A stretch of 64,000 nucleotides of DNA, from positions 19,771-83,770 of IMG/VR virus record IMGVR_UViG_3300020204_000036. One strand, written 5' to 3'. Position 1 is the stretch's first letter; each line of letters begins with the position of its first letter. A program made the position numbers and the translations under genes. Below the pieces are notes generated by a model, which made no database searches, was not told where the DNA came from, and worked only from the letters and a program-made list of their open reading frames with translations. Source of the DNA: a virus. Below, piece by piece: positions 1 through 64,000 of the stretch.

Positions 1-1
1 A

Positions 2-607
2 TCGGCTAAAATTACAGGTTCATTTGAAATGACTGAACCAGCACATTCAGCATTATTTAACAGAAGAGTTGTTGGTGGAGAAATAATGATTGTAAACAAA
101 TACCTCATAAATGACTTTGAAAAAATTGGTATTTGGTCAGAAGACTTAAAAAACGAAATTATTATAAATGAAGGTTCAATTCAAAATATTAATTTTAACA
201 ATTATTTAGACACTGAAGACAAAAATTACAATAAGAAAGTTAAAAGAATTGAACATTTAATTCCTAAATACAAAACAATTTGGGAGATTTCACAAAAGCA
301 ACTTATTGATATGGCATCAGAACGAGCACCATTTATTGACCAATCACAATCAATGAATATATATATGGCAAACCCAACATTATCAAAGATTACATCATCA
401 CATTTTCACTCATGGGAAAGTGGTTTGAAAACACTTTGTTATTATGTTAGGACAAAGGCAATATCAACAGGAGCGAAACATTTGGCCTTAGATATGTCAA
501 AAAAACAAACCCCACCTTCACCAAAACCTGATAGGGTATTTAATGAAGGTATTTTACCTAAAAGACCAACAGATTCTGAATTTGAGTGTTTTGGTTGTTC
601 TTCTTAA
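2..607 (+). CDS. nrdA: Class I ribonucleotide reductase, large subunit (C-terminal part)
   Basis: This is the C-terminal third of the alpha subunit of aerobic ribonucleotide reductase, which makes deoxyribonucleotides for phage DNA synthesis. The frame is open to the left edge, so the gene starts outside the window. Visible landmarks are the conserved block around SERAPFIDQSQSMN, the adjacent tyrosines in LCYYVRT that match the radical-transfer Tyr-Tyr dyad of the family, and a C-terminal Cys-x-x-Cys (CFGC) four residues from the end that matches the redox-active tail recharged by thioredoxin or glutaredoxin. A glutaredoxin-like gene at 52750 could supply the reductant. The gene ends just before a strong intrinsic terminator. 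Identification is firm; the N-terminal domains cannot be judged. Confidence 0.93.
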   Translation, partial: SAKITGSFEMTEPAHSALFNRRVVGGEIMIVNKYLINDFEKIGIWSEDLKNEIIINEGSIQNINFNNYLDTEDKNYNKKVKRIEHLIPKYKTIWEISQKQLIDMASERAPFIDQSQSMNIYMANPTLSKITSSHFHSWESGLKTLCYYVRTKAISTGAKHLALDMSKKQTPPSPKPDRVFNEGILPKRPTDSEFECFGCSS

Positions 608-611
608 ATTT

Positions 612-638
612 AATCCGAGATTACTCTCGGATTTTTTG
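612..638 (+). terminator. Intrinsic terminator after nrdA
   Basis: A perfect 9-bp stem (612-620 with 625-633) closes a TTAC loop and runs into a T-rich tract. It separates the nucleotide-metabolism transcript from the baseplate operon. Confidence 0.88.
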
Positions 639-672
639 TTTTATGTTATTTAACTAAAAATATTGAATATTA

Positions 673-684
673 TATTTATTAAAT
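673..684 (+). promoter_or_regulatory. Late-type element TATTTATTAAAT
   Basis: The 12-nt element ends directly at the ATG of the gp25 homologue, right after the nrdA terminator. It is one of about a dozen near-identical elements upstream of structural genes in this window. Reading it as a phage late promoter is inference. Confidence 0.6.
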
Positions 685-1149
685 ATGGCACAAGGAAATA
701 CTTATGGAGTTATTTTTCCATTTAGAGAAAGTCCTCTAAATTATTACTTCGGTTTGAGTGAAAACGCTGGTGATGAAATTAGAGCTAATCTTCTACATCT
801 ACTATTAACCGCAAAAGGAAGTAGATATTATAATCCTGATTTTGGAACTAGGATATATGAATATATTTTTGACCCACTTGATGGCGAAACTTTTGATGCT
901 ATAAAATCAGAAGTCCAACAGCAAATTGAAAAATACATACCAAACTTAACCATTAATGATATAAGTGTTGTGCCGTATTTGCAGTCTGACGAGGCGCCAG
1001 GAGAATTGAATCAAGATTTATTAGGAACTAGTGAGATATATAAAATTCCTGGTAAAGAAACACAAGAATATACCGCTAAACTTACTATAGATTATACTGA
1101 CGATAATAGTGCTTTTGGTTCAAGGGAATTTATAATACTTAATATATAA
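685..1149 (+). CDS. Baseplate wedge protein, T4 gp25 / GPW family
   Basis: Predicted baseplate wedge component of the gp25/GpW lysozyme-like family, which joins wedges to the central hub and helps start sheath assembly in contractile tails. The family core is seen at residues about 30-75: NLLHLLLTAKGSRYYNPDFG, then GTRIYEYIFDPLD and a QQQIEKYIPNL segment. At 154 residues it is slightly longer than T4 gp25 (132). It is the first gene of the tail operon and is followed after one base by the gp6-like gene, the order also found in T4. No Shine-Dalgarno sequence precedes the ATG; a late-type element abuts it. Confidence 0.88.
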   Translation: MAQGNTYGVIFPFRESPLNYYFGLSENAGDEIRANLLHLLLTAKGSRYYNPDFGTRIYEYIFDPLDGETFDAIKSEVQQQIEKYIPNLTINDISVVPYLQSDEAPGELNQDLLGTSEIYKIPGKETQEYTAKLTIDYTDDNSAFGSREFIILNI

Positions 1150-1150
1150 T

Positions 1151-2989
1151 ATGGCAACACAAAAAATTAACTATACTAGTAGAGATTTTGATAGTCTAAG
1201 AAAAGACCTGATTAATTACACACAACAATACTACCCCGACATAATCCAAAATTTTAACGACGCTTCAATTTTTTCAGTGTTGATGGATTTAAATGCCGCT
1301 ATAGGTGATAATTTACATTTTCATATTGACAGAAGTATACAAGAAACTGTTTTACAATATGCTCAGCAAAGGTCCTCTATTTTTAATATTGCAAGAACAT
1401 ATGGATTAAAAATTCCAGGTTTTAGACCATCAGTTGCCCTTGCAGACATTTCGATACAAGTTCCGGCATTTGGAGATAATGAAGATACTCGTTATCTTGG
1501 TATCTTAAGAGCAGGTGCTCAGTTTAATGGAGGGGGTCAAACTTTCGAAACGGTTTATGATGTTGATTTTTCAACTCAATATAATAATGAAGGGTTTAAT
1601 AACAGAACTAAAGTTCCTATTTTTGACGCTAACAATAAAATAATTAGTTATATAATGACTAAAAGAGAAGTGGTCGTTAATGGCGTGACTAAAGTTTATA
1701 AACAGGTTGTTAATGCTTCAGACGTTATTCCATTTTATAATTTCTTTTTACCTGAAAAAGATGTGTTGTCTGTGACAACTATAATTCAAAAAGACGGAAC
1801 ACAATATCAATCAACACCAACTAATGCGGAATTTATAACAAGCCCAAATAAATGGTACGAAGTGGATGCTTTAGCAGAAGACACCGTCTTTATCGAAGAC
1901 ACTACAAAACCAATTGATAATGCGGGTATAAAAGTTGGAAGATATATTAAAACAGATAATAGATTTATTTCTGAATACACACCTGAAGGGTATATGAAAA
2001 TTCAATTTGGTGCGGCAACAACAACACCAAATCAACAATTACAACAGTTTGCAAATATTGGAATACCCTTGAAAATACAAAACTACCAAAATAACATAGG
2101 ATTAGGTTTAACTGTAACACCAAATACCACCTTATTTGTTCAATACCGAGTTGGTGGTGGAACGGCGTCAAATGTTGGTGTTGGAGCCATTAATCAAGTA
2201 GGGTTGATTGACTTAGCGGTTAACGGGCCATCACCCCAAATTAATCAAAGCGTTATTCAGTCAATTAAAGTAAATAATGTTACAAGTGCTGTCGGTGGAG
2301 CAAATCAACCAACAATCGAAGAAGCAAGAAATATGGTTGCATTTAATTTTGCGGCACAAAAAAGAGCCGTAACCGTAAATGATTATAAATCCTTGATTGA
2401 CACAATGCCTGGTAAATTTGGAGCGCCGGCAAAAGTTGCAATTACAGAAAATAATAACAAAGTAACCGTTCAAATTTTATCTTACGACGGAGATGGTAAT
2501 TTAACACAAACAGTTCCAAACGCACTTAAAACAAATCTTGCAATTTACCTTTCTAAATATAGAATGATAAATGACTACATATCTATTGATGTCGCTAAAG
2601 TAATTGACTTGGAATTTGAAATTTCAGTTGTGATAGAAAACAATACCGCCCAAAGTCAGATAATTGCCCAAATAATAGACCAAGTTTCTAAATATATGAA
2701 CCCTCAAAACAGGGACTTAGGGCAAAATGTAAATGTTTCAGATGTTAGAAACTTAATACAAAATACTGCCGGTGTCAGTACCTTAACGGATTTGAAAATT
2801 TACAATAAGGTTGGAGGGCAGTATTCTTCATCAGAAACATCACAAAGATACGCCGACATTGAAACAAAACAAATTCTTTTGATTGACGATACTATTTTTG
2901 CAGAACCTGACCAAATTTACCAAATTAGATTTGACTCAAGAGACATCAATGTCAGAGTCAAACAACTAAGAACTGTAGACTTCTACTAA
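1151..2989 (+). CDS. Baseplate wedge protein, T4 gp6 / baseplate J family
   Basis: 612-residue homologue of baseplate J / T4 gp6, the wedge protein that forms the inner ring of the baseplate. Supporting features are an N-terminal stretch resembling the family opening (NYTSRDFDSLRKDLINYTQQ), the central ATSxVGGANQPTIEEARNM-like segment at about residues 375-395, which matches the GGxdxEsdeexR block of baseplate J proteins, and a C-terminal domain with INVSDVRNLIQNTAG. Length is close to T4 gp6 (660). It follows gp25 directly, as expected for a wedge operon. A possible hairpin terminator lies just after it. Confidence 0.85.
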   Translation: MATQKINYTSRDFDSLRKDLINYTQQYYPDIIQNFNDASIFSVLMDLNAAIGDNLHFHIDRSIQETVLQYAQQRSSIFNIARTYGLKIPGFRPSVALADISIQVPAFGDNEDTRYLGILRAGAQFNGGGQTFETVYDVDFSTQYNNEGFNNRTKVPIFDANNKIISYIMTKREVVVNGVTKVYKQVVNASDVIPFYNFFLPEKDVLSVTTIIQKDGTQYQSTPTNAEFITSPNKWYEVDALAEDTVFIEDTTKPIDNAGIKVGRYIKTDNRFISEYTPEGYMKIQFGAATTTPNQQLQQFANIGIPLKIQNYQNNIGLGLTVTPNTTLFVQYRVGGGTASNVGVGAINQVGLIDLAVNGPSPQINQSVIQSIKVNNVTSAVGGANQPTIEEARNMVAFNFAAQKRAVTVNDYKSLIDTMPGKFGAPAKVAITENNNKVTVQILSYDGDGNLTQTVPNALKTNLAIYLSKYRMINDYISIDVAKVIDLEFEISVVIENNTAQSQIIAQIIDQVSKYMNPQNRDLGQNVNVSDVRNLIQNTAGVSTLTDLKIYNKVGGQYSSSETSQRYADIETKQILLIDDTIFAEPDQIYQIRFDSRDINVRVKQLRTVDFY

Positions 2990-3023
2990 ATCATTTATTT
3001 TATTTCTTAGATGATTAGTTTTT
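2986..3023 (+). terminator. Weak terminator-like hairpin after gp6 gene
   Basis: A stem of 8 bp with one bulge (2986-2994 with 3011-3018) is followed by a short T tract. The loop is 16 nt, so it may be only a partial stop or an mRNA end-protecting hairpin. Confidence 0.4.
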
Positions 3024-3043
3024 AATAAAAAACCTAAATTATC

Positions 3044-3058
3044 TATTTATTTTAAAAT
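3044..3058 (+). promoter_or_regulatory. Late-type element TATTTATTTTAAAAT
   Basis: Variant of the TATTTAT...AAT element ending 5 nt before the ATG of the 1617-residue tail protein, directly after a terminator-like hairpin. Confidence 0.5.
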
Positions 3059-3063
3059 AATTA

Positions 3064-6000
3064 ATGACAAAAACATATAGACTTAAGGCTCAACCACTAA
3101 AGGACCAAAATTTAAGAATCAGTGTAACCCAAGATTTTGACTTTTTAGAAATACTTTCTCTCAAATTGAGACAAGAGGATGTATACACTAGATTTTGTGC
3201 CGATTATGGTGTAGTAGCAGGAAGAGTTGTAGTTAACGGTGGTTATGGTGTCCCCAACGCCAATGTGTCAATTTTTGTCCCTTTGGATGTTTTTGATGAA
3301 AACGACCCAATAATATCAACATTATACCCTTACAAAAGACCTGAACAAAAAAACGAAGATGGTTTTAGATATAATCTACTACCATACGTTCAAGAGTATG
3401 GCGGTCACATGCCTACTGGCACGTTCCCAGATGTGGAGGACGTTCTTAAAAGAAAAGAAGTACTACAAATTTACGAAAAATATTATAAATACACCGTCAA
3501 AACAAATGAAAGTGGTGATTTTATGATTGTTGGAGTGCCTTTAGGTATTCAAACTGCTGTATTGGATTTAGATTTATCTAATATTGGTTGTTTTTCATTA
3601 AGACCTTCAGACCTAATAAGATTAGGTCGAGGAAGTTCAGAACAATTTGATGGAGACAAATTTAAATCATCAACCGACTTAGATTCTTTACCACAAATTG
3701 TTGGACAAAAAAAAGACATTGATGTTGCATCTTTTTGGGGTGAAGAAAATATTTGTAATGTTGGTATCACAAGAGTTGATTTTGATTTAAGAGATTTAGG
3801 AATCGAAATAACACCTCAGGCGGTTTTTATGGGGTCTATATTTTCTACAAGTGAAGAGGATTTTCTAAAATCAAACTGTAAACCAAAAAAAGACTCTGGA
3901 AACTTATGTGATTTAGTAACAGGGCAAGGTAGGATTTTAGCCATTAGACAAACAATTAATTATGATGTAAACGGTAGACCCGCTTTGGAACAGTATTCTT
4001 TACCTGAAGGTGGAAAAGTTATTGACGACAACGGGACTTGGTTGGTAAATGTTCCCATGAATTTAGATTATGTTACAACAAATGAATTCGGAGAACAAGT
4101 GTTGTCAACAGACCCGAATGTCGGAATACCAACAAAAGGTAAATATAGATTTAGAATTCAATTCCAAAATGAAGATGGTATGAGGGCTAGTGTATTAAGA
4201 GCCGATTATCTCGTCCCAAACGTAAAAGAATGGGGATGGACAAATGCAAATGTAGATACACCAACAGACCCCGCTGCGCAGTTAAAATCATATGCCTTTA
4301 GTTTAGAGTGGGATGACTACGGAGATGTTAATACCACAATAGGTCAACAAATGATTCAAGAGGCCGTCAATTGTCAAGATAAATTTTACGAGTTGCATTT
4401 CAACAAGGTTTATACTATTTCTAATTTTATTGATAGGTGGAAATGGGGATTTAATAGAAGTAGACACTTGGGAATTAAAGAAATAACAGACAGAAGATGC
4501 ACAACAACAACAAATAGATTTCCAGTCAATGATGGTGTAAGAAACTTTGACTTTATTTTTTTCCTATTTAGTTTATTAACAATTTTAATGACCCCAACGT
4601 TTATAACTTTAATAATTATTTTACATGTATTGGCCTTTTTATATCCGATAATACGAATTATTATAAATTTAATAATACGGTTGATTAATGGTGTCATTTA
4701 TGGTATTTGTTTGGCGATAAGATTTATAACTTTTGGAGCAAGACCGAAAGGTGGTTGTAAAAGAGAGCCGATAAAACCTTTAGATAAAACCAACCCTTTT
4801 AAAAGAATATCCTTACCGATGTTGTCTTATCCTGATTGTGAAGCTTGCTCTTGTACCGATGAACCACTAACAGAAGACGCGACACAATCCCCGTTTGCAC
4901 AGACTGCAAACGCTTCAATATCGTCACAAAATAATAGCTCACTTGGAGACACAAATTCCACAGTTAGTTTCAGCACCTATAATTCGATATTAGCGGCAAA
5001 CTCTAATGATGTTCCTGCTTACAACAATGGGGTTGCACAAGCAATGGCGGGTTACCAATTTCAAAATTTAGGAAATAATGATGATAAACTAATAAAAACA
5101 CCAATTGCTGAAATTCCTGCTCAAGGTGGAATAAAATTTTTAGCAAATGACATTACATTGTCACAATCTTTAAATCTTGCAAATTTAAGACAAAGATATT
5201 TTGATGGGGAAAACCTCATTCAAACCACTGTTAGAAACACAATTCCAAATACAATAACAGTTGATGCGTCACAACCATTTACCGATAGTGTATTAATGTT
5301 ATTTGTCGATAGTGGAACATTCAATGGATTACCACCTGGACAAATATTAACATTCCAAGATGTTAGTAAAATTAATGACCCTAACTTAACAGGAATTACA
5401 AACGCTAATCAATTTAACACTAATAGTATTACAGGCACAACCTTGTTTAACGCATCAAGTTTAGTTACGGTTCCTGTGAATTATATAAATCAATCAGGAA
5501 CACAACAAACCGCAAACTTGAAGTTAAAAATCTCTGAAGATGGAAAAGATTATAAATTTCCTGCCGGTGTCGAATACTTTCAAGTAATTACAGGAGGGAC
5601 TGTAACACAGTTTTCTGGTTTGACAAATACCTCGGGAGGATTATTAAATAAATACCTATTTAAAAAAACACAAAGATTTTGTTATGGTCTGTTACCTCAA
5701 CAGTGTGACTATGTATTCCCAATTAAATTTATTGATGATTTTGCAAATTACGAGGTAATTTTCTTAACAAGAGGAACTGACCCATATACAGAAAAACAAA
5801 ATATCAAATATGACTTATCAAAACTATTTGGTTACAACTTAGGAACTGGACCATTTGTTGAGGGTAGTTATTACTTGAATATACCAATTCAACAAAATAC
5901 GGGTAGTGGTTTGTGGTTTAATGATTATAAAACACCAGAATCACATTTAGTTGCAAATAACACGAACGTTTCTCTTTATCATCCGTCATTTGGATTTACT

Positions 6001-7917
6001 CCTGACGCTACATTATTTTCGGCGTTTACAAATAACAGCCCATATTATTATAACTCGACCGATAAATCACAAAGCACGTTTAAAGCTTATAGTTCAGATG
6101 TTCTTAGTTTGGGGTATTTTACATTACCACAAGGTGTGTATTCTAATATTCAACCAAGTGTTTGGAATAATAGATTAGCATTCCAATGGACAAACGGTGT
6201 TTTAACTCCTCAAGGTAATATTGAAGGTGGTTCATTAATCGCGTCTACTGCAGTTCCTGGAACTCCATTAAACACTACAAATACAACAACAAGAGTTTAC
6301 TCACCAGCCTACCACACAACAGTAAATACAAATATTACAGTATCAAACTCAACAAATATTGTTTTCAGGTCAGATAGATTGCCAACTTCAGATATAACAG
6401 AAGTAAGTGGTAATAGTTCTTTTAGTTTATTTTTAAACGACAACTTTTTTATATACACTGTTGATGGTGGTGGAGGAGTTACTTTAGCTCCCACAACTAA
6501 TGGACCTGGTGATACAACAAACAACGCTCAAGACATTACAGGAGACACACCAAGTCAAATTTCAAATACTATTTTAGCATCATTAAACTGTGAAAATATG
6601 ACAGTATTAAAATGTTACCAAGGTGGAGGAACATCATTTTCAGTTCAAAATCCTTGTAGTGAAAACCCCAACGGTAAAAGAATGTCTGGAGGTTGTTATA
6701 AGTTTGTTGATAACCCACTGATTGTTTCAATACCAAAAGACATAACTTACTTTTTTGAATGGAAGACTAGATTTAGAATGGTATTTGCCGCATGTAGAGG
6801 AATTTTCTCTCACGTATTTCAAAACAATTGGGTTAATGGAACATTATATATGTTTTCATTAAAAAAACAAACAATTTTTAGTATTACAGGACAACCTAAA
6901 AAATATAAGTTTTGTGGAACACCTGATAGTACATTACGACCACATCAAGGACCAATATTTTACACTCGTGGAACTACCAATTCACTTTTCTATAGAAGTG
7001 CAGTATACGATGGAAATAACTTTATTGGTCAAAAACCAAGACAGGGAACATTCTTAAACCCAACATTACAAGATGCTAACTTTAAAGGGATGAATACTCG
7101 TAATCTTTTTTTTCCAACGACAATTATGGATTTGGGGCCAAGAGATGAATTCACAAAACAAATTTGTACTAACCCTAATTTCGAAGGATATTTAATTGAA
7201 ACAATCAAAAGCACATCATATAATGACAGTTCAGAAATTTTACAACTTTTTATCATATCAAGACTTATAAACTCAAACTTTTGGGGACAAGTTTTAGGTT
7301 TAGGAGATGCATCGATAAATAAAATGTTTTCGAGAAGTGAAGATAGAATAGATGGTGATGTTGCACAAATGTTTTCAATAAACTCTGAATACGGTATAGA
7401 AGAATTTGATGAAGACAACTATTCTGACAATGAACTTTATTTAGGAACGGGAGATGCACTTATGGGGATATTTTTTAGTTCTAATACGGTAAACAGACTA
7501 ACCTTGAGTCCAGGTATTCAAACCTTTACACCATCACTAACAAACTTTTTCGGGTATCCAAAAACACAAGTTGTTCCAACATATCAATGGAAATCAGATG
7601 TAACTACAACAATATTTGGTTCAGATAAAAACGATTGGTATACTAACGTATTATCAAGTGGTGGGTTTTATTCACAACCATATCAAAGATTTAGTTTCAA
7701 ACCGCCAACAACACCATATTTTAATTCTTCAACAACAGGAAGAAGAGGTTTTATATACAACCAAACAACACAAGGCTTAGCAAATCCTAATTGGCCCGCA
7801 GGAACACCTCAACAGTATGTTGTTGGTGGTCCAAATCATTTTTATTATGGATTAAATAAAGGTAAAAGTGCGATAAACAGATACATTAAATTATACATTT
7901 TAAATCAAGATGAGTAA
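3064..7917 (+). CDS. Giant baseplate/tail structural protein with internal hydrophobic segment
   Basis: A 1617-residue predicted virion protein in the tail operon, where T4 would have gp7 or gp8. Residues about 50-160 look like a carboxypeptidase-regulatory-type beta-sandwich (VAGRVVVNGGYGVPNANVSIFVP, later NESGDFMIVGVPLG). Residues about 493-560 form an unusually hydrophobic block with two or three possible membrane helices (such as FFLFSLLTILMTPTFITLII), followed by a basic stretch and a cysteine cluster (DCEACSC). The remainder is Asn/Thr/Ser-rich beta-type sequence typical of fibres and baseplates. It overlaps the next gene by 8 nt. The exact T4 counterpart is not recognisable. Structural role is likely; a membrane-inserting role for the hydrophobic block is inference. 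Confidence 0.72.
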   Translation: MTKTYRLKAQPLKDQNLRISVTQDFDFLEILSLKLRQEDVYTRFCADYGVVAGRVVVNGGYGVPNANVSIFVPLDVFDENDPIISTLYPYKRPEQKNEDGFRYNLLPYVQEYGGHMPTGTFPDVEDVLKRKEVLQIYEKYYKYTVKTNESGDFMIVGVPLGIQTAVLDLDLSNIGCFSLRPSDLIRLGRGSSEQFDGDKFKSSTDLDSLPQIVGQKKDIDVASFWGEENICNVGITRVDFDLRDLGIEITPQAVFMGSIFSTSEEDFLKSNCKPKKDSGNLCDLVTGQGRILAIRQTINYDVNGRPALEQYSLPEGGKVIDDNGTWLVNVPMNLDYVTTNEFGEQVLSTDPNVGIPTKGKYRFRIQFQNEDGMRASVLRADYLVPNVKEWGWTNANVDTPTDPAAQLKSYAFSLEWDDYGDVNTTIGQQMIQEAVNCQDKFYELHFNKVYTISNFIDRWKWGFNRSRHLGIKEITDRRCTTTTNRFPVNDGVRNFDFIFFLFSLLTILMTPTFITLIIILHVLAFLYPIIRIIINLIIRLINGVIYGICLAIRFITFGARPKGGCKREPIKPLDKTNPFKRISLPMLSYPDCEACSCTDEPLTEDATQSPFAQTANASISSQNNSSLGDTNSTVSFSTYNSILAANSNDVPAYNNGVAQAMAGYQFQNLGNNDDKLIKTPIAEIPAQGGIKFLANDITLSQSLNLANLRQRYFDGENLIQTTVRNTIPNTITVDASQPFTDSVLMLFVDSGTFNGLPPGQILTFQDVSKINDPNLTGITNANQFNTNSITGTTLFNASSLVTVPVNYINQSGTQQTANLKLKISEDGKDYKFPAGVEYFQVITGGTVTQFSGLTNTSGGLLNKYLFKKTQRFCYGLLPQQCDYVFPIKFIDDFANYEVIFLTRGTDPYTEKQNIKYDLSKLFGYNLGTGPFVEGSYYLNIPIQQNTGSGLWFNDYKTPESHLVANNTNVSLYHPSFGFTPDATLFSAFTNNSPYYYNSTDKSQSTFKAYSSDVLSLGYFTLPQGVYSNIQPSVWNNRLAFQWTNGVLTPQGNIEGGSLIASTAVPGTPLNTTNTTTRVYSPAYHTTVNTNITVSNSTNIVFRSDRLPTSDITEVSGNSSFSLFLNDNFFIYTVDGGGGVTLAPTTNGPGDTTNNAQDITGDTPSQISNTILASLNCENMTVLKCYQGGGTSFSVQNPCSENPNGKRMSGGCYKFVDNPLIVSIPKDITYFFEWKTRFRMVFAACRGIFSHVFQNNWVNGTLYMFSLKKQTIFSITGQPKKYKFCGTPDSTLRPHQGPIFYTRGTTNSLFYRSAVYDGNNFIGQKPRQGTFLNPTLQDANFKGMNTRNLFFPTTIMDLGPRDEFTKQICTNPNFEGYLIETIKSTSYNDSSEILQLFIISRLINSNFWGQVLGLGDASINKMFSRSEDRIDGDVAQMFSINSEYGIEEFDEDNYSDNELYLGTGDALMGIFFSSNTVNRLTLSPGIQTFTPSLTNFFGYPKTQVVPTYQWKSDVTTTIFGSDKNDWYTNVLSSGGFYSQPYQRFSFKPPTTPYFNSSTTGRRGFIYNQTTQGLANPNWPAGTPQQYVVGGPNHFYYGLNKGKSAINRYIKLYILNQDE

Positions 7918-9625
7918 TCAAAATGAAATAAGAATAGTTCTCGGCTCTGAAAGAAGTGCTGGTAGTGTCGATAGAGATGTTTTGATACAACCACCATTGA
8001 TTGGGGATAGAAGAGAGTTGATTGAAGGAGATAGAAGTATTTTAGTAAATCAACAAACTGTTTTCAATCAAGAAAGACAATCAAGTGATAAGTTTAGAGT
8101 TGCTGGTAAAATTACAAACCTTTTTGATAACGTAGTTACCGGTAAAACTTCATATACGCCATTTAAAAATTATCTGTATTATACAAATGCCATAACAAAC
8201 GCCACTAATAATTCTAATTTTTGGGAAGGAAATCCACAATTTGATGAATTTACAATGGTAAGAGTGAGTGGTATCACAGGTCATATTCCTTTTGTGACTA
8301 AAAGTGCGTCATCATATAATTGGTCATTTTATATTAGTTATGCGTTTTCTAGCACTACTGCTCAAACAATGTCCTATACTGATGAAAAGTTTGGTGTAAC
8401 AAATAGTGGTTTTTTGGCTGGTAACGGTATACCTTATGTTTTGACTACAGGTAAGTTTAACGGTAAACAACTTGTTTATTTTTATTGTGGGACAATTCAC
8501 AACTTAAAAATTGGAGATTTTGTTGAACTATCGGTCCCGATTAACAATAGAACAATTTTTCAAGTTTATTCTTTAGGTGATGGAACCATTAATTCAGAAG
8601 AAAAAGTTTTTACGATTTATGATTTAAAATACCCACCCGTTGATGTTCAAACAGGTATATATGGAAATTTAAAAAGAATTACTGAAACTTCGAACTCTGC
8701 AGAAACAAAATCAATATACTACGTAAGATTACATAAAATAATAAAAAACAGCGAACAATGTAATATTGCTAAAATTGGTTTTGAAAACAATCCATTTGCT
8801 ATTGATAGAAAATTAGAATATTCAGCACTTACACCTAATCAAATACAAAGAGTTTCGATAAAAAATAATACTCAAAGTTTTTCATTCACATTTGACAAAG
8901 ATATAAAAATTGCCCCTTACATTGACAACAATGGAAAACCAATAACTGAATTATTTTTTACCGTGGTAAACAGAGGATATATGGGATGGTTTAACAAACC
9001 TTTTCCAAATCAAAATGGAACACTTAGCGGTATTGACATTGGATGGAACTTTAACTTTTTAGAAAATTCTGTTGATACTTGGTGGAATCACAGCAGTTCT
9101 TTGAACAAAGATAACATACCAACATTATCTTATTTCTATAACGGTCAAACTTTTTACTATAATGACATATTAAATGAAAATGATGTTATTTTTGGAGATT
9201 TTTGCGAATACAATTATATCGAGCAAAAAGAATATGTTTTGTCAAAAATAGTACATAAATATTCATTTAATGATATATTGTTTCAAACTTCAGGAACTCA
9301 AAACTATCCTGATGGTTATTTATATAACCCCCACCACTCAATACAAATTAGAGCTTTTAGCGATTATGTTGAAAATGGTGATAGACAATCTGTAGATGGT
9401 ATACCAGGATATTCTTGGTTTAGTGAGTTCAATAATAAATGGTTATGGAGAGATTTATATACATATGGGTTTATTGATAGTGACGGTATAGGGGTTAATA
9501 ACCCATTCATAAACGGAGCTCATTATCCATTTCTAAATTGTATATTTTTACAATACCCAATTCAAAGAAATAACAATACATTCTCTAATGAATATCAACA
9601 AATTATAAACGACGATTGTGAATAA
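7910..9625 (+). CDS. Tail/baseplate protein, unknown family
   Basis: 571-residue protein translated from an ATG overlapping the end of the previous gene (ATGAGTAA), so the two are probably translationally coupled. The N-terminus RIVLGSERSAGSVDRDVLIQ is polar; the rest is rich in Asn, Tyr and Phe, as in fibre and baseplate proteins, with no signal peptide or membrane segment. I recognise no named family. Operon position between the giant tail protein and other structural genes makes a virion role likely. Confidence 0.65.
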   Translation: MSNQNEIRIVLGSERSAGSVDRDVLIQPPLIGDRRELIEGDRSILVNQQTVFNQERQSSDKFRVAGKITNLFDNVVTGKTSYTPFKNYLYYTNAITNATNNSNFWEGNPQFDEFTMVRVSGITGHIPFVTKSASSYNWSFYISYAFSSTTAQTMSYTDEKFGVTNSGFLAGNGIPYVLTTGKFNGKQLVYFYCGTIHNLKIGDFVELSVPINNRTIFQVYSLGDGTINSEEKVFTIYDLKYPPVDVQTGIYGNLKRITETSNSAETKSIYYVRLHKIIKNSEQCNIAKIGFENNPFAIDRKLEYSALTPNQIQRVSIKNNTQSFSFTFDKDIKIAPYIDNNGKPITELFFTVVNRGYMGWFNKPFPNQNGTLSGIDIGWNFNFLENSVDTWWNHSSSLNKDNIPTLSYFYNGQTFYYNDILNENDVIFGDFCEYNYIEQKEYVLSKIVHKYSFNDILFQTSGTQNYPDGYLYNPHHSIQIRAFSDYVENGDRQSVDGIPGYSWFSEFNNKWLWRDLYTYGFIDSDGIGVNNPFINGAHYPFLNCIFLQYPIQRNNNTFSNEYQQIINDDCE

Positions 9626-10460
9626 TAATTATTACAGATTTAGTAATACACCAAATGATACGTTCATTAACATACCTGTTGAAGTGACTTTCGATATGGC
9701 AGGAAGAAATGATGGGATAGTTGAATTTGAAAATAATATATTACAAGATTTAATAAACGGTATTGATGATTTTGAAACCACAAGGTTTGCAAATAAACCT
9801 TATCCACAAACCCCTGATAAAACCGATATAAACTATGATTTTTACTTTTTAGATTCAACCGTTCAAGTTACAATGGCAACTTCAAGTGATTGGTCTGTTG
9901 ATTACGCAAACGCGACATTCAAAGACTCTGAATTATTTTATTTTGCAAATTCATTTAAAGGTAGTTTTTTCAAATTGGATTTTTATGATACTAAAACAAA
10001 TGAAAATCAAAAAGCATATTTCAGTGTAATATTACCAACACAACAAGGACAAACAAGGGTTGGGTTTTTGGGGCCATTAAATAACCAAACACAAGTGAAA
10101 GTAAAAAAACCAAAAATGAAATTGGACTACACAGGCGCAGATAAGGAAGGGTTTTTTATTTATTGGTTAAAAGAAAGAGATTTTATTAACATTACAGAAC
10201 TTTATATGACTGCAAAGTTTTTTAACGCAAAAACAGGTCAATTTGTTAGATTTATGAATGAGCCACAATCCACATTCTCTGCGGGAAATAAATTTAATTT
10301 TGATAAATCACAATATTTTTATTATAAAGTGGAATTAGATTATACAAACTACGAATACCAAGTTTATAAAGAAATACCACAACAGAACCAATCCCCCACA
10401 TTATTTAGAGTTGGCGACACGACAAATGTCATAAAATGGTATGAATACGGAAACCCATAA
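9618..10460 (+). CDS. Tail/baseplate protein, unknown family
   Basis: 280 residues, starting at a GTG that overlaps the previous stop by 8 nt. No better-placed ATG keeps the conserved-looking N-terminal NNNYYRFSNTPNDTF. Beta-rich composition with no recognisable catalytic motif. It ends in TAATG, sharing a base with the next start, so the whole stretch from 7910 to 11548 behaves as one tightly coupled operon. Probable baseplate or tail component by context only. Confidence 0.6.
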   Translation: MNNNYYRFSNTPNDTFINIPVEVTFDMAGRNDGIVEFENNILQDLINGIDDFETTRFANKPYPQTPDKTDINYDFYFLDSTVQVTMATSSDWSVDYANATFKDSELFYFANSFKGSFFKLDFYDTKTNENQKAYFSVILPTQQGQTRVGFLGPLNNQTQVKVKKPKMKLDYTGADKEGFFIYWLKERDFINITELYMTAKFFNAKTGQFVRFMNEPQSTFSAGNKFNFDKSQYFYYKVELDYTNYEYQVYKEIPQQNQSPTLFRVGDTTNVIKWYEYGNP

Positions 10461-11548
10461 TGGAAGCAGAAAAATACTCAATTGTTGTATCTCCCGAAAA
10501 CATTGTATCGGATATTTTTATAAAAACATACAGTGGAGATAGTGGACTTCAAACATTTGGTGTTTATTCAGGTATGTCCTATATTTTAAGTGGTGGAACA
10601 GGTGGGACTTCATTACTTACGGGATTAACAATTCCTATAATGCTAACTCAAACAATGAATGACATTGGTTTTTATAGTGAGTTTGACGGATTATTATTAC
10701 AAAAAGATGTATTAACAAATTTGTTATTTTCTGCAAATACTTTAAGTCCATATGACGTATATTTTTATAATACGTCGGGAGATATTGAAATATCGTTCAT
10801 CAAACTCTCGAATTATTTTGTGGATTGGGGCGACGGTAGTCCCATACAACAAGTTTCAAACCAACAAATAAATCACTTATATCCAACAACTCCTAGTGGA
10901 TATACTATAACTTTTTCAGGTCAAAACACTTTTGGAATGACCGTAATTCAAAAACCTATTTTTGTTCCACTTACTGGCGTAACTATAACAAATTTACAAG
11001 GTAATTTTACTTTTACACCACAAGGTGGTGTGTGGTCAGGAATTCCAATTAGTTATGATTTTATCGCGACAGGTGATTCACAAAACAATGTTGTTTCACA
11101 AATATCAAGTTCATATACAAATGTTCCGTTTCCTGTTTCAGGATTTACAAAATCAAAATTAACTCAAGTAAAAAGATATGGACCTAATCCATACACAATA
11201 GGATACACATTCATAAAAAATGGAGCACCATACGGTCAAATTGATTCAATTACCCCTTCATTTACTTCATACACAATTAATGATATAACATATTACGATT
11301 TTCCAAATGGGCAAACACTTTATTTATTACAAAGTTCAGGATTTACTCAAAATGACTTATTATTTTCTGCCATAACAAAAAATGAATACCTATTAGATTT
11401 TGTTATGGACCCTGAAGTTCAAAGTGATGTTTATATTGAAAGAGGTAAATATACCGCATTTGAACCTTTACAAAGACTGAACGAAGTTGATAATTTAGGT
11501 GACATGATTAGATACGGTTATGGTTATTATAAAATTAATGAAACATAA
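10460..11548 (+). CDS. Tail protein with PKD-like domain
   Basis: 362 residues. At about residues 118-160 it carries a PKD-type Ig-like module: YFVDWGDGSPIQQ followed by a spaced NHLYPT and ITFSGQNTFGM, the characteristic WGDG...H-Y pattern. PKD domains act as spacers and carbohydrate- or protein-binding modules on surface proteins of Bacteroidota and on phage fibres. Its start codon shares a base with the previous stop. Likely a tail or baseplate-decoration protein; the partner is unknown. Confidence 0.62.
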   Translation: MEAEKYSIVVSPENIVSDIFIKTYSGDSGLQTFGVYSGMSYILSGGTGGTSLLTGLTIPIMLTQTMNDIGFYSEFDGLLLQKDVLTNLLFSANTLSPYDVYFYNTSGDIEISFIKLSNYFVDWGDGSPIQQVSNQQINHLYPTTPSGYTITFSGQNTFGMTVIQKPIFVPLTGVTITNLQGNFTFTPQGGVWSGIPISYDFIATGDSQNNVVSQISSSYTNVPFPVSGFTKSKLTQVKRYGPNPYTIGYTFIKNGAPYGQIDSITPSFTSYTINDITYYDFPNGQTLYLLQSSGFTQNDLLFSAITKNEYLLDFVMDPEVQSDVYIERGKYTAFEPLQRLNEVDNLGDMIRYGYGYYKINET

Positions 11549-11562
11549 AAAAAGACATAAAC

Positions 11563-11574
11563 TATTTATAAAAT
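11563..11574 (+). promoter_or_regulatory. Late-type element TATTTATAAAAT
   Basis: Exact copy of the consensus also seen at 25538, ending 6 nt before the ATG at 11581. Confidence 0.58.
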
Positions 11575-11580
11575 AAAAGA

Positions 11581-12489
11581 ATGGCACTTGGCACATATGG
11601 AATAACAAGACCCGCGGATGTTTCTCCGTCAGATGTTGAAATTATCTTACATTACACAACTTCAAGAGACGTAACTGATAATTTTTTATTAAAAAAATTA
11701 AATACTGCAAATATATTAACACCATATTTTCATAATTCTAACACAGGTGGAAATAACAATGTAGAAATTTTAGGCGGATTATATAATCTCAAATTACCCG
11801 CTACTGAATTTAGTAAGTTAGGAATTTATACTTTATTGATTAGGCCTGCCGAAATAAGAACAAAAATAACTGATTGTGGTGTTTTGTCTGCATTACCAAA
11901 CGTTAAAGGGATAATTATTGACATTAATGGTGTTCCTTCACAATATAGAAACAAGTTTGTAACACAAGGACTTGTTGGGTTTAGAGTTGAATATTTAAAT
12001 TCAGACGGGTCAAAAATACCAAATTTTTATAGAATTGTAACATCTTCATTTTACTGTGAACCGGTTGTTACAGAACAAGTAAACACATCACAAAAGGCAA
12101 TCAGATATAGATACGTCGACAACCCAACAGATTTAATTTTTTGTACTCTGTCACCATCATCATCACCATCCAACAAACCAAACGCAATACCTTTCATTGG
12201 TCAACCAAATCAAAATATAATTATTACAAATACTTTTTTTAATCCAATTACAATAGACATACAAATGGCTGAATACGATATTGATACGTTGGCGATTGCT
12301 CTTTACGGAAATCAAACTAAAAGTATTGAAGATGGTATATACACTTTATACGACACGGCGGGTAATATATACAAACAATACAATCTATTTGAAATTAGAG
12401 ATACGTTTAACGAATTACTTTATGAAGTTAGACAAAATAGAAATAACAATATCGATTACAGTAAAAACTTTACTAATATAATTGAGTAA
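11581..12489 (+). CDS. Tail/baseplate protein, unknown family
   Basis: 302-residue protein with no recognised family. It begins with MALGTYGITRPADVSPSDVE and contains mixed alpha/beta sequence, two isolated cysteines and a Ser-rich patch near residue 205 (SPSSSPSNK). It is preceded by a late-type element and its stop overlaps the next start (TAATG). Context suggests a structural protein that works with the downstream P2-I/gp7-like baseplate protein. Confidence 0.6.
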   Translation: MALGTYGITRPADVSPSDVEIILHYTTSRDVTDNFLLKKLNTANILTPYFHNSNTGGNNNVEILGGLYNLKLPATEFSKLGIYTLLIRPAEIRTKITDCGVLSALPNVKGIIIDINGVPSQYRNKFVTQGLVGFRVEYLNSDGSKIPNFYRIVTSSFYCEPVVTEQVNTSQKAIRYRYVDNPTDLIFCTLSPSSSPSNKPNAIPFIGQPNQNIIITNTFFNPITIDIQMAEYDIDTLAIALYGNQTKSIEDGIYTLYDTAGNIYKQYNLFEIRDTFNELLYEVRQNRNNNIDYSKNFTNIIE

Positions 12490-15437
12490 TGGCAAAACAA
12501 ATTTTTAGATATCCGCCAGCACCACCTGTAGGTAATTCAACCGCATTTGATAATATAGTTGGATTTCAATTGGTTACGGGTGGAGGTCTGACTCAAGGTA
12601 ATTTTCAATTTACTACCGCCATATATGAAAAGGTAAATAGAAATTTCGACTTAGGTGTTTTTTCACGACTTTATAATTTAGAAAATTTAAATATTGAAGA
12701 TATTGAACAAACCAAAAAAATAATTCAAAAAAACTTTGCGGTATATCCTAATTTTGATATTTCACAAATAACAAGTTTTACTCTCTATGGTTCGTTACAA
12801 AAAAGGTTGTCAGCATCAATTACAAAAATTATAAGTAATTTTCCAGCGGCATTAGACGTTAGAAATCAAACGCTTTCACTTACATCAGGATATACTGCAG
12901 TAAACATTACTTTCGACCCAATAGAGGATTTAACGACTTTTGATGTTAATGTTCCTTGGATTGTAAACCCATTTGATATTGATTACTCATCAAACGCTAG
13001 AAGAAATTTAGCCGTTAGACCTATCAAAACATCAAATTTTAGGGACCTAACAAATAATTTTGAGTTTTACAGTTTATATTTTTCTAGTGTAACGACAGAA
13101 TACCCGTTGGTTGATTTTATACCATCACAAACACTTACCGCAGGGACGATTACCATGACAGTAGTTGGTAATCCATTTTCAGGTGCAACCGCATCTAAAG
13201 ATAATTTAATTATAAAACCAAACACACAAAAAACCGCTGAGATATTTCAAAATGAATTTGATGAGGTTGAAGATTTTATTTTGAATAGAAATACCCAACC
13301 AAAATATACATCAACATTTCAGTATCCTTATTATGACTCGAACGAAGACTATACTTTAAAAATAGAAAGTGTTACTTGGTTTTTGAATGGTAGTTGGAAC
13401 TTAGATATAGTATCATCTCAGTTTGACACATACTTAGAAAAATTAAGTAGCATTGCTATGTTTTTGGATGATTATAAAACAAATTTAATATCAAGATTTT
13501 TAACTACAGGTTCCCTCAAAGACTTTGACACGCAAGACCAAAGAATGGAAAAAATCTTGCAAATATATGGTAGAAGTTTTGACGAAGTTAAAAAGTTTAT
13601 AGACGCTCTTGCAAATATGAACTCAGTAAACTATGTTGTTGGAAACGATATACCTTCACAACTTTTAGTAAATTTAGCACAAACACTTGGAGTTAATACA
13701 AATATTTCACCAATAAACAATGACCAATTATTAGAAGCGGTATTTAGTTCCCAAACAAACAAAATATATACAGGACAAGCTCAAAATCAAACCCCTTCAG
13801 AATTGAATTATCAATATTATAGAAATGTTATATTAAACTCGGCGTATATGTTTAAATCTAAAGGAACAAGAAATTCTTTAGAATATATAATGAGACTTAT
13901 TGGTGCTCCTGAGGCCATTACAGAATTTAATGAAGTAGTTTATTTAGTTGATTCTAAAATTAATGTCGACCAATTTAAAGAAAATTATGCTAAAATAAGT
14001 GGCGGAACTGTGTATGTTGAAAAACCGGCATTAGACCCAACAAACGTATTTTCAATTCATGGAAAAACATACACAGGTTTTACAACAGATGGAAATGTTG
14101 AAACGGTATCAACCACTTTTAATGATTATGGTATATCAAACGATGGCTACCCAAAATCGCCAAGGCAAACTGATGATTTCTTTTTTCAAAAAGGTTCAGG
14201 ATGGTTTGAGTCAAGCCCAAAACATAGGGCACCTCAAGTTGTTGATTTAGAAAACTCACAGTTAAATCAAAACGTACCAAGTGTTGTTACACAATTACAA
14301 CCACCATCTTTTGGTCAAGAATATTTAGATAGGTTCACAAAATTTCCTTTTTTAACTGAAGGATACACAATAACAAAAATATTTGACAATCAAAAGTCTT
14401 GGTCTGTTGATGACATTGGAAATAGAAAAAATAATTCCAACTTCAATGGTGTTGATTACACAATTACAAGTGATAAGCAAATTATAAATTCCAAAAACAT
14501 TGAATTGAATATCAATATGGGTCAAGGTTTGGTTTACGATGTTTGGGATATGTGTGTAAAATACGATTACCCAATACCAAATTCAGGATTAACTTCACCT
14601 TACCCATATCCTGGAGCCATTGATTGGACTTTTGTAAATCCAAAACCAAAAGAAAAAACCTTTTTTGAATTTGCTCAATCATTTTTTATGAACATGATTA
14701 ATGTTCGGAACAGACAAACAATATTTGACGGTAAGACAGGAGGATACCCAACTTTACAATCGGTATATTGGAAATATCTTCAGTCCCAACAAACCGTAGG
14801 CATTCCATCTAATCAATTTACATATCAAAAAATGATTGATTATACTTTGGGTATTGGTGATTATTGGCAAAGGTTATTGGAGCAATTAGTTCCAGCAACA
14901 ACACTTTGGCTTACGGGTCAAAAAATGGAAAACTCAATATTCCATAGGCAAAAATTTGTTTGGAGAAGACAAAGAGGTTGTCAATTTATTCAAGTAGAAT
15001 GTGTTCCTTGTACGTTCGATGGGCAGTTATTTGGGTATGATTGTATTGACCAAACTCTCTCTTGTGGTTTGAATATACAAAGTCCACAAACTTACTTGAC
15101 TCAAGTTTTAAATTCGGTAATTGCTCAAAGTGGTTATACACAATCAGACTGTGATTTAACAAGTATTGTTTCAGACTGGTTTATAGACTGTAGATTGGAT
15201 AATACCATATTGGTCCAAGAGCAATTTTATACGGGTTATGGATATTACGACACACCAACATTTGTTCAAATATCCGATGCTATTAATAATGAATTGGTTG
15301 GTTTATATAATCATGGTTTAAATTATTATTTTGCTGGTAAAACTTTGGTTATTAGTAATTCCACTTGTTATGATGACTTCACAAATAAAAAACTATACCT
15401 AAATATAGGAATAAACCTTAGCATAAATTGTAATTAA
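12489..15437 (+). CDS. Large baseplate protein with P2 gpI / gp7-like region
   Basis: 982 residues. The central part (about 310-510) includes LISRFLTTGSLKDFDTQDQR, an IYGRSFDEVKKFIDAL helix, and YRNVILNSAYMFKSKGTRNS followed by EYIMRLIGAPEA. The KGTxxxLxxxxxxxGAP pattern is typical of the P2 tail protein I family found at the centre of baseplate wedges. The C-terminal quarter is Cys-rich (for example VECVPCTFDG and YDCIDQTLSC). Length matches T4 gp7 (about 1030 residues), so this is probably the large wedge scaffold. Family assignment is moderate; virion role is firm by context. Confidence 0.68.
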   Translation: MAKQIFRYPPAPPVGNSTAFDNIVGFQLVTGGGLTQGNFQFTTAIYEKVNRNFDLGVFSRLYNLENLNIEDIEQTKKIIQKNFAVYPNFDISQITSFTLYGSLQKRLSASITKIISNFPAALDVRNQTLSLTSGYTAVNITFDPIEDLTTFDVNVPWIVNPFDIDYSSNARRNLAVRPIKTSNFRDLTNNFEFYSLYFSSVTTEYPLVDFIPSQTLTAGTITMTVVGNPFSGATASKDNLIIKPNTQKTAEIFQNEFDEVEDFILNRNTQPKYTSTFQYPYYDSNEDYTLKIESVTWFLNGSWNLDIVSSQFDTYLEKLSSIAMFLDDYKTNLISRFLTTGSLKDFDTQDQRMEKILQIYGRSFDEVKKFIDALANMNSVNYVVGNDIPSQLLVNLAQTLGVNTNISPINNDQLLEAVFSSQTNKIYTGQAQNQTPSELNYQYYRNVILNSAYMFKSKGTRNSLEYIMRLIGAPEAITEFNEVVYLVDSKINVDQFKENYAKISGGTVYVEKPALDPTNVFSIHGKTYTGFTTDGNVETVSTTFNDYGISNDGYPKSPRQTDDFFFQKGSGWFESSPKHRAPQVVDLENSQLNQNVPSVVTQLQPPSFGQEYLDRFTKFPFLTEGYTITKIFDNQKSWSVDDIGNRKNNSNFNGVDYTITSDKQIINSKNIELNINMGQGLVYDVWDMCVKYDYPIPNSGLTSPYPYPGAIDWTFVNPKPKEKTFFEFAQSFFMNMINVRNRQTIFDGKTGGYPTLQSVYWKYLQSQQTVGIPSNQFTYQKMIDYTLGIGDYWQRLLEQLVPATTLWLTGQKMENSIFHRQKFVWRRQRGCQFIQVECVPCTFDGQLFGYDCIDQTLSCGLNIQSPQTYLTQVLNSVIAQSGYTQSDCDLTSIVSDWFIDCRLDNTILVQEQFYTGYGYYDTPTFVQISDAINNELVGLYNHGLNYYFAGKTLVISNSTCYDDFTNKKLYLNIGINLSINCN

Positions 15438-17743
15438 TGGCTTGTTATACAGGATTAACAGACGGTGTTTATTCTTACGTTGATTGTTGTGGCGTCACAA
15501 GAACAGGGGCGTCTTTAGGTGAAAGTATTTGTTTGGACGGAGCTTTTTCTGGTTCGTCTTTTGGTATATATATTGACGAAACAAGTTCATGTAGTCCTAC
15601 TTGTGAAGAACAACCTTTAGGAATATCATTTTCCGTAACAGGTGTTTGTTCAGACCCAATAGGGTCAGTAACTTTTTCACCTTTTGGTGGTATACCACCA
15701 TATACTATCGATAATGTAATACCTGGTGGTATAAGTGCTCAAACTTCGTCATCACCAATAACATTCACAGGTCTAACTGCTGACACTTATGTTTTTAGAT
15801 TAAACGACTCTTTGGGTTATGAAAATAATGAATTATACATAAATGTTATAATAACAGGTTGTTTTTATACCGATATTATAGAAGTCACAGGAACAAACTG
15901 TGGTGAAAATAACGGAACTTTAACTGTAAGTGCAGATTCACAATCATCGCCTTATACTTTGTTTTTGAAAAATAGTGGCACGACATTACAATCGCAAACA
16001 ACAACTATTTTTCCATATACTTTTACAAATCTTTCTGCGGATACCTATTTTGTTCAAGTTGTTGATTACGGATTATCCACAGCCACAACAGCAAATGCAA
16101 TTATTTCGGGAAGTAGTTCTTTAGATTTTGGTTTTTGGAAAGTAAATACATCAACTTGTGTTATTAACCAAGGTAAATTATCGGTAACTGGAGTCACAGG
16201 AACACCACCATATACATATCTTTGGAGTAATGGAGAAACAGGACAAACAATAACAGGACTTACTTTAGGTGAATATAGTTGCACAGTAACGGATGCGAAT
16301 GGTTGTGTGACAACAAAAAGTGAAACTATAGGTCAGGCCGACCCATTAGGTGTTGGGATTGTAACTTCAGAAAATCCTACATGTTTTTCATCAAATGGCA
16401 GTATAACTTTTACAATCACGGGAGGTAGTGTTCCATATTATTATTCGGCTAGCACTTCACAAGTTGGATACACATTAAGCAATACTTTAACACTTTCAGG
16501 TTTATCAAGTGGAAATTACAATTTAGAAATAACTGACGGTAATTTTTGTAAAGAAACAATAAGTGCTTTCATAAATGCTACAAATTCATTTTTTGTTGTT
16601 GATACGCAAGTTATTAATTCAAACTGTAGTCAACAACTAGGCTCAGTTTCGATTTCACTTCAAGGCTCTAATAACTTTTATACATATATTCTATCAGGAC
16701 AAACTAATGGTTTATACTACACTAATACAACACAAAGTTTAACAAGTTCATTTTCAGGATTAACAAATGACACTTATGATTTGACAATATCGGCAACAGG
16801 AACCAATTGTGCATATACAACTTCATTTATTGTATCTTCAACCGATAAGTTCAGTATAACAACATCAACAACTGGCTCGACTTGTTCTCAAAATGACGGA
16901 ATTTTATACATCGAGGTAAGTAGCGGATATACTTTACCGTTAGATTATATATTAAGTGATGGTCAGTCGGTAATTGATACATCCGCAACGGCATACACCT
17001 TCAATAATTTGGTTGCGGGTAGTTATTCAATAATAATAGTTGATGGCGACGGTTGTCAAATTGAAGAAAGAGTTACCATATCAACAGGAGGTAGTTTATT
17101 GTCTGCAATTTCAACAACACAATGTTATAACGGTCAAAACGGAACTGCTGAAATTTTGATTTATGCGGGAGAACCAACATTTACTTATGATTGGTCAAAT
17201 AATGTACCATCAGGACAAACTGGCTCTACAATATCAGGATTAACCGCCGGAACTTATTCAGTGGAAGTTTTAGATAGTAGCGGGTGTTCACAAATACATG
17301 ATTTTACAATAACTTGCTTTGGAAATAATGTTTCCACTTATTCACTTGTAACTCTTTGTGAAAATACTTTTACGACAACAGTGGGGGATAAACGAGGGTT
17401 TTTAGAAATGTTAAATGAAGGGTATATCGATGTAACAAGTGGATATACAGGTTGTAGTTTGAATACTGCTGAATTCATACTTGAGTTAGATATAAATGGT
17501 TCAGGATACACCCAAACATTTTATACTGCGACAACACTAAATGATGTCCCACAAGATATACTATGGCAATCAACAATAGAAAGTGTTTTAAGTGGTATCA
17601 CAGACATTAGTCTTTATACTATTAGTTTAACTGATAATACAATCCACATTGAGTCAAATTGTGAAGGAGATTATGACCCATTATCTGACGCCAATTTTAC
17701 TTTGGAATTAACAATCGAATACGATGTAACTTGTTTTACTTAG
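15437..17743 (+). CDS. Tail adhesin with about seven SprB-like repeats
   Basis: 768 residues, largely built from tandem units of about 75-90 residues that fit the SprB repeat known from Bacteroidota gliding adhesins. Each has a Cys near its start, a GxPPYxYxWSNG-like strand and a GxYxxxVxDxxGC close. The clearest is at about residues 230-298 (TPPYTYLWSNGETGQ then YSCTVTDANGC); six more degenerate units flank it. No signal peptide is present, as expected for a virion protein. The N-terminal CxxxxDGVYSYVDCC region differs from the repeats and may attach the fibre. It lies at the start of the host-recognition block, so a receptor-binding or fibre-shaft role is likely. Confidence 0.75.
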   Translation: MACYTGLTDGVYSYVDCCGVTRTGASLGESICLDGAFSGSSFGIYIDETSSCSPTCEEQPLGISFSVTGVCSDPIGSVTFSPFGGIPPYTIDNVIPGGISAQTSSSPITFTGLTADTYVFRLNDSLGYENNELYINVIITGCFYTDIIEVTGTNCGENNGTLTVSADSQSSPYTLFLKNSGTTLQSQTTTIFPYTFTNLSADTYFVQVVDYGLSTATTANAIISGSSSLDFGFWKVNTSTCVINQGKLSVTGVTGTPPYTYLWSNGETGQTITGLTLGEYSCTVTDANGCVTTKSETIGQADPLGVGIVTSENPTCFSSNGSITFTITGGSVPYYYSASTSQVGYTLSNTLTLSGLSSGNYNLEITDGNFCKETISAFINATNSFFVVDTQVINSNCSQQLGSVSISLQGSNNFYTYILSGQTNGLYYTNTTQSLTSSFSGLTNDTYDLTISATGTNCAYTTSFIVSSTDKFSITTSTTGSTCSQNDGILYIEVSSGYTLPLDYILSDGQSVIDTSATAYTFNNLVAGSYSIIIVDGDGCQIEERVTISTGGSLLSAISTTQCYNGQNGTAEILIYAGEPTFTYDWSNNVPSGQTGSTISGLTAGTYSVEVLDSSGCSQIHDFTITCFGNNVSTYSLVTLCENTFTTTVGDKRGFLEMLNEGYIDVTSGYTGCSLNTAEFILELDINGSGYTQTFYTATTLNDVPQDILWQSTIESVLSGITDISLYTISLTDNTIHIESNCEGDYDPLSDANFTLELTIEYDVTCFT

Positions 17744-17953
17744 ATGCCATACTCAATCGACATAACAAGTTTAACAGGAGGAACTACTCCAATTGATTAT
17801 TATGTTTGTGACCAAAACGGTAACAACTGCTCACTTCTTGGGACATCATTAGGTGTTTATGTTTTGAGCGCATATTACAGTAGTGCAAGTTCATTAATAA
17901 TAAGGGCTATTGACAATAATGGTTGTGAAACATTTCATGAAGTAAATTGTTAA
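17744..17953 (+). CDS. Stand-alone SprB-like mini-protein
   Basis: 69 residues starting immediately after the previous stop. It resembles one isolated repeat: TSLTGGTTPIDYYVCDQNGN and, near the C-terminus, RAIDNNGCETF. It belongs to a local paralogous family with the products of 17957-18181 and 22047-22337, which share the pattern ITxGTSPYDVxxCD...VIDxNGC. No signal peptide. Possibly a small decoration or cap subunit of the adhesin; its function is unknown. Confidence 0.7.
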   Translation: MPYSIDITSLTGGTTPIDYYVCDQNGNNCSLLGTSLGVYVLSAYYSSASSLIIRAIDNNGCETFHEVNC

Positions 17954-17956
17954 ATT

Positions 17957-18181
17957 ATGATAATAGAAATAACAGGAGTCACAAGCGGAACAAGTCCTTA
18001 TGATGTATATATATGTGACCCAACAAATGTATCTTGTTTTTATGTATCGGGAGTAACATCTATTCCACCAAATGTTGTAATTGATTCATCAATTTTTTTT
18101 CCAAATGAGGATATTGTTTATATAAAAGTCATAACTGCAGATGGATGTCTAGAAGAAATTCAAATAGACTGTAGTAGTTAA
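17957..18181 (+). CDS. Stand-alone SprB-like mini-protein
   Basis: 74 residues, three bases after the preceding gene. It contains GVTSGTSPYDVYICDPTN and ends VKVITADGCLEEIQIDC. Clear paralogue of its upstream neighbour and of the 96-residue protein at 22047. The last gene before a terminator, so it closes the first adhesin transcript. Confidence 0.7.
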   Translation: MIIEITGVTSGTSPYDVYICDPTNVSCFYVSGVTSIPPNVVIDSSIFFPNEDIVYIKVITADGCLEEIQIDCSS

Positions 18182-18286
18182 CTACTACAAGAAAATGGAT
18201 TTATAATCAAAATAACTTGATAACTTTATAAAATACCAAGCGGCCTCATGAAATGTGTCCGCAATTCTATCTTTAATTGTAACAAT

Positions 18287-18324
18287 AAATAAAGTGAGTT
18301 AATATGTACTTTATTTAGTTTTTT
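18287..18324 (+). terminator. Intrinsic terminator before glycosyltransferase genes
   Basis: A 9-bp A/T-rich stem (18287-18295 with 18308-18316) is followed by a run of T residues. The surrounding intergenic stretch, 18182-18356, holds no gene that I can see. Confidence 0.6.
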
Positions 18325-18356
18325 TATTTTTTACTTTTTTACAAAAGTTGTTATTT

Positions 18357-19598
18357 ATGAAAATATTTGTTCAAATTGCGTCATACCGCGACCCCGAACT
18401 ATTACCAACAATTAGAGATTGTATCAATAAAGCAAAACATCCTCAAAATCTAACATTTGGCATATGTTGGCAAAGAGATGAAAATGAATCATTAGAAGAA
18501 TTTCAAAACGACGAAAGGTTCACAATTTTGGACTATCATTGGACTAAAAGTAAAGGTTTATGTTGGGCCAGAAGTCTCATTCAAAAACTATGGAAAGGTG
18601 AAGAGTACACAATGCAATTAGACTCACATCATCGGTTTTTACAAGATTGGGATGTGGAATTAATTGAAATGATGAAATTAACTGGTGTTGAAAAGCCAAT
18701 AATCACTACTTATGCAGGAATGTATGACCCAAAAACTAATACGTTATTAAATGAAGAGCCATATAAATGCACGGCAAGAAAGTTTTCAGAATACGGCACA
18801 ATTTTCTTTTATCCTGAACAAATACCAAATTGGCAAAAATTAGAAAAACCAATACCGGCAAGATTTGTAAGTGGTCATTTCTTTTTTACATTAGGAAAAC
18901 ATTGTGAAGAATACAAGTACGACCCAAATATATATTTCGCGGGAGATGAAATAAGTTTATCAATTAGGTCTTATACGTTAGGTTATGATTTATTCCACCC
19001 TCATAAGACAGTTGTTTGGCATGAATATACAAGAATAGGTAGAATTAAACATTGGGATGATTTTAATGAAGAAAATGTAAAAAAAGGATTAATTGAAAAA
19101 GAATGGCATGTAATTAATTCAGAAGGGTTGGTTAGATTAAGACATATGTTACAAGAAGAAGATAATAATATTGATTTAGGGGAATTTGGTTTAGGTGATG
19201 TAAGGTCGCATAGGGATTATGAGTTATATGCTGGTATTGATTTTAAAAAAAGAAGATTACACCCCAAAACATTAAAAGGAACCGACCCACCAATAAACGA
19301 CGACTCAAATTGGTTTGAAACTAAACTAAATAAATTCACATACAATATAGTTGTACCAAGAATTGAGGCGCCAGTTGATGATTATGATTTTTGGGCCGTT
19401 TCATTTTTAGATGAATTCGGTGGGGAAATATTTAGACAAGATGCCGATGAAGAAGAATTAAAGACTTGTTACGCAGTTAAAGGTGATTACGTTCAAATTA
19501 AAAGAACTTTTATGGTTGATGATTCTGCAAAATCTTGGTCGATATGGTTACACCATAAAGAAAACGGTTGGGTTAAACAAATAACAGGAGAAATATGA
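18357..19598 (+). CDS. GlcNAc-family glycosyltransferase
   Basis: 413 residues. The N-terminus FVQIASYRDPELLPTIRDC followed by NLTFGICWQRDEN and a YTMQLDSHHRF motif (a D-x-[D/H]-type metal-binding triad) matches the GlcNAc transferase family (PF11397) of GT-A-fold enzymes, whose best-known member modifies hydroxyproline on Skp1. The ATG at 18357 is preferred to an upstream TTG because it starts the conserved strand. A TATTTATG element overlaps this ATG. The gene overlaps the second glycosyltransferase and lies inside the adhesin block, next to a Thr-Pro-repeat fibre. Substrate is unknown; tail-fibre glycosylation is my inference. Confidence 0.78.
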   Translation: MKIFVQIASYRDPELLPTIRDCINKAKHPQNLTFGICWQRDENESLEEFQNDERFTILDYHWTKSKGLCWARSLIQKLWKGEEYTMQLDSHHRFLQDWDVELIEMMKLTGVEKPIITTYAGMYDPKTNTLLNEEPYKCTARKFSEYGTIFFYPEQIPNWQKLEKPIPARFVSGHFFFTLGKHCEEYKYDPNIYFAGDEISLSIRSYTLGYDLFHPHKTVVWHEYTRIGRIKHWDDFNEENVKKGLIEKEWHVINSEGLVRLRHMLQEEDNNIDLGEFGLGDVRSHRDYELYAGIDFKKRRLHPKTLKGTDPPINDDSNWFETKLNKFTYNIVVPRIEAPVDDYDFWAVSFLDEFGGEIFRQDADEEELKTCYAVKGDYVQIKRTFMVDDSAKSWSIWLHHKENGWVKQITGEI

Positions 19599-20392
19599 AA
19601 ATAGGTGCATTTTATCAATCGGGGCATAAACTTGTTGCTTGTTATAAAGCACTAGAACAATTAAGAAATATTTATCCAAAAATTCCAATCGTATTATATG
19701 AAGATGGTTCTGAAATATTGGAACCTGTTGCAAAAAAATTTAATTGTGATTATAATTGGATTGAACAACAAGGATTTAATTATCCTCACTCTGGTAGGGT
19801 ATTTTCAAGTGAAAACGGACCTTTAGATTGGTTAAAAAGAATTTATGACGCTTGTATAACAACATTAAAAGATGTGGATTGGGTTATACATTATGAAGAT
19901 GATGTTTGGTGTAAACGTGAAATAACAAAACCACCAACATTCGATATTGCAGGAGCAAATGGACCTATGTACACACCTGAACTTTACAAGTATTTAAAAA
20001 ATAAATTCAATATAACAGACGAATCACGACATTATTGGAGTGAGATTGGTTCATTAGAAGGTTATGGTGCTTGTGGGGGTGCAATATTCAATCGTAAAAA
20101 ATTTATCGAAATATATCACAGATTGAACGAAGTCCCGTGGGGTGAAATATATCACTTAGATACAAGACCAATTGAGTGGTGTGATGCAACACTTTCATTT
20201 CTTTTTCAATTTTTCGGTTACACAAGCGGTGTTTGGGATGATTGGGCAGAATACGATTCAAAAAATCAAGGAGATTGGTGGGATAAAAGTGGTTGGTCAA
20301 TACCTATGGAAAAACAACCTGATGTTGCTTTTATTCATGCGTATAAACACTTTTATAACTATCTCCCTGAAGAAATAAACCTTGAGTTGTAA
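19595..20392 (+). CDS. GT-A-like glycosyltransferase
   Basis: 265 residues starting within the stop of the preceding gene (ATGA overlap). It has a Rossmann-type beginning (KIGAFYQSGHKLVACYKAL), a metal-binding EDDV at about residue 106 in WVIHYEDDVWC, and an aromatic/acidic WGEIYHLDTRPIEWCDA segment typical of acceptor loops. I cannot place it in a numbered GT family. Co-transcription with the GlcNAc-type enzyme suggests the two act in sequence on the same acceptor. Confidence 0.65.
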   Translation: MKIGAFYQSGHKLVACYKALEQLRNIYPKIPIVLYEDGSEILEPVAKKFNCDYNWIEQQGFNYPHSGRVFSSENGPLDWLKRIYDACITTLKDVDWVIHYEDDVWCKREITKPPTFDIAGANGPMYTPELYKYLKNKFNITDESRHYWSEIGSLEGYGACGGAIFNRKKFIEIYHRLNEVPWGEIYHLDTRPIEWCDATLSFLFQFFGYTSGVWDDWAEYDSKNQGDWWDKSGWSIPMEKQPDVAFIHAYKHFYNYLPEEINLEL

Positions 20393-20410
20393 ATAAAATA
20401 AACATAAGCT

Positions 20411-20426
20411 TATTTATATTATAAAG
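20411..20426 (+). promoter_or_regulatory. Late-type element TATTTATATTATAAAG
   Basis: Element in the short gap after the glycosyltransferase genes, 11 nt before the ATG of the Thr-Pro-repeat fibre gene. It overlaps a palindromic ATAAGCTTAT. Confidence 0.5.
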
Positions 20427-20437
20427 TTAATTTTTCT

Positions 20438-22045
20438 ATGGCAGATATTCTTTTAGAAAGTTGTTGTTATCCTGGGTTACAATATTATACCGATGAGTCA
20501 AATTGGACGGGAGCCACTTCTGCAGTGACAACGGTTTTTTCTGTTACTTATGATTCTGTCGTAGTTTCAGGTTGTTATACAATAGTATCTGCGTTCACTT
20601 CCGGATTTACATCAACTAGCATAGTCCCTGATGGGGTATATACTCAAGTAACAGGATGCACAGACCCATTTTGTGCAACAGGACAATGTTGTTCAAATGA
20701 GTATTGTGTTCAAATTAACGATGTAAATTTTTCAGCATATAGTGGTAGTTATGTTGTGGCCGGAAGTTATAATTCCTTACCTTTTTTTACAGGTGGAACA
20801 CAACCTGGATACATTTATAAAGGACCAACAAAATGGTGTTTAGGAACTTCTGCAGGCACAGGTTGTTATTTCTTTGGGCAAGACCCAACTCTATCACCTT
20901 GTCCAAATTTATACACGGACTTGTTTTATGAAGGTCCTTGTGGAACACCACTACCAACTCCAACGCCCGTTTGTGATATATTTGATTTTGAAGTTGACGT
21001 GTTATGTGTGACACCAACTCCGACTCCAACACCAACACCAACACCAACTCCGACCCCTACACCCACACCATCACCAACACCTGATATATGTTCAGGATTT
21101 ACTGTTGATATTACGGTTAGTGGAACAACACCAACTCCTACGCCAACACCTACTCCCACCCCTACTCCAACGCCAACAATTAATTTAACGGGAGAAACGG
21201 TAACATTTACAATAGATGATGGAAACTTTGTATGTTTTAGAGTTAAAGAGTTAAGAGATTGTAATGAAAACGTAACTTATTATGTTTCGGGTTCTTTAGA
21301 TATATCAGGAACACCAATAACAACAGGTCAGACGTTCTTAGGAGTTATTAATGACCAATTGAAATGTGCAACTTACATACAAGATACAACTGCAAGTCCA
21401 AATGCTACAATTAAACTTGTTGTTTCGGCATACACAGGATGTACGGTTTGTCCAACACCAACACCTACACCAACACCTACACCAACTCCCACACCAACTC
21501 CGACACCTACACCAACTCCAACGCCTACATTCGCGCCAGGAACTTACTTTGTGTTTACATCTTGTACTACAACATCGATGATTACACAAACAGCTTATCC
21601 ACCAACTAATCTTGACCCAGGAGAAGTAATTAGAGATTATTCTGGAAATTGTTATAGTTATGTAGGATATTTTATAAATTATATTCCACCTTCAGGTTAT
21701 ATTGTGGTAAATGAAGACAGATTTACAGCGACAACAGCAACAACATACGTTGATTGTGCTGAATGTTTATTAGTCGAACCGCTAGTTGTAACATTTAATA
21801 CTTGGATTGGAAGTGGGGCATATTCGGTAAATTGCCCTGGATGCCAATTAACTAACTTTGGTCTACAAACAATATTCTATACACACCCATCGGTTAATCA
21901 AATACAAACAGGAGTGACCGTGTATAGTAATTCGTCATTGTTATATCCGTTAACAATTGACTATATCAGATACGGAAATAAAATTTATAGTGTTAATAAT
22001 AGTGGTGTTATCACTGAGTTTTGCACAGTAAACGGAGTTTGTTAA
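20438..22045 (+). CDS. Tail fibre protein with Thr-Pro repeat linkers
   Basis: 535 residues with three (TP)n tracts at about residues 191-215, 230-247 and 338-364 separating Cys-containing beta domains. Alternating Thr-Pro linkers form stiff extended rods and are classic O-glycosylation acceptors. The N-terminal domain is Cys-rich (ESCCYPGLQYY, GQCCSNEYC). No signal peptide. Two glycosyltransferase genes lie directly upstream. Likely a receptor-binding fibre or side spike with variable-length stalks; slippage in the repeated DNA would change stalk length. Confidence 0.72.
   Translation: MADILLESCCYPGLQYYTDESNWTGATSAVTTVFSVTYDSVVVSGCYTIVSAFTSGFTSTSIVPDGVYTQVTGCTDPFCATGQCCSNEYCVQINDVNFSAYSGSYVVAGSYNSLPFFTGGTQPGYIYKGPTKWCLGTSAGTGCYFFGQDPTLSPCPNLYTDLFYEGPCGTPLPTPTPVCDIFDFEVDVLCVTPTPTPTPTPTPTPTPTPTPSPTPDICSGFTVDITVSGTTPTPTPTPTPTPTPTPTINLTGETVTFTIDDGNFVCFRVKELRDCNENVTYYVSGSLDISGTPITTGQTFLGVINDQLKCATYIQDTTASPNATIKLVVSAYTGCTVCPTPTPTPTPTPTPTPTPTPTPTPTPTFAPGTYFVFTSCTTTSMITQTAYPPTNLDPGEVIRDYSGNCYSYVGYFINYIPPSGYIVVNEDRFTATTATTYVDCAECLLVEPLVVTFNTWIGSGAYSVNCPGCQLTNFGLQTIFYTHPSVNQIQTGVTVYSNSSLLYPLTIDYIRYGNKIYSVNNSGVITEFCTVNGVC
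21011..21081 (+). repeat. Thr-Pro codon repeat tract 1
   Basis: Tandem ACN-CCN hexamer repeats inside the fibre gene. Third positions vary between units, so the tract is maintained as protein sequence more than as identical DNA. Confidence 0.85.
21127..21178 (+). repeat. Thr-Pro codon repeat tract 2
   Basis: Second ACN-CCN hexamer tract in the fibre gene, about nine dipeptide units. Confidence 0.85.
21452..21529 (+). repeat. Thr-Pro codon repeat tract 3
   Basis: Third and longest ACN-CCN tract in the fibre gene, about thirteen dipeptide units. Confidence 0.85.
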
Positions 22046-22046
22046 T

Positions 22047-22337
22047 ATGCCAACAATTGTCACAATAAATACAATAACTTCAGGAACAAGCCCATATGAT
22101 GTTTGGGTGTGTGATGCATGTGGAATTTATGGCACTTGTCAATATATAGACACATTTATAACAACACCCTATTCATTTACATTACCTGTTTCCTTTGAAT
22201 CTATGGATAGTTATGTTGTTAAAGTAATTGATGATAATGGTTGTGAATTCTGTTATGATGGACTTTGTAATTATAAACAGTTTCAAGACTTAATATGTTT
22301 TGAATTCGAAGACGGAATACCTTATGATTTTCAATAA
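22047..22337 (+). CDS. Stand-alone SprB-like mini-protein
   Basis: 96 residues, one base after the fibre gene. It contains TITSGTSPYDVWVCDACG and VKVIDDNGCEFCYDGLC, which make it a longer paralogue of the two mini-proteins at 17744 and 17957, with an added Phe-rich tail. Six or seven cysteines suggest either metal binding or disulphides formed after release. Function unknown; probably a virion component. Confidence 0.7.
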   Translation: MPTIVTINTITSGTSPYDVWVCDACGIYGTCQYIDTFITTPYSFTLPVSFESMDSYVVKVIDDNGCEFCYDGLCNYKQFQDLICFEFEDGIPYDFQ

Positions 22338-22344
22338 ACTATGA

Positions 22345-22356
22345 TATATATAAAAT
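22345..22356 (+). promoter_or_regulatory. Late-type element variant TATATATAAAAT
   Basis: One base differs from the TATTTATAAAAT consensus. It ends 6 nt before the ATG of the beta-roll fibre gene. Confidence 0.48.
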
Positions 22357-22362
22357 AAAAAA

Positions 22363-23940
22363 ATGGCAACTTTAACATCGAGGACATTGACTACTGGGGC
22401 ATCACTAAATGACCTTATACACATTGTAATAACGGGAGACACATCACAAAGTCCAAGTGGCTCATCATATAAGGCATCATTAAGTCAGTTGGTGCCTTTG
22501 TTTGGAGGGTCACCTGACGTATATTTAACAGGGGGGACTGCGGTTTCTTCAGGAGGAACAATTACGTTTACAAATAGTACAGGTGGAACCTTTACAGTTT
22601 CAGGGCTTACAACACCATTTACAGGTGGTTCGGGAAATTGTATTACAAGTTTTTACACTGAAAATATTCATGCATGTGTTGATGAAATAACAGTACATAA
22701 TAGAGTTCAATCAACAGGTTCTGACGCTCAATCACTTTTAAGTTTTGCTTTTGGTGGAAATGTTCAGGCTTTAAACAGATACACACATGCCGAAGGAATT
22801 GATACTATAGCCTCTGGAGATACTTCACATGCCGAGGGCTCAGGAACTAAATCATTTGGACAATTTTCACATAGTGAAGGTACTGATACAAGAGCAGGTA
22901 CAAACACTGCATATTTGGCGACAGGTTTAACTTCAGGTGTTTTTTATTTGGACAGTACCTACGGTAATGTTAGCGCAAACTTTACCTCTGATTTATTTAT
23001 ATGGATTCACGATTTACCATTTGGTGGTTCTTTGACAGATAGCTTTAAAAAAGTGTCAGGAAGTACCTTTAGTGGCGGTCAAACTTTAGTTTATTTGTAC
23101 GATACAGGTTTGACTGCAACAAATAACTTATACATAGGAGATACTGCAATACCTGATTTGTGGCAGGGTAATGAGACTGCTGGAGGTAGAAGTGCATCTG
23201 TTAAAGGTTTTGCGTCAGGTGCTATTGGCACAAACTCATTTGCTTCAGGACAAGGTAGTTTTTCAATGGGTTGGAATTCATTTACGGCTAATAAAGGGAA
23301 TAAGGCGTTTGGAAATGCATCGACAGCTTTTGGAACATCAAATAATGTCTACGGAACAAGTTCAGTCTCTTTTGGAGACTCAAACATATTGGAAGGAGCG
23401 TCTTCAATAACAACAGGAAATAGTAATGAAGTATATGGTGATTTTTCATTCGCAGGCGGTGCTGACAATATTATAAATGGACAAACATCTTTTGTATTTG
23501 GTCAACAAAATACAACAAATAATGAACAAGGTGCTATTTTAGCGGGCAATAATAATCTTGTACAGAGCGGAGACACTACCAATTCAACAATTTTAGGTGG
23601 GAAAAATAACACAATAACTGGCTTGGCACCAAGTGACCCCGTATATGACTCTTCAGTAATAGGTGGTTCGGGCAACACTGTACAATCTTATAGTTCGGTG
23701 ATTGTTGGAGGTGAAGGAAATACTTTGACAGGTAGTAGAAGCGTTGTCCTTGGTGGTACTGGAATAAGTGCTACCGCATCAGACACAGCATACGCCCCAA
23801 ATATTGTTTTAGCATTTTCAGGAACCCCATCAGGTAGTTTAGACACATTAGGAGAACCTGGTTCTTTACTATGGGACGATAGTTATTTTTACTATAAAGA
23901 CAACACAGGTTGGAAAAGATTAAGCGGAGCAACTTGGTAA
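22363..23940 (+). CDS. Tail fibre with YadA-like beta-roll head repeats
   Basis: 525 residues. From about residue 140 it shows the 14-15-residue repeat of trimeric autotransporter adhesin heads (HAEGIDTIASGDTSHAEGSG, FSHSEGTDTRAG) and continues from about residue 270 with related short units (ASGAIGTNSFASGQGSFSMG, VYGTSSVSFGDSNI). Such left-handed beta-rolls trimerise and occur in phage fibres as shafts or tips. The N-terminal 50 residues (TSRTLTTGASLNDLIHIV) probably attach to the tail, and the C-terminal LLWDDSYFYYKDNTGWKRL resembles fibre tip ends. Receptor not known. Confidence 0.78.
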   Translation: MATLTSRTLTTGASLNDLIHIVITGDTSQSPSGSSYKASLSQLVPLFGGSPDVYLTGGTAVSSGGTITFTNSTGGTFTVSGLTTPFTGGSGNCITSFYTENIHACVDEITVHNRVQSTGSDAQSLLSFAFGGNVQALNRYTHAEGIDTIASGDTSHAEGSGTKSFGQFSHSEGTDTRAGTNTAYLATGLTSGVFYLDSTYGNVSANFTSDLFIWIHDLPFGGSLTDSFKKVSGSTFSGGQTLVYLYDTGLTATNNLYIGDTAIPDLWQGNETAGGRSASVKGFASGAIGTNSFASGQGSFSMGWNSFTANKGNKAFGNASTAFGTSNNVYGTSSVSFGDSNILEGASSITTGNSNEVYGDFSFAGGADNIINGQTSFVFGQQNTTNNEQGAILAGNNNLVQSGDTTNSTILGGKNNTITGLAPSDPVYDSSVIGGSGNTVQSYSSVIVGGEGNTLTGSRSVVLGGTGISATASDTAYAPNIVLAFSGTPSGSLDTLGEPGSLLWDDSYFYYKDNTGWKRLSGATW

Positions 23941-23941
23941 T

Positions 23942-25516
23942 ATGGGATTATTAAGTGGAAATAGTTGTAATATAATAACACTCCTACCTTTGGGGTTAGA
24001 TTGTGACAGCATTAATGCATCAACACCCGATTCCACAAATGGTCTTATAACTCTTTATGTTACAGGAGGAACACCACCATATAATATTTCTTGGAGCAAT
24101 GGGGCCCAAGGGTCTTTAATAACAAACTTACTACCTGGCGATTATACCGCAACCGTTATAGATTATTATGGTGATTTTACAGGAAGGACAACTTGTAGTG
24201 TTGACTATGATAGTTTTTACTTAGAACAATTTGAAGATTGCCAAAATTCAGGAAACTTTGTTTATTATGTTGCAGATTTACCATCTACTTTTGTTGATGG
24301 TAAAGTTTATAGTTTAACAACACAAACAGGTTGTTGGACACATAGTGGTCAAACACTTTATACAGGACAATCATATGTAAATAATTTTGCAGTCGTGTCA
24401 ACAGGGCCATTTGATACTTGTTCAGATTGTTTACCACCACCAGTACCACCTCCGGTTTATCCACAAAATCTTTGTTTTGAATATACACCATCACCGAATA
24501 CAACTTATTTAACTACCTACTCGAGTGGGTCTACAATTAATGGTTATCCATCTTGGACAAGTTCAACTACAACAATGTATTATAATACAGGAAACACAAG
24601 ATGGGAAATTAGTGGATGGACTAATTCAGGAGTTCCTGCATTACTTCAACCCACAACACCACCAACAGGTAATTGGTCACTACTTGGAACACTACCTGCA
24701 ACGATATTTGTTAGCACAGGAGTTTGTACAACACCACCACTTACATTATCAGTAACAACAACACAACCGACTTGTTCAAATACAAGTAATGGTGTGATAA
24801 ACGTTACAGGTTATGGTGGAGTTCCTTCATACACTTACTCAATAAATGGGGTAAATTATCAAGTATCAAATGTATTTTTAGGTTTGGGGGCTGGAAATTA
24901 TACAGTTTACATTAAAGATACTAACAATACGGTAACAGCACAATCGGTTACGTTGACGCCTCAAAACGCATTCACTAATTACGTTTTGAATTTAAGTTTG
25001 ACGCCTTTGGCAAATCAAATAAATGTTGGTACAACGGTAACGAAAACTTGGTATTATCAAATAAATGTAACGCCAACACTTCCAGCAGGTCGAACAGTAA
25101 ATTTCACAATTAATACAGCGGTTGGTTTCACGGGGAAAACATTCATAACAAACTTACCAATAATTACAAACTCAATAACAGCAACAACTACAGGAAGTGC
25201 AACATTAAGCTCTCCTGTTAACTCAACTGTTATATCAACAGGATTAAGTAGACCATCTTGTTTAACTTCATTTATTTATTACAGTTCTTACACAAATACT
25301 TATACTGCGACCATTTCATCGGGAGGTATTATTAATGGAGTTATCACACAATTTATTGATACACCAACAATGGAGTTTAGAGGATGTGAATTAGAAGGAT
25401 ATATATTGGATTCCGTTTCAATTACAAATGTTACTATAACTCCATCAACATGTAGTGGTATAAGTGTAAATGGTTCGCCTAAAACAATGCCTTTACAAAA
25501 AATAGGTTTGTCTTAA
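23942..25516 (+). CDS. Tail adhesin with SprB-like repeats and Pro-rich linker
   Basis: 524 residues. One repeat is at about residues 25-78 (LYVTGGTPPYNISWSNGAQG then LLPGDYTATVID), a proline linker (PPPVPPPVYP) is near residue 165, and another repeat is at about 278-335 (YGGVPSYTYSINGVNYQ, LGAGNYTVYIKD). The C-terminal 180 residues are Thr/Asn-rich beta sequence. It starts one base after the beta-roll fibre gene and probably completes the receptor-binding complex. Confidence 0.7.
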   Translation: MGLLSGNSCNIITLLPLGLDCDSINASTPDSTNGLITLYVTGGTPPYNISWSNGAQGSLITNLLPGDYTATVIDYYGDFTGRTTCSVDYDSFYLEQFEDCQNSGNFVYYVADLPSTFVDGKVYSLTTQTGCWTHSGQTLYTGQSYVNNFAVVSTGPFDTCSDCLPPPVPPPVYPQNLCFEYTPSPNTTYLTTYSSGSTINGYPSWTSSTTTMYYNTGNTRWEISGWTNSGVPALLQPTTPPTGNWSLLGTLPATIFVSTGVCTTPPLTLSVTTTQPTCSNTSNGVINVTGYGGVPSYTYSINGVNYQVSNVFLGLGAGNYTVYIKDTNNTVTAQSVTLTPQNAFTNYVLNLSLTPLANQINVGTTVTKTWYYQINVTPTLPAGRTVNFTINTAVGFTGKTFITNLPIITNSITATTTGSATLSSPVNSTVISTGLSRPSCLTSFIYYSSYTNTYTATISSGGIINGVITQFIDTPTMEFRGCELEGYILDSVSITNVTITPSTCSGISVNGSPKTMPLQKIGLS

Positions 25517-25537
25517 AATAAATTTATAAAAAAAATA

Positions 25538-25549
25538 TATTTATAAAAT
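25538..25549 (+). promoter_or_regulatory. Late-type element TATTTATAAAAT
   Basis: Consensus copy that ends directly at the ATG of the 737-residue tail gene, leaving no room for a leader with a ribosome-binding site. Confidence 0.6.
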
Positions 25550-27763
25550 ATGTCATATATAATCAAAAATACCTCAGCGTTAATTAACACCATAATCACT
25601 GACGCGGCCAGAAAAAAAATATCGCAAGGTAAATTTGACATTTCTTATTTTGAATTAGGTGATAGTGAAGTTTGTTATAATTGTACAAGTAATACGGATT
25701 ATGTCCAACTTAATGTTTTGATGCCCCAATACAACGCACAAAACTTAGCTCCGATTCCTGAAAAAAATAGAATGCAAGTTAAATATCCATTGTTTGTGGA
25801 CTCAACATCAGGTAGCACCTTGGGAGTTCCATTTGATGCGTCTTACATAGATAATGTATTTAATAGTGCTGCTCCTCGTGGATTCTTAACAGGTTCAACA
25901 GGCTCTCCTGTTGTTTTTAGTGCCTATACATCTTCAGCATATACGATTAATCCTAATTTTCTTGTTTCTAATTCGGCGGTAACTTCGGGAGATGTATTAA
26001 CATTAACATATTCAAGTATTGACCCAACAGTTTCAGGCACAGTTACAAATGGAATGTTTTTATTTTTATTTGGAACAGATAACATACAACCATTTACAGG
26101 AGCTGCGCCAATTTTTAGTTATGTTGTAGTTGGTGTAACAGGTGATACATCTACAGCGACCACTGTAAATATTCAAGTGGATAGACAATTACCTAACTTT
26201 AGTGGGATGGGATATACTGGTGACTCGAGAGTTATCTTCTATCCATCAGGTATGACAGTAATTTATGACTCTTTTACTCCTGAACCTTATTGGCATCCAA
26301 ATGTCTTCAATTTTGAAACAAATTGTGATGTTTCACAAAATGATGTTAAAGTTTGGAATATGAACATTCCTTGGACAGAATCACCTGCAGGAATATTCAA
26401 CACTGTGAATCAAGATTTTAACCAATTTGCATCTACAGGATATACAGGTTCTAAAGAATATTTGGGTTACTATTCCGATAGTGGTCAAACAGATACAGAT
26501 TCGGTATATTTTTATAATTCATTTTCTGAAAAAATAACTCTAAAACCATCTGAACAAAAGGCCATTGCGATTGTACATTATACAAATCAAGCGATTGATA
26601 ACTATTATGGTGAAAAGTTTGCAATGCAAGATTTTGACGCAAATAATCCAGGGAATACAGGTCAAGCAAGAAACTTTAAACTTTCCATTCCGTGGTTAAT
26701 GTGGCACAAAAACCCAAGTGGTACAACAGGTGAAGTATTTTACACAGACCCATCAGGTTTTACTAGTTTAAATTTATTTACACCTCATTACATTGAGTCT
26801 AAAAAAAGTATAAACTTTAATGCCCCTGGTTTAAGATACTACCATCTTTGGGACACTCACCCAAATACAAATGGAATACCTAATAGAATTGGTAAAGTTT
26901 TCACTGATTTGAAAATTATAGTTTTTGATGATGATGAAATAGTGGCAGCACTTAATTACAAGTCAAATAGAAGTTGGACTTTACCGGCACCTAAATTGGG
27001 GTTAGTAACTCCTAATACCTTTAGTGGTGTTTTAGGTGGGGTTCAGGGATTATTAACAGGAAATACTGAAACATTATTTTTAACATATAGATTTAATAAC
27101 TCAGCATTTACAAATTCACTTCACTGTAATTACTACCAAACAATCACAGGGAACGACCAAAGTTTATTACCGGGAGCTTCTGATATTCTTGTTAGATTCG
27201 GGAATGAGTTTCCATTTTTACAAGTTCCTTCAGTTGGATTACCTTCAGGATTTACTGCAAATGAAATTAAGTTATTGGCTCAAAAAGTCACAACTGCAAC
27301 AACAAGACCCGATGTGACCCAATGGAGAGAAATTGATGTAACATCACAATTATCAGCAACAACCGTTGGTGGTTATTTAACGGTAACAGGTTTAACTGGA
27401 ACAACCTTGCAGTTAACCAAAAACATGTATGACACTGCACCAATATATGACCTTAATGATTATATAACGTTACCCGTATTAAATCAAACAGGAATAACCT
27501 TAAACTTTGGTGGTGAATTCTTCTTTTTTGGGACAATTGAAACAGATATTCAAGCAACAATATATGTTATGAACTTCTTATGTAATTTAGGTCAAACACA
27601 ATTCTTCGATTCTTCAAACCCAACTTGGGACGGAACAACACCACCTTACGTTACTGAAGTTGCACTTTACAATGCAAACAAAGAACTTATGGTTATTTCT
27701 AAGATACAATCACCTGAAAAAAGACAAGGTGTCCAGCAGTATCCTATTAAGTACGATTTTTAA
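25550..27763 (+). CDS. Large tail fibre/baseplate protein, unknown family
   Basis: 737 residues. The N-terminus (NTSALINTIITDAARKKISQ, then FDISYFELGDSEVCYN) and the C-terminal VTEVALYNANKELMVISKIQ resemble the base-attachment domains of tail fibre/collar proteins, where a tevaLyd.nn.l block is common. The middle is mixed beta sequence with Gly/Thr-rich strands. It ends the structural block and is followed six bases later by the resolvase gene. A proximal fibre or fibre-connector role is the best guess. Confidence 0.62.
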   Translation: MSYIIKNTSALINTIITDAARKKISQGKFDISYFELGDSEVCYNCTSNTDYVQLNVLMPQYNAQNLAPIPEKNRMQVKYPLFVDSTSGSTLGVPFDASYIDNVFNSAAPRGFLTGSTGSPVVFSAYTSSAYTINPNFLVSNSAVTSGDVLTLTYSSIDPTVSGTVTNGMFLFLFGTDNIQPFTGAAPIFSYVVVGVTGDTSTATTVNIQVDRQLPNFSGMGYTGDSRVIFYPSGMTVIYDSFTPEPYWHPNVFNFETNCDVSQNDVKVWNMNIPWTESPAGIFNTVNQDFNQFASTGYTGSKEYLGYYSDSGQTDTDSVYFYNSFSEKITLKPSEQKAIAIVHYTNQAIDNYYGEKFAMQDFDANNPGNTGQARNFKLSIPWLMWHKNPSGTTGEVFYTDPSGFTSLNLFTPHYIESKKSINFNAPGLRYYHLWDTHPNTNGIPNRIGKVFTDLKIIVFDDDEIVAALNYKSNRSWTLPAPKLGLVTPNTFSGVLGGVQGLLTGNTETLFLTYRFNNSAFTNSLHCNYYQTITGNDQSLLPGASDILVRFGNEFPFLQVPSVGLPSGFTANEIKLLAQKVTTATTRPDVTQWREIDVTSQLSATTVGGYLTVTGLTGTTLQLTKNMYDTAPIYDLNDYITLPVLNQTGITLNFGGEFFFFGTIETDIQATIYVMNFLCNLGQTQFFDSSNPTWDGTTPPYVTEVALYNANKELMVISKIQSPEKRQGVQQYPIKYDF

Positions 27764-27769
27764 TTTTAT

Positions 27770-28375
27770 ATGGGAACAAAATCAGATTTAAAGAACTCAC
27801 CAAAAGTTCTTGGCTTAGACATATCAACAAAAACAATCGGGTGGTCTTTATTTGACATTCAATCAAAAGAATTATTAGAATTAACACATTTTTCACCAAT
27901 AATAAAACCTAAACCTGAAGATAAAATTCAAGAATTATTGTTGAAAGTTGTTTCTTTCGAAGAAAAACTTCAAAATTACAGAAACCTTGGAATAACTAAA
28001 GTTGTTATTGAAGAACCATTATTAAATTCAAATAACGTATGGACGGTAGGAACACTACTTAGATATAATTCAATGATTACAAAATCCATATACGATGTAT
28101 TAGGAATTGTCCCAAATTATATTTCAACATATAACTCAAGAAAATACGCTTGGTCTGATTTGGTTCAAAAAAACGACAAAGACAAGTTTGTATTATTTGG
28201 TGGATTACCAAAAGATGTCGATAAAAAAGAAATTATTTGGAAAAAAGTTTCAGATAAAGAACCACAAATTACATGGCAACTTACAAGAAATAATACTTTA
28301 AAAAAAGAGTGTTATGATATGGCCGATTCTTATACTTGTGTTCTTGGTTATATGAAAGAACAAAAAATTTGGTAA
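27770..28375 (+). CDS. RuvC-like Holliday junction resolvase
   Basis: 201 residues of RNase H fold. The first strand carries GLDISTKTIGWSLFD with the catalytic Asp at about residue 17, the second acidic site is in KVVIEEPLL at about residue 84, and the C-terminal YDMADSYTCVLGY supplies the last Asp. These are the spaced acidic residues of RuvC/YqgF-like nucleases used by phages to resolve branched DNA before packaging. It sits at the start of the replication block, next to the primase. Family level is solid; the substrate is inferred. Confidence 0.82.
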   Translation: MGTKSDLKNSPKVLGLDISTKTIGWSLFDIQSKELLELTHFSPIIKPKPEDKIQELLLKVVSFEEKLQNYRNLGITKVVIEEPLLNSNNVWTVGTLLRYNSMITKSIYDVLGIVPNYISTYNSRKYAWSDLVQKNDKDKFVLFGGLPKDVDKKEIIWKKVSDKEPQITWQLTRNNTLKKECYDMADSYTCVLGYMKEQKIW

Positions 28376-28426
28376 ACTAAATTTTATTTATCGTTTTATT
28401 AGCCGATAATATTACATTTGACAAAC

Positions 28427-28456
28427 CCACCCTATACACCTATCTTTTAAGGGTGG
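28427..28456 (+). promoter_or_regulatory. Hairpin covering the primase GTG start
   Basis: A 7-bp stem (28427-28433 with 28450-28456) with a 16-nt loop contains the GTG start codon at 28453 in its 3' arm. A TACATTTG -7-like box lies just upstream (28413-28420) but lacks a good -33 partner. The arrangement would allow start-codon masking. Confidence 0.45.
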
Positions 28457-29370
28457 AAGCAGAAGAACTAATCATAGACCTTATAACAAACATTTTTGGA
28501 GAACCAAAGATGATAAATGAAATCAGAGGACAAATCTCTGTTGATTGTCCTGTATGTTCGCACGAGATAAAAGGATTAGATAAAGGCGATGGTAAAGGTA
28601 ACCTTGAAATAAATTACCAACAACACATATTCAAATGTTGGTCTTGCGGTGAAACTCACGGAACTCACGGACATTTAGGAAAACTTATTGATAAGTTTGG
28701 TTCAAAAAAAGACAAGAAAATCTATAAGTTAATTAGACCTGATGAATTTGAAAAAAAAGAAAAAGTCTATAAAAAACTTGAATTACCAAAAGAGTACAAA
28801 AAGTTTGATGAGGTCCACCCACTTCATATTCCAAGAAAAGAAGCCATAAATTACCTACATAAACGGGGAATTTCCGATTATATAATCGAAAAATATCAAA
28901 TTGGTTTTTGTTTGGAAGGTGAATATGCTGGAAGAATAGTAGTTCCTTCGTTTGATAAAAAAGGAGAACTCAATTTCTTTGTTTCAAGGTCTTGGAACCT
29001 AAGAAGTAAATTAAAATACAAAAACCCTGAAGCATCAAAAGACTTTTTAATTTTTAATGAAAGTTTAATTGATTGGAAAAAAGACATTTATTTAGTTGAA
29101 GGTGTATTTGATAGTTTCTTTTTAGATAACTCCATTTGTTTATTAGGAAAGTTTCTAAATGACAACCTTTGGGAAAAATTATACACAAAAGCAAAAAAAA
29201 ATATAATAGTTTGTTTGGATGGTGATGCATACACCGATGCAAAAAACTTATATGATAAACTAAACGGCGGTGTACTTTACAATAGAGTGAAGTTAGTAAA
29301 ACTACCAAAAGATAAAGATGTCTGTGATTTAAAAGGAGACATAGAAAAATATTACGTAGAATTCAAATGA
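28453..29370 (+). CDS. DnaG-type DNA primase
   Basis: 305 residues. An N-terminal zinc-binding domain is visible as CPVCSHE at about residue 32 and CWSCGE at about residue 61. The TOPRIM core shows an acidic YLVEGVFDSFF at about residue 214 and VCLDGDAY at about residue 255. It primes lagging-strand synthesis with a phage helicase encoded elsewhere. The protein is shorter than bacterial DnaG because it lacks the C-terminal helicase-binding domain, as in T4 gp61-like primases. The start is ambiguous: GTG at 28453 lies inside a hairpin, and the next ATG at 28510 would cut 19 residues but keep the zinc site. Confidence 0.85.
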   Translation: MEAEELIIDLITNIFGEPKMINEIRGQISVDCPVCSHEIKGLDKGDGKGNLEINYQQHIFKCWSCGETHGTHGHLGKLIDKFGSKKDKKIYKLIRPDEFEKKEKVYKKLELPKEYKKFDEVHPLHIPRKEAINYLHKRGISDYIIEKYQIGFCLEGEYAGRIVVPSFDKKGELNFFVSRSWNLRSKLKYKNPEASKDFLIFNESLIDWKKDIYLVEGVFDSFFLDNSICLLGKFLNDNLWEKLYTKAKKNIIVCLDGDAYTDAKNLYDKLNGGVLYNRVKLVKLPKDKDVCDLKGDIEKYYVEFK

Positions 29371-30236
29371 TTGATTTAAAAGAAGTTGCAAAAGAAATAA
29401 GAGAAATAATAACACAAAAACAAAGTGAGTTTCAATTAACTTTCGAAGAAGACAAACACAAGTACACCATGGTAGATACTAATGGTGAAGTAAGAGATGA
29501 TTTTCCATCTGTATCTAAAGTCATGAAATTGTTTTATGATGAGTTTCCAACTGAAGATGTTGCAAGACAAATGGCTAAAGGGAGCCCATATGTAATGCAT
29601 ACACTATTAGAAGAGTGGAAACAAAGTGGTATTATATCTACAAACATGGGTAGTAGGGTCCACTATGAGTTGGAATTAGAAACAATCAATAAATTCAAAA
29701 TTGATAAAGAAGTAAGACAACCAGTTTTTGATTGTGATTTAAAATTAATCACAAAAAGTGATAAAATGATTAAGGGTGGTAAAAAGTTTTTACAATTAAT
29801 GGAGGAAAGAGGGGCGGTTTTACTTGATACAGAGATAGTATTAGGTCATCCAGAACTTGGATACACCGGTCAACCCGATAAGGTTTGGATAATGCTCAAC
29901 AAACAAAAAACAGGTTTTGGATTTGTTATTACTGATTGGAAAACAAATAAGAAAAAAAACATGGAGGTTAATGATTATACAAAACCCATGAAAGAACCAT
30001 TTCAAAATCTACCAAATAATGCTCTTGGTCACTACAACACCCAACTACCATTTTACGGTAAACTACTTTTAAAAATGTTGGAAGGAACAAAATATGAAAA
30101 TATCCCGTTGTTAGGTGGGGTTATTGTTCACTTATCAGAAGATACCGAATTCAAAGAATATAGAATACCAAAAGAAATTGTTGATACAATTTTAAAAATG
30201 GATATGACAAAGTATTTGACAAAAACAAATCAATAA
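29367..30236 (+). CDS. PD-(D/E)XK nuclease, RecB/Cas4-like
   Basis: 289 residues, overlapping the primase stop by ATGA. The C-terminal half has the restriction-like nuclease signature: YTGQPDKVW (Asp of motif II), FVITDWKTNKK (D-x-K of motif III) and NTQLPFYGKLL (the downstream Gln-x3-Tyr motif of RecB/Cas4 nucleases). Upstream, GSRVHYELELE has the early His-Glu motif. Such enzymes process DNA ends in phage recombination. Coupling to the primase and proximity to gp47/gp46 support a replication or recombination role. Confidence 0.8.
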   Translation: MIDLKEVAKEIREIITQKQSEFQLTFEEDKHKYTMVDTNGEVRDDFPSVSKVMKLFYDEFPTEDVARQMAKGSPYVMHTLLEEWKQSGIISTNMGSRVHYELELETINKFKIDKEVRQPVFDCDLKLITKSDKMIKGGKKFLQLMEERGAVLLDTEIVLGHPELGYTGQPDKVWIMLNKQKTGFGFVITDWKTNKKKNMEVNDYTKPMKEPFQNLPNNALGHYNTQLPFYGKLLLKMLEGTKYENIPLLGGVIVHLSEDTEFKEYRIPKEIVDTILKMDMTKYLTKTNQ

Positions 30237-30246
30237 GTTATATTTT
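30216..30246 (+). promoter_or_regulatory. Host-like promoter TTG-N20-TATATTTT
   Basis: TTG at 30216 and TATATTTT at 30239-30246 are separated by 20 nt, the spacing found for the other host-like promoters here. The -7 box differs from TAnnTTTG in its last base. It lies 3 nt before the ATG at 30250 and could start the small-gene/gp47/gp46 operon. Confidence 0.5.
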
Positions 30247-30249
30247 AAT

Positions 30250-30342
30250 ATGGAAAAAAATATTACACTATTATGGTATACCAACACTAGTTGGGACAAT
30301 TTAATGAAGTTAAAATTAAACGTTAATTATATAATCAAATGA
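30250..30342 (+). CDS. Small 30-residue ORF coupled to zinc-ribbon gene
   Basis: Encodes a 30-residue peptide (starting MEKNITLLWYTNTSWDNL) whose stop overlaps the next start (ATGA). No domain is recognisable. Support comes from the promoter 3 nt upstream and the coupled overlap; length makes it uncertain. Confidence 0.5.
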   Translation: MEKNITLLWYTNTSWDNLMKLKLNVNYIIK

Positions 30343-30557
30343 GTAAAGAAATCATCAGCCCAAAAATAGACTTACGACAACAAGAAACCGTTAAGTGTGA
30401 AAAGTGCAAATCAACATACTTTAAAGAAATTACTTTATTAAAAAAAGTTTCGAAATTATTAACAGGAAGTCACGAAGACACCATTGTCCCTTTTCCAACA
30501 TACATGTGTAATGATTGTGGACATGTAAACAAAGACTTACAATTATTTGATAAATAA
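30339..30557 (+). CDS. Zinc-ribbon protein
   Basis: 72 residues with CEKCKS at about residue 20 and CNDCGH at about residue 58, two CxxC knuckles that fit a zinc ribbon. It may bind nucleic acid or RNA polymerase, as small phage zinc ribbons often do; this is inference. It is coupled at both ends to short genes (ATGA upstream, TAATG downstream). Confidence 0.7.
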   Translation: MSKEIISPKIDLRQQETVKCEKCKSTYFKEITLLKKVSKLLTGSHEDTIVPFPTYMCNDCGHVNKDLQLFDK

Positions 30558-30703
30558 TGGAAATAGGTAAAATGACAGTATCACAAGCATATCCACACCT
30601 AAAAACCGTGGCCTTAGCTTATGGATTAAAATTAAACAGAGCTAAAGAATTTAAGTTCGCAAGAATTGTATTAGTAAACCTTTATTGTAGAGAATTATGT
30701 TAA
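30557..30703 (+). CDS. Small hypothetical protein (48 residues)
   Basis: Starts MEIGKMTVSQAYPHLKTVAL at a TAATG overlap with the zinc-ribbon gene and overlaps the next gene by 7 nt. Basic C-terminal helix. No family recognised; the overlaps on both sides are the main evidence that it is translated. Confidence 0.62.
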   Translation: MEIGKMTVSQAYPHLKTVALAYGLKLNRAKEFKFARIVLVNLYCRELC

Positions 30704-30939
30704 GTTATAAAGAATTTTATATTTGGTTGGAAGGTTACCTATATGGTAAACTTGAAAATAAACATATTGACATCACACCAATTGTTGAAAAAATGGGGCA
30801 AGTTAAGGATGAACCAAAGATTAACATTGCAGAACCATACCGAGTACCAATACCAATTAACCCTTTTCCAAAAAATGATGACCCATATAAACCACCATTC
30901 GAAGTATATTGTGGAAATAAAACACAATTAAACGATTAA
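30697..30939 (+). CDS. Small hypothetical protein (80 residues)
   Basis: N-terminal helix LSYKEFYIWLEGYLYG followed by a proline-rich acidic tail (PIPINPFPKNDDPYKPP). No catalytic motif seen. Part of the tightly packed operon that leads to gp47. Confidence 0.65.
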   Translation: MLSYKEFYIWLEGYLYGKLENKHIDITPIVEKMGQVKDEPKINIAEPYRVPIPINPFPKNDDPYKPPFEVYCGNKTQLND

Positions 30940-30940
30940 A

Positions 30941-31162
30941 ATGCAAACATTAATTTTTAACACAACAACAAAAGATGTAACCTTGTTAGAAGGTTCAATA
31001 GGAAAATCAAATGTATTATTAACTTTTGAAAATATATCAACCGTTAAGTGTAGTGAACTTGGTTTTTACGAAGTCATGAAAAAAGTTGACGAGGACTCAT
31101 ACACGTCAATTCCTGTGTTCAGAGCACCAATCGCAAATACAAATATGAGAATTGAAAAATAA
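30941..31162 (+). CDS. Small hypothetical protein (73 residues)
   Basis: Beta-rich sequence (LIFNTTTKDVTLLEG, GFYEVMKKVDEDSYTSIPVF) of no recognised family. One base separates it from the gene upstream and one base from the ATG of gp47 downstream. Confidence 0.63.
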   Translation: MQTLIFNTTTKDVTLLEGSIGKSNVLLTFENISTVKCSELGFYEVMKKVDEDSYTSIPVFRAPIANTNMRIEK

Positions 31163-31163
31163 T

Positions 31164-31943
31164 ATGATTAAAAAACTAATTCACTTTTCTGATTTACATA
31201 TTCGTCTTTTCAAAGACCACGACCTTTATAGGTCAATTTTGGAAGACGCAATCAACCAATGGAGAGAGTTGGAGCCCGATAGAATTATTTTCACTGGTGA
31301 CCTTGTTCATTCTAAAAATCAAATGACACCTGAACTTATTGAAATGGTTAGTTGGATTTTAACTGAATGTTCGTTTATTGCAAAAACAATTATTATCCCT
31401 GGTAACCACGACTTCTTGGTAAATAATACGGAAAGATTAGATGCTCTTACGCCAATTATCAATTCACTAAATAGTAAAAATATTGTTTACTACAAAGATA
31501 GAGGTGTCTACGAAGATGAAAATATTAGTTGGTGTGTGTATTCGCAGTACCAAGGAAATATTCCACCTGACATCACAGAGTCGAAGGGGACTAGAATTGG
31601 ATTATTTCATGGACCAATACAAGGAATGAAAACTGACCTTGGGTTTGACTTTGGTGAAGAGGCATACGATGTTGAAAAGTTTGATGGTCTTGAAACTGTT
31701 TTGTGTGGAGATATTCACAAACGACAAGAGTTTAAGTTTAAAACCGGTAAAGGTTATATGATTGGAAGTCCAATTCAACAAAACATAGGTGAAAGTATTA
31801 AAAGACATGGTTATGGAATTTATGATGTTGAAACAAAAGAATATTCTTATGTTGATTTGCAAAATCCAAAACCTTTTTTAAAGTTTTCCATAAAATCGTT
31901 TGAAGATATTGAAAATGGAACAGAAAAACTCCAAAATCTTTAG
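31164..31943 (+). CDS. Recombination endonuclease subunit, gp47/SbcD/Mre11-like
   Basis: 259 residues of the calcineurin-like phosphoesterase fold. Metal-binding motifs appear in order: HFSDLHIR (D-x-H), FTGDLVHS (GD), PGNHDFL (GNHD), a later LFHGPIQ and CGDIHKRQ (GD-x-H). Partner of the gp46/SbcC ATPase at 33330, with which it trims DNA ends for recombination-dependent replication. An ATG at 31164 is preferred over a TTG at 31152 that would overlap the upstream gene. In contrast to T4, four short genes lie between the two subunits. Confidence 0.9.
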   Translation: MIKKLIHFSDLHIRLFKDHDLYRSILEDAINQWRELEPDRIIFTGDLVHSKNQMTPELIEMVSWILTECSFIAKTIIIPGNHDFLVNNTERLDALTPIINSLNSKNIVYYKDRGVYEDENISWCVYSQYQGNIPPDITESKGTRIGLFHGPIQGMKTDLGFDFGEEAYDVEKFDGLETVLCGDIHKRQEFKFKTGKGYMIGSPIQQNIGESIKRHGYGIYDVETKEYSYVDLQNPKPFLKFSIKSFEDIENGTEKLQNL

Positions 31944-32559
31944 TAAGGAAATAATGCAGACGGTGTCTGCATTTTGTGAAGATGAAAATATTAAAGATAT
32001 TGACAACTTCATGTATCTATGTTTTAAACAAGGGTTTGATATTAAAAGATATGGACTTTTGGGAAAAACACTTAATGAAGGTGAAAAAGACTCAAAAATA
32101 GGTAGTGAAGGAGAAAAACAAGTGGAAATTGAGGTAATTGTTGAAAAACGAGTAGAAATACCGGTTGAAGTAATAAAAGAGGTAGAGAAAATTGTTGAGG
32201 TCATTAAAGAAGTTGAAAAGATTGTTGAAGTTCCTGTTGAAAAAGTTGTCACAAAAATAGAATATATTAGTGACAAAACAACAGAAGATGAACTTGGCGA
32301 AATAATTGTCAAGTTGGAAAATGAAATGTCTAAAAAAAATGAAGAATTAGACAAACTAAGACAAAGTTTAGACATTTCTAAACAAAATGTGGGTGATGAT
32401 AGAGTGGCTCTGTTTCAACAAACAATACAAAAATTGAATGAAGAGATAAGAGAATTAAAAATTAAAAATAAAGAATTAGAAAAAAAATTATCGGAACAAC
32501 CAAAAGACACGGGGTTTTTAAGGGCTAGGTTTCACGGGAGTTCCAATCTAAACAGTTAA
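31915..32559 (+). CDS. Coiled-coil protein between gp47 and gp46
   Basis: 214 residues overlapping the end of the gp47 gene by 29 nt; the ATG at 31915 is used instead of a TTG upstream. The middle has a striking Val/Glu/Lys repeat (EKIVEVIKEVEKIVEVPVEK) likely to form an extended strand or coiled-coil stalk, followed by a long Leu/Glu/Lys coiled coil from about residue 130. The first 60 residues form a small helical domain containing two cysteines. It could be an accessory rod for the Mre11/Rad50-like complex, by position only. Confidence 0.62.
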   Translation: MEQKNSKIFSKEIMQTVSAFCEDENIKDIDNFMYLCFKQGFDIKRYGLLGKTLNEGEKDSKIGSEGEKQVEIEVIVEKRVEIPVEVIKEVEKIVEVIKEVEKIVEVPVEKVVTKIEYISDKTTEDELGEIIVKLENEMSKKNEELDKLRQSLDISKQNVGDDRVALFQQTIQKLNEEIRELKIKNKELEKKLSEQPKDTGFLRARFHGSSNLNS

Positions 32560-32570
32560 AAAATAAAAAT

Positions 32571-32912
32571 ATGAGTATTGTAGTTTGGTTTATTTTAAGT
32601 TATGGTTTAATGAACATAATGGTTTATGGTTCAATCTTTCGAGGATTAAGGAATTTTTTCAATAAATGGGGTGAAAACAAGGATGCACCTTTAAATTCTT
32701 TAGGTGAGTTTATATCAGGAATAATATCTTGCCCTATGTGTTTTTCTACTTGGGGAGGTTTTGTGCTATCCTTATTGATTTATTCACCAACAAATGCTAC
32801 TTTTAACACACCCTTATGGTGTTCTTGGTTTTTTGACGGAATACTATCATCAGGGGCAGTTTGGGCAATCAACGCAATTGTTGAGTGGTTCGAACAAAAT
32901 AGACCAAAATGA
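32571..32912 (+). CDS. DUF1360-like inner-membrane protein
   Basis: 113 residues with three hydrophobic segments (about 2-22, 50-68, 88-105). The middle one carries the CPMCFSTWGGF motif, close to the CPyCxGxWxG pattern of DUF1360 membrane proteins of phages and bacteria. Function of that family is not established. Overlaps the next small gene by ATGA. Confidence 0.68.
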   Translation: MSIVVWFILSYGLMNIMVYGSIFRGLRNFFNKWGENKDAPLNSLGEFISGIISCPMCFSTWGGFVLSLLIYSPTNATFNTPLWCSWFFDGILSSGAVWAINAIVEWFEQNRPK

Positions 32913-33061
32913 AAAAAGTAAAGTTTGTATATTCGGATACAATCCAAGAATCAATTATTTTTTATGATGATTTATTCTTAGGTGGGAAAAAAGTTGTGCA
33001 AATTTTTGAAAATGGCATTACTGGTTATACCTCAGTGAAACTTGTAAAAATTATAAATTAA
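32909..33061 (+). CDS. Small hypothetical protein (50 residues)
   Basis: Starts at an ATGA overlap with the DUF1360-like gene. The 50-residue product (KKVKFVYSDTIQESIIFYDD...) alternates charged and beta-type segments; no family recognised. The overlap and the fit between neighbours support it. Confidence 0.6.
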   Translation: MKKVKFVYSDTIQESIIFYDDLFLGGKKVVQIFENGITGYTSVKLVKIIN

Positions 33062-33066
33062 ATAAC

Positions 33067-33327
33067 ATGGGAAAAAAAGCAAAAGAACACAGAGCAAAAG
33101 TTCAAAAAAGAAATCAGAGAGTAGAACAAGAAAAAAACATTTTAAAAAAAAAATGGAATGAAATGTTTGAAAAAAAAATGGGAGAGTTACAAGAAAGTTT
33201 TTCTGAAATGAGTGGAGACACTGAATCAAATGAAGAGGAGTCGGCAAAAATAAACAAAGAATTTGAACCTGAGTATGATAGTGCGGGTTTCACAATCGAA
33301 GACAGAGAATTACCGACTGAAGAATAA
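33067..33327 (+). CDS. Small charged coiled-coil protein
   Basis: 86 residues: a basic helix (GKKAKEHRAKVQKRNQRVEQ), a heptad-rich middle and an acidic C-terminus. Ends two bases before gp46. No family recognised; possibly an assembly or nucleic-acid-binding accessory. Confidence 0.62.
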   Translation: MGKKAKEHRAKVQKRNQRVEQEKNILKKKWNEMFEKKMGELQESFSEMSGDTESNEEESAKINKEFEPEYDSAGFTIEDRELPTEE

Positions 33328-33329
33328 AA

Positions 33330-35702
33330 ATGGATTTATTCAATCCACCAAAACAGTACAATTACAATATTATGATTAAAGACATTGATTTTTCAAAGTT
33401 TGCAAATCCTACTATACAAGTGGTTTGGGAAGACTTTCCTGAAAACTTCACACAAGATAAAATCAAGTCAGTTAAACACTATTTCACAAAGAAATATAAC
33501 ACAAACAATGTGAATGTTTTAACAAAGGCTAAAACAACAAATGAAGAAGAAACACAAAGTATCGATGTTTCAGTTAATATATCTGACGAAAACTATCAAT
33601 TGGGGTTAATTAAACAATTTATAGACATTAAAGAATTATCATGTAATTTGGATGATGTGTTAACCATCAATAGGATTGTTGAAAATAAAATAGTAGAAAA
33701 ACAAGAAGAAACCACAAAATTTAAAAAGTGGTATATTAAAAACATTGAGTTTTCAAACTTTTTATCTTACGGAGAAAATCAAAAATTAAATTTTGAAAAA
33801 CTTAATGGTATTGTAGTTGTTGAGTCAGACCCACCTAACTTTGGTGGCAAGACCGTTTTATCTGTGGACCTATTAATGTTTTTGTTTTTTAATGAAACCA
33901 CAAAAACAACAAAGGCTGAAGAAATATTCAACAGGTTTACGACAAAAGATAAAGTCCATGTTAGAGGCGAAGTTTCAATTGATGGTGAAGATTATATCAT
34001 CATTAGAAATATTGAACGAAAGATTTCCAAAAAATGTGAATGGAATGTTAAAACCGATTTAGACTTTTTTAAAAAACTATCTGATGGAAGTTTGCAAAAC
34101 TTTACAGGAGAACAAAGAAGAGAAACTGAAGCGTTTATAAAATCATCTATTGGAACAAAAGAAGATTTTTTGATGACCATTCTCACAACAGCATCAAATC
34201 TTGAAGAATTGTTGGAAGCAAAACCAACAGCAAGAGGTCAAGTCTTATCAAGATTTATGGGTCTTGAGTTTTTAAAAAAGAAAGAAGAGGTCGCCAAGGA
34301 AGTCTATAGTGAGTTTTCTAAATCTAAAATGTCTAATGTTTATTCTTCACAACAATTAAAAGATGATATTATCTCAAGTGAAGAAAAGATAAAAGAAATT
34401 AAAAGTCGAATTGAAGAAAAAGTTTTAGAACTACAAAGTGTAGAAGATGCCATTACAAAAGGAAAAACTTATCGCGATGACATGTTAAAAAAAAAACATT
34501 CCAATATAGACAAAGAACTATTACTTTTAAATCCAACCAAAACCCAAGAAGAAATCAACACAATTGATTTCGAAAAAAAGGGTTATATTTCCAAAATCAA
34601 CGAACTTAAAGTTGTTCAACCAAGTGAGTTTTATAACGAAGACAAACACGATGAGGTTAAAGAACAACACAACAAAGTTTATAAAGAGACTGTTCAAATT
34701 GATACAGAAATTACATCAATAAACAAATTAAAATGTGAAGTGGAAGGTGGAATTAAATGTGAACACTGCGGAATTGAGTTAATGAGTGCTGCAATTACAA
34801 ACGCTAAAATTGCAGAATTAGATGGGTTAATCGTGCAAAAAACCACAAAAACAACACTTATGAAAGATTTATTCGGTAAAGAACAAAGTTTTGTTCAACT
34901 AAAAAAAGAGTTTGATGAATATGAAAAAAACAAACTAATTAGAGAAAAGTATGAAGTAAGTGTGGAGTCTTGTGATTTAAAAATTGAAAACCTTAAACAA
35001 AAAATTAAAAGTTGGGAAGAAGTTCAAGATAAGATACAAGAAAATCAAAAAATTGAGTCTATGTTAATAAAGGCCGATTTAAGATTAGATGAACTTGAAA
35101 CACAAAAAAATAATATAAATAATACAATATCCAACAACAAATTCAGTATCAATTCTATTGACGAAAAAATAGAAAACAACAAAAAATTGATAATAAGAAT
35201 TCGAGAAGAAGAAGAAAAAGAAAAAATATACAAAATATATTTGGAGTTATTCGGTAAAAATGGTATTTCAAAAATGATAATGAAAACCATGATGCCACTA
35301 ATAAATTCAGAACTTCAAAGGTTAATGGAGGATAGTTCATACTTCAAACTTGAAATTAGAATTTCAGATAAAAATGAAGTAGAGTTTGTTATGATTGATA
35401 ACGGAACAGGTATTGAAAAATTGATGGTTTCTGGTTCAGGATTTGAAAGAACAATTGCGGCGCTTGCTCTTCGTTCGGTGTTAAGTAAGATATGTAGCCT
35501 ACCCAAGCCCAACGTGATTGTGTTCGATGAGGTATTTGGAAAGATTTCTAATGATAACCTTGAGATGGTTTCTGAGTTTTTTATTAAAATTAAAGAATAC
35601 TTTGATAAAATTTTTATTATAACTCATAATCCACTCGTGAATCAATGGAGTGATAGTGTTGTGAAAATAAAAAAAGAAAATAATGTGTCGAAAGTTTTGT
35701 AA
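33330..35702 (+). CDS. Recombination ATPase subunit, gp46/SbcC/Rad50-like
   Basis: 790 residues. An N-terminal extension of about 135 residues precedes the ATPase. The head starts at about residue 138 with KKWYIKNIEFSNFLSYGENQ, and the P-loop PPNFGGKT replaces the first glycine of GxxxxGKT. Long coiled coils surround a zinc hook CEHC at about residue 476. The second lobe has a signature-like VSGSGFERTIAALALR and Walker B VIVFDEVFG at about residue 730. Works with gp47 on DNA ends. T4 gp46 is about 560 residues, so the extension and longer coils are notable. Function firm; effect of the P-loop change unknown. Confidence 0.88.
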   Translation: MDLFNPPKQYNYNIMIKDIDFSKFANPTIQVVWEDFPENFTQDKIKSVKHYFTKKYNTNNVNVLTKAKTTNEEETQSIDVSVNISDENYQLGLIKQFIDIKELSCNLDDVLTINRIVENKIVEKQEETTKFKKWYIKNIEFSNFLSYGENQKLNFEKLNGIVVVESDPPNFGGKTVLSVDLLMFLFFNETTKTTKAEEIFNRFTTKDKVHVRGEVSIDGEDYIIIRNIERKISKKCEWNVKTDLDFFKKLSDGSLQNFTGEQRRETEAFIKSSIGTKEDFLMTILTTASNLEELLEAKPTARGQVLSRFMGLEFLKKKEEVAKEVYSEFSKSKMSNVYSSQQLKDDIISSEEKIKEIKSRIEEKVLELQSVEDAITKGKTYRDDMLKKKHSNIDKELLLLNPTKTQEEINTIDFEKKGYISKINELKVVQPSEFYNEDKHDEVKEQHNKVYKETVQIDTEITSINKLKCEVEGGIKCEHCGIELMSAAITNAKIAELDGLIVQKTTKTTLMKDLFGKEQSFVQLKKEFDEYEKNKLIREKYEVSVESCDLKIENLKQKIKSWEEVQDKIQENQKIESMLIKADLRLDELETQKNNINNTISNNKFSINSIDEKIENNKKLIIRIREEEEKEKIYKIYLELFGKNGISKMIMKTMMPLINSELQRLMEDSSYFKLEIRISDKNEVEFVMIDNGTGIEKLMVSGSGFERTIAALALRSVLSKICSLPKPNVIVFDEVFGKISNDNLEMVSEFFIKIKEYFDKIFIITHNPLVNQWSDSVVKIKKENNVSKVL

Positions 35703-35757
35703 ATGAATTTATTTTAGGTAAGTTTGTTTCATATTAAAACAACGTCAAAAGATATTT

Positions 35758-36348
35758 ATGATAAAGAAAAAAACAGAAATGAAGTCAGAAGGAAAACAAT
35801 ATATGTTATTCATGTTTGGTGATTTTGCAGACAACGAAACCTTTGTTACTGACGTATCATATCAACTAGTCACAGTTGTGAGTTCTAAATTTATGAAGTT
35901 TAACTATGGTGAGTTTGGTATGGTTATTAATTTCAGAACAAAAGAAACTTTTGAAGACTTAAAGGAGTATATTGATATGTGTATGAATGAAGTGGTTGAA
36001 CAATACTTCTTAATGGAAGTTACTGCAAACATGGACATAAAAATGGACCAAAAATTGAAGAGAGATTTTTTAAATATAGACGGAGTAAAAAAACCAACCA
36101 AAACTAAAGGAGTAAGTAAAGATGATATATCAGAAGAAAAAAAGAAAAGAATAAGCGGAATGATGGAATTTATTTTCCCTCTAACAGAGGACATGATTAA
36201 ATTCCCATTTTACAGAGAAGAAAAAAAAGAGAAACCGACAGTAGACCAGATTTTAGATAAAATATCAGAAAAAGGAATAGAGTCATTAACTGAGGAAGAA
36301 AAACAAATATTAGACAATTATGGAAAGAGAGAAGACCGAGGAAATTAA
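35758..36348 (+). CDS. Hypothetical protein with Bacteroidota-type C-terminal motif
   Basis: 196 residues. The first 110 residues form a beta/alpha domain (YMLFMFGDFADNETFVTDVS). The C-terminal PTVDQILDKISEKGIESLTE followed by EEKQILD matches the short motif (vdxILDKIsxxGyxSLtxeEK) that ends many Bacteroidota proteins, for example rhomboid-associated ones. It overlaps the sigma-factor gene by 29 nt. A TATTTATGATAAA element contains its ATG. Role unknown; partner of sigma by position is only inference. Confidence 0.62.
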   Translation: MIKKKTEMKSEGKQYMLFMFGDFADNETFVTDVSYQLVTVVSSKFMKFNYGEFGMVINFRTKETFEDLKEYIDMCMNEVVEQYFLMEVTANMDIKMDQKLKRDFLNIDGVKKPTKTKGVSKDDISEEKKKRISGMMEFIFPLTEDMIKFPFYREEKKEKPTVDQILDKISEKGIESLTEEEKQILDNYGKREDRGN

Positions 36349-37135
36349 ATCCACAAATCCAATTAACCAAGACGAAATTCAACTGTATCTAAAAGACATC
36401 CGAAAATTAAAAGTAATGACACCTGAAAGGGAAAAGTTGCTTTCACAAAAAATTTCAGATGAAAGTTGTACAGAAAGAGAAAAAGAGTTAATCTATAAAG
36501 AACTCTTAGAAGGTAATTTACGATTTGTTATTACCGTTGCTAAACAATATCAAAATCAAGGAATTGACCTATCTGATTTAATTGCTGAGGGTAATTATGG
36601 TTTGTTAAAGGCAATTAAGAATTTTGATTGGACAAAAAATAATAGATTTATTTCATATGCCGTTTGGTGGATTAAACAATCAATTTTACAATCCTTAAAT
36701 GACAATTCAAGAACGATTAGACTTCCGGTCAATGTTGTTCAAGACATGCATAAAGAGAAAAAAGAATTGGAAAAAACAAATGGTGAACTATCCGCTAAAT
36801 TTGCATCACTTCCAAAGATTGTTGACTTAGATATGCACATTAATGAAGATGGTGATACTTTAATTGATGTTATTAAAAATGACGGAGCGTCATTACCTGA
36901 TGAAATATTTTCAACACAAGACACATTAAAACAGAAAATGAATGACATTATGTCAATGTTAGATTCAAGAGAAAAAATAATTGTTGAAGATTATTATGGT
37001 ATTTCAGGAACACCAAGAACTTTGGAAGACATCGGTTCAGATTTTGGTTTAACTAAAGAAAGAGTTCGTCAAATTAAAGAAAAGGCTCTTCGTAAACTTA
37101 GAAATGAATGTTCATATTTATTTGAATATTTATGA
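36320..37135 (+). CDS. RpoD-like sigma-70 factor
   Basis: 271 residues, matching the compact primary sigma factors of Bacteroidota, which lack region 1.1. Region 1.2 is at about 14-40 (DEIQLYLKDIRKLKVMTPER), region 2 at about 65-130 (GNLRFVITVAKQYQ, DLSDLIAEGNYGLLKAI, FISYAVWWIKQSI with the -10-recognition helix), region 3 at 138-160 (IRLPVNVVQDM) and the region 4 helix-turn-helix at 235-262 (TLEDIGSDFGLTKERVRQIK). All DNA-binding regions are present, in contrast to the minimal T4 gp55. It is the best candidate for recognising the TATTTATAWAAT elements. Confidence 0.92.
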   Translation: MEREKTEEIKSTNPINQDEIQLYLKDIRKLKVMTPEREKLLSQKISDESCTEREKELIYKELLEGNLRFVITVAKQYQNQGIDLSDLIAEGNYGLLKAIKNFDWTKNNRFISYAVWWIKQSILQSLNDNSRTIRLPVNVVQDMHKEKKELEKTNGELSAKFASLPKIVDLDMHINEDGDTLIDVIKNDGASLPDEIFSTQDTLKQKMNDIMSMLDSREKIIVEDYYGISGTPRTLEDIGSDFGLTKERVRQIKEKALRKLRNECSYLFEYL

Positions 37136-37142
37136 TAAAATG

Positions 37143-37174
37143 TTTGGCAAATGCCAACTTTTATATTATCTTTG
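37143..37174 (+). promoter_or_regulatory. Host-like promoter with palindromic operator
   Basis: TTTG at 37143-37146 and TATCTTTG at 37167-37174 are separated by 20 nt. A perfect 14-nt palindrome (TTGGCAAATGCCAA, 37144-37157) covers the -33 box, a good place for a repressor or activator. The promoter fires into a structured RNA, not directly into a gene. Confidence 0.72.
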
Positions 37175-37179
37175 TATCA

Positions 37180-37323
37180 CAAACGACGAGAGATATCCTC
37201 AAGTTTGTCGGGAAGCTTACTCCTGGGGTCGTAAGTCGTCGAGACACCGCGGTTAGTGTGTCGGGTTTAAAATCCTCAAGTCGTACTGAAAAATTAAAGG
37301 GTGAGTTTTTCTCACCCTTTTTG
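37180..37323 (+). ncRNA. Structured small RNA A
   Basis: About 140 nt between a host-like promoter and an intrinsic terminator, with no convincing ORF. Pairings seen include ACGACGA-type 37184-37189 with 37236-37241, and GACAC at about 37242 with GTGTC at about 37258. The decamer ATCCTCAAGT occurs twice (37195 and 37272). It is visibly richer in G+C than the flanking genes. I looked for a cloverleaf and did not find one. Candidate regulatory RNA; class unknown. Confidence 0.68.
37296..37323 (+). terminator. Intrinsic terminator of RNA A
   Basis: A 10-bp perfect stem (37296-37305 with 37311-37320) with a TTTTT loop and T-rich 3' side. Confidence 0.88.
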
Positions 37324-37335
37324 TATTTATATAGT
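37324..37335 (+). promoter_or_regulatory. Late-type element TATTTATATAGT
   Basis: Starts one base after the RNA A terminator and ends directly at the ATG at 37336. It supports both that start codon and the separateness of RNA A from the gene. Confidence 0.6.
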
Positions 37336-37872
37336 ATGAAACTATTATTCACATTAAAGAATATAATTATAAACGAGCAAAATAACAAACCTAGAGGAAC
37401 TACGATATTTTCTACAGTATCAAACGATAAACTTATACAGTTAAAATCGACTTACCACCAAAGAAATGAAAGACATGGAAATGAAACATATAAAGAAATA
37501 GTTGATAAATACAACGATTTTTTATATACCAAGAAATCAAAGTTTAGACAACCACCAAGATTTGCGGTTCCTGATACCATGATTAAAAATTTTTTCAGTG
37601 ATAATGTTGATAAAATATATGGAGCATTTGAAAACGAACAACCAAAAAATAATAAAATCATTTTTGTTCACAAAAGAAAAAACAACGAAGATGAAGAAAA
37701 TTTTGACTTTATTGAAGTTCTATTACAAAAAGACGGTAATTTTTTTAATATCATCACTTCATCATTTTCTAAAGATGGTCAATTTTTGAAAACTAAAAGA
37801 GAAGATGATAACGCGCAAAGAGTAAGAGTTGAACAAAAAAGAATTGATAATTATATTGTGATATATATTTAA
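37336..37872 (+). CDS. Hypothetical, possibly packaged basic protein
   Basis: 178 residues. The start at 37336 is chosen over an in-frame ATG at 37132 because the intervening DNA is a promoter, an RNA and a terminator. The N-terminus LLFTLKNIIINEQ is a short amphipathic helix ending in I-N-E, which fits the capsid-targeting pattern described in the findings. The C-terminal half (IIFVHKRKNNEDEENFDFIE then FNIITSSFSKDG) faintly recalls barnase/EndoU-like RNase folds of phage and toxin proteins, but I see no firm catalytic set. Flanked by two structured RNAs. Confidence 0.6.
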   Translation: MKLLFTLKNIIINEQNNKPRGTTIFSTVSNDKLIQLKSTYHQRNERHGNETYKEIVDKYNDFLYTKKSKFRQPPRFAVPDTMIKNFFSDNVDKIYGAFENEQPKNNKIIFVHKRKNNEDEENFDFIEVLLQKDGNFFNIITSSFSKDGQFLKTKREDDNAQRVRVEQKRIDNYIVIYI

Positions 37873-37874
37873 AA

Positions 37875-38007
37875 TATGGGTTGAACCGAGATTACCCATA
37901 CAACTCGGCGGAATGGGACACGAAGCTCTCTGGGTGAAAATCCCCAATTCTACATGAATGATAGAATGAAACCACACTACCCCCATTGGCGCTCGTGGGG
38001 GTTTTTA
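37875..38007 (+). ncRNA. Structured small RNA B with possible pseudoknot
   Basis: The stretch between the stop codon and an intrinsic terminator. TATGGGT (37875-37881) can pair with ACCCATA (37894-37900), and CCGAG (37886-37890), which lies inside that loop, with CTCGG (37904-37908) outside it: an H-type pseudoknot or two exclusive states. Further hairpins are TGGG/CCCA at about 37930-37946 and TTCTA/TAGAA at about 37949-37967. A late-type-like TATTTAAAAT overlaps the upstream stop. It could be an independent RNA or the structured 3' end of the preceding mRNA. Confidence 0.62.
37979..38007 (+). terminator. Intrinsic terminator of RNA B
   Basis: A 7-bp G+C-rich stem (37979-37985 with 37996-38002), 10-nt loop and a T tract. 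Confidence 0.88.
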
Positions 38008-38018
38008 TTTATCTTTAG

Positions 38019-38030
38019 TATTTATTAATT
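38019..38030 (+). promoter_or_regulatory. Late-type element TATTTATTAATT
   Basis: Copy of the element 12 nt before the ATG at 38043, downstream of the RNA B terminator. Confidence 0.5.
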
Positions 38031-38042
38031 ATAGTTGATGTT

Positions 38043-39197
38043 ATGAAAGATAAAATGTTACCTTGGTTTTTACTATTTTGTGCGATTGGATTATCAGGAA
38101 CTGCGGCCTATTATAGTGTGGTCGGTTTATCTGTGGTTTTTGTTGGTGTTGCAATTCCTGTAATTATTTTGGGTTCATTTTTGGAACTATCTAAAATTGC
38201 AATTGCTACATATCTTCACGACAAGTGGAAAGAAACATATGGAGGGTTAAAAATATATATGACAATTGCTCTTATAACTTTATCAATTATTACATCTTTA
38301 GGGATTTATGGATTACTTAGCACAGGTTTTTCTGCTAACATTTCTAAATTGGAAATTAATGGTAAAAAAATTAAAAACATCGAAATAAAAAAACAAAGAT
38401 TTGAAGAAATCAAAAAAGAATACCAATCTGAAAAAACCATTTTAGATAAAGATATAACAAATCTAAGAAACGCTCTATCATCAAACACCACTACACAATC
38501 AATTGATAGGAACTCAGGTCAAGTCATTACAAGAGCAAATGCCGGAAACAGAAAAGCTTTTGAAACACAACTCAAAGTTGCTCAACAAAATAGGGACATT
38601 GTGTCCAATAAAATCGAATCATTAAATGACAGTATCACAAACTTAGAGATTGAAATATTAAATTTAGAGTCTGCTGAAATATCAGGAAACGAACTTGGGA
38701 CAATTAAATACATGAGTGAGTTACTAGATTGGGATATTAAAAAAACTGCAAATTTATTCATATTAATATTAATCTTTGTTTTTGACCCATTGGCGATTAC
38801 TTTAGTTATTGCAACAAATCAAGCTTTTAAATCAAATAAAAAAAACGAAGAGACCCCTCAAGTCACCCCTCAAGTTCAAGAAGATATGAATGACCCTTTT
38901 GAGGAATATTTTGAAAAACACATAGACTTTATGGATGAAGACATCTACGAAGATGACTACGACGAAAATATCGATTATTTAGATGAAAATTTTTACCAAA
39001 GAAGTGAAGAATCAGTAGAAAATGATGAAATCATTAATGTAGATAACGATTATGGTATTTTCGATGATTATAAGCCAAACACCGTTGAAACTGAAAATGT
39101 AGTTGAAAACAAAACACCACAACCAAACCCTGTAATTAACAGAAGACTTTCTTATACAAAAAATGATACAGGAAATTTCAAAATTAATAGAATATAA
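38043..39197 (+). CDS. Membrane protein with periplasmic or cytoplasmic coiled coil
   Basis: 384 residues. Hydrophobic segments lie at about 6-25, 28-52 and 68-92, a Lys/Glu/Asn-rich coiled coil at about 100-220, and a fourth membrane segment at about 238-260 (FILILIFVFDPLAITLVIAT). The C-terminal 120 residues are strongly acidic (DEDIYEDDYDENIDYLDE). The topology resembles phage inner-membrane proteins that remodel or sense the envelope, but I know of no named function. First gene of the membrane/lysis-like operon. Confidence 0.68.
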   Translation: MKDKMLPWFLLFCAIGLSGTAAYYSVVGLSVVFVGVAIPVIILGSFLELSKIAIATYLHDKWKETYGGLKIYMTIALITLSIITSLGIYGLLSTGFSANISKLEINGKKIKNIEIKKQRFEEIKKEYQSEKTILDKDITNLRNALSSNTTTQSIDRNSGQVITRANAGNRKAFETQLKVAQQNRDIVSNKIESLNDSITNLEIEILNLESAEISGNELGTIKYMSELLDWDIKKTANLFILILIFVFDPLAITLVIATNQAFKSNKKNEETPQVTPQVQEDMNDPFEEYFEKHIDFMDEDIYEDDYDENIDYLDENFYQRSEESVENDEIINVDNDYGIFDDYKPNTVETENVVENKTPQPNPVINRRLSYTKNDTGNFKINRI

Positions 39198-39771
39198 CGT
39201 CTTGTTTCAAAACGACAACAAACGTCAAATAATATTGGCTGACACTAAAAGGCCCTACAAAAATTATATACAGTCATTAATCAACAGATATAATAAAAAA
39301 AATCCCTACTTACCAAATTATATAATAAATAAAAAAGGTGAGATTTTTATGGTTACAGAACCAAACACGTATTCTAAATTCATGAACAATCAAAGTTTAG
39401 ATAAAAATTCAATAGTAATAGTTTTAGAAAATCTTACTTGGTTAAAAAAAATACCAATAGAACTTCAATATTTAAACTGGATAGGTGATATTTATAAAGA
39501 GAAAGTTTTTGAAAAAAAATGGAGAGACCAATTTTTTTGGGACCCCTATAGTCAAAAACAAATTGAAAGTTTGGTTTTATTAACACATGATATATGTGAA
39601 AACTTTGGCATAGAAAAACAAACAACAAAAACAAATGTCAAGTTACATGGTGTTGAAAACTTCAATGGAGTTACAACAAAAAGTAATCACATATCTAATT
39701 GTAAGGATATAAACCCTTCTTTTGATTTTAAAAATTTTGAAAAATTATTAAACGAGTATGAACCAATATGA
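39163..39771 (+). CDS. Amidase-2-like protein, possible endolysin
   Basis: 202 residues overlapping the previous gene by 35 nt. YIINKKGEIFMVTEPNTYSK, then VIVLENLTW, SLVLLTHDICENFGI and a late GVTTKSNHISNCKDINPSFD recall the N-acetylmuramoyl-L-alanine amidase (PGRP/T7-lysozyme) fold, including the final His with a following Lys-Asp. The first zinc ligand expected in the opening strand (QIILADTKRP here, usually hH.t) is not seen. It may be a divergent lysin or a non-catalytic wall-binding protein. Its neighbours include spanin-like proteins. Confidence 0.6.
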   Translation: MIQEISKLIEYNVLFQNDNKRQIILADTKRPYKNYIQSLINRYNKKNPYLPNYIINKKGEIFMVTEPNTYSKFMNNQSLDKNSIVIVLENLTWLKKIPIELQYLNWIGDIYKEKVFEKKWRDQFFWDPYSQKQIESLVLLTHDICENFGIEKQTTKTNVKLHGVENFNGVTTKSNHISNCKDINPSFDFKNFEKLLNEYEPI

Positions 39772-40297
39772 TGAAATTAAAACGTTGTTGAAAAGGTCAA
39801 GACTTTTACAAGAACAAGTGGGCCCCACAAATTTGGCAAAAAGCATTGAAGACAACATCGTACAAGACGAAGAAAAAGAAATTGATGTTGATAAAGTTAA
39901 AAAAGACAAAAGCAAAACCTATAGAATATCAGGAGGTCTTTTAACTCTTCACGGAAAAGATAAAAAAGATTTGGAACTTACAAGTGATGAAAAACAATCT
40001 TACCAAGAAACAATGGAAGAGTTTGTTGCAGAAGTGTCTGACCTTTCTGACTTTGGTGTTTTAAATGTATATAATAACTCTGTGCAGTGGAGCGGTAAAA
40101 TAGTTGATGCCGACATTGAGTTTTTCTATTCTATTGGTGAAAATAATGGTGTTTATATAAATGGAGATATGATAAAACTAGACCAAGAATTGGTAGATTT
40201 AACAACTAAGTTAAAATCTTTTTTTGAAAAGTTTAAAAGTAAATGGGCTAAAATTATTTCAGTAAGAAAGAAAACTAAATTTACAGAAGAAGAATAG
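39758..40297 (+). CDS. Hypothetical, possibly packaged protein
   Basis: 179 residues overlapping the previous gene by 14 nt. The N-terminus YDEIKTLLKRSRLLQEQV is an amphipathic helix ending in L-Q-E, which fits the capsid-targeting pattern. Residues 55-150 form a mixed domain (RISGGLLTLHGKDKKDLELT, SVQWSGKIVDADIEFFYS) of no recognised family. Very acidic overall. Confidence 0.6.
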   Translation: MNQYDEIKTLLKRSRLLQEQVGPTNLAKSIEDNIVQDEEKEIDVDKVKKDKSKTYRISGGLLTLHGKDKKDLELTSDEKQSYQETMEEFVAEVSDLSDFGVLNVYNNSVQWSGKIVDADIEFFYSIGENNGVYINGDMIKLDQELVDLTTKLKSFFEKFKSKWAKIISVRKKTKFTEEE

Positions 40298-40298
40298 T

Positions 40299-40649
40299 AT
40301 GGAATATATAAAAAAATATTGGAAATGGGTTGTTGGTATTATTTTGTCGATACTTGTTTTATACCTTGTTGTTTATTTGGCAACTCCAAAACCACAAATG
40401 TCAGAATTAGACAAGTATAAAATAGACCAACTTAATAAAAAAATTGAAGAATTAAAAAACCTTCAAAAAAGTTTGAACGACTCCCTTAATGTTTACCAAC
40501 AAAAAATAGATAAAATTGATGACAAAATATCGAACATTAAGATTGAAAAAAAAGAGGTAAATAATTATTACACACAAAAAAAAGAAGAAATAAAAACCGC
40601 AGATAAAAAACAAGTGGATAGTCTGTTGAGAAAAAGATATAATTTTTAA
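40299..40649 (+). CDS. Single-pass membrane coiled-coil protein, spanin-like
   Basis: 116 residues: one N-terminal membrane segment (WVVGIILSILVLYLVVYLAT, about 10-29) followed by a long coiled coil with regular Leu/Ile spacing. This is the layout of an inner-membrane spanin (Rz-type), and an amidase-like gene lies just upstream. No sequence-level family match can be claimed. Confidence 0.58.
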   Translation: MEYIKKYWKWVVGIILSILVLYLVVYLATPKPQMSELDKYKIDQLNKKIEELKNLQKSLNDSLNVYQQKIDKIDDKISNIKIEKKEVNNYYTQKKEEIKTADKKQVDSLLRKRYNF

Positions 40650-40652
40650 ATT

Positions 40653-41069
40653 ATGAAAAAAATTGTTTTGTTTACATTAGTGATGTTAGTTAGTTTTTTT
40701 GGAATGACTCAAAAAATAAAACCAACTGACACATCAGAATTATGCATACCATATCATGTTGCACAAAAAATATTATTGGACCTTAATGATTACGACAGAT
40801 TAAAAGAACTATCCAAGTTAGATAAAGAAGAAATAAAACAATTGAATAACAAAATTTATTTTTTAGATAAAAGTATTCTTGTTTGGAAAGAAAAAGATTC
40901 ATTGAGTAATAAAATAGTTAATAATACGGAAGAAAAATTTAAAATAATTTCTGACCAAAATGATGAGTTGAGAAAAGAAGTTAAAAAATTAAAAGTTAGA
41001 AATACAATGACTCAAATAATTAGTGGGGTTCTTATAACAACATTAACGGTATTTAGTATTATGAAATAA
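40653..41069 (+). CDS. Secreted or membrane coiled-coil protein
   Basis: 138 residues with a signal-peptide-like N-terminus (KKIVLFTLVMLVSFFGMTQ), a Leu/Lys/Glu coiled coil and a C-terminal hydrophobic segment (IISGVLITTLTVFSIM). Lies between a spanin-like gene and another small gene; it could be the partner in a two-protein lysis device. No lipobox cysteine is visible, so a lipoprotein outer spanin is not supported. Confidence 0.58.
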   Translation: MKKIVLFTLVMLVSFFGMTQKIKPTDTSELCIPYHVAQKILLDLNDYDRLKELSKLDKEEIKQLNNKIYFLDKSILVWKEKDSLSNKIVNNTEEKFKIISDQNDELRKEVKKLKVRNTMTQIISGVLITTLTVFSIMK

Positions 41070-41320
41070 TGGCACTTTCTCAAACAGATAAGAAAGAAGT
41101 TGAAAGAATTATAAAAAAAGAAATACAAAACTTTTTTAATTCAAACACATTGAAACAATTTGAAAATCAGATGGTTGAATTAATAAAAAAAGAAATACAA
41201 AAAGGAAAGTTAAGAGGAGACATTACTGAGTTTATTTCCAAAGCATTCACTGAATTTTACTTTGAACTTTATAGACAAAGAGCTAATTGGACCGGTACAA
41301 TTAAAAATTTAAAATTATAA
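41069..41320 (+). CDS. Small helical hypothetical protein (83 residues)
   Basis: Starts in the stop of the previous gene (TAATG). Entirely helical and Lys/Glu/Phe-rich (KKEVERIIKKEIQNFFNSNT, AFTEFYFELYRQRANW). It lacks an (I/L)xE end to its first helix, unlike its neighbours. No family recognised. Confidence 0.6.
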   Translation: MALSQTDKKEVERIIKKEIQNFFNSNTLKQFENQMVELIKKEIQKGKLRGDITEFISKAFTEFYFELYRQRANWTGTIKNLKL

Positions 41321-41322
41321 TT

Positions 41323-41892
41323 ATGAGAAATATAAGTCCAGAAAAATTAATAGAAAACGCACTCAAAGAAATTTTACAAGAAAAATCGGCAACAATCAGT
41401 AGACCTATATTTAGTTTATTTTCAAAAGACGAAAAGGCAAAAAAAGAATATAAAAGAATAAAAAAAGAACCAAAAGAAGGTATGGGTGCAAGCTCCGCAG
41501 GTAGTTTTTCACCGGCAATTAGTTTTAGTGAAGAAGAAGATGAGGGTCAAAAAATTGAAGCAACTGAAGCTACCGGGGCATCGTCTTCAGGTTCTTATGA
41601 GGGAGCCTCTTTTTTGGCTAAAAACCTTGATAATTGGGGGCCATCAAAAAAAACACAACTACCTGGCGGTATGTTTGTAAAACCAAAAGAAAAATGTAAG
41701 ACTTTTCCGTACTGTAACCAAGGGGATATCAATTCATTAGATTTTAGTAAAACAGGTGATTTTGGCTTTAAACTAACAAAAAAAACTCCAAAAAAGAAAA
41801 AATCGAAACTAAAAGAGGCCATTATAAATGTTTCATATAGAACTGGTTTAACTGAAGAAAAAATACTAAAAATCCTTATTGATAATATTTAA
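41323..41892 (+). CDS. Possibly packaged protein with Gly/Ser/Glu-rich middle
   Basis: 189 residues. The N-terminus SPEKLIENALKEILQEKSAT is an amphipathic helix ending in L-Q-E. Two short repeats follow (GMGASSAGSFSPAISFSEEE and ATGASSSGSYEGASFLAKNL), then a Cys-containing CKTFPYCNQGDI and a basic stretch. The C-terminus KLKEAIINVSYRTGLTEEKI ends in a similar amphipathic helix. Directly upstream of a second protein of this kind. Function unknown. Confidence 0.62.
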   Translation: MRNISPEKLIENALKEILQEKSATISRPIFSLFSKDEKAKKEYKRIKKEPKEGMGASSAGSFSPAISFSEEEDEGQKIEATEATGASSSGSYEGASFLAKNLDNWGPSKKTQLPGGMFVKPKEKCKTFPYCNQGDINSLDFSKTGDFGFKLTKKTPKKKKSKLKEAIINVSYRTGLTEEKILKILIDNI

Positions 41893-41913
41893 GGTTTTTT
41901 TCTTTAACACTAA

Positions 41914-41924
41914 TATTTATTAAT
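41914..41924 (+). promoter_or_regulatory. Late-type element TATTTATTAAT
   Basis: Ends directly at the ATG of the 547-residue putative packaged protein. Confidence 0.6.
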
Positions 41925-43568
41925 ATGGATGATTATATAAAAAACGTTACAAAACAAATAATATCTGAGGAATTAGATAAAAGGATTTTAAGTATAAAAA
42001 ATAAAATATTTGAAAATAAAGACATGAAAAAACAAATGTGCTCAGAGTGCGGAAGTAAGATGTACGAAGGAGAATGTATAGAATGTGGAGATAAGTACGA
42101 AGGAAATATTCAAGAATTAGGAGGAATGGATGACGGACATCCATTATTTGGTGATTTAAATTTTTCCAACATGAACCCCGAAAAAAGAAAAAAAATTAAT
42201 AAGTACCTTGGTATGGAAGATGAATATTCTGATTTTGATGATGAAGATGATAAGTGGAACGCCCCATCACCTGACGAAGATAATAAAGACAAAGGTGGTT
42301 TGGATGAAACTTTCAAATACAAAGGAAGAATAGGGAAACTTAAAACTAAAATGTATCCCAACAAGTTAAAACATGGGGTTACTGAAACAGGTGAGGATGA
42401 AATCTCAGATGGTTGGATGCATGAAGATGACTACGAGGGTTTTACGGATGGTAGAAGAAAAATTGATAAAGCCAAACCATACGGAAAAATTACAGGTGCA
42501 GATTTTAAAGCTCTAAGCTCTATGAAAAAAGAAGTTGAAGAAACTTTATATGAATTAGATTTAGAAGAAGAAGATGTTGAAGAAGGTAACGCATTTTCAG
42601 GAGCATTATCATCGGCACGTGAAAGAGGTTATAAAACTTTTAAGGTTGGTGGTAAAACATATCCTGTTGAAGAATCTTACATCACTGAAAAATGGAAAGG
42701 AGATGTTGAGGTAAAACAAACTGGTGAATATGCCGACATGACTATTGAAGAAGTTGATTCAGCAATTAAAAAATTAAAGAAAAGAAACGCCGAACTCAAA
42801 AGATTGGGCAAAAAAGTACCGAGTTCAAGTAGAGAAAAAATGGGACAACTTTATTTTGCTAAAAGAGCAAAAAAAGATTGGCCAGGAAAAGGTAAAGCAA
42901 AAGTCGAGGAATCTAGATTAATTTTTACTGAAAGTGAAATCATTAACATAATTGAATCAATTGTTATGGAAGAAAAAAGAAAAAAATCAATAAAGGCCGA
43001 TACATACTTAAAATCTTCACTTGAACAATCAAAAAAACAAGAAAAGGATTATATTGATAGTGTTGTTAAAAAAATGAAAGATTACCTTAAAACAGGTTCT
43101 AAAGGTAAATACGAAATGTCACCCAAAGGGTTTCCCAAAGGTAATGGAGAACTTGTTAAAATGGATAAAATGGCTTATGTCCCATCTAAGACTGTTGATG
43201 AGTATATAACAAACTATACCGCATTTTCTTTAGAGAATTTAGATTACGATACTTTCGAACCAAACGATGAGAGAGTTTCTAAGTACATTAAGGGGTCATC
43301 TGAAACAGGAAATAACCCTAAGTGGGCAAATGCTGTTGAAACTCCTGTTAACGACATTAGAGATAAAGTACGTAAAAATAATTATTTAGCTAAACTCAAG
43401 AAAAAGGCTTATAACAAAGCACCGCAACCTGTGGTTTCAGATAAGAGCGGTTCTGAGTCGGGCGCTAATAAAATTATGATGAAATTAGAGTCAGTTAATG
43501 GTAGTGAAGTTATCACTGAAATGGAAAAAATGAAAAGTTTAATTGGTTATAGTAGGAAAACACAATAA
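41925..43568 (+). CDS. Large putative packaged protein with two targeting-like helices
   Basis: 547 residues. The N-terminus DDYIKNVTKQIISEELDKRI ends in I-S-E, matching the capsid-targeting pattern. A zinc-ribbon-like CSECGSKMYEGECIECGD follows at residues 38-55. A second amphipathic segment with I-I-E and M-E-E (LIFTESEIINIIESIVMEEK) lies at about 328-347, and the C-terminus MEKMKSLIGYSRKTQ repeats the M-x-x-[LM][IM]G theme of other members. Low-complexity acidic and Lys-rich linkers connect the parts, so it may be cut into several peptides. Preceded by a late-type element. Confidence 0.62.
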   Translation: MDDYIKNVTKQIISEELDKRILSIKNKIFENKDMKKQMCSECGSKMYEGECIECGDKYEGNIQELGGMDDGHPLFGDLNFSNMNPEKRKKINKYLGMEDEYSDFDDEDDKWNAPSPDEDNKDKGGLDETFKYKGRIGKLKTKMYPNKLKHGVTETGEDEISDGWMHEDDYEGFTDGRRKIDKAKPYGKITGADFKALSSMKKEVEETLYELDLEEEDVEEGNAFSGALSSARERGYKTFKVGGKTYPVEESYITEKWKGDVEVKQTGEYADMTIEEVDSAIKKLKKRNAELKRLGKKVPSSSREKMGQLYFAKRAKKDWPGKGKAKVEESRLIFTESEIINIIESIVMEEKRKKSIKADTYLKSSLEQSKKQEKDYIDSVVKKMKDYLKTGSKGKYEMSPKGFPKGNGELVKMDKMAYVPSKTVDEYITNYTAFSLENLDYDTFEPNDERVSKYIKGSSETGNNPKWANAVETPVNDIRDKVRKNNYLAKLKKKAYNKAPQPVVSDKSGSESGANKIMMKLESVNGSEVITEMEKMKSLIGYSRKTQ

Positions 43569-43573
43569 TTAAA

Positions 43574-43603
43574 TTCATTTTTATTAAACTTATGTTATAT
43601 TTT
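43574..43603 (+). promoter_or_regulatory. Host-like promoter TTC-N19-TATATTTT
   Basis: Weaker match to TTG-N19/20-TAnnTTTG: both boxes differ in the last base. It lies 4 nt before the ATG at 43608, the same close spacing as other early promoters. Confidence 0.42.
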
Positions 43604-43607
43604 TCCC

Positions 43608-44102
43608 ATGTCGTTATCTAATAACATGGGGAATTTTTTTGATTGGTTAGCCAAACCAATGGAAAAAGAAGACGTTGTTGCTTGGTATTTGGCAAATAAT
43701 ATCATACCAGAGTATACAGAACTATTCAGAGATTTTTGTTTTTCTTTTTATGGTTTAATTAAAATCACATATTTGGGTGATGACCATAACGAACCTACAG
43801 AAACCAAAATTGGAATGACAGAACAACAAAATAAAGAACATTTCAATTGGTGTTTAAGCAAAACAGTAGAAAGTTTTAAAAAAGAAAATATTCAATTCAA
43901 TTTAAGTGATAAAGACATTATTTTTTTCGAAAGTTTTTTCTTTGATACTTTTTATAACCAAAAAGATGAAAAAGTAAAAGAAACAATTGATAAATTTTTC
44001 AATCAAATGTTTGATTTAGACACACCTAAAAGTAAATCTGACATTGAAATTTTTACAGAAATATATAAGATGTTGGAAAGGTCTGTAAATCTTATAGACT
44101 AG
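43608..44102 (+). CDS. Hypothetical protein (164 residues)
   Basis: Helical, acidic protein with aromatic clusters (FFDWLAKPMEKEDVVAWYLA, FRDFCFSFYGLIKITYLGDD). No family, membrane segment or targeting helix recognised. Own weak host-like promoter; followed by a 61-nt gap before the histone-like gene. Confidence 0.62.
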   Translation: MSLSNNMGNFFDWLAKPMEKEDVVAWYLANNIIPEYTELFRDFCFSFYGLIKITYLGDDHNEPTETKIGMTEQQNKEHFNWCLSKTVESFKKENIQFNLSDKDIIFFESFFFDTFYNQKDEKVKETIDKFFNQMFDLDTPKSKSDIEIFTEIYKMLERSVNLID

Positions 44103-44163
44103 TGTTTACAATATTTAACCAGTGGTTAAATTAGAAAATAAATAAATGAATAAAAACTTATGA

Positions 44164-44346
44164 ATGGAAACTTTAGAACAAATTAAAGCATTAGTTGAAG
44201 AACTATCAGTCGACACTACAAAATTTTACAATGGAAATAAGTCTGCAGGTATAAGAGCTAGAAAAACTTGCCAACAATTAAAAAGTTTATCACAGATACT
44301 TAGAACTGAAATTTTAAATAGCGGCAAAAAAGAAAAGAATGATTAA
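44164..44346 (+). CDS. Hc1-like histone H1 homologue
   Basis: 60 residues. The core KFYNGNKSAGIRARKTCQQL matches the Bacteroidota histone H1-like (Hc1) proteins, in which GNKAAGTRARKxxLELxKL is the conserved stretch. Host versions compact DNA. In the phage it may remodel host or phage DNA, or act as a decoy of the host protein. It lacks the long Lys/Ala tail of chlamydial Hc1. Overlaps the next gene by 8 nt. Confidence 0.75.
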   Translation: METLEQIKALVEELSVDTTKFYNGNKSAGIRARKTCQQLKSLSQILRTEILNSGKKEKND

Positions 44347-44524
44347 TTATCTATTAATATATTGTTTTATTTTTTGTATATTACTATTATTAAGATTCGT
44401 ATTCAATTTTTACCGGTCTGTTTTTTCTAACCCACCAATACCTTATGAGTTTAAAAAATACGAACAACTATATTATGGTTTATCAATATCATATATATTA
44501 ACTTATTTAATAATGATTTTATGA
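44339..44524 (+). CDS. Small two-pass membrane protein
   Basis: 61 residues with hydrophobic segments at about 2-24 (NYLLIYCFIFCILLLLRFVF) and 46-61 (LSISYILTYLIMIL) around a short polar loop. Overlaps both neighbours by a few bases (ATGA downstream). Holin-like size, but no evidence assigns that function. Confidence 0.6.
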   Translation: MINYLLIYCFIFCILLLLRFVFNFYRSVFSNPPIPYEFKKYEQLYYGLSISYILTYLIMIL

Positions 44525-44988
44525 TTTATAGCAACTTTATAAACAAAACGGAAAAATACCTCAAATCAGTTAGGGTTTTGAGAAACTATATAACTTTTGA
44601 TATGACTTTTCCAACAACATGGTCAATGTTAAAAAAAGCACCTGAAAGTGTAGAGATTTTACAAAATCAAGATAATGATTCGAACTTAGTTACATCATTT
44701 GTTTGTGAAAACAATCCTTCTCTTATTGATATTATTGAAAAAACTATCGATTTAGTTGTATCAACAAATTTAGAGAGAGAAGAAAAAGAAAGATTATTTA
44801 AATTAAAAGTTACCGAGCTAAAAAATATTTTTGAAAGCGGTGATATTGACACACTAAGGACTTTAAAATTTGACACTAACGAATTAACAACTTTAAACAC
44901 CAATGGAACAAAACAAAAACTTACATCCGTTACTCAAGGAAATGAAATCACTGAAGGAGGAAGTAGAAAAGTCCAACAAGATAAATGA
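44521..44988 (+). CDS. Hypothetical protein (155 residues)
   Basis: An N-terminal domain (YLKSVRVLRNYITFDMTFPT then WSMLKKAPESVEIL) followed by helices with VVSTNLEREEKERLFKLKVTEL. No named family recognised. Its end overlaps the next ORF by 86 nt in another frame, which is long for this genome. Confidence 0.6.
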   Translation: MIYSNFINKTEKYLKSVRVLRNYITFDMTFPTTWSMLKKAPESVEILQNQDNDSNLVTSFVCENNPSLIDIIEKTIDLVVSTNLEREEKERLFKLKVTELKNIFESGDIDTLRTLKFDTNELTTLNTNGTKQKLTSVTQGNEITEGGSRKVQQDK

Positions 44989-45115
44989 AGACTTAAAAAA
45001 AAAGTTTTCTTCAGAAATTAAGAATTTCAAACCGTCAGAAATAAAGAATACAATATTCGTAACAAAAAAATTAACCTTATGGGAGAGAATCAAAAGGGCT
45101 TTAGGGACGACTTAG
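44903..45115 (+). CDS. Small coiled-coil protein
   Basis: 70 residues: EMKSLKEEVEKSNKINEDLK forms a coiled coil, with a basic C-terminus (LWERIKRALG). Overlaps the genes on both sides in different frames. The overlaps lower confidence, but both flanking frames also look coding. Confidence 0.52.
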   Translation: MEQNKNLHPLLKEMKSLKEEVEKSNKINEDLKKKFSSEIKNFKPSEIKNTIFVTKKLTLWERIKRALGTT

Positions 45116-45300
45116 AAAAATTGGCACAAGTTTCAGATTTAATTGAAAGTTCTTTCATAAAAAATGAAAAAGTTGAAGTAAAGGTGTCTTTAGATGAGGG
45201 CACCTTTTCTAATCTATTACAACATCTAATGATTAATCAAAACGAAAAAAAATGTGTGATTCAAATATCTAATTTAGAGTTTACCTTTTTGAAAAAGTAG
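45079..45300 (+). CDS. Small hypothetical protein (73 residues)
   Basis: Acidic protein with a beta/alpha pattern ([33 protein letters not shown]). Ends 20 nt inside the convergent gene on the other strand. No family recognised. Confidence 0.55.
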   Translation: MGENQKGFRDDLEKLAQVSDLIESSFIKNEKVEVKVSLDEGTFSNLLQHLMINQNEKKCVIQISNLEFTFLKK

Positions 45301-45922
45301 TTTTGTGTCTGTACAAATTTCTTTTACTGTGCCCTTTTTCTGTTAAAACATTATAAACCCATTTTCTTTGGGTAATAGAAACATCCCTTACAAAAATGGC
45401 ATCATTTCTTGAGTTTTGATAAAATAATTTTTCTAAAATGTCCAAAAACCTATGACATTCTTCAATTTCTTTTGTTGAAAAAATGGAAATTTCTTCATTT
45501 ACCTGAACACAAATTTTATTGTTCAAAGTAAAAATGTTTTTAAGTTCACTGTTTTTACAATAAGTGTTTAAAAATTCGTCAAAACCTATTTTAGTTTTAC
45601 TTTGATAATCATAAATTTTTTCTTCTAACTTATAATTGTTAATTTTTAAAAAAACATAATTTTCATTATCCAACTTTGCAACGTTGTTACGACCCATATC
45701 ATCAACAAAATATAAAGTATCTTGAACGTTTGTTTTATTTGTTAGAAGAGCAATATGAAATGAAGATGGGGTTGCGTTTTCTACTTTTTTATCAAAAAGT
45801 ATTTTTGTATTTTTATTTATTAAAACTTTATAAAAGTCGGTTGCTTTTTTTTCTGTGGAATAACGTTTGATAATTTTTCTTTTTTTCCTATTTTTAAAAA
45901 GTACTATTATAAAATTAGACAT
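45281..45922 (-). CDS. Hypothetical Lys-rich protein
   Basis: 213 residues, beginning [20 protein letters not shown] and containing [19 protein letters not shown] and a C-terminal [16 protein letters not shown]. Basic and without membrane segments beyond the short hydrophobic start. No family recognised. Its start codon is one base away from the divergent dnaJ start. Confidence 0.62.
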
Positions 45923-45923
45923 T

Positions 45924-46889
45924 ATGAAAAACTATTACCAAATTTTAGAGGTTGACGAAAACGCAACACAAGACGATATAAAAAAAACATATAAAAAATT
46001 AAGTAAGAAATACCATCCAGATGTAAACTCTAAGGGTGAGGAAAAATTTAAAGAATTGTCTGAAGCTTATGAAGTGTTAGGTGACGAAAGAAAAAGACAA
46101 AACTACGATACAAAAAGAAAAAACCCTTTTGGGGGTGGTGACTTTGATTTTGGGTCAATATTTGAAGAAATGATGGGTCAAGGTAGAAGAAAACCAAAAC
46201 CTGCTGATAAAATTGTTGATATTGTTGTAACGGCAGAAGAATCTTACAAGGGGGTTGAAAAAACAATCGAAGTAGATATAAATCAATCTTGTAATACTTG
46301 TAATGGGACTGGTGGAAATAAAAAAACTTGTAATAGATGTGCAGGTAGAGGATTCATCATTCAAACAGTCGGTACTGGTTTTTTTAAAACACAAATACAA
46401 GCGACCTGTACGGATTGTAAAGGTGTTGGTGAATTTTTGATAAATCCATGTCAGGTTTGTTACGGAAATGGAGTAGTATCAAACACCACAAAGTTTAACG
46501 TCCAAATTCCTAAAAATGTTGATAATGGAGATTTTATGAGAATGAAATATAGTGGTGACGAAATTCCAAAGTTTGGTAGAGGAGATTTAATTTTGAAAGT
46601 TATTTGTGTTAAAAATAATAATTTTGAAAAATCTCAAAACGATTTAATATATTATTATAAAATGAATGTTGTTGATTTTTTAACTAATAAAGAATTAGAA
46701 ATACCACATCCAGACGGAACACTTAAGATAAATTTACCTGAAAATTTTGACACAGACAAACCTCTTAGATTAATTGGTAAGGGGTATAAAATGAGTAATG
46801 GGGTAGGTAATTTATACGTTAAGTTAAGTGTTAATAATGTTATAATCACAAACGAACAAAAAGAACAAATAGAAAATATTTTAAAATAA
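45924..46889 (+). CDS. dnaJ: DnaJ-type co-chaperone
   Basis: 321 residues with a J domain at 1-65 (HPD at residues 31-33), a short Gly/Phe region ([18 protein letters not shown]) and four zinc-binding repeats in order: [32 protein letters not shown], then the C-terminal substrate-binding barrels. This is a complete type-A DnaJ that should stimulate host DnaK. ATG at 45924 is chosen because the longer frame upstream lies in the divergent gene. Phage chaperones of this kind may aid folding of the large tail or capsid proteins. Confidence 0.92.
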
Positions 46890-47036
46890 AGAAACAATAT
46901 TTTTAATAATTTCAATAGTCCCATAAACTGCGGCAATCAACATATAAACCGCCAATACTGTAATCCATTTTTGTGAGCCTGACATTCCTTTTTTACATGC
47001 ACTACATCCTACTTCTGTTGCTTTTTCTTTTTTCAT
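46881..47036 (-). CDS. Small membrane protein with CSAC motif
   Basis: 51 residues on the minus strand: [12 protein letters not shown] near the N-terminus, then one membrane helix ([20 protein letters not shown]). Its end overlaps the end of dnaJ by 9 nt. The single CxxC could bind metal as a dimer or be redox-active. Not similar to anything I know. Confidence 0.6.
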
Positions 47037-47118
47037 ACCTATAATTTAATTATGTGTTAGTTGAAAATAAATATCAAAAAAATATTTATTTTTTGACGCA
47101 CTTTTTTATATTAATTGA

Positions 47119-47130
47119 TATTTATATAAT
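47119..47130 (+). promoter_or_regulatory. Late-type element TATTTATATAAT
   Basis: Ends directly at the ATG of the small DNA-binding gene. Confidence 0.58.
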
Positions 47131-47289
47131 ATGGGTAAACCAGGAAGACCAAAAAAAAATGAAGAAAATAAAAAAGTAAAATACGGTATTAGTATTGACC
47201 GATATCTTTTTGATAAAATGAAAAATGAAGAAATAAGTATTTCTAAATTTATACAAGAATTAGTAAAAAAACATTATGAGAAAATATAA
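47131..47289 (+). CDS. Ribbon-helix-helix-like protein with AT-hook-like start
   Basis: 52 residues. GKPGRPKKN at the N-terminus resembles an AT-hook, followed by KYGISIDRYLFDKMKNEEIS and a second helix SKFIQELVKKHYE, the strand-helix-helix pattern of Arc/CopG/MetJ-type dimeric repressors. Its last 14 nt overlap the homing endonuclease gene. Likely a small DNA-binding regulator, perhaps of the endonuclease or the late element. Confidence 0.65.
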   Translation: MGKPGRPKKNEENKKVKYGISIDRYLFDKMKNEEISISKFIQELVKKHYEKI

Positions 47290-48040
47290 TTTTAATGAAT
47301 ATTTTTTTCACGAGTTGAATGAAAAATCATCATATTGGTTAGGGTTTTTATATGCCGATGGATATACTAGAATGAAAGATGGTAAAAGTGGTGAATTAAA
47401 ATTAAAACTTAAAGATACCGATAAAAATCATATTGAATTGTTTCTTAAAGATTTGGGATGTAATAAATTTATAAAATGTGGAGTTGATAATAAATCTAAA
47501 TTTTGTTCTGTGACAGTTTATTCGAATATAATGGTCAAAAAACTTTTTGAACTCGGATGTGTAAATAACAAAACGTTTAAAATATTACTTCCCGAATTGA
47601 ATGATGAAATTATGTGTCATTTCATCAGAGGATATTTTGATGGTGACGGATGTATTAGTAAAATTAAAGGTAAATGGGATAAAGTGTCAATTGTTGGAAA
47701 TCAAAATTTTATAGAATCCTTAGAAAAATATTTACTTAAGTTTGATATTTCTAAGATTAATATTTATAGTCAAGGTAAAATAAAAATTCTATCAATCACT
47801 AACATAAGTGATATCATCAAATTCAAAAAAATTATTTATAATAACGATACTATTTCTTTAGAAAGAAAAAAAAATAAATTTGACAAAATCAATTATAACT
47901 TTGTGAGTAAAGATGAGTTTTTAAAATTGATTAAGGAAAATAATTTAACTACATTTGGTAAATACGTGAGTTATATTGCATTTAATAAATTATCAAGGTT
48001 TCCAAGAAACCCTGAATCTGAATATAAATTTAAATTTTGA
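47276..48040 (+). mobile_element. LAGLIDADG homing endonuclease (free-standing)
   Basis: 254 residues with two LAGLIDADG motifs, SYWLGFLYADGYT at about residues 19-31 and CHFIRGYFDGDGCI at about 116-129, each with the metal-binding Asp. This is a single-chain homing endonuclease. No intron or intein boundaries are obvious, so it is probably free-standing. It ends four bases before a DNA adenine methylase gene, which may be the flanking target gene. Its insertion separates the methylase from the upstream regulator gene. Confidence 0.85.
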
Positions 48041-48044
48041 AAGT

Positions 48045-48884
48045 ATGTTAAGTTGGATAGGAGGTAAATCAAAAATTGGCCGCTGGATTGTCGAATTTTA
48101 CCCAAAAAATATGGAAATATATACCGAGGGATTTGGGGGTATGATGTGGTGTTATTTTAATATGGATTTAAAGCGGTTCCCTAATTTAAAAAGAGTTGTC
48201 TATAATGATTTCAATAATCTCAACTATAATTTATTTAAATGTGTTCAGAATCCACATGAATTGTTGAGAGCAATCAACTCTATTGAGTGTCAACAACAAG
48301 GGGTTGAGAACACCCCTATTCATCTTAAAGAACAATTTATTAACTTTCAGTCCGAAATATTTAACAAAGATTTCAGCGTGACCGATTACGATTATGAAAC
48401 CGCAGCTAAATATGTTTACATTGTTACACAAGTATTTTCAGGGTCCAAACCTGAGACATCATCATATATCGATTTAAAAGGTAAATACAAATCAAAATAT
48501 TTAACCTTTAGAGATAAATTAAATAAACCTGATTGGATTGAACATTTTTTAAATATAACTGATGTTGAAAACATGGATTTTGCCGACGTTATTACTAAAT
48601 ATGATAGTGAAAATACGTTCCATTATATAGACGCCCCCTACTGGAAAACTGAAAACTACTATTCCAATCATGATTTCGATAGACAAGACCATGAGCGTTT
48701 GGCTAATGTTTTGAAAGAAGTAAATGGTAAGTTTGGTATGTCTTACTATAATTTCCCCTTATTATCTGAATGGTTTCCTGAAGACCAATACACTTGGGTT
48801 AAAAAAGAGTTTGCAAAAGCGGCAGCAGCTAAGAAAGGTGAAAAACAAAACATGGGTGAAGAATTACTAATAATGAACTATTAA
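48045..48884 (+). CDS. D12-class DNA adenine methyltransferase (Dam-like)
   Basis: 279 residues. Motif I-like SWIGGKSKIGRWIVEFYP at residues 3-20, the SAM-binding YTEGFGGMMW, VVYNDFNNLNYN at about 57-68 and a catalytic motif HYIDAPYW at about residue 196. The catalytic tetrapeptide is DAPY, not the usual DPPY. ATG at 48045 starts the conserved first strand; a TTG 69 nt upstream lies in the homing endonuclease. It may methylate adenine to protect phage DNA, provided the substitution is tolerated. Confidence 0.8.
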   Translation: MLSWIGGKSKIGRWIVEFYPKNMEIYTEGFGGMMWCYFNMDLKRFPNLKRVVYNDFNNLNYNLFKCVQNPHELLRAINSIECQQQGVENTPIHLKEQFINFQSEIFNKDFSVTDYDYETAAKYVYIVTQVFSGSKPETSSYIDLKGKYKSKYLTFRDKLNKPDWIEHFLNITDVENMDFADVITKYDSENTFHYIDAPYWKTENYYSNHDFDRQDHERLANVLKEVNGKFGMSYYNFPLLSEWFPEDQYTWVKKEFAKAAAAKKGEKQNMGEELLIMNY

Positions 48885-48907
48885 TTTTGATTTTCTAAAA
48901 TTCATAA

Positions 48908-48923
48908 TATTTATATATAAAAT
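48908..48923 (+). promoter_or_regulatory. Late-type element TATTTATATATAAAAT
   Basis: Slightly extended element 7 nt before the ATG of the LRR protein gene. Confidence 0.55.
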
Positions 48924-48930
48924 AATTAAA

Positions 48931-50292
48931 ATGGCTATTAGATTTACCAATATTTTAAGAGATATAATTCTTGAAAGTTCAAGATTTCAAGTTCTTTTTG
49001 ACAAATACGTTAAACCAAAGGAAAGAGGGCAAAAAGGAATGATGCCTTTACAAGTATTATTCAAAATTATTGCAGGAGACCCCACATCAAAAATTCCTGA
49101 TGGTATGACTGAAGATAATGTAACTGTTGAAAAAATGGACAACGTTAAAATTGGTAAGTACACCCAATGGTTGTTGAAAAATTTTGTATCACCAAAAATT
49201 GAATTCGAAAGTGCTATTACCGACCCTAATAGTCCTGCAGTCAAAAAAGCAATTAAGGAATGGCAAGATTTGTTTTTAGAAGATTTGTATAAAACAACTC
49301 AAGATTTGATGAAGTTTGAAAGAAATAAAAACAAATTACCTCAAGAATATAGAGACATCAATAAGTTAACACCAGAAACACTTTACGACCAAGTAAAAGA
49401 TTTCAGCCTAGAAAAAACCAAAGCGTCTAAAGAAGAGAAAAAAGAAGCCTCACAAACATATTCACATCCTGGCGCTGATAATGTTACAAGACTTTCCAAT
49501 TGGACGGTAGTAAAAATTACAAGAACTGATGATTTAGGTAAAGATGCCGCTTGTTTTTATGGTGGTTCCCACAACGAACCAAGTAAAGGTGAAACAAGAT
49601 GGTGTACCTCTTCACCTGGTCTTAGTTATTGGAAATCTTATTTATCAAGAGGGCCACTGTATGTTGTTATTCCAAATTCGCCAACTCCATTTAAAAATTT
49701 TGGTAAAGAATTAGGTGATGTATCAGGATTACCGGCAAACAGATATCAATTCCATTTCCAAGACAAACAGTTTATGGATGCGGATGACAGGCAAATTGAC
49801 CTTGTTGAGTTTTTGAAAAATAATGAAGATTTGAAAGGATATTTCAAACCTGAAATGATGGAAAATATTTTGCAAGGTGTTGATAAAAACAAGGCCACTG
49901 TTGATTACCCAAGAGACCCGGCATCCAAATTTATGGCACTATATGGAACCGAAGAATTTATTAACAGTTTACCTAAAACCATTACGAGACTTGAAATTAT
50001 AGCTAGAGGCTCAGAATTAAAATTCAAATTTCCACAAATGATTGGTGAATTAACAAATCTTACGGCTATTCACTTAGTTGGATGTGTTATATCGTTACCT
50101 GATTCAATTTGTAATCTAAAAAAACTACAATTCTTGTCTTTACCTGATAATCCAGAGTTACAAAAATTACCTAATTGTATTGCAGATTTACCAAGACTTT
50201 CAATTATTAACCTTAAAGGAAGTAATAAAGACGCATTACCTGAAAGTTTACAAAATATCGGAGAAGACTCATCATTACATATTTTTAATTAA
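48931..50292 (+). CDS. Putative packaged leucine-rich repeat protein
   Basis: 453 residues. The N-terminus AIRFTNILRDIILESSRFQ ends its helix in I-L-E, matching the capsid-targeting pattern. Residues about 180-275 contain a conserved-looking domain (ACFYGGSHNEPSKGETRWCT, then YWKSYLSRGPLYVVIP). The C-terminus from about 350 has four or five leucine-rich repeats (GELTNLTAIHLVGCVISLPD, LKKLQFLSLPDNPELQKLPN). LRRs bind proteins, so this could be an injected effector acting on a host target. Function inferred. Confidence 0.66.
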   Translation: MAIRFTNILRDIILESSRFQVLFDKYVKPKERGQKGMMPLQVLFKIIAGDPTSKIPDGMTEDNVTVEKMDNVKIGKYTQWLLKNFVSPKIEFESAITDPNSPAVKKAIKEWQDLFLEDLYKTTQDLMKFERNKNKLPQEYRDINKLTPETLYDQVKDFSLEKTKASKEEKKEASQTYSHPGADNVTRLSNWTVVKITRTDDLGKDAACFYGGSHNEPSKGETRWCTSSPGLSYWKSYLSRGPLYVVIPNSPTPFKNFGKELGDVSGLPANRYQFHFQDKQFMDADDRQIDLVEFLKNNEDLKGYFKPEMMENILQGVDKNKATVDYPRDPASKFMALYGTEEFINSLPKTITRLEIIARGSELKFKFPQMIGELTNLTAIHLVGCVISLPDSICNLKKLQFLSLPDNPELQKLPNCIADLPRLSIINLKGSNKDALPESLQNIGEDSSLHIFN

Positions 50293-50319
50293 AAATTTCA
50301 CAATTAAGTAAAGTTTAAC

Positions 50320-50327
50320 TAACTTTG
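50320..50327 (+). promoter_or_regulatory. Host-like -7 box TAACTTTG
   Basis: Perfect TAnnTTTG 5 nt before the ATG at 50333. At the -33 position TTC replaces TTG. Confidence 0.55.
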
Positions 50328-50332
50328 TCTTT

Positions 50333-50620
50333 ATGAGTAACGTTGATATTGAAATCTATATGGCAAACCTTGTCAATTTTTTTGACAAAAATCCCGAACA
50401 ATTAAAAATACTTATTGGTGACATCAACAGTGATGTTTTTTTTCAAAAAGTAAGAAAAGTCTGCGAATTAAATGATAAAGATAAAAAAGAATTGGCACCA
50501 ACAAGAAAACAAATGATTGAAATCATTCTTCAAATAAAAAAAGGACCTGACAAAAAAAATATAGAAAAAAACGTCACACTTTTTATGCACCACCATATGG
50601 GTAAAGTATTTCTAAATTAA
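50333..50620 (+). CDS. Small hypothetical protein (95 residues)
   Basis: Helical protein (VDIEIYMANLVNFFDKNPEQ, LAPTRKQMIEIILQIKKGPD) of no recognised family. Its own host-like -7 box lies 5 nt before the ATG. Confidence 0.62.
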   Translation: MSNVDIEIYMANLVNFFDKNPEQLKILIGDINSDVFFQKVRKVCELNDKDKKELAPTRKQMIEIILQIKKGPDKKNIEKNVTLFMHHHMGKVFLN

Positions 50621-50621
50621 G

Positions 50622-50652
50622 TTGTTTTTCATTTAGAAATTATATACATTTG
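50622..50652 (+). promoter_or_regulatory. Host-like promoter TTG-N20-TACATTTG
   Basis: TTG at 50622 and TACATTTG at 50645-50652 with exactly 20 nt between them, 5 nt before the ATG at 50658. Confidence 0.75.
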
Positions 50653-50657
50653 TAATT

Positions 50658-52391
50658 ATGCTACAAGTAGAAGGTAAAACATTTCATAAGTTTGTTGAAA
50701 TCAAAACATTCAATACAAGAGTTTTCAAAAACTACTGTCCGATTGAACCCATAGATAATTTTGATAACTTTTTCGATAACTTTATTACAAAAAAAAATTT
50801 AAAATATTTTGATGATTATCAGTCTTTTGATGAGGCGGACTACGAAAAAAATTATGGCAATTTAATGGCGGAACTGCACTTCCAACGTAAAAGAATATAT
50901 GTTGAAGAAGGCGAAGATTCAATTTCCTTAAAGTCTCAGTCTTACGTACGTTATAGGATTTTATCTAATCGGTATTTTGTGGTTAGAAAACAAACTAACT
51001 TTTTGACATTCAATTTCAAAACAAAATTGTTCTATCTTGGAACTTTTAATGGTAAAAACAAAAAGAAAATTGGAACATCAATGAAAGTGAATCCAACTAG
51101 TAATAATATGTATAATATAATTTATGCTTTAAAAATTCATGAAACAATTGATGCCCAAAGCTACCTGTATTTCTTTTTAGGGAAAATTTGGGAAAAGTTA
51201 GAACTAAAAAACCCTCAAAACTTCAAAACAAATAGTGCTTTTTCATTTTATAGTTTGACAAAATACCTAATACAAGGTGTTAAATTACCAAACGAATGGA
51301 TTAAACTTTCCGGCACTTTTGTATCTATTAAAGATTTAAGAAAAAATAATATGAATCTTGTAGATACATTTATGAGTTTATTGAAAATCAAAGGAAGTAA
51401 AGCCAAAAAAATACTAAATGAGGTTAAGTGTTTAGAGTTTGAAAGAATGGTATATTTATATCGAATTTTAGGAATTGATAGATTCAATAAATTGGATGTA
51501 AAAATTTTTGAGGAAACATTAAAAAGACAGTTAAAACCTGAAGATATTGATTCACCATCTGATTGTTATCATCTAACACAACCACATCAAGATAATTATT
51601 TATTTAAAGGTTTAGAATTAACAGATAAAGAAAAAGATAGGATTGTTTTGTTATGTGAAAATATGGACAATTACTTGTTTTCAACATTATGTGAACACAT
51701 TAATTTCAAAAGAAAATTAAAAAAACTTGGTGAAAATGTAAAAATGAAATTTAATTCTATTCACGAGTTTAATGCTGAACACGAAGAATGGAGTAGATTA
51801 ATTCAGTCTTATAGAACAGGCGAAATTGAAAGGTTCTACGGAGACATTGATAGTTTAGAATCACCAATACCACACCAAGGTGAAATATATTATCCAGTTT
51901 TGTTAAAAACATCTTGGGATTATGAAAAAGAATCGCAACATCAAAAAAATTGCGTGAGAACATACGTTGAAAGAGCTGACAGCATAATTTTTTCTATTAG
52001 AAAAGACTCTAAAGATGGGGAGGACAGAATTACGGTTGAATATCAATTCAGAAGTGATGAAGTATTGAATGTTCAAGAAAGAGCTAAATACAACTACCAA
52101 CCGTCATTAGAATTTTCAGAAGTGGCAAATATACAATTGGCAAATATTAACCTTCTTTATAAGTTGAAAACTTTAAAACTACCTACTATGGTTAAAAAGT
52201 ATAGAAACGGAAAAGTTATTGAACAAGTATCCGCATTCCAAATCGCGGAAAATTCAAAAACAAAAATAGTTAACCTTTTACCAAAATGGGAAAATGAAAC
52301 TGAAGAATTAAATACATGGCAACACCAAATTTTAGAACAAGACTATTTACCAGTTGGAGATAACAATTTTTTTGAAGATTTACTTCCATAA
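50658..52391 (+). CDS. PcfJ-like protein
   Basis: 577 residues. The C-terminal part (about 410-490) shows the PcfJ-domain pattern: LKTSWDYEKESQHQKNCVRT, then a Tyr, IIFSIRKD and ITVEYQ, ending in a conserved NVQERAKYNYQ. PcfJ-like proteins occur in plasmids and phages, and their biochemical role is not settled. The N-terminal two thirds are unrelated to anything I know, with Phe/Asn/Lys-rich helices. It is transcribed from its own host-like promoter, so it is probably an early gene. Confidence 0.68.
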   Translation: MLQVEGKTFHKFVEIKTFNTRVFKNYCPIEPIDNFDNFFDNFITKKNLKYFDDYQSFDEADYEKNYGNLMAELHFQRKRIYVEEGEDSISLKSQSYVRYRILSNRYFVVRKQTNFLTFNFKTKLFYLGTFNGKNKKKIGTSMKVNPTSNNMYNIIYALKIHETIDAQSYLYFFLGKIWEKLELKNPQNFKTNSAFSFYSLTKYLIQGVKLPNEWIKLSGTFVSIKDLRKNNMNLVDTFMSLLKIKGSKAKKILNEVKCLEFERMVYLYRILGIDRFNKLDVKIFEETLKRQLKPEDIDSPSDCYHLTQPHQDNYLFKGLELTDKEKDRIVLLCENMDNYLFSTLCEHINFKRKLKKLGENVKMKFNSIHEFNAEHEEWSRLIQSYRTGEIERFYGDIDSLESPIPHQGEIYYPVLLKTSWDYEKESQHQKNCVRTYVERADSIIFSIRKDSKDGEDRITVEYQFRSDEVLNVQERAKYNYQPSLEFSEVANIQLANINLLYKLKTLKLPTMVKKYRNGKVIEQVSAFQIAENSKTKIVNLLPKWENETEELNTWQHQILEQDYLPVGDNNFFEDLLP

Positions 52392-52411
52392 ATAAAAAAC
52401 TATTCCTTATT

Positions 52412-52753
52412 ATGGAAAAAGAAGAATTTGTGCCAGACTATGTTTATGATATTTTTGAATCATTGTTTAAAAACAATTTAAGACCAAATTGTGTAAAAAC
52501 AAAAAATATAACAAATGATGGGTTAAACCAATTAATAACGAAAGGTAGTCTTGTATGGTCTAACTCATTGTATGATTCAAAACATCAATATATTGAAGGT
52601 GCAATTAGATGGAGTAAACACGAAATTCTAATATATTTTCAAAAAAATAAAAACGAAAAAACCTATAAAATAAATATCTTAACAGATAACTTATCTAAAA
52701 TTGATATGTTATTAGTTGGTCTTAATAAATTTTTTACAATAGATAGTATATGA
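52412..52753 (+). CDS. Hypothetical protein (113 residues)
   Basis: A beta/alpha protein (FVPDYVYDIFESLFKNNLRP, IRWSKHEILIYFQKNKNEKT) of no recognised family. Overlaps the glutaredoxin gene by ATGA and lies 20 nt behind the PcfJ-like gene, so probably in the same transcript. Confidence 0.62.
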   Translation: MEKEEFVPDYVYDIFESLFKNNLRPNCVKTKNITNDGLNQLITKGSLVWSNSLYDSKHQYIEGAIRWSKHEILIYFQKNKNEKTYKINILTDNLSKIDMLLVGLNKFFTIDSI

Positions 52754-53040
52754 AACTTGTGATTTTATTTAGTATGAAAGGTTGTCCACATTGTGTTCAC
52801 TTGAAAGAATTGTTCGAAAAAAACAATATAATATATATTGATAGAGATATACATGAATATGAGGAAGAATATGAAGCGTTTGCCGAAGCTAAAAATAATG
52901 AGTTTGTTCCTGCACTTATGTTAATGACTTTAGAAGAAAATCAAGAAGATTACTCAAACGTTAAACTTTTAGCCCCTGATGATGATTATGAAGGTATCAC
53001 AGAGGCTTTAGAGTTAGTTAACAAATATTTGTCAGAATAA
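52750..53040 (+). CDS. Glutaredoxin-like protein
   Basis: 96 residues. The thioredoxin-fold active site CPHC is at residues 12-15 in LFSMKGCPHCVHLKELFEKN, and a cis-proline FVPAL segment is at about residue 55. Likely reduces the C-terminal cysteine pair of the phage ribonucleotide reductase. Ends 9 nt inside the convergent gene on the other strand. Confidence 0.82.
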   Translation: MKLVILFSMKGCPHCVHLKELFEKNNIIYIDRDIHEYEEEYEAFAEAKNNEFVPALMLMTLEENQEDYSNVKLLAPDDDYEGITEALELVNKYLSE

Positions 53041-53883
53041 TATAAGTTCATTAATTAAATCAAGTTCTTCAGTTTTTGTTTCTAAATTTTCTTCAGAAAA
53101 AGTATCTAATAATGAATTTTTATCAAACGGGAAAACGTCAAGAACTAATGATTCTAACCATTCTGTTTTTACAATATGGTCACCATTAGTTATTTTAAAA
53201 ATAATGTTTTCTGAATTAATATCTTCATAGTTTTCATTACTATACATACAAAATTCTAAATTGTTAGATATTGACTTACTAAATAAGTGATTTGAAATGT
53301 AGTCCCCCAAATAATGGTATAGTTTTTCAGACCCAAACGACAAACCATATTTTTTATCAGAACAATATTCGATATTTTCAAAATTATATTTTATCAATTC
53401 AAAGTCGGGATAAATAGTTTTTATTTGTTCAATAAACAAAGAATCATCATCCGAACATTGATAAAAAATTACATTACTTTCTAAATCAATTTTTAAATTA
53501 GTTTTTAATCCTTTATTAAAAAAATCATCTACTAATGTTGTTAGTTTTTTTTCAGTATTAACACAACTTTTGTTGTAGTTAAAATTTATATTAAGGGGAT
53601 TTACTACTAAAACATCGACAAATTTTATAACATCAATTACTTTGATAGTTTCAAATAACTTGTCATTAAAGTTTTTTAAATAATCTTTGAATGTTTCGGC
53701 AATGTTTATTGTTTTAGTTGATGTTGTAAAACCATTAACAATAAAAAAACTCCTGTGATTAAATACCGTTATTTCAGTTTTACATTTAGGAGTTATTTCT
53801 TCTAATTTTTTAACAACAATTTCTGCTAAAGTATTACATAATCTTTTCCCATCTAAAGGGTTGTTGATTTCAATTTGTGACAT
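53032..53883 (-). CDS. Hypothetical protein (283 residues)
   Basis: Contains NPLDGKRLCNTLAEIVVKKL at the N-terminus, VFNHRSFFIVNGFTTSTKTI and LYHYLGDYISNHLFSKSISN. No named family recognised, although the SFFIVNGxTxS pattern recalls nucleotide-cofactor synthetases at a weak level. Encoded on the minus strand together with a small Gln/Thr-rich gene. Confidence 0.6.
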   Translation of the reverse strand: MSQIEINNPLDGKRLCNTLAEIVVKKLEEITPKCKTEITVFNHRSFFIVNGFTTSTKTINIAETFKDYLKNFNDKLFETIKVIDVIKFVDVLVVNPLNINFNYNKSCVNTEKKLTTLVDDFFNKGLKTNLKIDLESNVIFYQCSDDDSLFIEQIKTIYPDFELIKYNFENIEYCSDKKYGLSFGSEKLYHYLGDYISNHLFSKSISNNLEFCMYSNENYEDINSENIIFKITNGDHIVKTEWLESLVLDVFPFDKNSLLDTFSEENLETKTEELDLINELILF

Positions 53884-53948
53884 TTTTAATATTTAACCTT
53901 TTTATTTTTTACAATCTTATGTAAAAAAAAAATTAAGTTAAATACTAA

Positions 53949-54083
53949 TTACTTTTTACTGTAATACTTTTCAACAATTTTTGTCACAGCACTTTTAACA
54001 GTTTGTGTTGACTGTTGTGCTTGTGTTTGAGTTTGTTGAGTCTGTGTTTGAGTTTGGTTGTTTTTGCATCCACATCCTGCCAT
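53949..54083 (-). CDS. Small Gln/Thr-repeat protein
   Basis: 44 residues: AGCGCKNN, then a (TQ/QT/QA)n tract of about 20 residues, then a basic amphipathic helix (SAVTKIVEKYYSKK). The late-type element lies upstream on the same strand. Too short for the usual gene-finding thresholds, but composition and promoter argue that it is real. Function unknown; the CGC cluster could bind metal. Confidence 0.58.
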   Translation of the reverse strand: MAGCGCKNNQTQTQTQQTQTQAQQSTQTVKSAVTKIVEKYYSKK

Positions 54084-54110
54084 GGCTAAAATTTTTAATT
54101 AGTTTAGTTT

Positions 54111-54120
54111 ATTATAAATA
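54111..54120 (-). promoter_or_regulatory. Late-type element on the minus strand
   Basis: TATTTATAAT read on the minus strand, 27 nt before the start of the Gln/Thr-repeat gene. Confidence 0.45.
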
Positions 54121-54175
54121 TCTTTGATTACTACTTTAAATCAATAATTTAATTAATCAATTCTATTTTTTTAAA

Positions 54176-54188
54176 TATTTATAAAAAT
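54176..54188 (+). promoter_or_regulatory. Late-type element TATTTATAAAAAT
   Basis: Ends directly at the ATG at 54189. It lies opposite the minus-strand element, making a divergent pair. Confidence 0.6.
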
Positions 54189-55388
54189 ATGTCTTACAAA
54201 AATATTATAAGAAAAATTATTTTAGAAAATGAGCAAGATGAAGTAGTTATTTCAGCTAGTGAATTGATAGAACTATTGAAGTATGTAAATTATGATGTTT
54301 CAAATATTCTCAGATTACCTCAATATAGAAATAAAAGAATCATAATTGACGGAAATTTGAATCTCAGTTACAATAGAGACATTCAAAATCTTAATTTAAT
54401 ATCAAAGATAAATGGAGATTTAGATATATCATATTCCAACGTTGACGTTTTTGACGAAGATAAAGCTAAAAGTATTAGAGACTATGGAAGTAGAAGAGAA
54501 ATTATTAGAAAACAAAAAGAACTACGAAAAAAACTCAATTATTTAGATGAATTAAGAAAAGAAGACGCTTGGAATATAAATAATAGAAAATTAATATCTT
54601 ACCAAACAGAGGCGTTATATGAATACTTAGAAGATAAGAAGTACCCCCAAGAAATTGAAGAAGACGGTGAAATAGTTTTGGAAGACAAATATAATATATA
54701 TCCTAACAATTATAACCATTATGGTGGCAAATCATTTACGTGGTTAGGAGAAGAGGGTATGGAAAATGAATACATAGTTTTTGATTCGAGAACAATCGAA
54801 CAAGACGCACGAGAAGCTATTGAATCTAGAATTGATGAATTAGGTTATGATGCATTTGCAAGTTGGGTATGGGAAGACCACCTTGACACAGATGCAGTTA
54901 GAAATTGGTTACGATGGTATATAGAAGAACCCGTTAGAGATAGTCCTGAAGATTATGGATTAGAAGAAAAACTTACAAAAGAACAAGAAAATTATCTTAG
55001 AACTTATGAAGAAAAAATATCTAAATTACAATACAGAATTGATAACGAAGATTTGGATGAAGAAACAATAGATAGTTTAGAAGAAGAAGTATCTGATTTA
55101 GAAGAACTTATTGAAGATATTAAAGAAAATCCAAAAGGTGGTTTTGACGAAAATGAAATTGAAGAGGCTATTGAAATGTGGGTAGATGATAATGAAGATG
55201 AATTTTTATCTTATTTTAAAGATACTGGTCTTGATAAGAGTGATATTTTGGATTATGTCGACCAAGGAGCTGTTATTAATTATATAATCAACCATGATAG
55301 TTGGGGTGATATATTTGGAAGTTATGATGGTGACCACGACGAAGTGATTGTGAAAGAACTTAATTTTGTTATCTTTAGATACAATTAA
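54189..55388 (+). CDS. Putative packaged acidic protein
   Basis: 399 residues. The N-terminus SYKNIIRKIILENEQDEVV ends its helix in I-L-E. Residues 45-90 contain strands with a repeat-like IIIDGNLNLSYNRDIQNLNL then INGDLDISYSN, as in short pentapeptide- or LRR-like solenoids. From about 240 it is extremely acidic, with a coiled coil (TYEEKISKLQYRIDNEDLDE). A DNA-mimic or effector role is possible but not shown. Preceded by a late-type element. Confidence 0.62.
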   Translation: MSYKNIIRKIILENEQDEVVISASELIELLKYVNYDVSNILRLPQYRNKRIIIDGNLNLSYNRDIQNLNLISKINGDLDISYSNVDVFDEDKAKSIRDYGSRREIIRKQKELRKKLNYLDELRKEDAWNINNRKLISYQTEALYEYLEDKKYPQEIEEDGEIVLEDKYNIYPNNYNHYGGKSFTWLGEEGMENEYIVFDSRTIEQDAREAIESRIDELGYDAFASWVWEDHLDTDAVRNWLRWYIEEPVRDSPEDYGLEEKLTKEQENYLRTYEEKISKLQYRIDNEDLDEETIDSLEEEVSDLEELIEDIKENPKGGFDENEIEEAIEMWVDDNEDEFLSYFKDTGLDKSDILDYVDQGAVINYIINHDSWGDIFGSYDGDHDEVIVKELNFVIFRYN

Positions 55389-55415
55389 TTTATTTACAGG
55401 TTAGGAACTTTTTCT

Positions 55416-55423
55416 TACATTTT
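55416..55423 (+). promoter_or_regulatory. Host-like -7 box TACATTTT
   Basis: One base short of TAnnTTTG, 5 nt before the ATG at 55429. The -33 box is poor. Confidence 0.35.
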
Positions 55424-55428
55424 TAAGT

Positions 55429-56181
55429 ATGGAAACAAATTGGCCGTTTCAAGAACCTATTGATTTAGAACACAAACAATATGTTTTATTGAGTTATCTA
55501 CAAAAAATTGATAAAGATTTAGAAAACTTTAAATTATACCCTAATTTTCAACTTTTATCTCTACATTTGGCAAACATTAATTTAATAATTCAAAAGGGTC
55601 AGTTTTTAAGTCTAACAAAAAAAATAAAAGAAAAAGATGAAGAAATATTAATCTCAGATTTAGTTGCTCAAGAAATTCCACCTTTGACTCAAGAAGATAT
55701 ATTAGAACTTTATAGAATTTGTAAATTTTCATCTTATAAGTTGCAAGATTTTTTTGACCAAGCAAAGGCAATATGGGAATTAGTAAATGATAGTGTTTCT
55801 CTTAGTGTTATTAATAATTTAAAAAGTTTTGATAAAAAAGAAGGATTATTTGTTATTGAAAATAACGGTAAAAATTTTTTATATGAATTTCATATAAAAG
55901 AAATTAAAAAAAACACGTCAGATTTAAAATGTCAAATTAAAAAAATATGTGAAATTAATGATTACAATTTATCTTCAGATTTATTTGAAGGTAAAAAAAC
56001 ATTAATTAAAAATTTACAAGAACCATCAATTCACAATAATTTAATATTTTTCAAAGTTAACCACGATAACAACTTTCCCTTCAACGAAACCCTTCTTCCA
56101 ATATCTAAAAGAAAAATACTAAATTATATACAACAGTCTAAAATCTTAAGTAAACCTAGTTTGACAAAAAGTGATAAATAA
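55429..56181 (+). CDS. Hypothetical protein (250 residues)
   Basis: Two parts: an N-terminal helical domain (HKQYVLLSYLQKIDKDLENF, FQLLSLHLANINLIIQ) and a C-terminal beta-rich domain (LFVIENNGKNFLYEFHIKEI). No family recognised. Located just upstream of the small gene and glnA. Confidence 0.6.
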   Translation: METNWPFQEPIDLEHKQYVLLSYLQKIDKDLENFKLYPNFQLLSLHLANINLIIQKGQFLSLTKKIKEKDEEILISDLVAQEIPPLTQEDILELYRICKFSSYKLQDFFDQAKAIWELVNDSVSLSVINNLKSFDKKEGLFVIENNGKNFLYEFHIKEIKKNTSDLKCQIKKICEINDYNLSSDLFEGKKTLIKNLQEPSIHNNLIFFKVNHDNNFPFNETLLPISKRKILNYIQQSKILSKPSLTKSDK

Positions 56182-56191
56182 GTTATAATTT
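56161..56191 (+). promoter_or_regulatory. Possible host-like promoter TTG-N20-TATAATTT
   Basis: TTG at 56161 and TATAATTT at 56184-56191 have the usual 20-nt spacing, 3 nt before the ATG at 56195. The -7 box has two mismatches. Confidence 0.35.
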
Positions 56192-56194
56192 ATT

Positions 56195-56317
56195 ATGAAA
56201 AAAAAAGAGTTAGTCAAAGAAATAAAAAATCTAATAGAAAAATATCCTAACGATACAGAATTGGGATGTGAAATTAGAAAGTTATATATAAGTCTAAAAG
56301 AAAAAAAACAAAAATGA
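56195..56317 (+). CDS. Small helical protein coupled to glutamine synthetase
   Basis: 40 residues (KKKELVKEIKNLIEKYPNDT, LGCEIRKLYISLKEKKQK) forming two amphipathic helices. Its stop overlaps the glutamine synthetase start (ATGA), which implies translational coupling. Possibly a regulator of the enzyme, by position only. Confidence 0.6.
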   Translation: MKKKELVKEIKNLIEKYPNDTELGCEIRKLYISLKEKKQK

Positions 56318-57384
56318 AAGTTACATTAGAATACGTTTGGTTAGATGGATACACGCCAGAACCAAATCTTAGAAGCAAAGTTAAAGTGGAAGAAATGGAT
56401 TTAAATTCAATAGAATTTAAATTTCCTGAATGGGGCTTTGATGGTTCATCTACAATGCAAGCAGATACTGATAACTCAGATATAATTCTTAAACCTGTTA
56501 AATATTACTCGCAAAAATCATTTCCTTTAGAAAATAGTAGAATTTATGTTTTATGTGAAGTAATGAATCCTGACGGAACACCACATGAATCAAACATGAG
56601 GTCCAAAATCGATGACCAAAGTGATGTTTGGTTTGGATTTGAACAGGAATATTTCATTAAAAACAAAAAAACAAATGAAATATTAGGACACGACACAGGT
56701 TTTAGATTAGAACCACAAGGTAAATATTATTGCGGAGTTGGTCACAATGTTGTTGGTCGTAGTTTTGCAGAAGAACATATGCGTTTATGTATGTTATATG
56801 GTATTGAAATTACTGGTATAAATGCAGAAGTTGCTCTTGGACAATGGGAATACCAAATTTTTTCAAAAGGGAGTTTGAACGCAGCTGATGATTTATGGAT
56901 GAGTAGATATTTCTTGTACAGATTGTCTGAAAACTTTAACTATGAAATAGTATTACACCCAAAACCAATTAATGGTGATTGGAATGGTTCAGGAATGCAC
57001 ACAAACTTTTCAAGTGATAGAATGAGAACATTAGGAGGTTATGAATATTTTCAATCTATTTTTAACACTTTTGGTTCTAGACACGAAGACCACATCAGAG
57101 AATATGGTTCAAGTAATGAAATGAGACTTACGGGTAAACACGAAACACAAAGTATTAATAAATATTCTTATGGTGTTGGAGATAGAGGTGCTTCCATAAG
57201 AATACCCAAAACTACTGCAGAAAATTGGAAAGGTTATTTAGAAGATAGAAGACCAGCATCAAATGCCGATTCTTACAGAGTTGTTAATCAGGTTTTAAAA
57301 TCTTTGAATGCTGCCGAAGAACTCATGGAAATCACAATGAAAATGAATTCAAAAGTTGATATAAAAAGTTTGGATGGTAAATAA
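56314..57384 (+). CDS. Glutamine synthetase, type II (GSII)
   Basis: 356 residues of the eukaryotic-type GSII family, which makes glutamine from glutamate, ammonia and ATP. Visible motifs: WGFDGSSTMQA, the metal-binding FGFEQEYF at about residue 108, PQGKYYCGVGHN, GINAEVALGQWEYQ, GSGMHTNFS, REYGSSNEMRLTGKHETQSI and DRGASIRIP...YLEDRRPAS. All main active-site blocks are present, so the enzyme should be active. The reading frame ends in TAA but continues coherently for 13 codons, which suggests a truncated or read-through C-terminus. A phage-borne GS is unusual. Confidence 0.9.
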   Translation: MKVTLEYVWLDGYTPEPNLRSKVKVEEMDLNSIEFKFPEWGFDGSSTMQADTDNSDIILKPVKYYSQKSFPLENSRIYVLCEVMNPDGTPHESNMRSKIDDQSDVWFGFEQEYFIKNKKTNEILGHDTGFRLEPQGKYYCGVGHNVVGRSFAEEHMRLCMLYGIEITGINAEVALGQWEYQIFSKGSLNAADDLWMSRYFLYRLSENFNYEIVLHPKPINGDWNGSGMHTNFSSDRMRTLGGYEYFQSIFNTFGSRHEDHIREYGSSNEMRLTGKHETQSINKYSYGVGDRGASIRIPKTTAENWKGYLEDRRPASNADSYRVVNQVLKSLNAAEELMEITMKMNSKVDIKSLDGK

Positions 57385-57426
57385 GGAACAAGACCTGCAG
57401 ATGAATTATTAAAAGAATATAGATAA
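57385..57426 (+). other. In-frame tail behind the glutamine synthetase stop
   Basis: Directly after the TAA at 57382-57384, the same frame encodes GTRPADELLKEYR and then stops at TAA. The sequence looks like a genuine enzyme C-terminus (an amphipathic helix with charged residues), not random intergenic DNA, in a genome where intergenic DNA is extremely A/T-rich. Confidence 0.6.
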
Positions 57427-57437
57427 GAGGAATAATA

Positions 57438-57662
57438 ATGGAACATGTTAATCACCCATTACATTACGGAGGAAAAAATAATGAATACGAGGTAATCAAA
57501 GTGATTGATGCTTGGGATTTAGGATTTAGTTTAGGAAATACAATAAAATATATATCACGTGCAGGAAAAAAAGGAAAAGATAAAGAACTCGAGGACCTCA
57601 GAAAAGCTCTCTGGTACCTTGAACACTACATCAAAACAATTGAAGAAAAAAACAGGAATTAA
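57438..57662 (+). CDS. DUF3310 protein, phage T7 gp1.7-like family
   Basis: 74 residues: EHVNHPLHYGGKNNEYEVIK, FSLGNTIKYISRAGKKGKDK and EDLRKALWYLEHYI are the three conserved blocks of DUF3310, found in many phages and linked in T7 (gp1.7) to nucleotide kinase activity. Compact full-length copy. Lies directly behind glnA. Confidence 0.85.
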   Translation: MEHVNHPLHYGGKNNEYEVIKVIDAWDLGFSLGNTIKYISRAGKKGKDKELEDLRKALWYLEHYIKTIEEKNRN

Positions 57663-57954
57663 TAAAGAAATTACAGTTTGGGATGCACTCACAACTCCCA
57701 AAGAATTACTTAGAGAAACTTTTATAAATTTTTCTTGGGGATTTTTAGGTAACTCTGTTGTTGTATTTGTTGCAAAAGAACTGGACTTTATGGTTTTAAT
57801 TAATTATATTGTTTATTACATACTAATATCTTACATTGTAAATAGGAAAAAATACGACACAATATTAGGTAAATTTATAGTATTACCCGGTTCAGCTGCG
57901 GTTGGAGCATTCACAGGATATAAGTTGGCACAAATAATAGTTAATATTTTATAG
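57640..57954 (+). CDS. Small multi-pass membrane protein
   Basis: 104 residues if the TTG at 57640 is the start; a GTG at 57559 would give 131 residues but a long overlap with the DUF3310 gene. Three hydrophobic segments: FSWGFLGNSVVVFVA, FMVLINYIVYYILISYIVN and FIVLPGSAAVGAFTGYKLAQ. Located in the small-gene cluster with a single-pass 32-residue protein. Function unknown; holin-like architecture only. Confidence 0.55.
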   Translation: MKKKTGINKEITVWDALTTPKELLRETFINFSWGFLGNSVVVFVAKELDFMVLINYIVYYILISYIVNRKKYDTILGKFIVLPGSAAVGAFTGYKLAQIIVNIL

Positions 57955-57956
57955 AG

Positions 57957-58055
57957 ATGAAAACAGGATTTAGAGTGACCGCATTAATCATAGTAGTAGT
58001 TTGGTTAATAATGGTATGGACATTAGTATATGAATTGATAAAAATGATATTTTAA
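57957..58055 (+). CDS. Very small single-pass membrane protein
   Basis: 32 residues, of which about 20 form one membrane helix (VTALIIVVVWLIMVWTLVYE). It starts two bases after the previous gene and ends one base before the methyltransferase ATG, so it fits the operon exactly. Confidence 0.6.
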   Translation: MKTGFRVTALIIVVVWLIMVWTLVYELIKMIF

Positions 58056-58056
58056 A

Positions 58057-58905
58057 ATGATAGAAACAGGAAAAATAATAAATGGTGATTGTATTGAAGT
58101 AATGAAAACACTTCCCGAAGGTAGTGTTGACCTTGTTGTTACTAGTTGTCCTTATGGTGTTGGTATTGATTATGATGTTCACGATGATGATGTTGAATTT
58201 GAGGATTATAAAATTTTCAGTCGTGATTGGTTAATGCAGGTTTATCGTGTATTAAAAGATGATGGTAGAATTGCTCTTAACATTCCTTATGAAATTAACA
58301 GACAGAAAAAAGGTGGACGTATCTTTTTTGTTTCAGAGATGTGGCAAATTATGAAAGAGATTGGTTATGGGTTCTTTGGTATTGTTGACCTTGAAGAACA
58401 ATCACCACATAGAAGTAAGACCACAGCATGGGGTTCTTGGATGAGTCCATCTTCACCCTACATATATAACCCAAAAGAATGTGTTATTTTAGCTTATAAA
58501 AAACATCATATTAAAAAAGTAAAAGGAGAACCTCAGTGGAAAGGTGTTCCTACAGAAATAGAACAAGAAGACGGAACAATAAAGAAAAAAACAGTATATG
58601 ATGAATCAGACAAAAAAGAATTTATTGAACTTGTTTATGGTCAGTGGAATTACTTTGCGGATACTAAGTCACTCACCAAGGCTACGTTCTCGATGGACAT
58701 ACCAACAAAGGCGATTAAGATATTATCCTACAAAAACGATGTAGTGTTAGACCCATTTGCGGGAAGTGGTACTAGTTTAGTGGCAGCCGAAGTATTAGGT
58801 AGAAGATGGTTAGGAATAGAACTATCACCAAACTATTCTGAAATTGCAAAAACAAGAGTTGAATATTTCAAAACAATGAAAGAAATTAAAAACCAAGAAT
58901 TATGA
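58057..58905 (+). CDS. DNA methyltransferase (N4/N6, beta-type order)
   Basis: 282 residues. Motif order is catalytic first, SAM-binding last: VDLVVTSCPYGVGIDYD at about 24-40, and VVLDPFAGSGTSLVAAEVLG at about 229-248. The catalytic tetrapeptide is SCPY where SPPY or DPPY is usual. The C-terminal WLGIELSPNYSEIA matches motif II. It probably methylates adenine or cytosine in DNA to avoid host restriction. Its end overlaps the convergent gene by 6 nt. Confidence 0.85.
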   Translation: MIETGKIINGDCIEVMKTLPEGSVDLVVTSCPYGVGIDYDVHDDDVEFEDYKIFSRDWLMQVYRVLKDDGRIALNIPYEINRQKKGGRIFFVSEMWQIMKEIGYGFFGIVDLEEQSPHRSKTTAWGSWMSPSSPYIYNPKECVILAYKKHHIKKVKGEPQWKGVPTEIEQEDGTIKKKTVYDESDKKEFIELVYGQWNYFADTKSLTKATFSMDIPTKAIKILSYKNDVVLDPFAGSGTSLVAAEVLGRRWLGIELSPNYSEIAKTRVEYFKTMKEIKNQEL

Positions 58906-59502
58906 TGGAAATTGTGGCGGAGGAGTGCCACTGTTCAAGCAGTTCTCCGTCTGTTTGTTCCATCTTATGATTGACTTTCCTTTTTCTTCACCGTTAATCC
59001 TGTCTTCATTCATAAAAAAGTTTGCATTTTTAAAAATATCATCCCAATCCTTTCTGTCTTCTTCATTTTCAGGTTTATTAAAAGGATTTAATATTGATTT
59101 ACCTTCCTTTTCTCTTTTTTTATTTTCTAAATCCCAAAATTTTTGAATGTCTTCATCAATATCTTGTAATTGGTTACCATCATAAAATTTACCTGGTGGT
59201 ATTTTTTCACATTCACCACTGTCCCTATTAAAATATTCGTCATCGGCACAAATTTTTTCACAACCAAATCCTGATACAAATACCTCATCAGGACCACATG
59301 AACTACATACTTCCGAATAATAATCCAAACGTTGACCGTCAGGGCACGTTATACATTTGTTTTTTTTGTAAGACCAATAACAATTAGCACCGGTATCTCT
59401 TTTTTTATCACACTCTTCTTCTGTTTTTGGGTCTTCTTCTTCTAATATTATACCCATCATTTTTTTCATACGATACAATTCTGTTTCAAGTAAAAGTTTC
59501 AT
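58900..59502 (-). CDS. Putative packaged Cys-rich protein
   Basis: 200 residues on the minus strand. The N-terminus LLLETELYRMKKMMGIILEE carries the shared RxxxMMGII helix ending in I-L-E. Residues about 30-115 form a Cys-rich module with at least twelve cysteines (CITCPDGQRLDYYSEVCSSC and GCEKICADDEYFNRDSGECE), similar in spacing to EGF-like or furin-like repeats. The C-terminus is acidic and helical. A late-type element precedes it on the same strand. Cys-rich repeats are unusual for cytoplasmic proteins, so a virion or envelope location is plausible. Confidence 0.63.
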   Translation of the reverse strand: MKLLLETELYRMKKMMGIILEEEDPKTEEECDKKRDTGANCYWSYKKNKCITCPDGQRLDYYSEVCSSCGPDEVFVSGFGCEKICADDEYFNRDSGECEKIPPGKFYDGNQLQDIDEDIQKFWDLENKKREKEGKSILNPFNKPENEEDRKDWDDIFKNANFFMNEDRINGEEKGKSIIRWNKQTENCLNSGTPPPQFPS

Positions 59503-59516
59503 AAATTATCTAATTT

Positions 59517-59528
59517 ATTATATAAATA
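59517..59528 (-). promoter_or_regulatory. Late-type element on the minus strand
   Basis: TATTTATATAAT read on the minus strand, 14 nt before the start at 59502. It supports the element being strand-specific to gene starts. Confidence 0.55.
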
Positions 59529-59571
59529 TATTACAGAATATATAAAAAAACTGAATTTCATTTTTTAAAGG

Positions 59572-59583
59572 TATTTATATGTT
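59572..59583 (+). promoter_or_regulatory. Late-type element TATTTATATGTT
   Basis: Ends directly at the ATG at 59584 and forms a divergent pair with the minus-strand element. Confidence 0.55.
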
Positions 59584-60567
59584 ATGAAAACTCTAATAGT
59601 AGAAATATCAAGGATTAGACAAATGATGGGTATTATTGAAAGTATAGAAGATGATAAAAAAATATCAGACGAATATATGAGTTATCTTAGAAACACATCA
59701 ATTGATGACCAATTAAAACAAACAAATGATAAGAATTATCAAGAATTAAGAACAAAAGCTGTCGAAGCAGGGGGTAGACTTGCTCAATATGAAAAAATAG
59801 AAAATGCAACATCTTTAGATGAATTAATAAATTTATTTTCAAAAGACTGGGAGTTTAAGGATTATGTAAGAAATAATTTTTGTGGTGATGAAGAAATTGA
59901 TGGAATAATAGAAGTTTTATGTATTTTCAGTGGGGGGTCTAATGAAGAGTATTTAGGAAAAGAAAGATGTAATTGGCATAGAAGTGTATTTTCTAATTTA
60001 ACAATTGACACCAATTTACTTGACTTAATACCAGGACTTAAAGAAAAGGCATTAAAATTAAAAAGAATAAGTAGTACAAATAAAATAAAATCAAATTTTG
60101 AAACTACTCGGCCAAACATTGAAAAAAACAAACAAAGTATTAGTGCTGACCAATACATATCAAAACTAAACTACAGTGATGTTGGTTACAATAATGTCGA
60201 TACTGGTGGTAGTATGAGAAAATACGCCGAAGCGATATCAAAAGAAGACCCAAATGAAGTTGAATCGTTGGTAAAAAGTTTAATTAGTAGGTTTAAAGAC
60301 TTAATGACAACTAAAGTGAATAAAGAAATTAGCCGAGCCGGCATGAGTGAAAGTTGGGCATATTGGGATGTTGGTAAACAACTTTATTTTTATAATAATC
60401 CTGAAGAAAGTAATTATAAACTTGGAAATCCTTTAACCGATGAATCGATACAACAAACTATTATAAACAGAATGATTGGTTGGGAAGTTACAAATGGTGG
60501 GAAAAAACCTAATGGGGATAAATATTCTTCTAAAGAATTAGCAAATATTGGAGAAACTTATATATGA
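59584..60567 (+). CDS. Putative packaged protein, unknown domain
   Basis: 327 residues. The N-terminus KTLIVEISRIRQMMGIIESI is almost the same helix as in the divergent neighbour (RxxxMMGII followed by an I-I-E cleavage-like site). Behind it lies a helical domain with ELRTKAVEAGGRLAQYEKIE and two cysteines, and a C-terminal ISRAGMSESWAYWDVGKQLY segment. No family recognised. Overlaps the DHH gene by ATGA, so both are made together. Confidence 0.63.
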   Translation: MKTLIVEISRIRQMMGIIESIEDDKKISDEYMSYLRNTSIDDQLKQTNDKNYQELRTKAVEAGGRLAQYEKIENATSLDELINLFSKDWEFKDYVRNNFCGDEEIDGIIEVLCIFSGGSNEEYLGKERCNWHRSVFSNLTIDTNLLDLIPGLKEKALKLKRISSTNKIKSNFETTRPNIEKNKQSISADQYISKLNYSDVGYNNVDTGGSMRKYAEAISKEDPNEVESLVKSLISRFKDLMTTKVNKEISRAGMSESWAYWDVGKQLYFYNNPEESNYKLGNPLTDESIQQTIINRMIGWEVTNGGKKPNGDKYSSKELANIGETYI

Positions 60568-62081
60568 AAATCATAATCACAGAAAATCAACTAAAGTCTC
60601 TTATTTCAGAATCAGGTATTAGAAACATAAATGATTTATTAAATAGATATAAAAAGGCTAAAATATATTTTCATCAAGATTTAGATGGTGTTGCAACGGC
60701 AATTGCAATGAAAAAATATCTAGAAAACCAAGGTTTCAAAGTTGTTGATTGTGAGGTTATCCAATATGGTGAAAAAGAATGGGCAATAAAGAGAGCAGAC
60801 ATTAGTGATGATGCTCGTGGAGAAATAATGCCAGTACTTGTAGATTTTGCACACGGGAAACCTATGTTTGAAATTCATACTGACCACCACGACAGTCAAG
60901 TTGGTGTTGAAAAAGAAACATCAACCAGTTTTAAAAGTGCTAGGTCAAATGTAGAAACAATATCACAAACAGTATCACCAAAAGAGTTATTCACCGCTAC
61001 CGATTTATCTATTATTTCAATGGTGGATTCAGCTAACTATGCAACACATGACATAACCCCCAAAATGGTAATGAATTTTATATATAAATTTGATGAAAGT
61101 AAAACAAGTCGAGATAATATGATTATGTTGGGTTTAGTAACTAACAAATTACTGTTAGCTTATAAAAACTATCCGAATTTTATGGAAGATTTGGTTATGA
61201 GAGCCGAACCTTCTATAAAAAATATCTACAATATCATAAAAGAATTTGCTATAGAGAGAAACTATGTAGATATCGATACTATGATTAAAAATCAAGAAAA
61301 ATACTTAATAGATAGAAAAGAAGGGACTAAAAGTAATTCTGGTGTTGAAGTGGTTGGTAATATTTTAACACAGATGGATTTGGGGTCCATGAAAAAAGGT
61401 TCATATGATAGATATGTTCCATTTGAACTATATCCCGATGCAGACTTTTTGGTCACAGGTTTAGGAGGTCAAGTAGGTATGGTTCAAGCTTCTTGTAATC
61501 CATATAAAAAAGAGAGAGCGTTAAAAGGAATTGATTTAGGTAAAATTAAAGATGAAGTTTTAGATTTTTTCAAACCTGAACTAGAAAATGAAATATTGAC
61601 ATATGAAATAATTAAAAAAATTGCAGAAAAAAAGGCAACAGATGAATCTGTTGGTTTTACAACAAGAGATTTTGAAGCCATTTATGGTGGGTTACCGTCA
61701 TTTGAAAATAACTCAATAAATGCTTACGATTTTTTAAAGGCAAACTCAGGAGGACACAAATGTATTACAAATGTATCAGGAATTAATTATGTATATAGTG
61801 GTTACGATAAACCATATACAAAAGATTTACCTGAAGAATTGTTACCAATTGCAAATTATGATGGTGATAATAATTTTGTTAATGATATTAAAAAACAACT
61901 TTTAAGGTTTAGAAGATTATCTGAAAAACAGGTAGAAGCGGCCATAAGACAATTAAAAAAAGAAAACAAATTTAATTCAGATTACGTAGAAACTTCAAGT
62001 TCAAGAACCAGTAGAGATTTGGTAATTGATATGAGAAATAAGTTTATTAATATTCTACAAAGAAAAATTGATAAAAATTAA
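60564..62081 (+). CDS. DHH-family phosphoesterase, putatively packaged
   Basis: 505 residues. After an N-terminal helix KIIITENQLKSLISESG (ending I-S-E) the DHH domain begins: FHQDLDGVATAIA with His37, Asp39 and Asp41, VLVDFAHG at about residue 92, and THTDHHD-type DHH at residues 107-109. These are the metal-binding motifs of RecJ/NrnA/polyphosphatase-type enzymes. The C-terminal half (FLVTGLGGQVGMVQASCNPY, then NSGGHKCITNVSG) resembles a DHHA1-like domain with GGH. Probably a nuclease or nanoRNase-like enzyme; delivery with the DNA is inferred from the N-terminus. Confidence 0.78.
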   Translation: MKIIITENQLKSLISESGIRNINDLLNRYKKAKIYFHQDLDGVATAIAMKKYLENQGFKVVDCEVIQYGEKEWAIKRADISDDARGEIMPVLVDFAHGKPMFEIHTDHHDSQVGVEKETSTSFKSARSNVETISQTVSPKELFTATDLSIISMVDSANYATHDITPKMVMNFIYKFDESKTSRDNMIMLGLVTNKLLLAYKNYPNFMEDLVMRAEPSIKNIYNIIKEFAIERNYVDIDTMIKNQEKYLIDRKEGTKSNSGVEVVGNILTQMDLGSMKKGSYDRYVPFELYPDADFLVTGLGGQVGMVQASCNPYKKERALKGIDLGKIKDEVLDFFKPELENEILTYEIIKKIAEKKATDESVGFTTRDFEAIYGGLPSFENNSINAYDFLKANSGGHKCITNVSGINYVYSGYDKPYTKDLPEELLPIANYDGDNNFVNDIKKQLLRFRRLSEKQVEAAIRQLKKENKFNSDYVETSSSRTSRDLVIDMRNKFINILQRKIDKN

Positions 62082-62160
62082 AAAGATTTAACAACTTTTT
62101 GTAATCATTGATATATTTATACTTATCTCAAAAATTTTTAATAAATTTTTATTGTTTTAT

Positions 62161-62191
62161 TTGACTAATCGAAATATTAGTTTTAAATTTG
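62161..62191 (+). promoter_or_regulatory. Host-like promoter TTG-N20-TAAATTTG
   Basis: TTG at 62161 and TAAATTTG at 62184-62191 with 20 nt between. The transcript would begin with a GGGA/TCCC hairpin at about 62201-62212 and reach the small gene at 62240, an unusually long leader for this phage. Confidence 0.7.
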
Positions 62192-62239
62192 TAAAACAAT
62201 TGGGAAACGTCCCGTTGTATAATTTGAAAAATTGAAAAT

Positions 62240-62383
62240 ATGAGTGAAGATTTAATCACCACTTCAGAGATTTTCTATTACTTTGATGATAAAGGAAAAA
62301 AACTTTATACGTCAAATGAAGTCTTTGCAAGTATAAGAGCAAACTACCACGGAACGGTAAAAGTTTTTGTAGAAAATATTTAA
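62240..62383 (+). CDS. Small hypothetical protein (47 residues)
   Basis: SEDLITTSEIFYYFDDKGKK, then LYTSNEVFASIRANYHGTVK. Acidic start, basic end, no family recognised. It stands between two host-like promoters, so it would be expressed early or throughout. Confidence 0.58.
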   Translation: MSEDLITTSEIFYYFDDKGKKLYTSNEVFASIRANYHGTVKVFVENI

Positions 62384-62400
62384 AAAAAATTCACAGAGAC

Positions 62401-62431
62401 TTGTTTTTTTAAAATAAAAGACATAACTTTG
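62401..62431 (+). promoter_or_regulatory. Host-like promoter TTG-N20-TAACTTTG
   Basis: TTG at 62401 and TAACTTTG at 62424-62431, spaced by exactly 20 nt. It points into the 1 kb structured RNA. Confidence 0.75.
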
Positions 62432-62435
62432 TAAA

Positions 62436-63457
62436 ACATTTGAAACCTGAAGGAGATGAAAGATACTCGGTATTCAAATGGTAAGTTCTTTGAAATTCTA
62501 ACGAACAAATTGTTCAAACAAAATTTGAAATAAAAGATTAACCCCCTTTTCTTTAAAATTTGTGAAACAAAGAGTTCAATGGGCCGTGTATGGTCCACTA
62601 AAATAAACCATGAAAGTGGGATAAAGTAAGTCAGAAGTGTAACTGATTTGCGTCTTGATTGTCTTCGGACAATCGAGGTCGAGTACACAAGCGGGAAACC
62701 GTTTAACCTTGAGTACTGAGGGCAACGCTGTAAGAAAAGTGGTTAAATGATTGGGCGATGTGGGTCGTCTGATTGAGGTGGGAACACCAATAGGAATAAC
62801 CCGTAGGAATATTTGCAAAAAATGAAGTTATCCAATTTCATTATTGCGTTTTCCAATATTAAAGGATACTTAAAACTGAAAGGTATGTTAAAGTACGAGT
62901 GGTGTCGTTATTAACCTTAATGAGTCTTTACCAAAAGATTTGTTTCGAAGTAGTCTTGAAATATGGAAATGGGGACATTTCACGGAGTAGTTGAGTATTG
63001 ACTTGTTCAAAAGATAGGTCAGCTCGGGTGGCGGACCACTACTTCGACAATCCACAACACAAAAACTTATTATTATAATTAATAACCATTAAGAATAAAT
63101 TAAGGAAAAGTGTCCGTCAGGTTTGAATGAAAGGTGACTACATAGTAATGAGCCGTTCATTGCACACGAAGGTCCCAAGCTGACGTGTAATTATCCGAAA
63201 AACCTTTAGTCCCGCAAGGACGAATTGGGGAGGCATCCTCAAAAAGAGTCAAGTAAGATGAGAGTAATTCAAACCTCAAGGAATGGTAAACCTAAAAGAC
63301 CGTCACTGAGAAATACTTCTCAAAAGGAAGTGGATAAGAGTAGAAACGATAATGACTCTAAAGGTTCTCACAACAAACGTGTAATCTCAGCGTTTTTTTT
63401 AATGGAGCCCACCGGTAAAAAATTTGATGGATAAGGAAAAACTTATCCATTTTTTTG
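62436..63457 (+). ncRNA. Giant structured noncoding RNA (about 1 kb)
   Basis: About 1,020 nt between a host-like promoter and a strong terminator, with no convincing ORF on either strand and clearly higher G+C than the coding DNA around it. Local hairpins with stable tetraloops are seen: a 10-bp stem with TTCG at 62654-62677, GGTG-GGAA-CACC at 62777-62788 and GTCC-CGCAA-GGAC at about 63209-63221. Longer-range pairs include TTTAACC/GGTTAAA (about 62702-62747) and CGAAGTAGT/ACTACTTCG (62946-62954 with 63038-63046). Size and style resemble ornate large phage RNAs such as GOLLD or ROOL, but I cannot assign it to either. No RNase P, tmRNA or intron core was recognised. Confidence 0.75.
63427..63457 (+). 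terminator. Intrinsic terminator of the giant RNA
   Basis: A 9-bp stem (63427-63435 with 63442-63450), GAAAAA loop and seven T residues. Confidence 0.9.
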
Positions 63458-63484
63458 TGCGTTTAATTTTTTTTACTATCTTTG
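63455..63484 (+). promoter_or_regulatory. Host-like promoter TTG-N19-TATCTTTG
   Basis: TTG at 63455 sits in the last bases of the terminator T tract; TATCTTTG is at 63477-63484, 4 nt before the ATG at 63489. Confidence 0.72.
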
Positions 63485-63488
63485 TTGT

Positions 63489-63914
63489 ATGGAAAACGCA
63501 TATAAAACAGGATACGTACTAAAAGACAAAGACATTAAGTTTATAAAAAATTACTGTAAAACCTTAGAAATAAAAACTAATGGATACCCTTATCATGGGT
63601 ATCCTGATACATGGGCAGTCTTAATTAATTCAACAATAAAAATTACTTCAATTAGAAAATATAAAAACCGGTATACTTGGGTAAAAAAAGATTTTGTCTA
63701 TGAAGTTGATGTTGAAATTGATGTTAAAAATAGCAAGTATATGGAACAAAACAAATGTTCCCAATGGTATATTAGACAAGATTTTATTCGTGGAGTCAAA
63801 AGAATGAACCGAAGATATAGAGATGCGATTACCACTTACATTTATAATGAATTAAAATACATGAATGTTGATGATGCACTTACTTTATCAAAAATTAAAT
63901 GGATAATTGAATAA
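63489..63914 (+). CDS. Hypothetical protein (141 residues)
   Basis: A basic beta/alpha protein with YGYPDT-like turns (NGYPYHGYPDTWAVLINSTI) and a C-terminal FIRGVKRMNRRYRDAITTYI helix. No family recognised. The DNA encoding GYPYHGYP forms a perfect 8-bp hairpin (63582-63604), which may be chance from the repeated dipeptides. Driven by its own host-like promoter. Confidence 0.62.
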   Translation: MENAYKTGYVLKDKDIKFIKNYCKTLEIKTNGYPYHGYPDTWAVLINSTIKITSIRKYKNRYTWVKKDFVYEVDVEIDVKNSKYMEQNKCSQWYIRQDFIRGVKRMNRRYRDAITTYIYNELKYMNVDDALTLSKIKWIIE

Positions 63915-63920
63915 AAAAAT

Positions 63921-63951
63921 TTGGTTTATTAAAAAAAAACAATTACATTTG
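63921..63951 (+). promoter_or_regulatory. Host-like promoter TTG-N20-TACATTTG
   Basis: TTG at 63921 and TACATTTG at 63944-63951, 7 nt before the ATG at 63959. The -7 box matches the one at 50645. Confidence 0.72.
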
Positions 63952-63958
63952 TAAACAT

Positions 63959-64000
63959 ATGGCAACAGTAAAAAACATACTTCTTGTTCACCCAAAATAT
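63959..64000 (+). CDS. Start of a gene cut by the window edge
   Basis: The first 14 codons (MATVKNILLVHPKY) of a gene behind a good host-like promoter. The KNILLVHPKY strand could open a Rossmann-type or phosphoesterase fold, but nothing can be assigned from so little. Confidence 0.6.
   Translation, partial: MATVKNILLVHPKY

What the first reader, a model, noticed from the sequence alone, without database searches (positions are those of the whole stretch)
62401..63457. A roughly 1 kb structured RNA with its own promoter and terminator
Seen: TTG-N20-TAACTTTG, then about 1,020 nt without a believable ORF but with UUCG- and GNRA-type hairpins, long-range complementary arms and raised G+C, then a textbook terminator. 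Known: GOLLD and ROOL are giant RNAs of similar size found in phages and their relatives, with unknown functions. Inference: this is a member of such a class or a new class, in a Bacteroidota phage. It takes more space than most genes in this packed genome, so it must be useful.
Basis: partly seen in the sequence, partly recalled or inferred. Interest (0 to 1): 0.88.

Follow-up and report, generated by a model that had tools for sequence, protein, structure and literature searches.

The report
Giant phage RNA with ribosomal-type leader
The stretch is a real GOLLD RNA, a known family of giant phage RNAs whose characterised member self-assembles into hollow cages, and comparison with relatives shows that it is transcribed behind a leader signal like that of the host's ribosomal RNA genes, a signal these phages also place before their tRNAs and tmRNA.

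Summary
Window 62983-63393 matches all of Rfam GOLLD (RF02032) at 315.8 bits, E=1.4e-89. The 403 nt before it are a GOLLD 5' domain shared with 53 other viral loci. An alignment of 32 such RNAs gives 197 pairs, 98.1% formed, 134 with compensatory changes (0 of 500 shuffles reach this).

New here is the leader. Between a Bacteroidota-type promoter and the RNA, this and its relatives carry a small hairpin and then GUUCUUUGAAA (window 62485-62495). The 9-mer is in 31 of 32 non-redundant relatives against 0.14 expected. It is also in GOLLDs with unrelated 5' domains. The same box lies 60-240 nt upstream of 16S rRNA in Bacteroidota, where the rRNA antitermination signal boxA belongs. Outside GOLLD, 17 of 18 promoter-proximal copies precede tRNA or tmRNA genes. 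I conclude that these jumbo-type phages use host ribosomal (boxA/Nus) antitermination to make untranslated RNAs, GOLLD included. No function of the cage was tested; its role remains inferred.

The parts
62401..62431 (+). Bacteroidota-type promoter: TTG (62401-62403), 20 nt, TAACTTTG (62424-62431)
   Evidence: Sequence; the same TAnnTTTG box upstream of nearly every relative's GOLLD, usually with TTGACA or TTTG at -33
62437..62480 (+). Leader hairpin CAUUUGAA...UUCAAAUG, in the place of boxB of rRNA leaders; predicted start of transcript at about 62437
   Evidence: other relatives have a shorter hairpin with compensatory changes here (CGG..CCG, CAGG..CCUG, CAGU..ACUG)
62485..62495 (+). GUUCUUUGAAA, boxA-like ribosomal antitermination site
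   Evidence: 9-mer in 31/32 non-redundant relatives, 0.14 expected; in 53/57 distinct leaders; same box in Bacteroidota 16S leaders; precedes tRNA and tmRNA in related phages
62496..62579 (+). Exchangeable leader segment between boxA and the conserved RNA
   Evidence: Two unrelated versions among relatives, absent in others
62580..62982 (+). GOLLD 5' domain of the subclass shared with 53 viral loci; not covered by the Rfam model
   Evidence: helices 1-20 of the consensus, nearly all with compensatory changes
62983..63393 (+). GOLLD 3' domain, full-length Rfam RF02032 match
   Evidence: 315.8 bits, E 1.4e-89, model 1-416
63066..63101 (+). Variable A+U-rich linker, the stretch that lies inside the cage in the solved GOLLD; no tRNA in it here
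   Evidence: Gapped columns of alignment A1; ARAGORN finds no tRNA; cage position from PMC12286853
63104..63105 (+). GG that pairs with hairpin loop 63175-63176
   Evidence: Alignment columns 591 and 662 switch together (28 GG/CCC, 4 GC/CGC) and have the highest corrected covariation for that loop column
63170..63181 (+). Hairpin loop inferred to be L20 (AGGUCCCAAGCU); in the cage it kisses a neighbouring chain (bridge B7)
   Evidence: bridge from PMC12286853; the numbering was mapped by me
63210..63240 (+). Loops inferred to be L21a (CCCGCAAGG, palindromic GC at 63214-63215) and L21b (GAGGCAUC), the half-shell contacts B8 and B9
   Evidence: GC kept in 31/32 (gap in the other), GGC of L21b in 32/32; bridge assignment from PMC12286853
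63426..63457 (+). Intrinsic terminator GATGGATAAG-GAAAAA-CTTATCCATT + T run
   Evidence: sequence

Best explanation
This is a phage GOLLD RNA transcribed as its own unit and built like a miniature rRNA operon: strong host-type promoter, a boxB-like hairpin, a boxA site that recruits the host Nus antitermination complex to RNA polymerase, a roughly 815-nt structured RNA, and an intrinsic terminator. boxA most likely lets polymerase cross a kilobase of untranslated, strongly folded RNA without Rho termination and helps the RNA fold as it is made. The finished RNA then self-assembles into a homo-oligomeric cage like the 14-mer solved for another GOLLD, with its variable linker inside. The cage most likely serves the phage's takeover of translation: it shares the boxA signal and neighbourhood with tRNA and tmRNA units. 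Shown here: family membership, covarying structure, conserved leader box, its identity with host 16S leader boxes, its use before tRNA and tmRNA. Inferred: binding of Nus factors, cage formation by this RNA, a role in translation (about 0.35).
For: Family. 5' domain and structure. Leader box: 31/32 relatives against 0.14 expected, 53/57 distinct leaders, also in GOLLDs with different 5' domains such as L004, L027, L075, L104. Host equivalent: GTTC[AT]TTGA in 60 of 103 Bacteroidota 16S leaders (GTTCTTTGA in 26) against 0.002 expected per leader. E. coli rrn boxA lies at -147 to -133 of 16S, order boxB-boxA-boxC, and boxA alone suffices for complex formation (PMC10250234); the gamma-proteobacterial consensus is GYTCTTTAANA (PMC5725501); the Legionella boxA GTTCTTTAAAA raised long-array transcription about 10-fold (PMC7862264). 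Stable-RNA rule: of 18 promoter-proximal copies outside GOLLD, 9 precede tmRNA, 7 tRNA, 1 a tRNA-like array, 1 unknown; tmRNA leaders use the same variants as host rRNA, GTTCATTGA among them. Cage: PMC12286853; loop determinants kept and one loop contact covaries. Selection: present in 5 of 5 relatives whose contig reaches it, always 60-69 kb past the baseplate gene.
Against: No RNA or Nus-binding data. GOLLDs of Acinetobacter phages sit in tRNA arrays with no boxA and Lactobacillales prophage GOLLDs have no clear one, so boxA is not part of GOLLD as such. The big ICP1 noncoding RNA has none either. In about 40% of the Bacteroidota 16S leaders the exact GTTC[AT]TTGA was not found; many have looser forms. 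That the 16S-leader box is functional boxA in Bacteroidota is inferred from position and sequence, not proven. A role in translation rests on neighbourhood only. One relative (L067) lacks the box through a short deletion.
Confidence: 0.8

Rival explanations
1. It is an ordinary GOLLD RNA, and GUUCUUUGAAA is only a structural piece of the RNA (5' strand of a helix or contact), unrelated to antitermination.
For: The box is always at the 5' end of the RNA, in six relatives only 15-20 nt before the core.
Against: No conserved complement was seen in the core by eye; it also precedes GOLLDs with different 5' domains, tmRNAs and tRNAs and host 16S rRNA, which share nothing else with GOLLD.
Confidence: 0.1
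2. A structured RNA of a new class unrelated to GOLLD.
For: The first 403 nt of the core are not covered by the Rfam model.
Against: Full-length match of the 3' domain at 315.8 bits, twice the cut-off; a variable 5' domain is the published property of GOLLD (PMC12286853).
Confidence: 0.01
3. A decayed or real coding region.
For: A 69-codon sense ORF at 63225-63434 and antisense ORFs of up to 102 codons.
Against: 134 of 197 pairs with compensatory changes, 0 of 500 shuffles as good; indels of any length among relatives.
Confidence: 0.01
4. The box is a promoter-proximal signal other than boxA, for instance a processing site or a phage-specific regulator site for stable RNAs.
For: It marks stable RNA units in general, which would also fit a shared maturation signal.
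Against: Sequence and position equal the host 16S leader box and lie one base from experimentally used boxA GTTCTTTAAAA (PMC7862264); the phage variants GTTCATTGA and GTTCTTTAA track host-leader and published boxA forms; hairpin-then-box order is that of rrn leaders (PMC10250234).
Confidence: 0.12

Closest known systems
GOLLD RNA (Rfam RF02032; env-38 solved by cryo-EM, PMC12286853)
   Same: Whole 3' domain, variable linker, loop motifs of the half-shell contacts, phage origin, neighbourhood of tRNA genes in relatives
rRNA operon leader with boxB-boxA-boxC (rrn antitermination)
   Same: Hairpin then boxA between promoter and a long structured RNA; box identical to that of many Bacteroidota 16S leaders
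   Different: Phage gene, no 16S, intrinsic terminator about 1 kb downstream; boxC and leader-trailer helix not identified
boxA upstream of CRISPR arrays (Stringer et al. 2020, cited in PMC7862264)
   Same: boxA reused in front of a long untranslated RNA
   Different: Here in phages, before GOLLD, tmRNA and tRNA, with the Bacteroidota form of the box
ROOL RNA
   Same: Giant phage RNA that forms a cage
   Different: Sequence and structure unrelated; no Rfam ROOL match in the window

Membership tests
GOLLD (RF02032) | Covariance-model match above the gathering score of 150 bits | tested here: met
   315.8 bits over model 1-416
GOLLD (RF02032) | Conserved multi-helix 3' domain supported by covariation | tested here: met
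   Helices 21-33: all with compensatory changes
GOLLD (RF02032) | Separate, less conserved 5' domain; total length above 800 nt | tested here: met
   Core 815 nt; 5' domain homologous in 53 loci, different in others
GOLLD (RF02032) | Phage or prophage origin, often near tRNA genes | tested here: met
   Virus record; near-identical locus L028 has a tRNA-Arg about 2.5 kb downstream, beyond the end of the window's contig
GOLLD (RF02032) | Homo-oligomeric 14-mer cage | not testable with these tools
   Loop determinants inferred for B8 and B9 kept, one L20 contact covaries; assembly itself needs experiment
rrn-type boxA antitermination site | Matches the boxA of the host's rRNA leaders | tested here: met
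   GTTCTTTGA in 26 and GTTC[AT]TTGA in 60 of 103 Bacteroidota 16S leaders, 0.002 expected per leader for the latter
rrn-type boxA antitermination site | Lies between promoter and the untranslated RNA, after a hairpin | tested here: met
rrn-type boxA antitermination site | Binds NusB-S10 and makes polymerase termination-resistant | not testable with these tools
   Needs binding and transcription assays
ROOL, OLE, RNase P, group I/II introns | Rfam match | tested here: not met
   GOLLD was the only family above cut-off in the 64-kb window

The most novel reading that the evidence does not exclude
Large Bacteroidota phages run a stable-RNA programme: GOLLD, tmRNA and tRNA arrays each carry a copy of the host's ribosomal boxA leader, so the phage borrows the rRNA transcription and folding machinery for its own untranslated RNAs, and the GOLLD cage works together with tmRNA and tRNAs in controlling translation during infection.
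Probability: 0.4. Interest if true: 0.75.

Novelty: new variant of a known kind. Interest (0 to 1): 0.62.

Why it matters
GOLLD cages have no known function, and how a phage makes so much untranslated RNA has not been explained. A ribosomal antitermination leader would explain how a kilobase of untranslated RNA can be made at high level, links GOLLD to the tRNA and tmRNA genes of the same phages, and gives a direct handle: mutate 11 bases and measure cage yield and phage fitness. It also extends boxA from rRNA and CRISPR arrays to phage giant RNAs. I found no paper linking GOLLD with boxA in the open library searched.

Tried and rejected
Coding potential of the region: rejected by covariation and indels. 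A possible 25-codon leader peptide (ATG at about 62456): frame not kept in L084, L119 and L018, judged by eye. A long-range helix between 5' columns 139-146 and the universal 3' motif GUGUAAUCUC (helix 4): never a compensatory change, and the 3' motif is shared with GOLLDs of other 5' classes, so doubtful. SCARNA7 match (E 0.039, far below cut-off): chance. Promoter motif enrichment over the contig: not above the reversed control. boxA in ICP1's large noncoding RNA and in an Acinetobacter GOLLD: absent. GTTCTTTGA at -902 in some prophage GOLLDs (L005, L120): looks like coding sequence before the RNA. A polypyrimidine segment in the leader (about 62542-62556) resembling the anti-Shine-Dalgarno end of 16S: only a resemblance, not pursued.

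Full report
Identity. A scan of the whole 64-kb window against all 4,227 Rfam families gives one match: GOLLD, 62983-63393, + strand, model positions 1-416 of 416, 315.8 bits (cut-off 150), E 1.4e-89 (alignment). The window is bases 19771-83770 of an 83,770-bp IMG/VR virus record, so the RNA lies near the record's end.

Neighbourhood. A near-identical record (L028, 99.8% over the 5' domain) continues further and has a tRNA-Arg about 2.5 kb downstream of GOLLD. Relatives reached through the baseplate wedge gene place GOLLD 60-69 kb after that gene in all five records long enough to show it (G003, G004, G007, G011, G012). The other 15 records have no GOLLD; for the longer ones I checked that the contig ends before the place. 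More distant relatives lack it right after the neighbouring 505-codon gene. Related records reach 214-304 kb, so the window is probably part of a jumbo-type phage. Nearest isolates by the baseplate protein are Flavobacterium phages immuto, 29% identity.

Structure. Thirty-two non-redundant members aligned over 885 columns give a consensus of 197 pairs. Counted with controls: 98.1% of cells paired (shuffles 85.0), 134 pairs with changes on both sides (shuffles 74.2, sd 4.0), covariation score 0.459 (shuffles 0.199); sliding the partners by one column drops pairing to 42-45%. The structure was derived from the same alignment, so the slide control flatters it, and the shuffles ignore relatedness, but the compensatory changes stand in both the 5' and 3' domains. 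Helix 22 (columns 504-514 with 595-604) joins the strand after the first hairpin to the segment after the linker and is not drawn as paired in the Rfam consensus line.

Cage. GOLLD env-38 forms a closed 14-mer, 5' domains as caps, 3' domains as rings, variable linker inside (PMC12286853). I mapped the published loops onto the Rfam layout by order, so the numbering is mine. The palindromic GC of L21a and the GGC of L21b are kept. The loop I take as L20 covaries with the AAGG/AAGC segment just 3' of the linker: 28 sequences GG with CCC, 4 sequences GC with CGC. These are the kinds of contact that build the cage; assembly of this RNA was not tested.

Leader. Reading upstream of the conserved core showed a common anatomy: promoter with TAnnTTTG, 16-62 nt that usually hold a hairpin (145 nt in one case), then GTTCTTTGA, then an exchangeable segment or none, then the core. 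In the window: TAACTTTG 62424-62431, hairpin 62437-62480, GTTCTTTGAAA 62485-62495. The 9-mer is in 31 of 32 non-redundant leaders; dinucleotide shuffles predict 0.14; the exception reads GTTCTTTGT. Among all distinct leaders it is in 53 of 57; of the rest, L082 has GTTCTTTGT, L109 has GTTCTTTAA, L067 lost it by a deletion and one is an Acinetobacter phage. Fourteen GOLLDs from the same kind of phage but with a different 5' domain also have it. The hairpin changes sequence while keeping its pairing (CGG/CCG, CAGG/CCUG, CAGU/ACUG, UAGU/ACUA).

What the box is. I fetched 119 16S loci, nearly all Bacteroidota. In 103 with enough upstream sequence, 60 have GTTC[AT]TTGA and 26 have exactly GTTCTTTGA 60-240 nt upstream of the 16S pattern; the rate in sequence 0.6-1.5 kb upstream predicts 0.002 per leader for the first. 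E. coli boxA sits in the same place (-147 to -133), follows boxB, and is sufficient for the antitermination complex (PMC10250234). The gamma-proteobacterial form is GYTCTTTAANA (PMC5725501); GTTCTTTAAAA raised precursor-crRNA about tenfold in Legionella (PMC7862264). I therefore read the phage box as boxA.

Generality. Apart from GOLLD leaders, GTTCTTTGA occurs 37 times in 2.19 Mb of viral loci (both strands). Eight lie within 250 nt upstream of a tRNA (0.7 expected). Of 18 copies just behind a TAnnTTTG promoter, 9 precede a tmRNA, 7 a tRNA or tRNA array, 1 a tRNA-like array and 1 an unknown transcript. Rfam confirms tmRNAs in these loci. tmRNA leaders also use GTTATTTGA, GTTCATTGA and GTTCTTTAA, the second being a common host 16S form. 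tmRNA lies in the fetched locus, 0.1 to 3.4 kb away, in 24 of 37 GOLLD loci with at least 2 kb on both sides, mostly convergent. Many of these loci are related, so counts are not independent events. Acinetobacter and Lactobacillales GOLLDs and the ICP1 noncoding RNA show no clear boxA, so the leader belongs to the phage lineage and host, not to GOLLD in general.

Mechanism and limits. Best reading: host Nus factors load at boxA, polymerase reads through the long untranslated RNA, the RNA folds and assembles into a cage. Membership and structure are shown; boxA is strongly supported by comparison; Nus binding, cage assembly of this RNA and a role in translation are inferred. A GOLLD was reported dispensable for one Lactobacillus prophage (PMC7567579, citing Harris and Breaker 2018). 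Papers not held in the library (Harris and Breaker 2018, Stringer 2020, Arnvig 2008; Weinberg 2009 not looked up) could not be checked for earlier mention of the leader box.

Noticed in passing
window 59502(-), 59584, 60564, 39758, 41323, 41925, 48931, 54189; L028 6609, 6898, 7842, 9733(-): Many otherwise unrelated proteins start with a similar amphipathic segment of about 20 residues (MKTLIVEISRIRQMMG, MKIIITENQLKSLISES, MKRIIRLTESDLARIVRRVIKE). It resembles the capsid-targeting leader of T4 internal head proteins; possibly a set of packaged proteins.
   Followed up: no
L002 5276-5693, L008 5916-6334, L093 5121-5528, L117 5495-5910 and about 20 more loci: Phage-encoded tmRNA close to GOLLD, often convergent with 118-149 nt between them; tmRNA leaders carry the same boxA-like box.
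   Followed up: partly
L100 around 5595 (- strand): Promoter, hairpin and GTTCTTTGA followed by an unidentified transcript about 500 nt upstream of GOLLD; possibly another noncoding RNA.
   Followed up: no
L337 (LR745206, 634-kb phage) 1445 and 2004: Two boxA copies, one before a tRNA-like gene and one between a tRNA and GOLLD, like the leader and spacer boxes of rRNA operons.
   Followed up: partly
window 56314-57384, 45867-46889, 36320-37135: Phage-encoded glutamine synthetase, DnaJ and sigma-70-type factor (Pfam).
   Followed up: no
window 60564-62081: 505-residue gene just before GOLLD, no Pfam or PHROGs match; its start reads like a DHH-type phosphoesterase (DLDGVATA, DHHDS). Neighbour of GOLLD in the closest relatives.
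   Followed up: partly
window 20438-22045: Putative structural protein with long TP repeats (TPTPTPTP).
   Followed up: no
L081 about 463-1050: Tandem tRNA-like units with an unusual body behind a boxA, not called by ARAGORN.
   Followed up: no
L457 (ICP1 NC_015157) about 80.1-81.1 kb, - strand: ICP1's most abundant noncoding RNA gives no Rfam match and no boxA; a separate unclassified giant phage RNA.
   Followed up: partly
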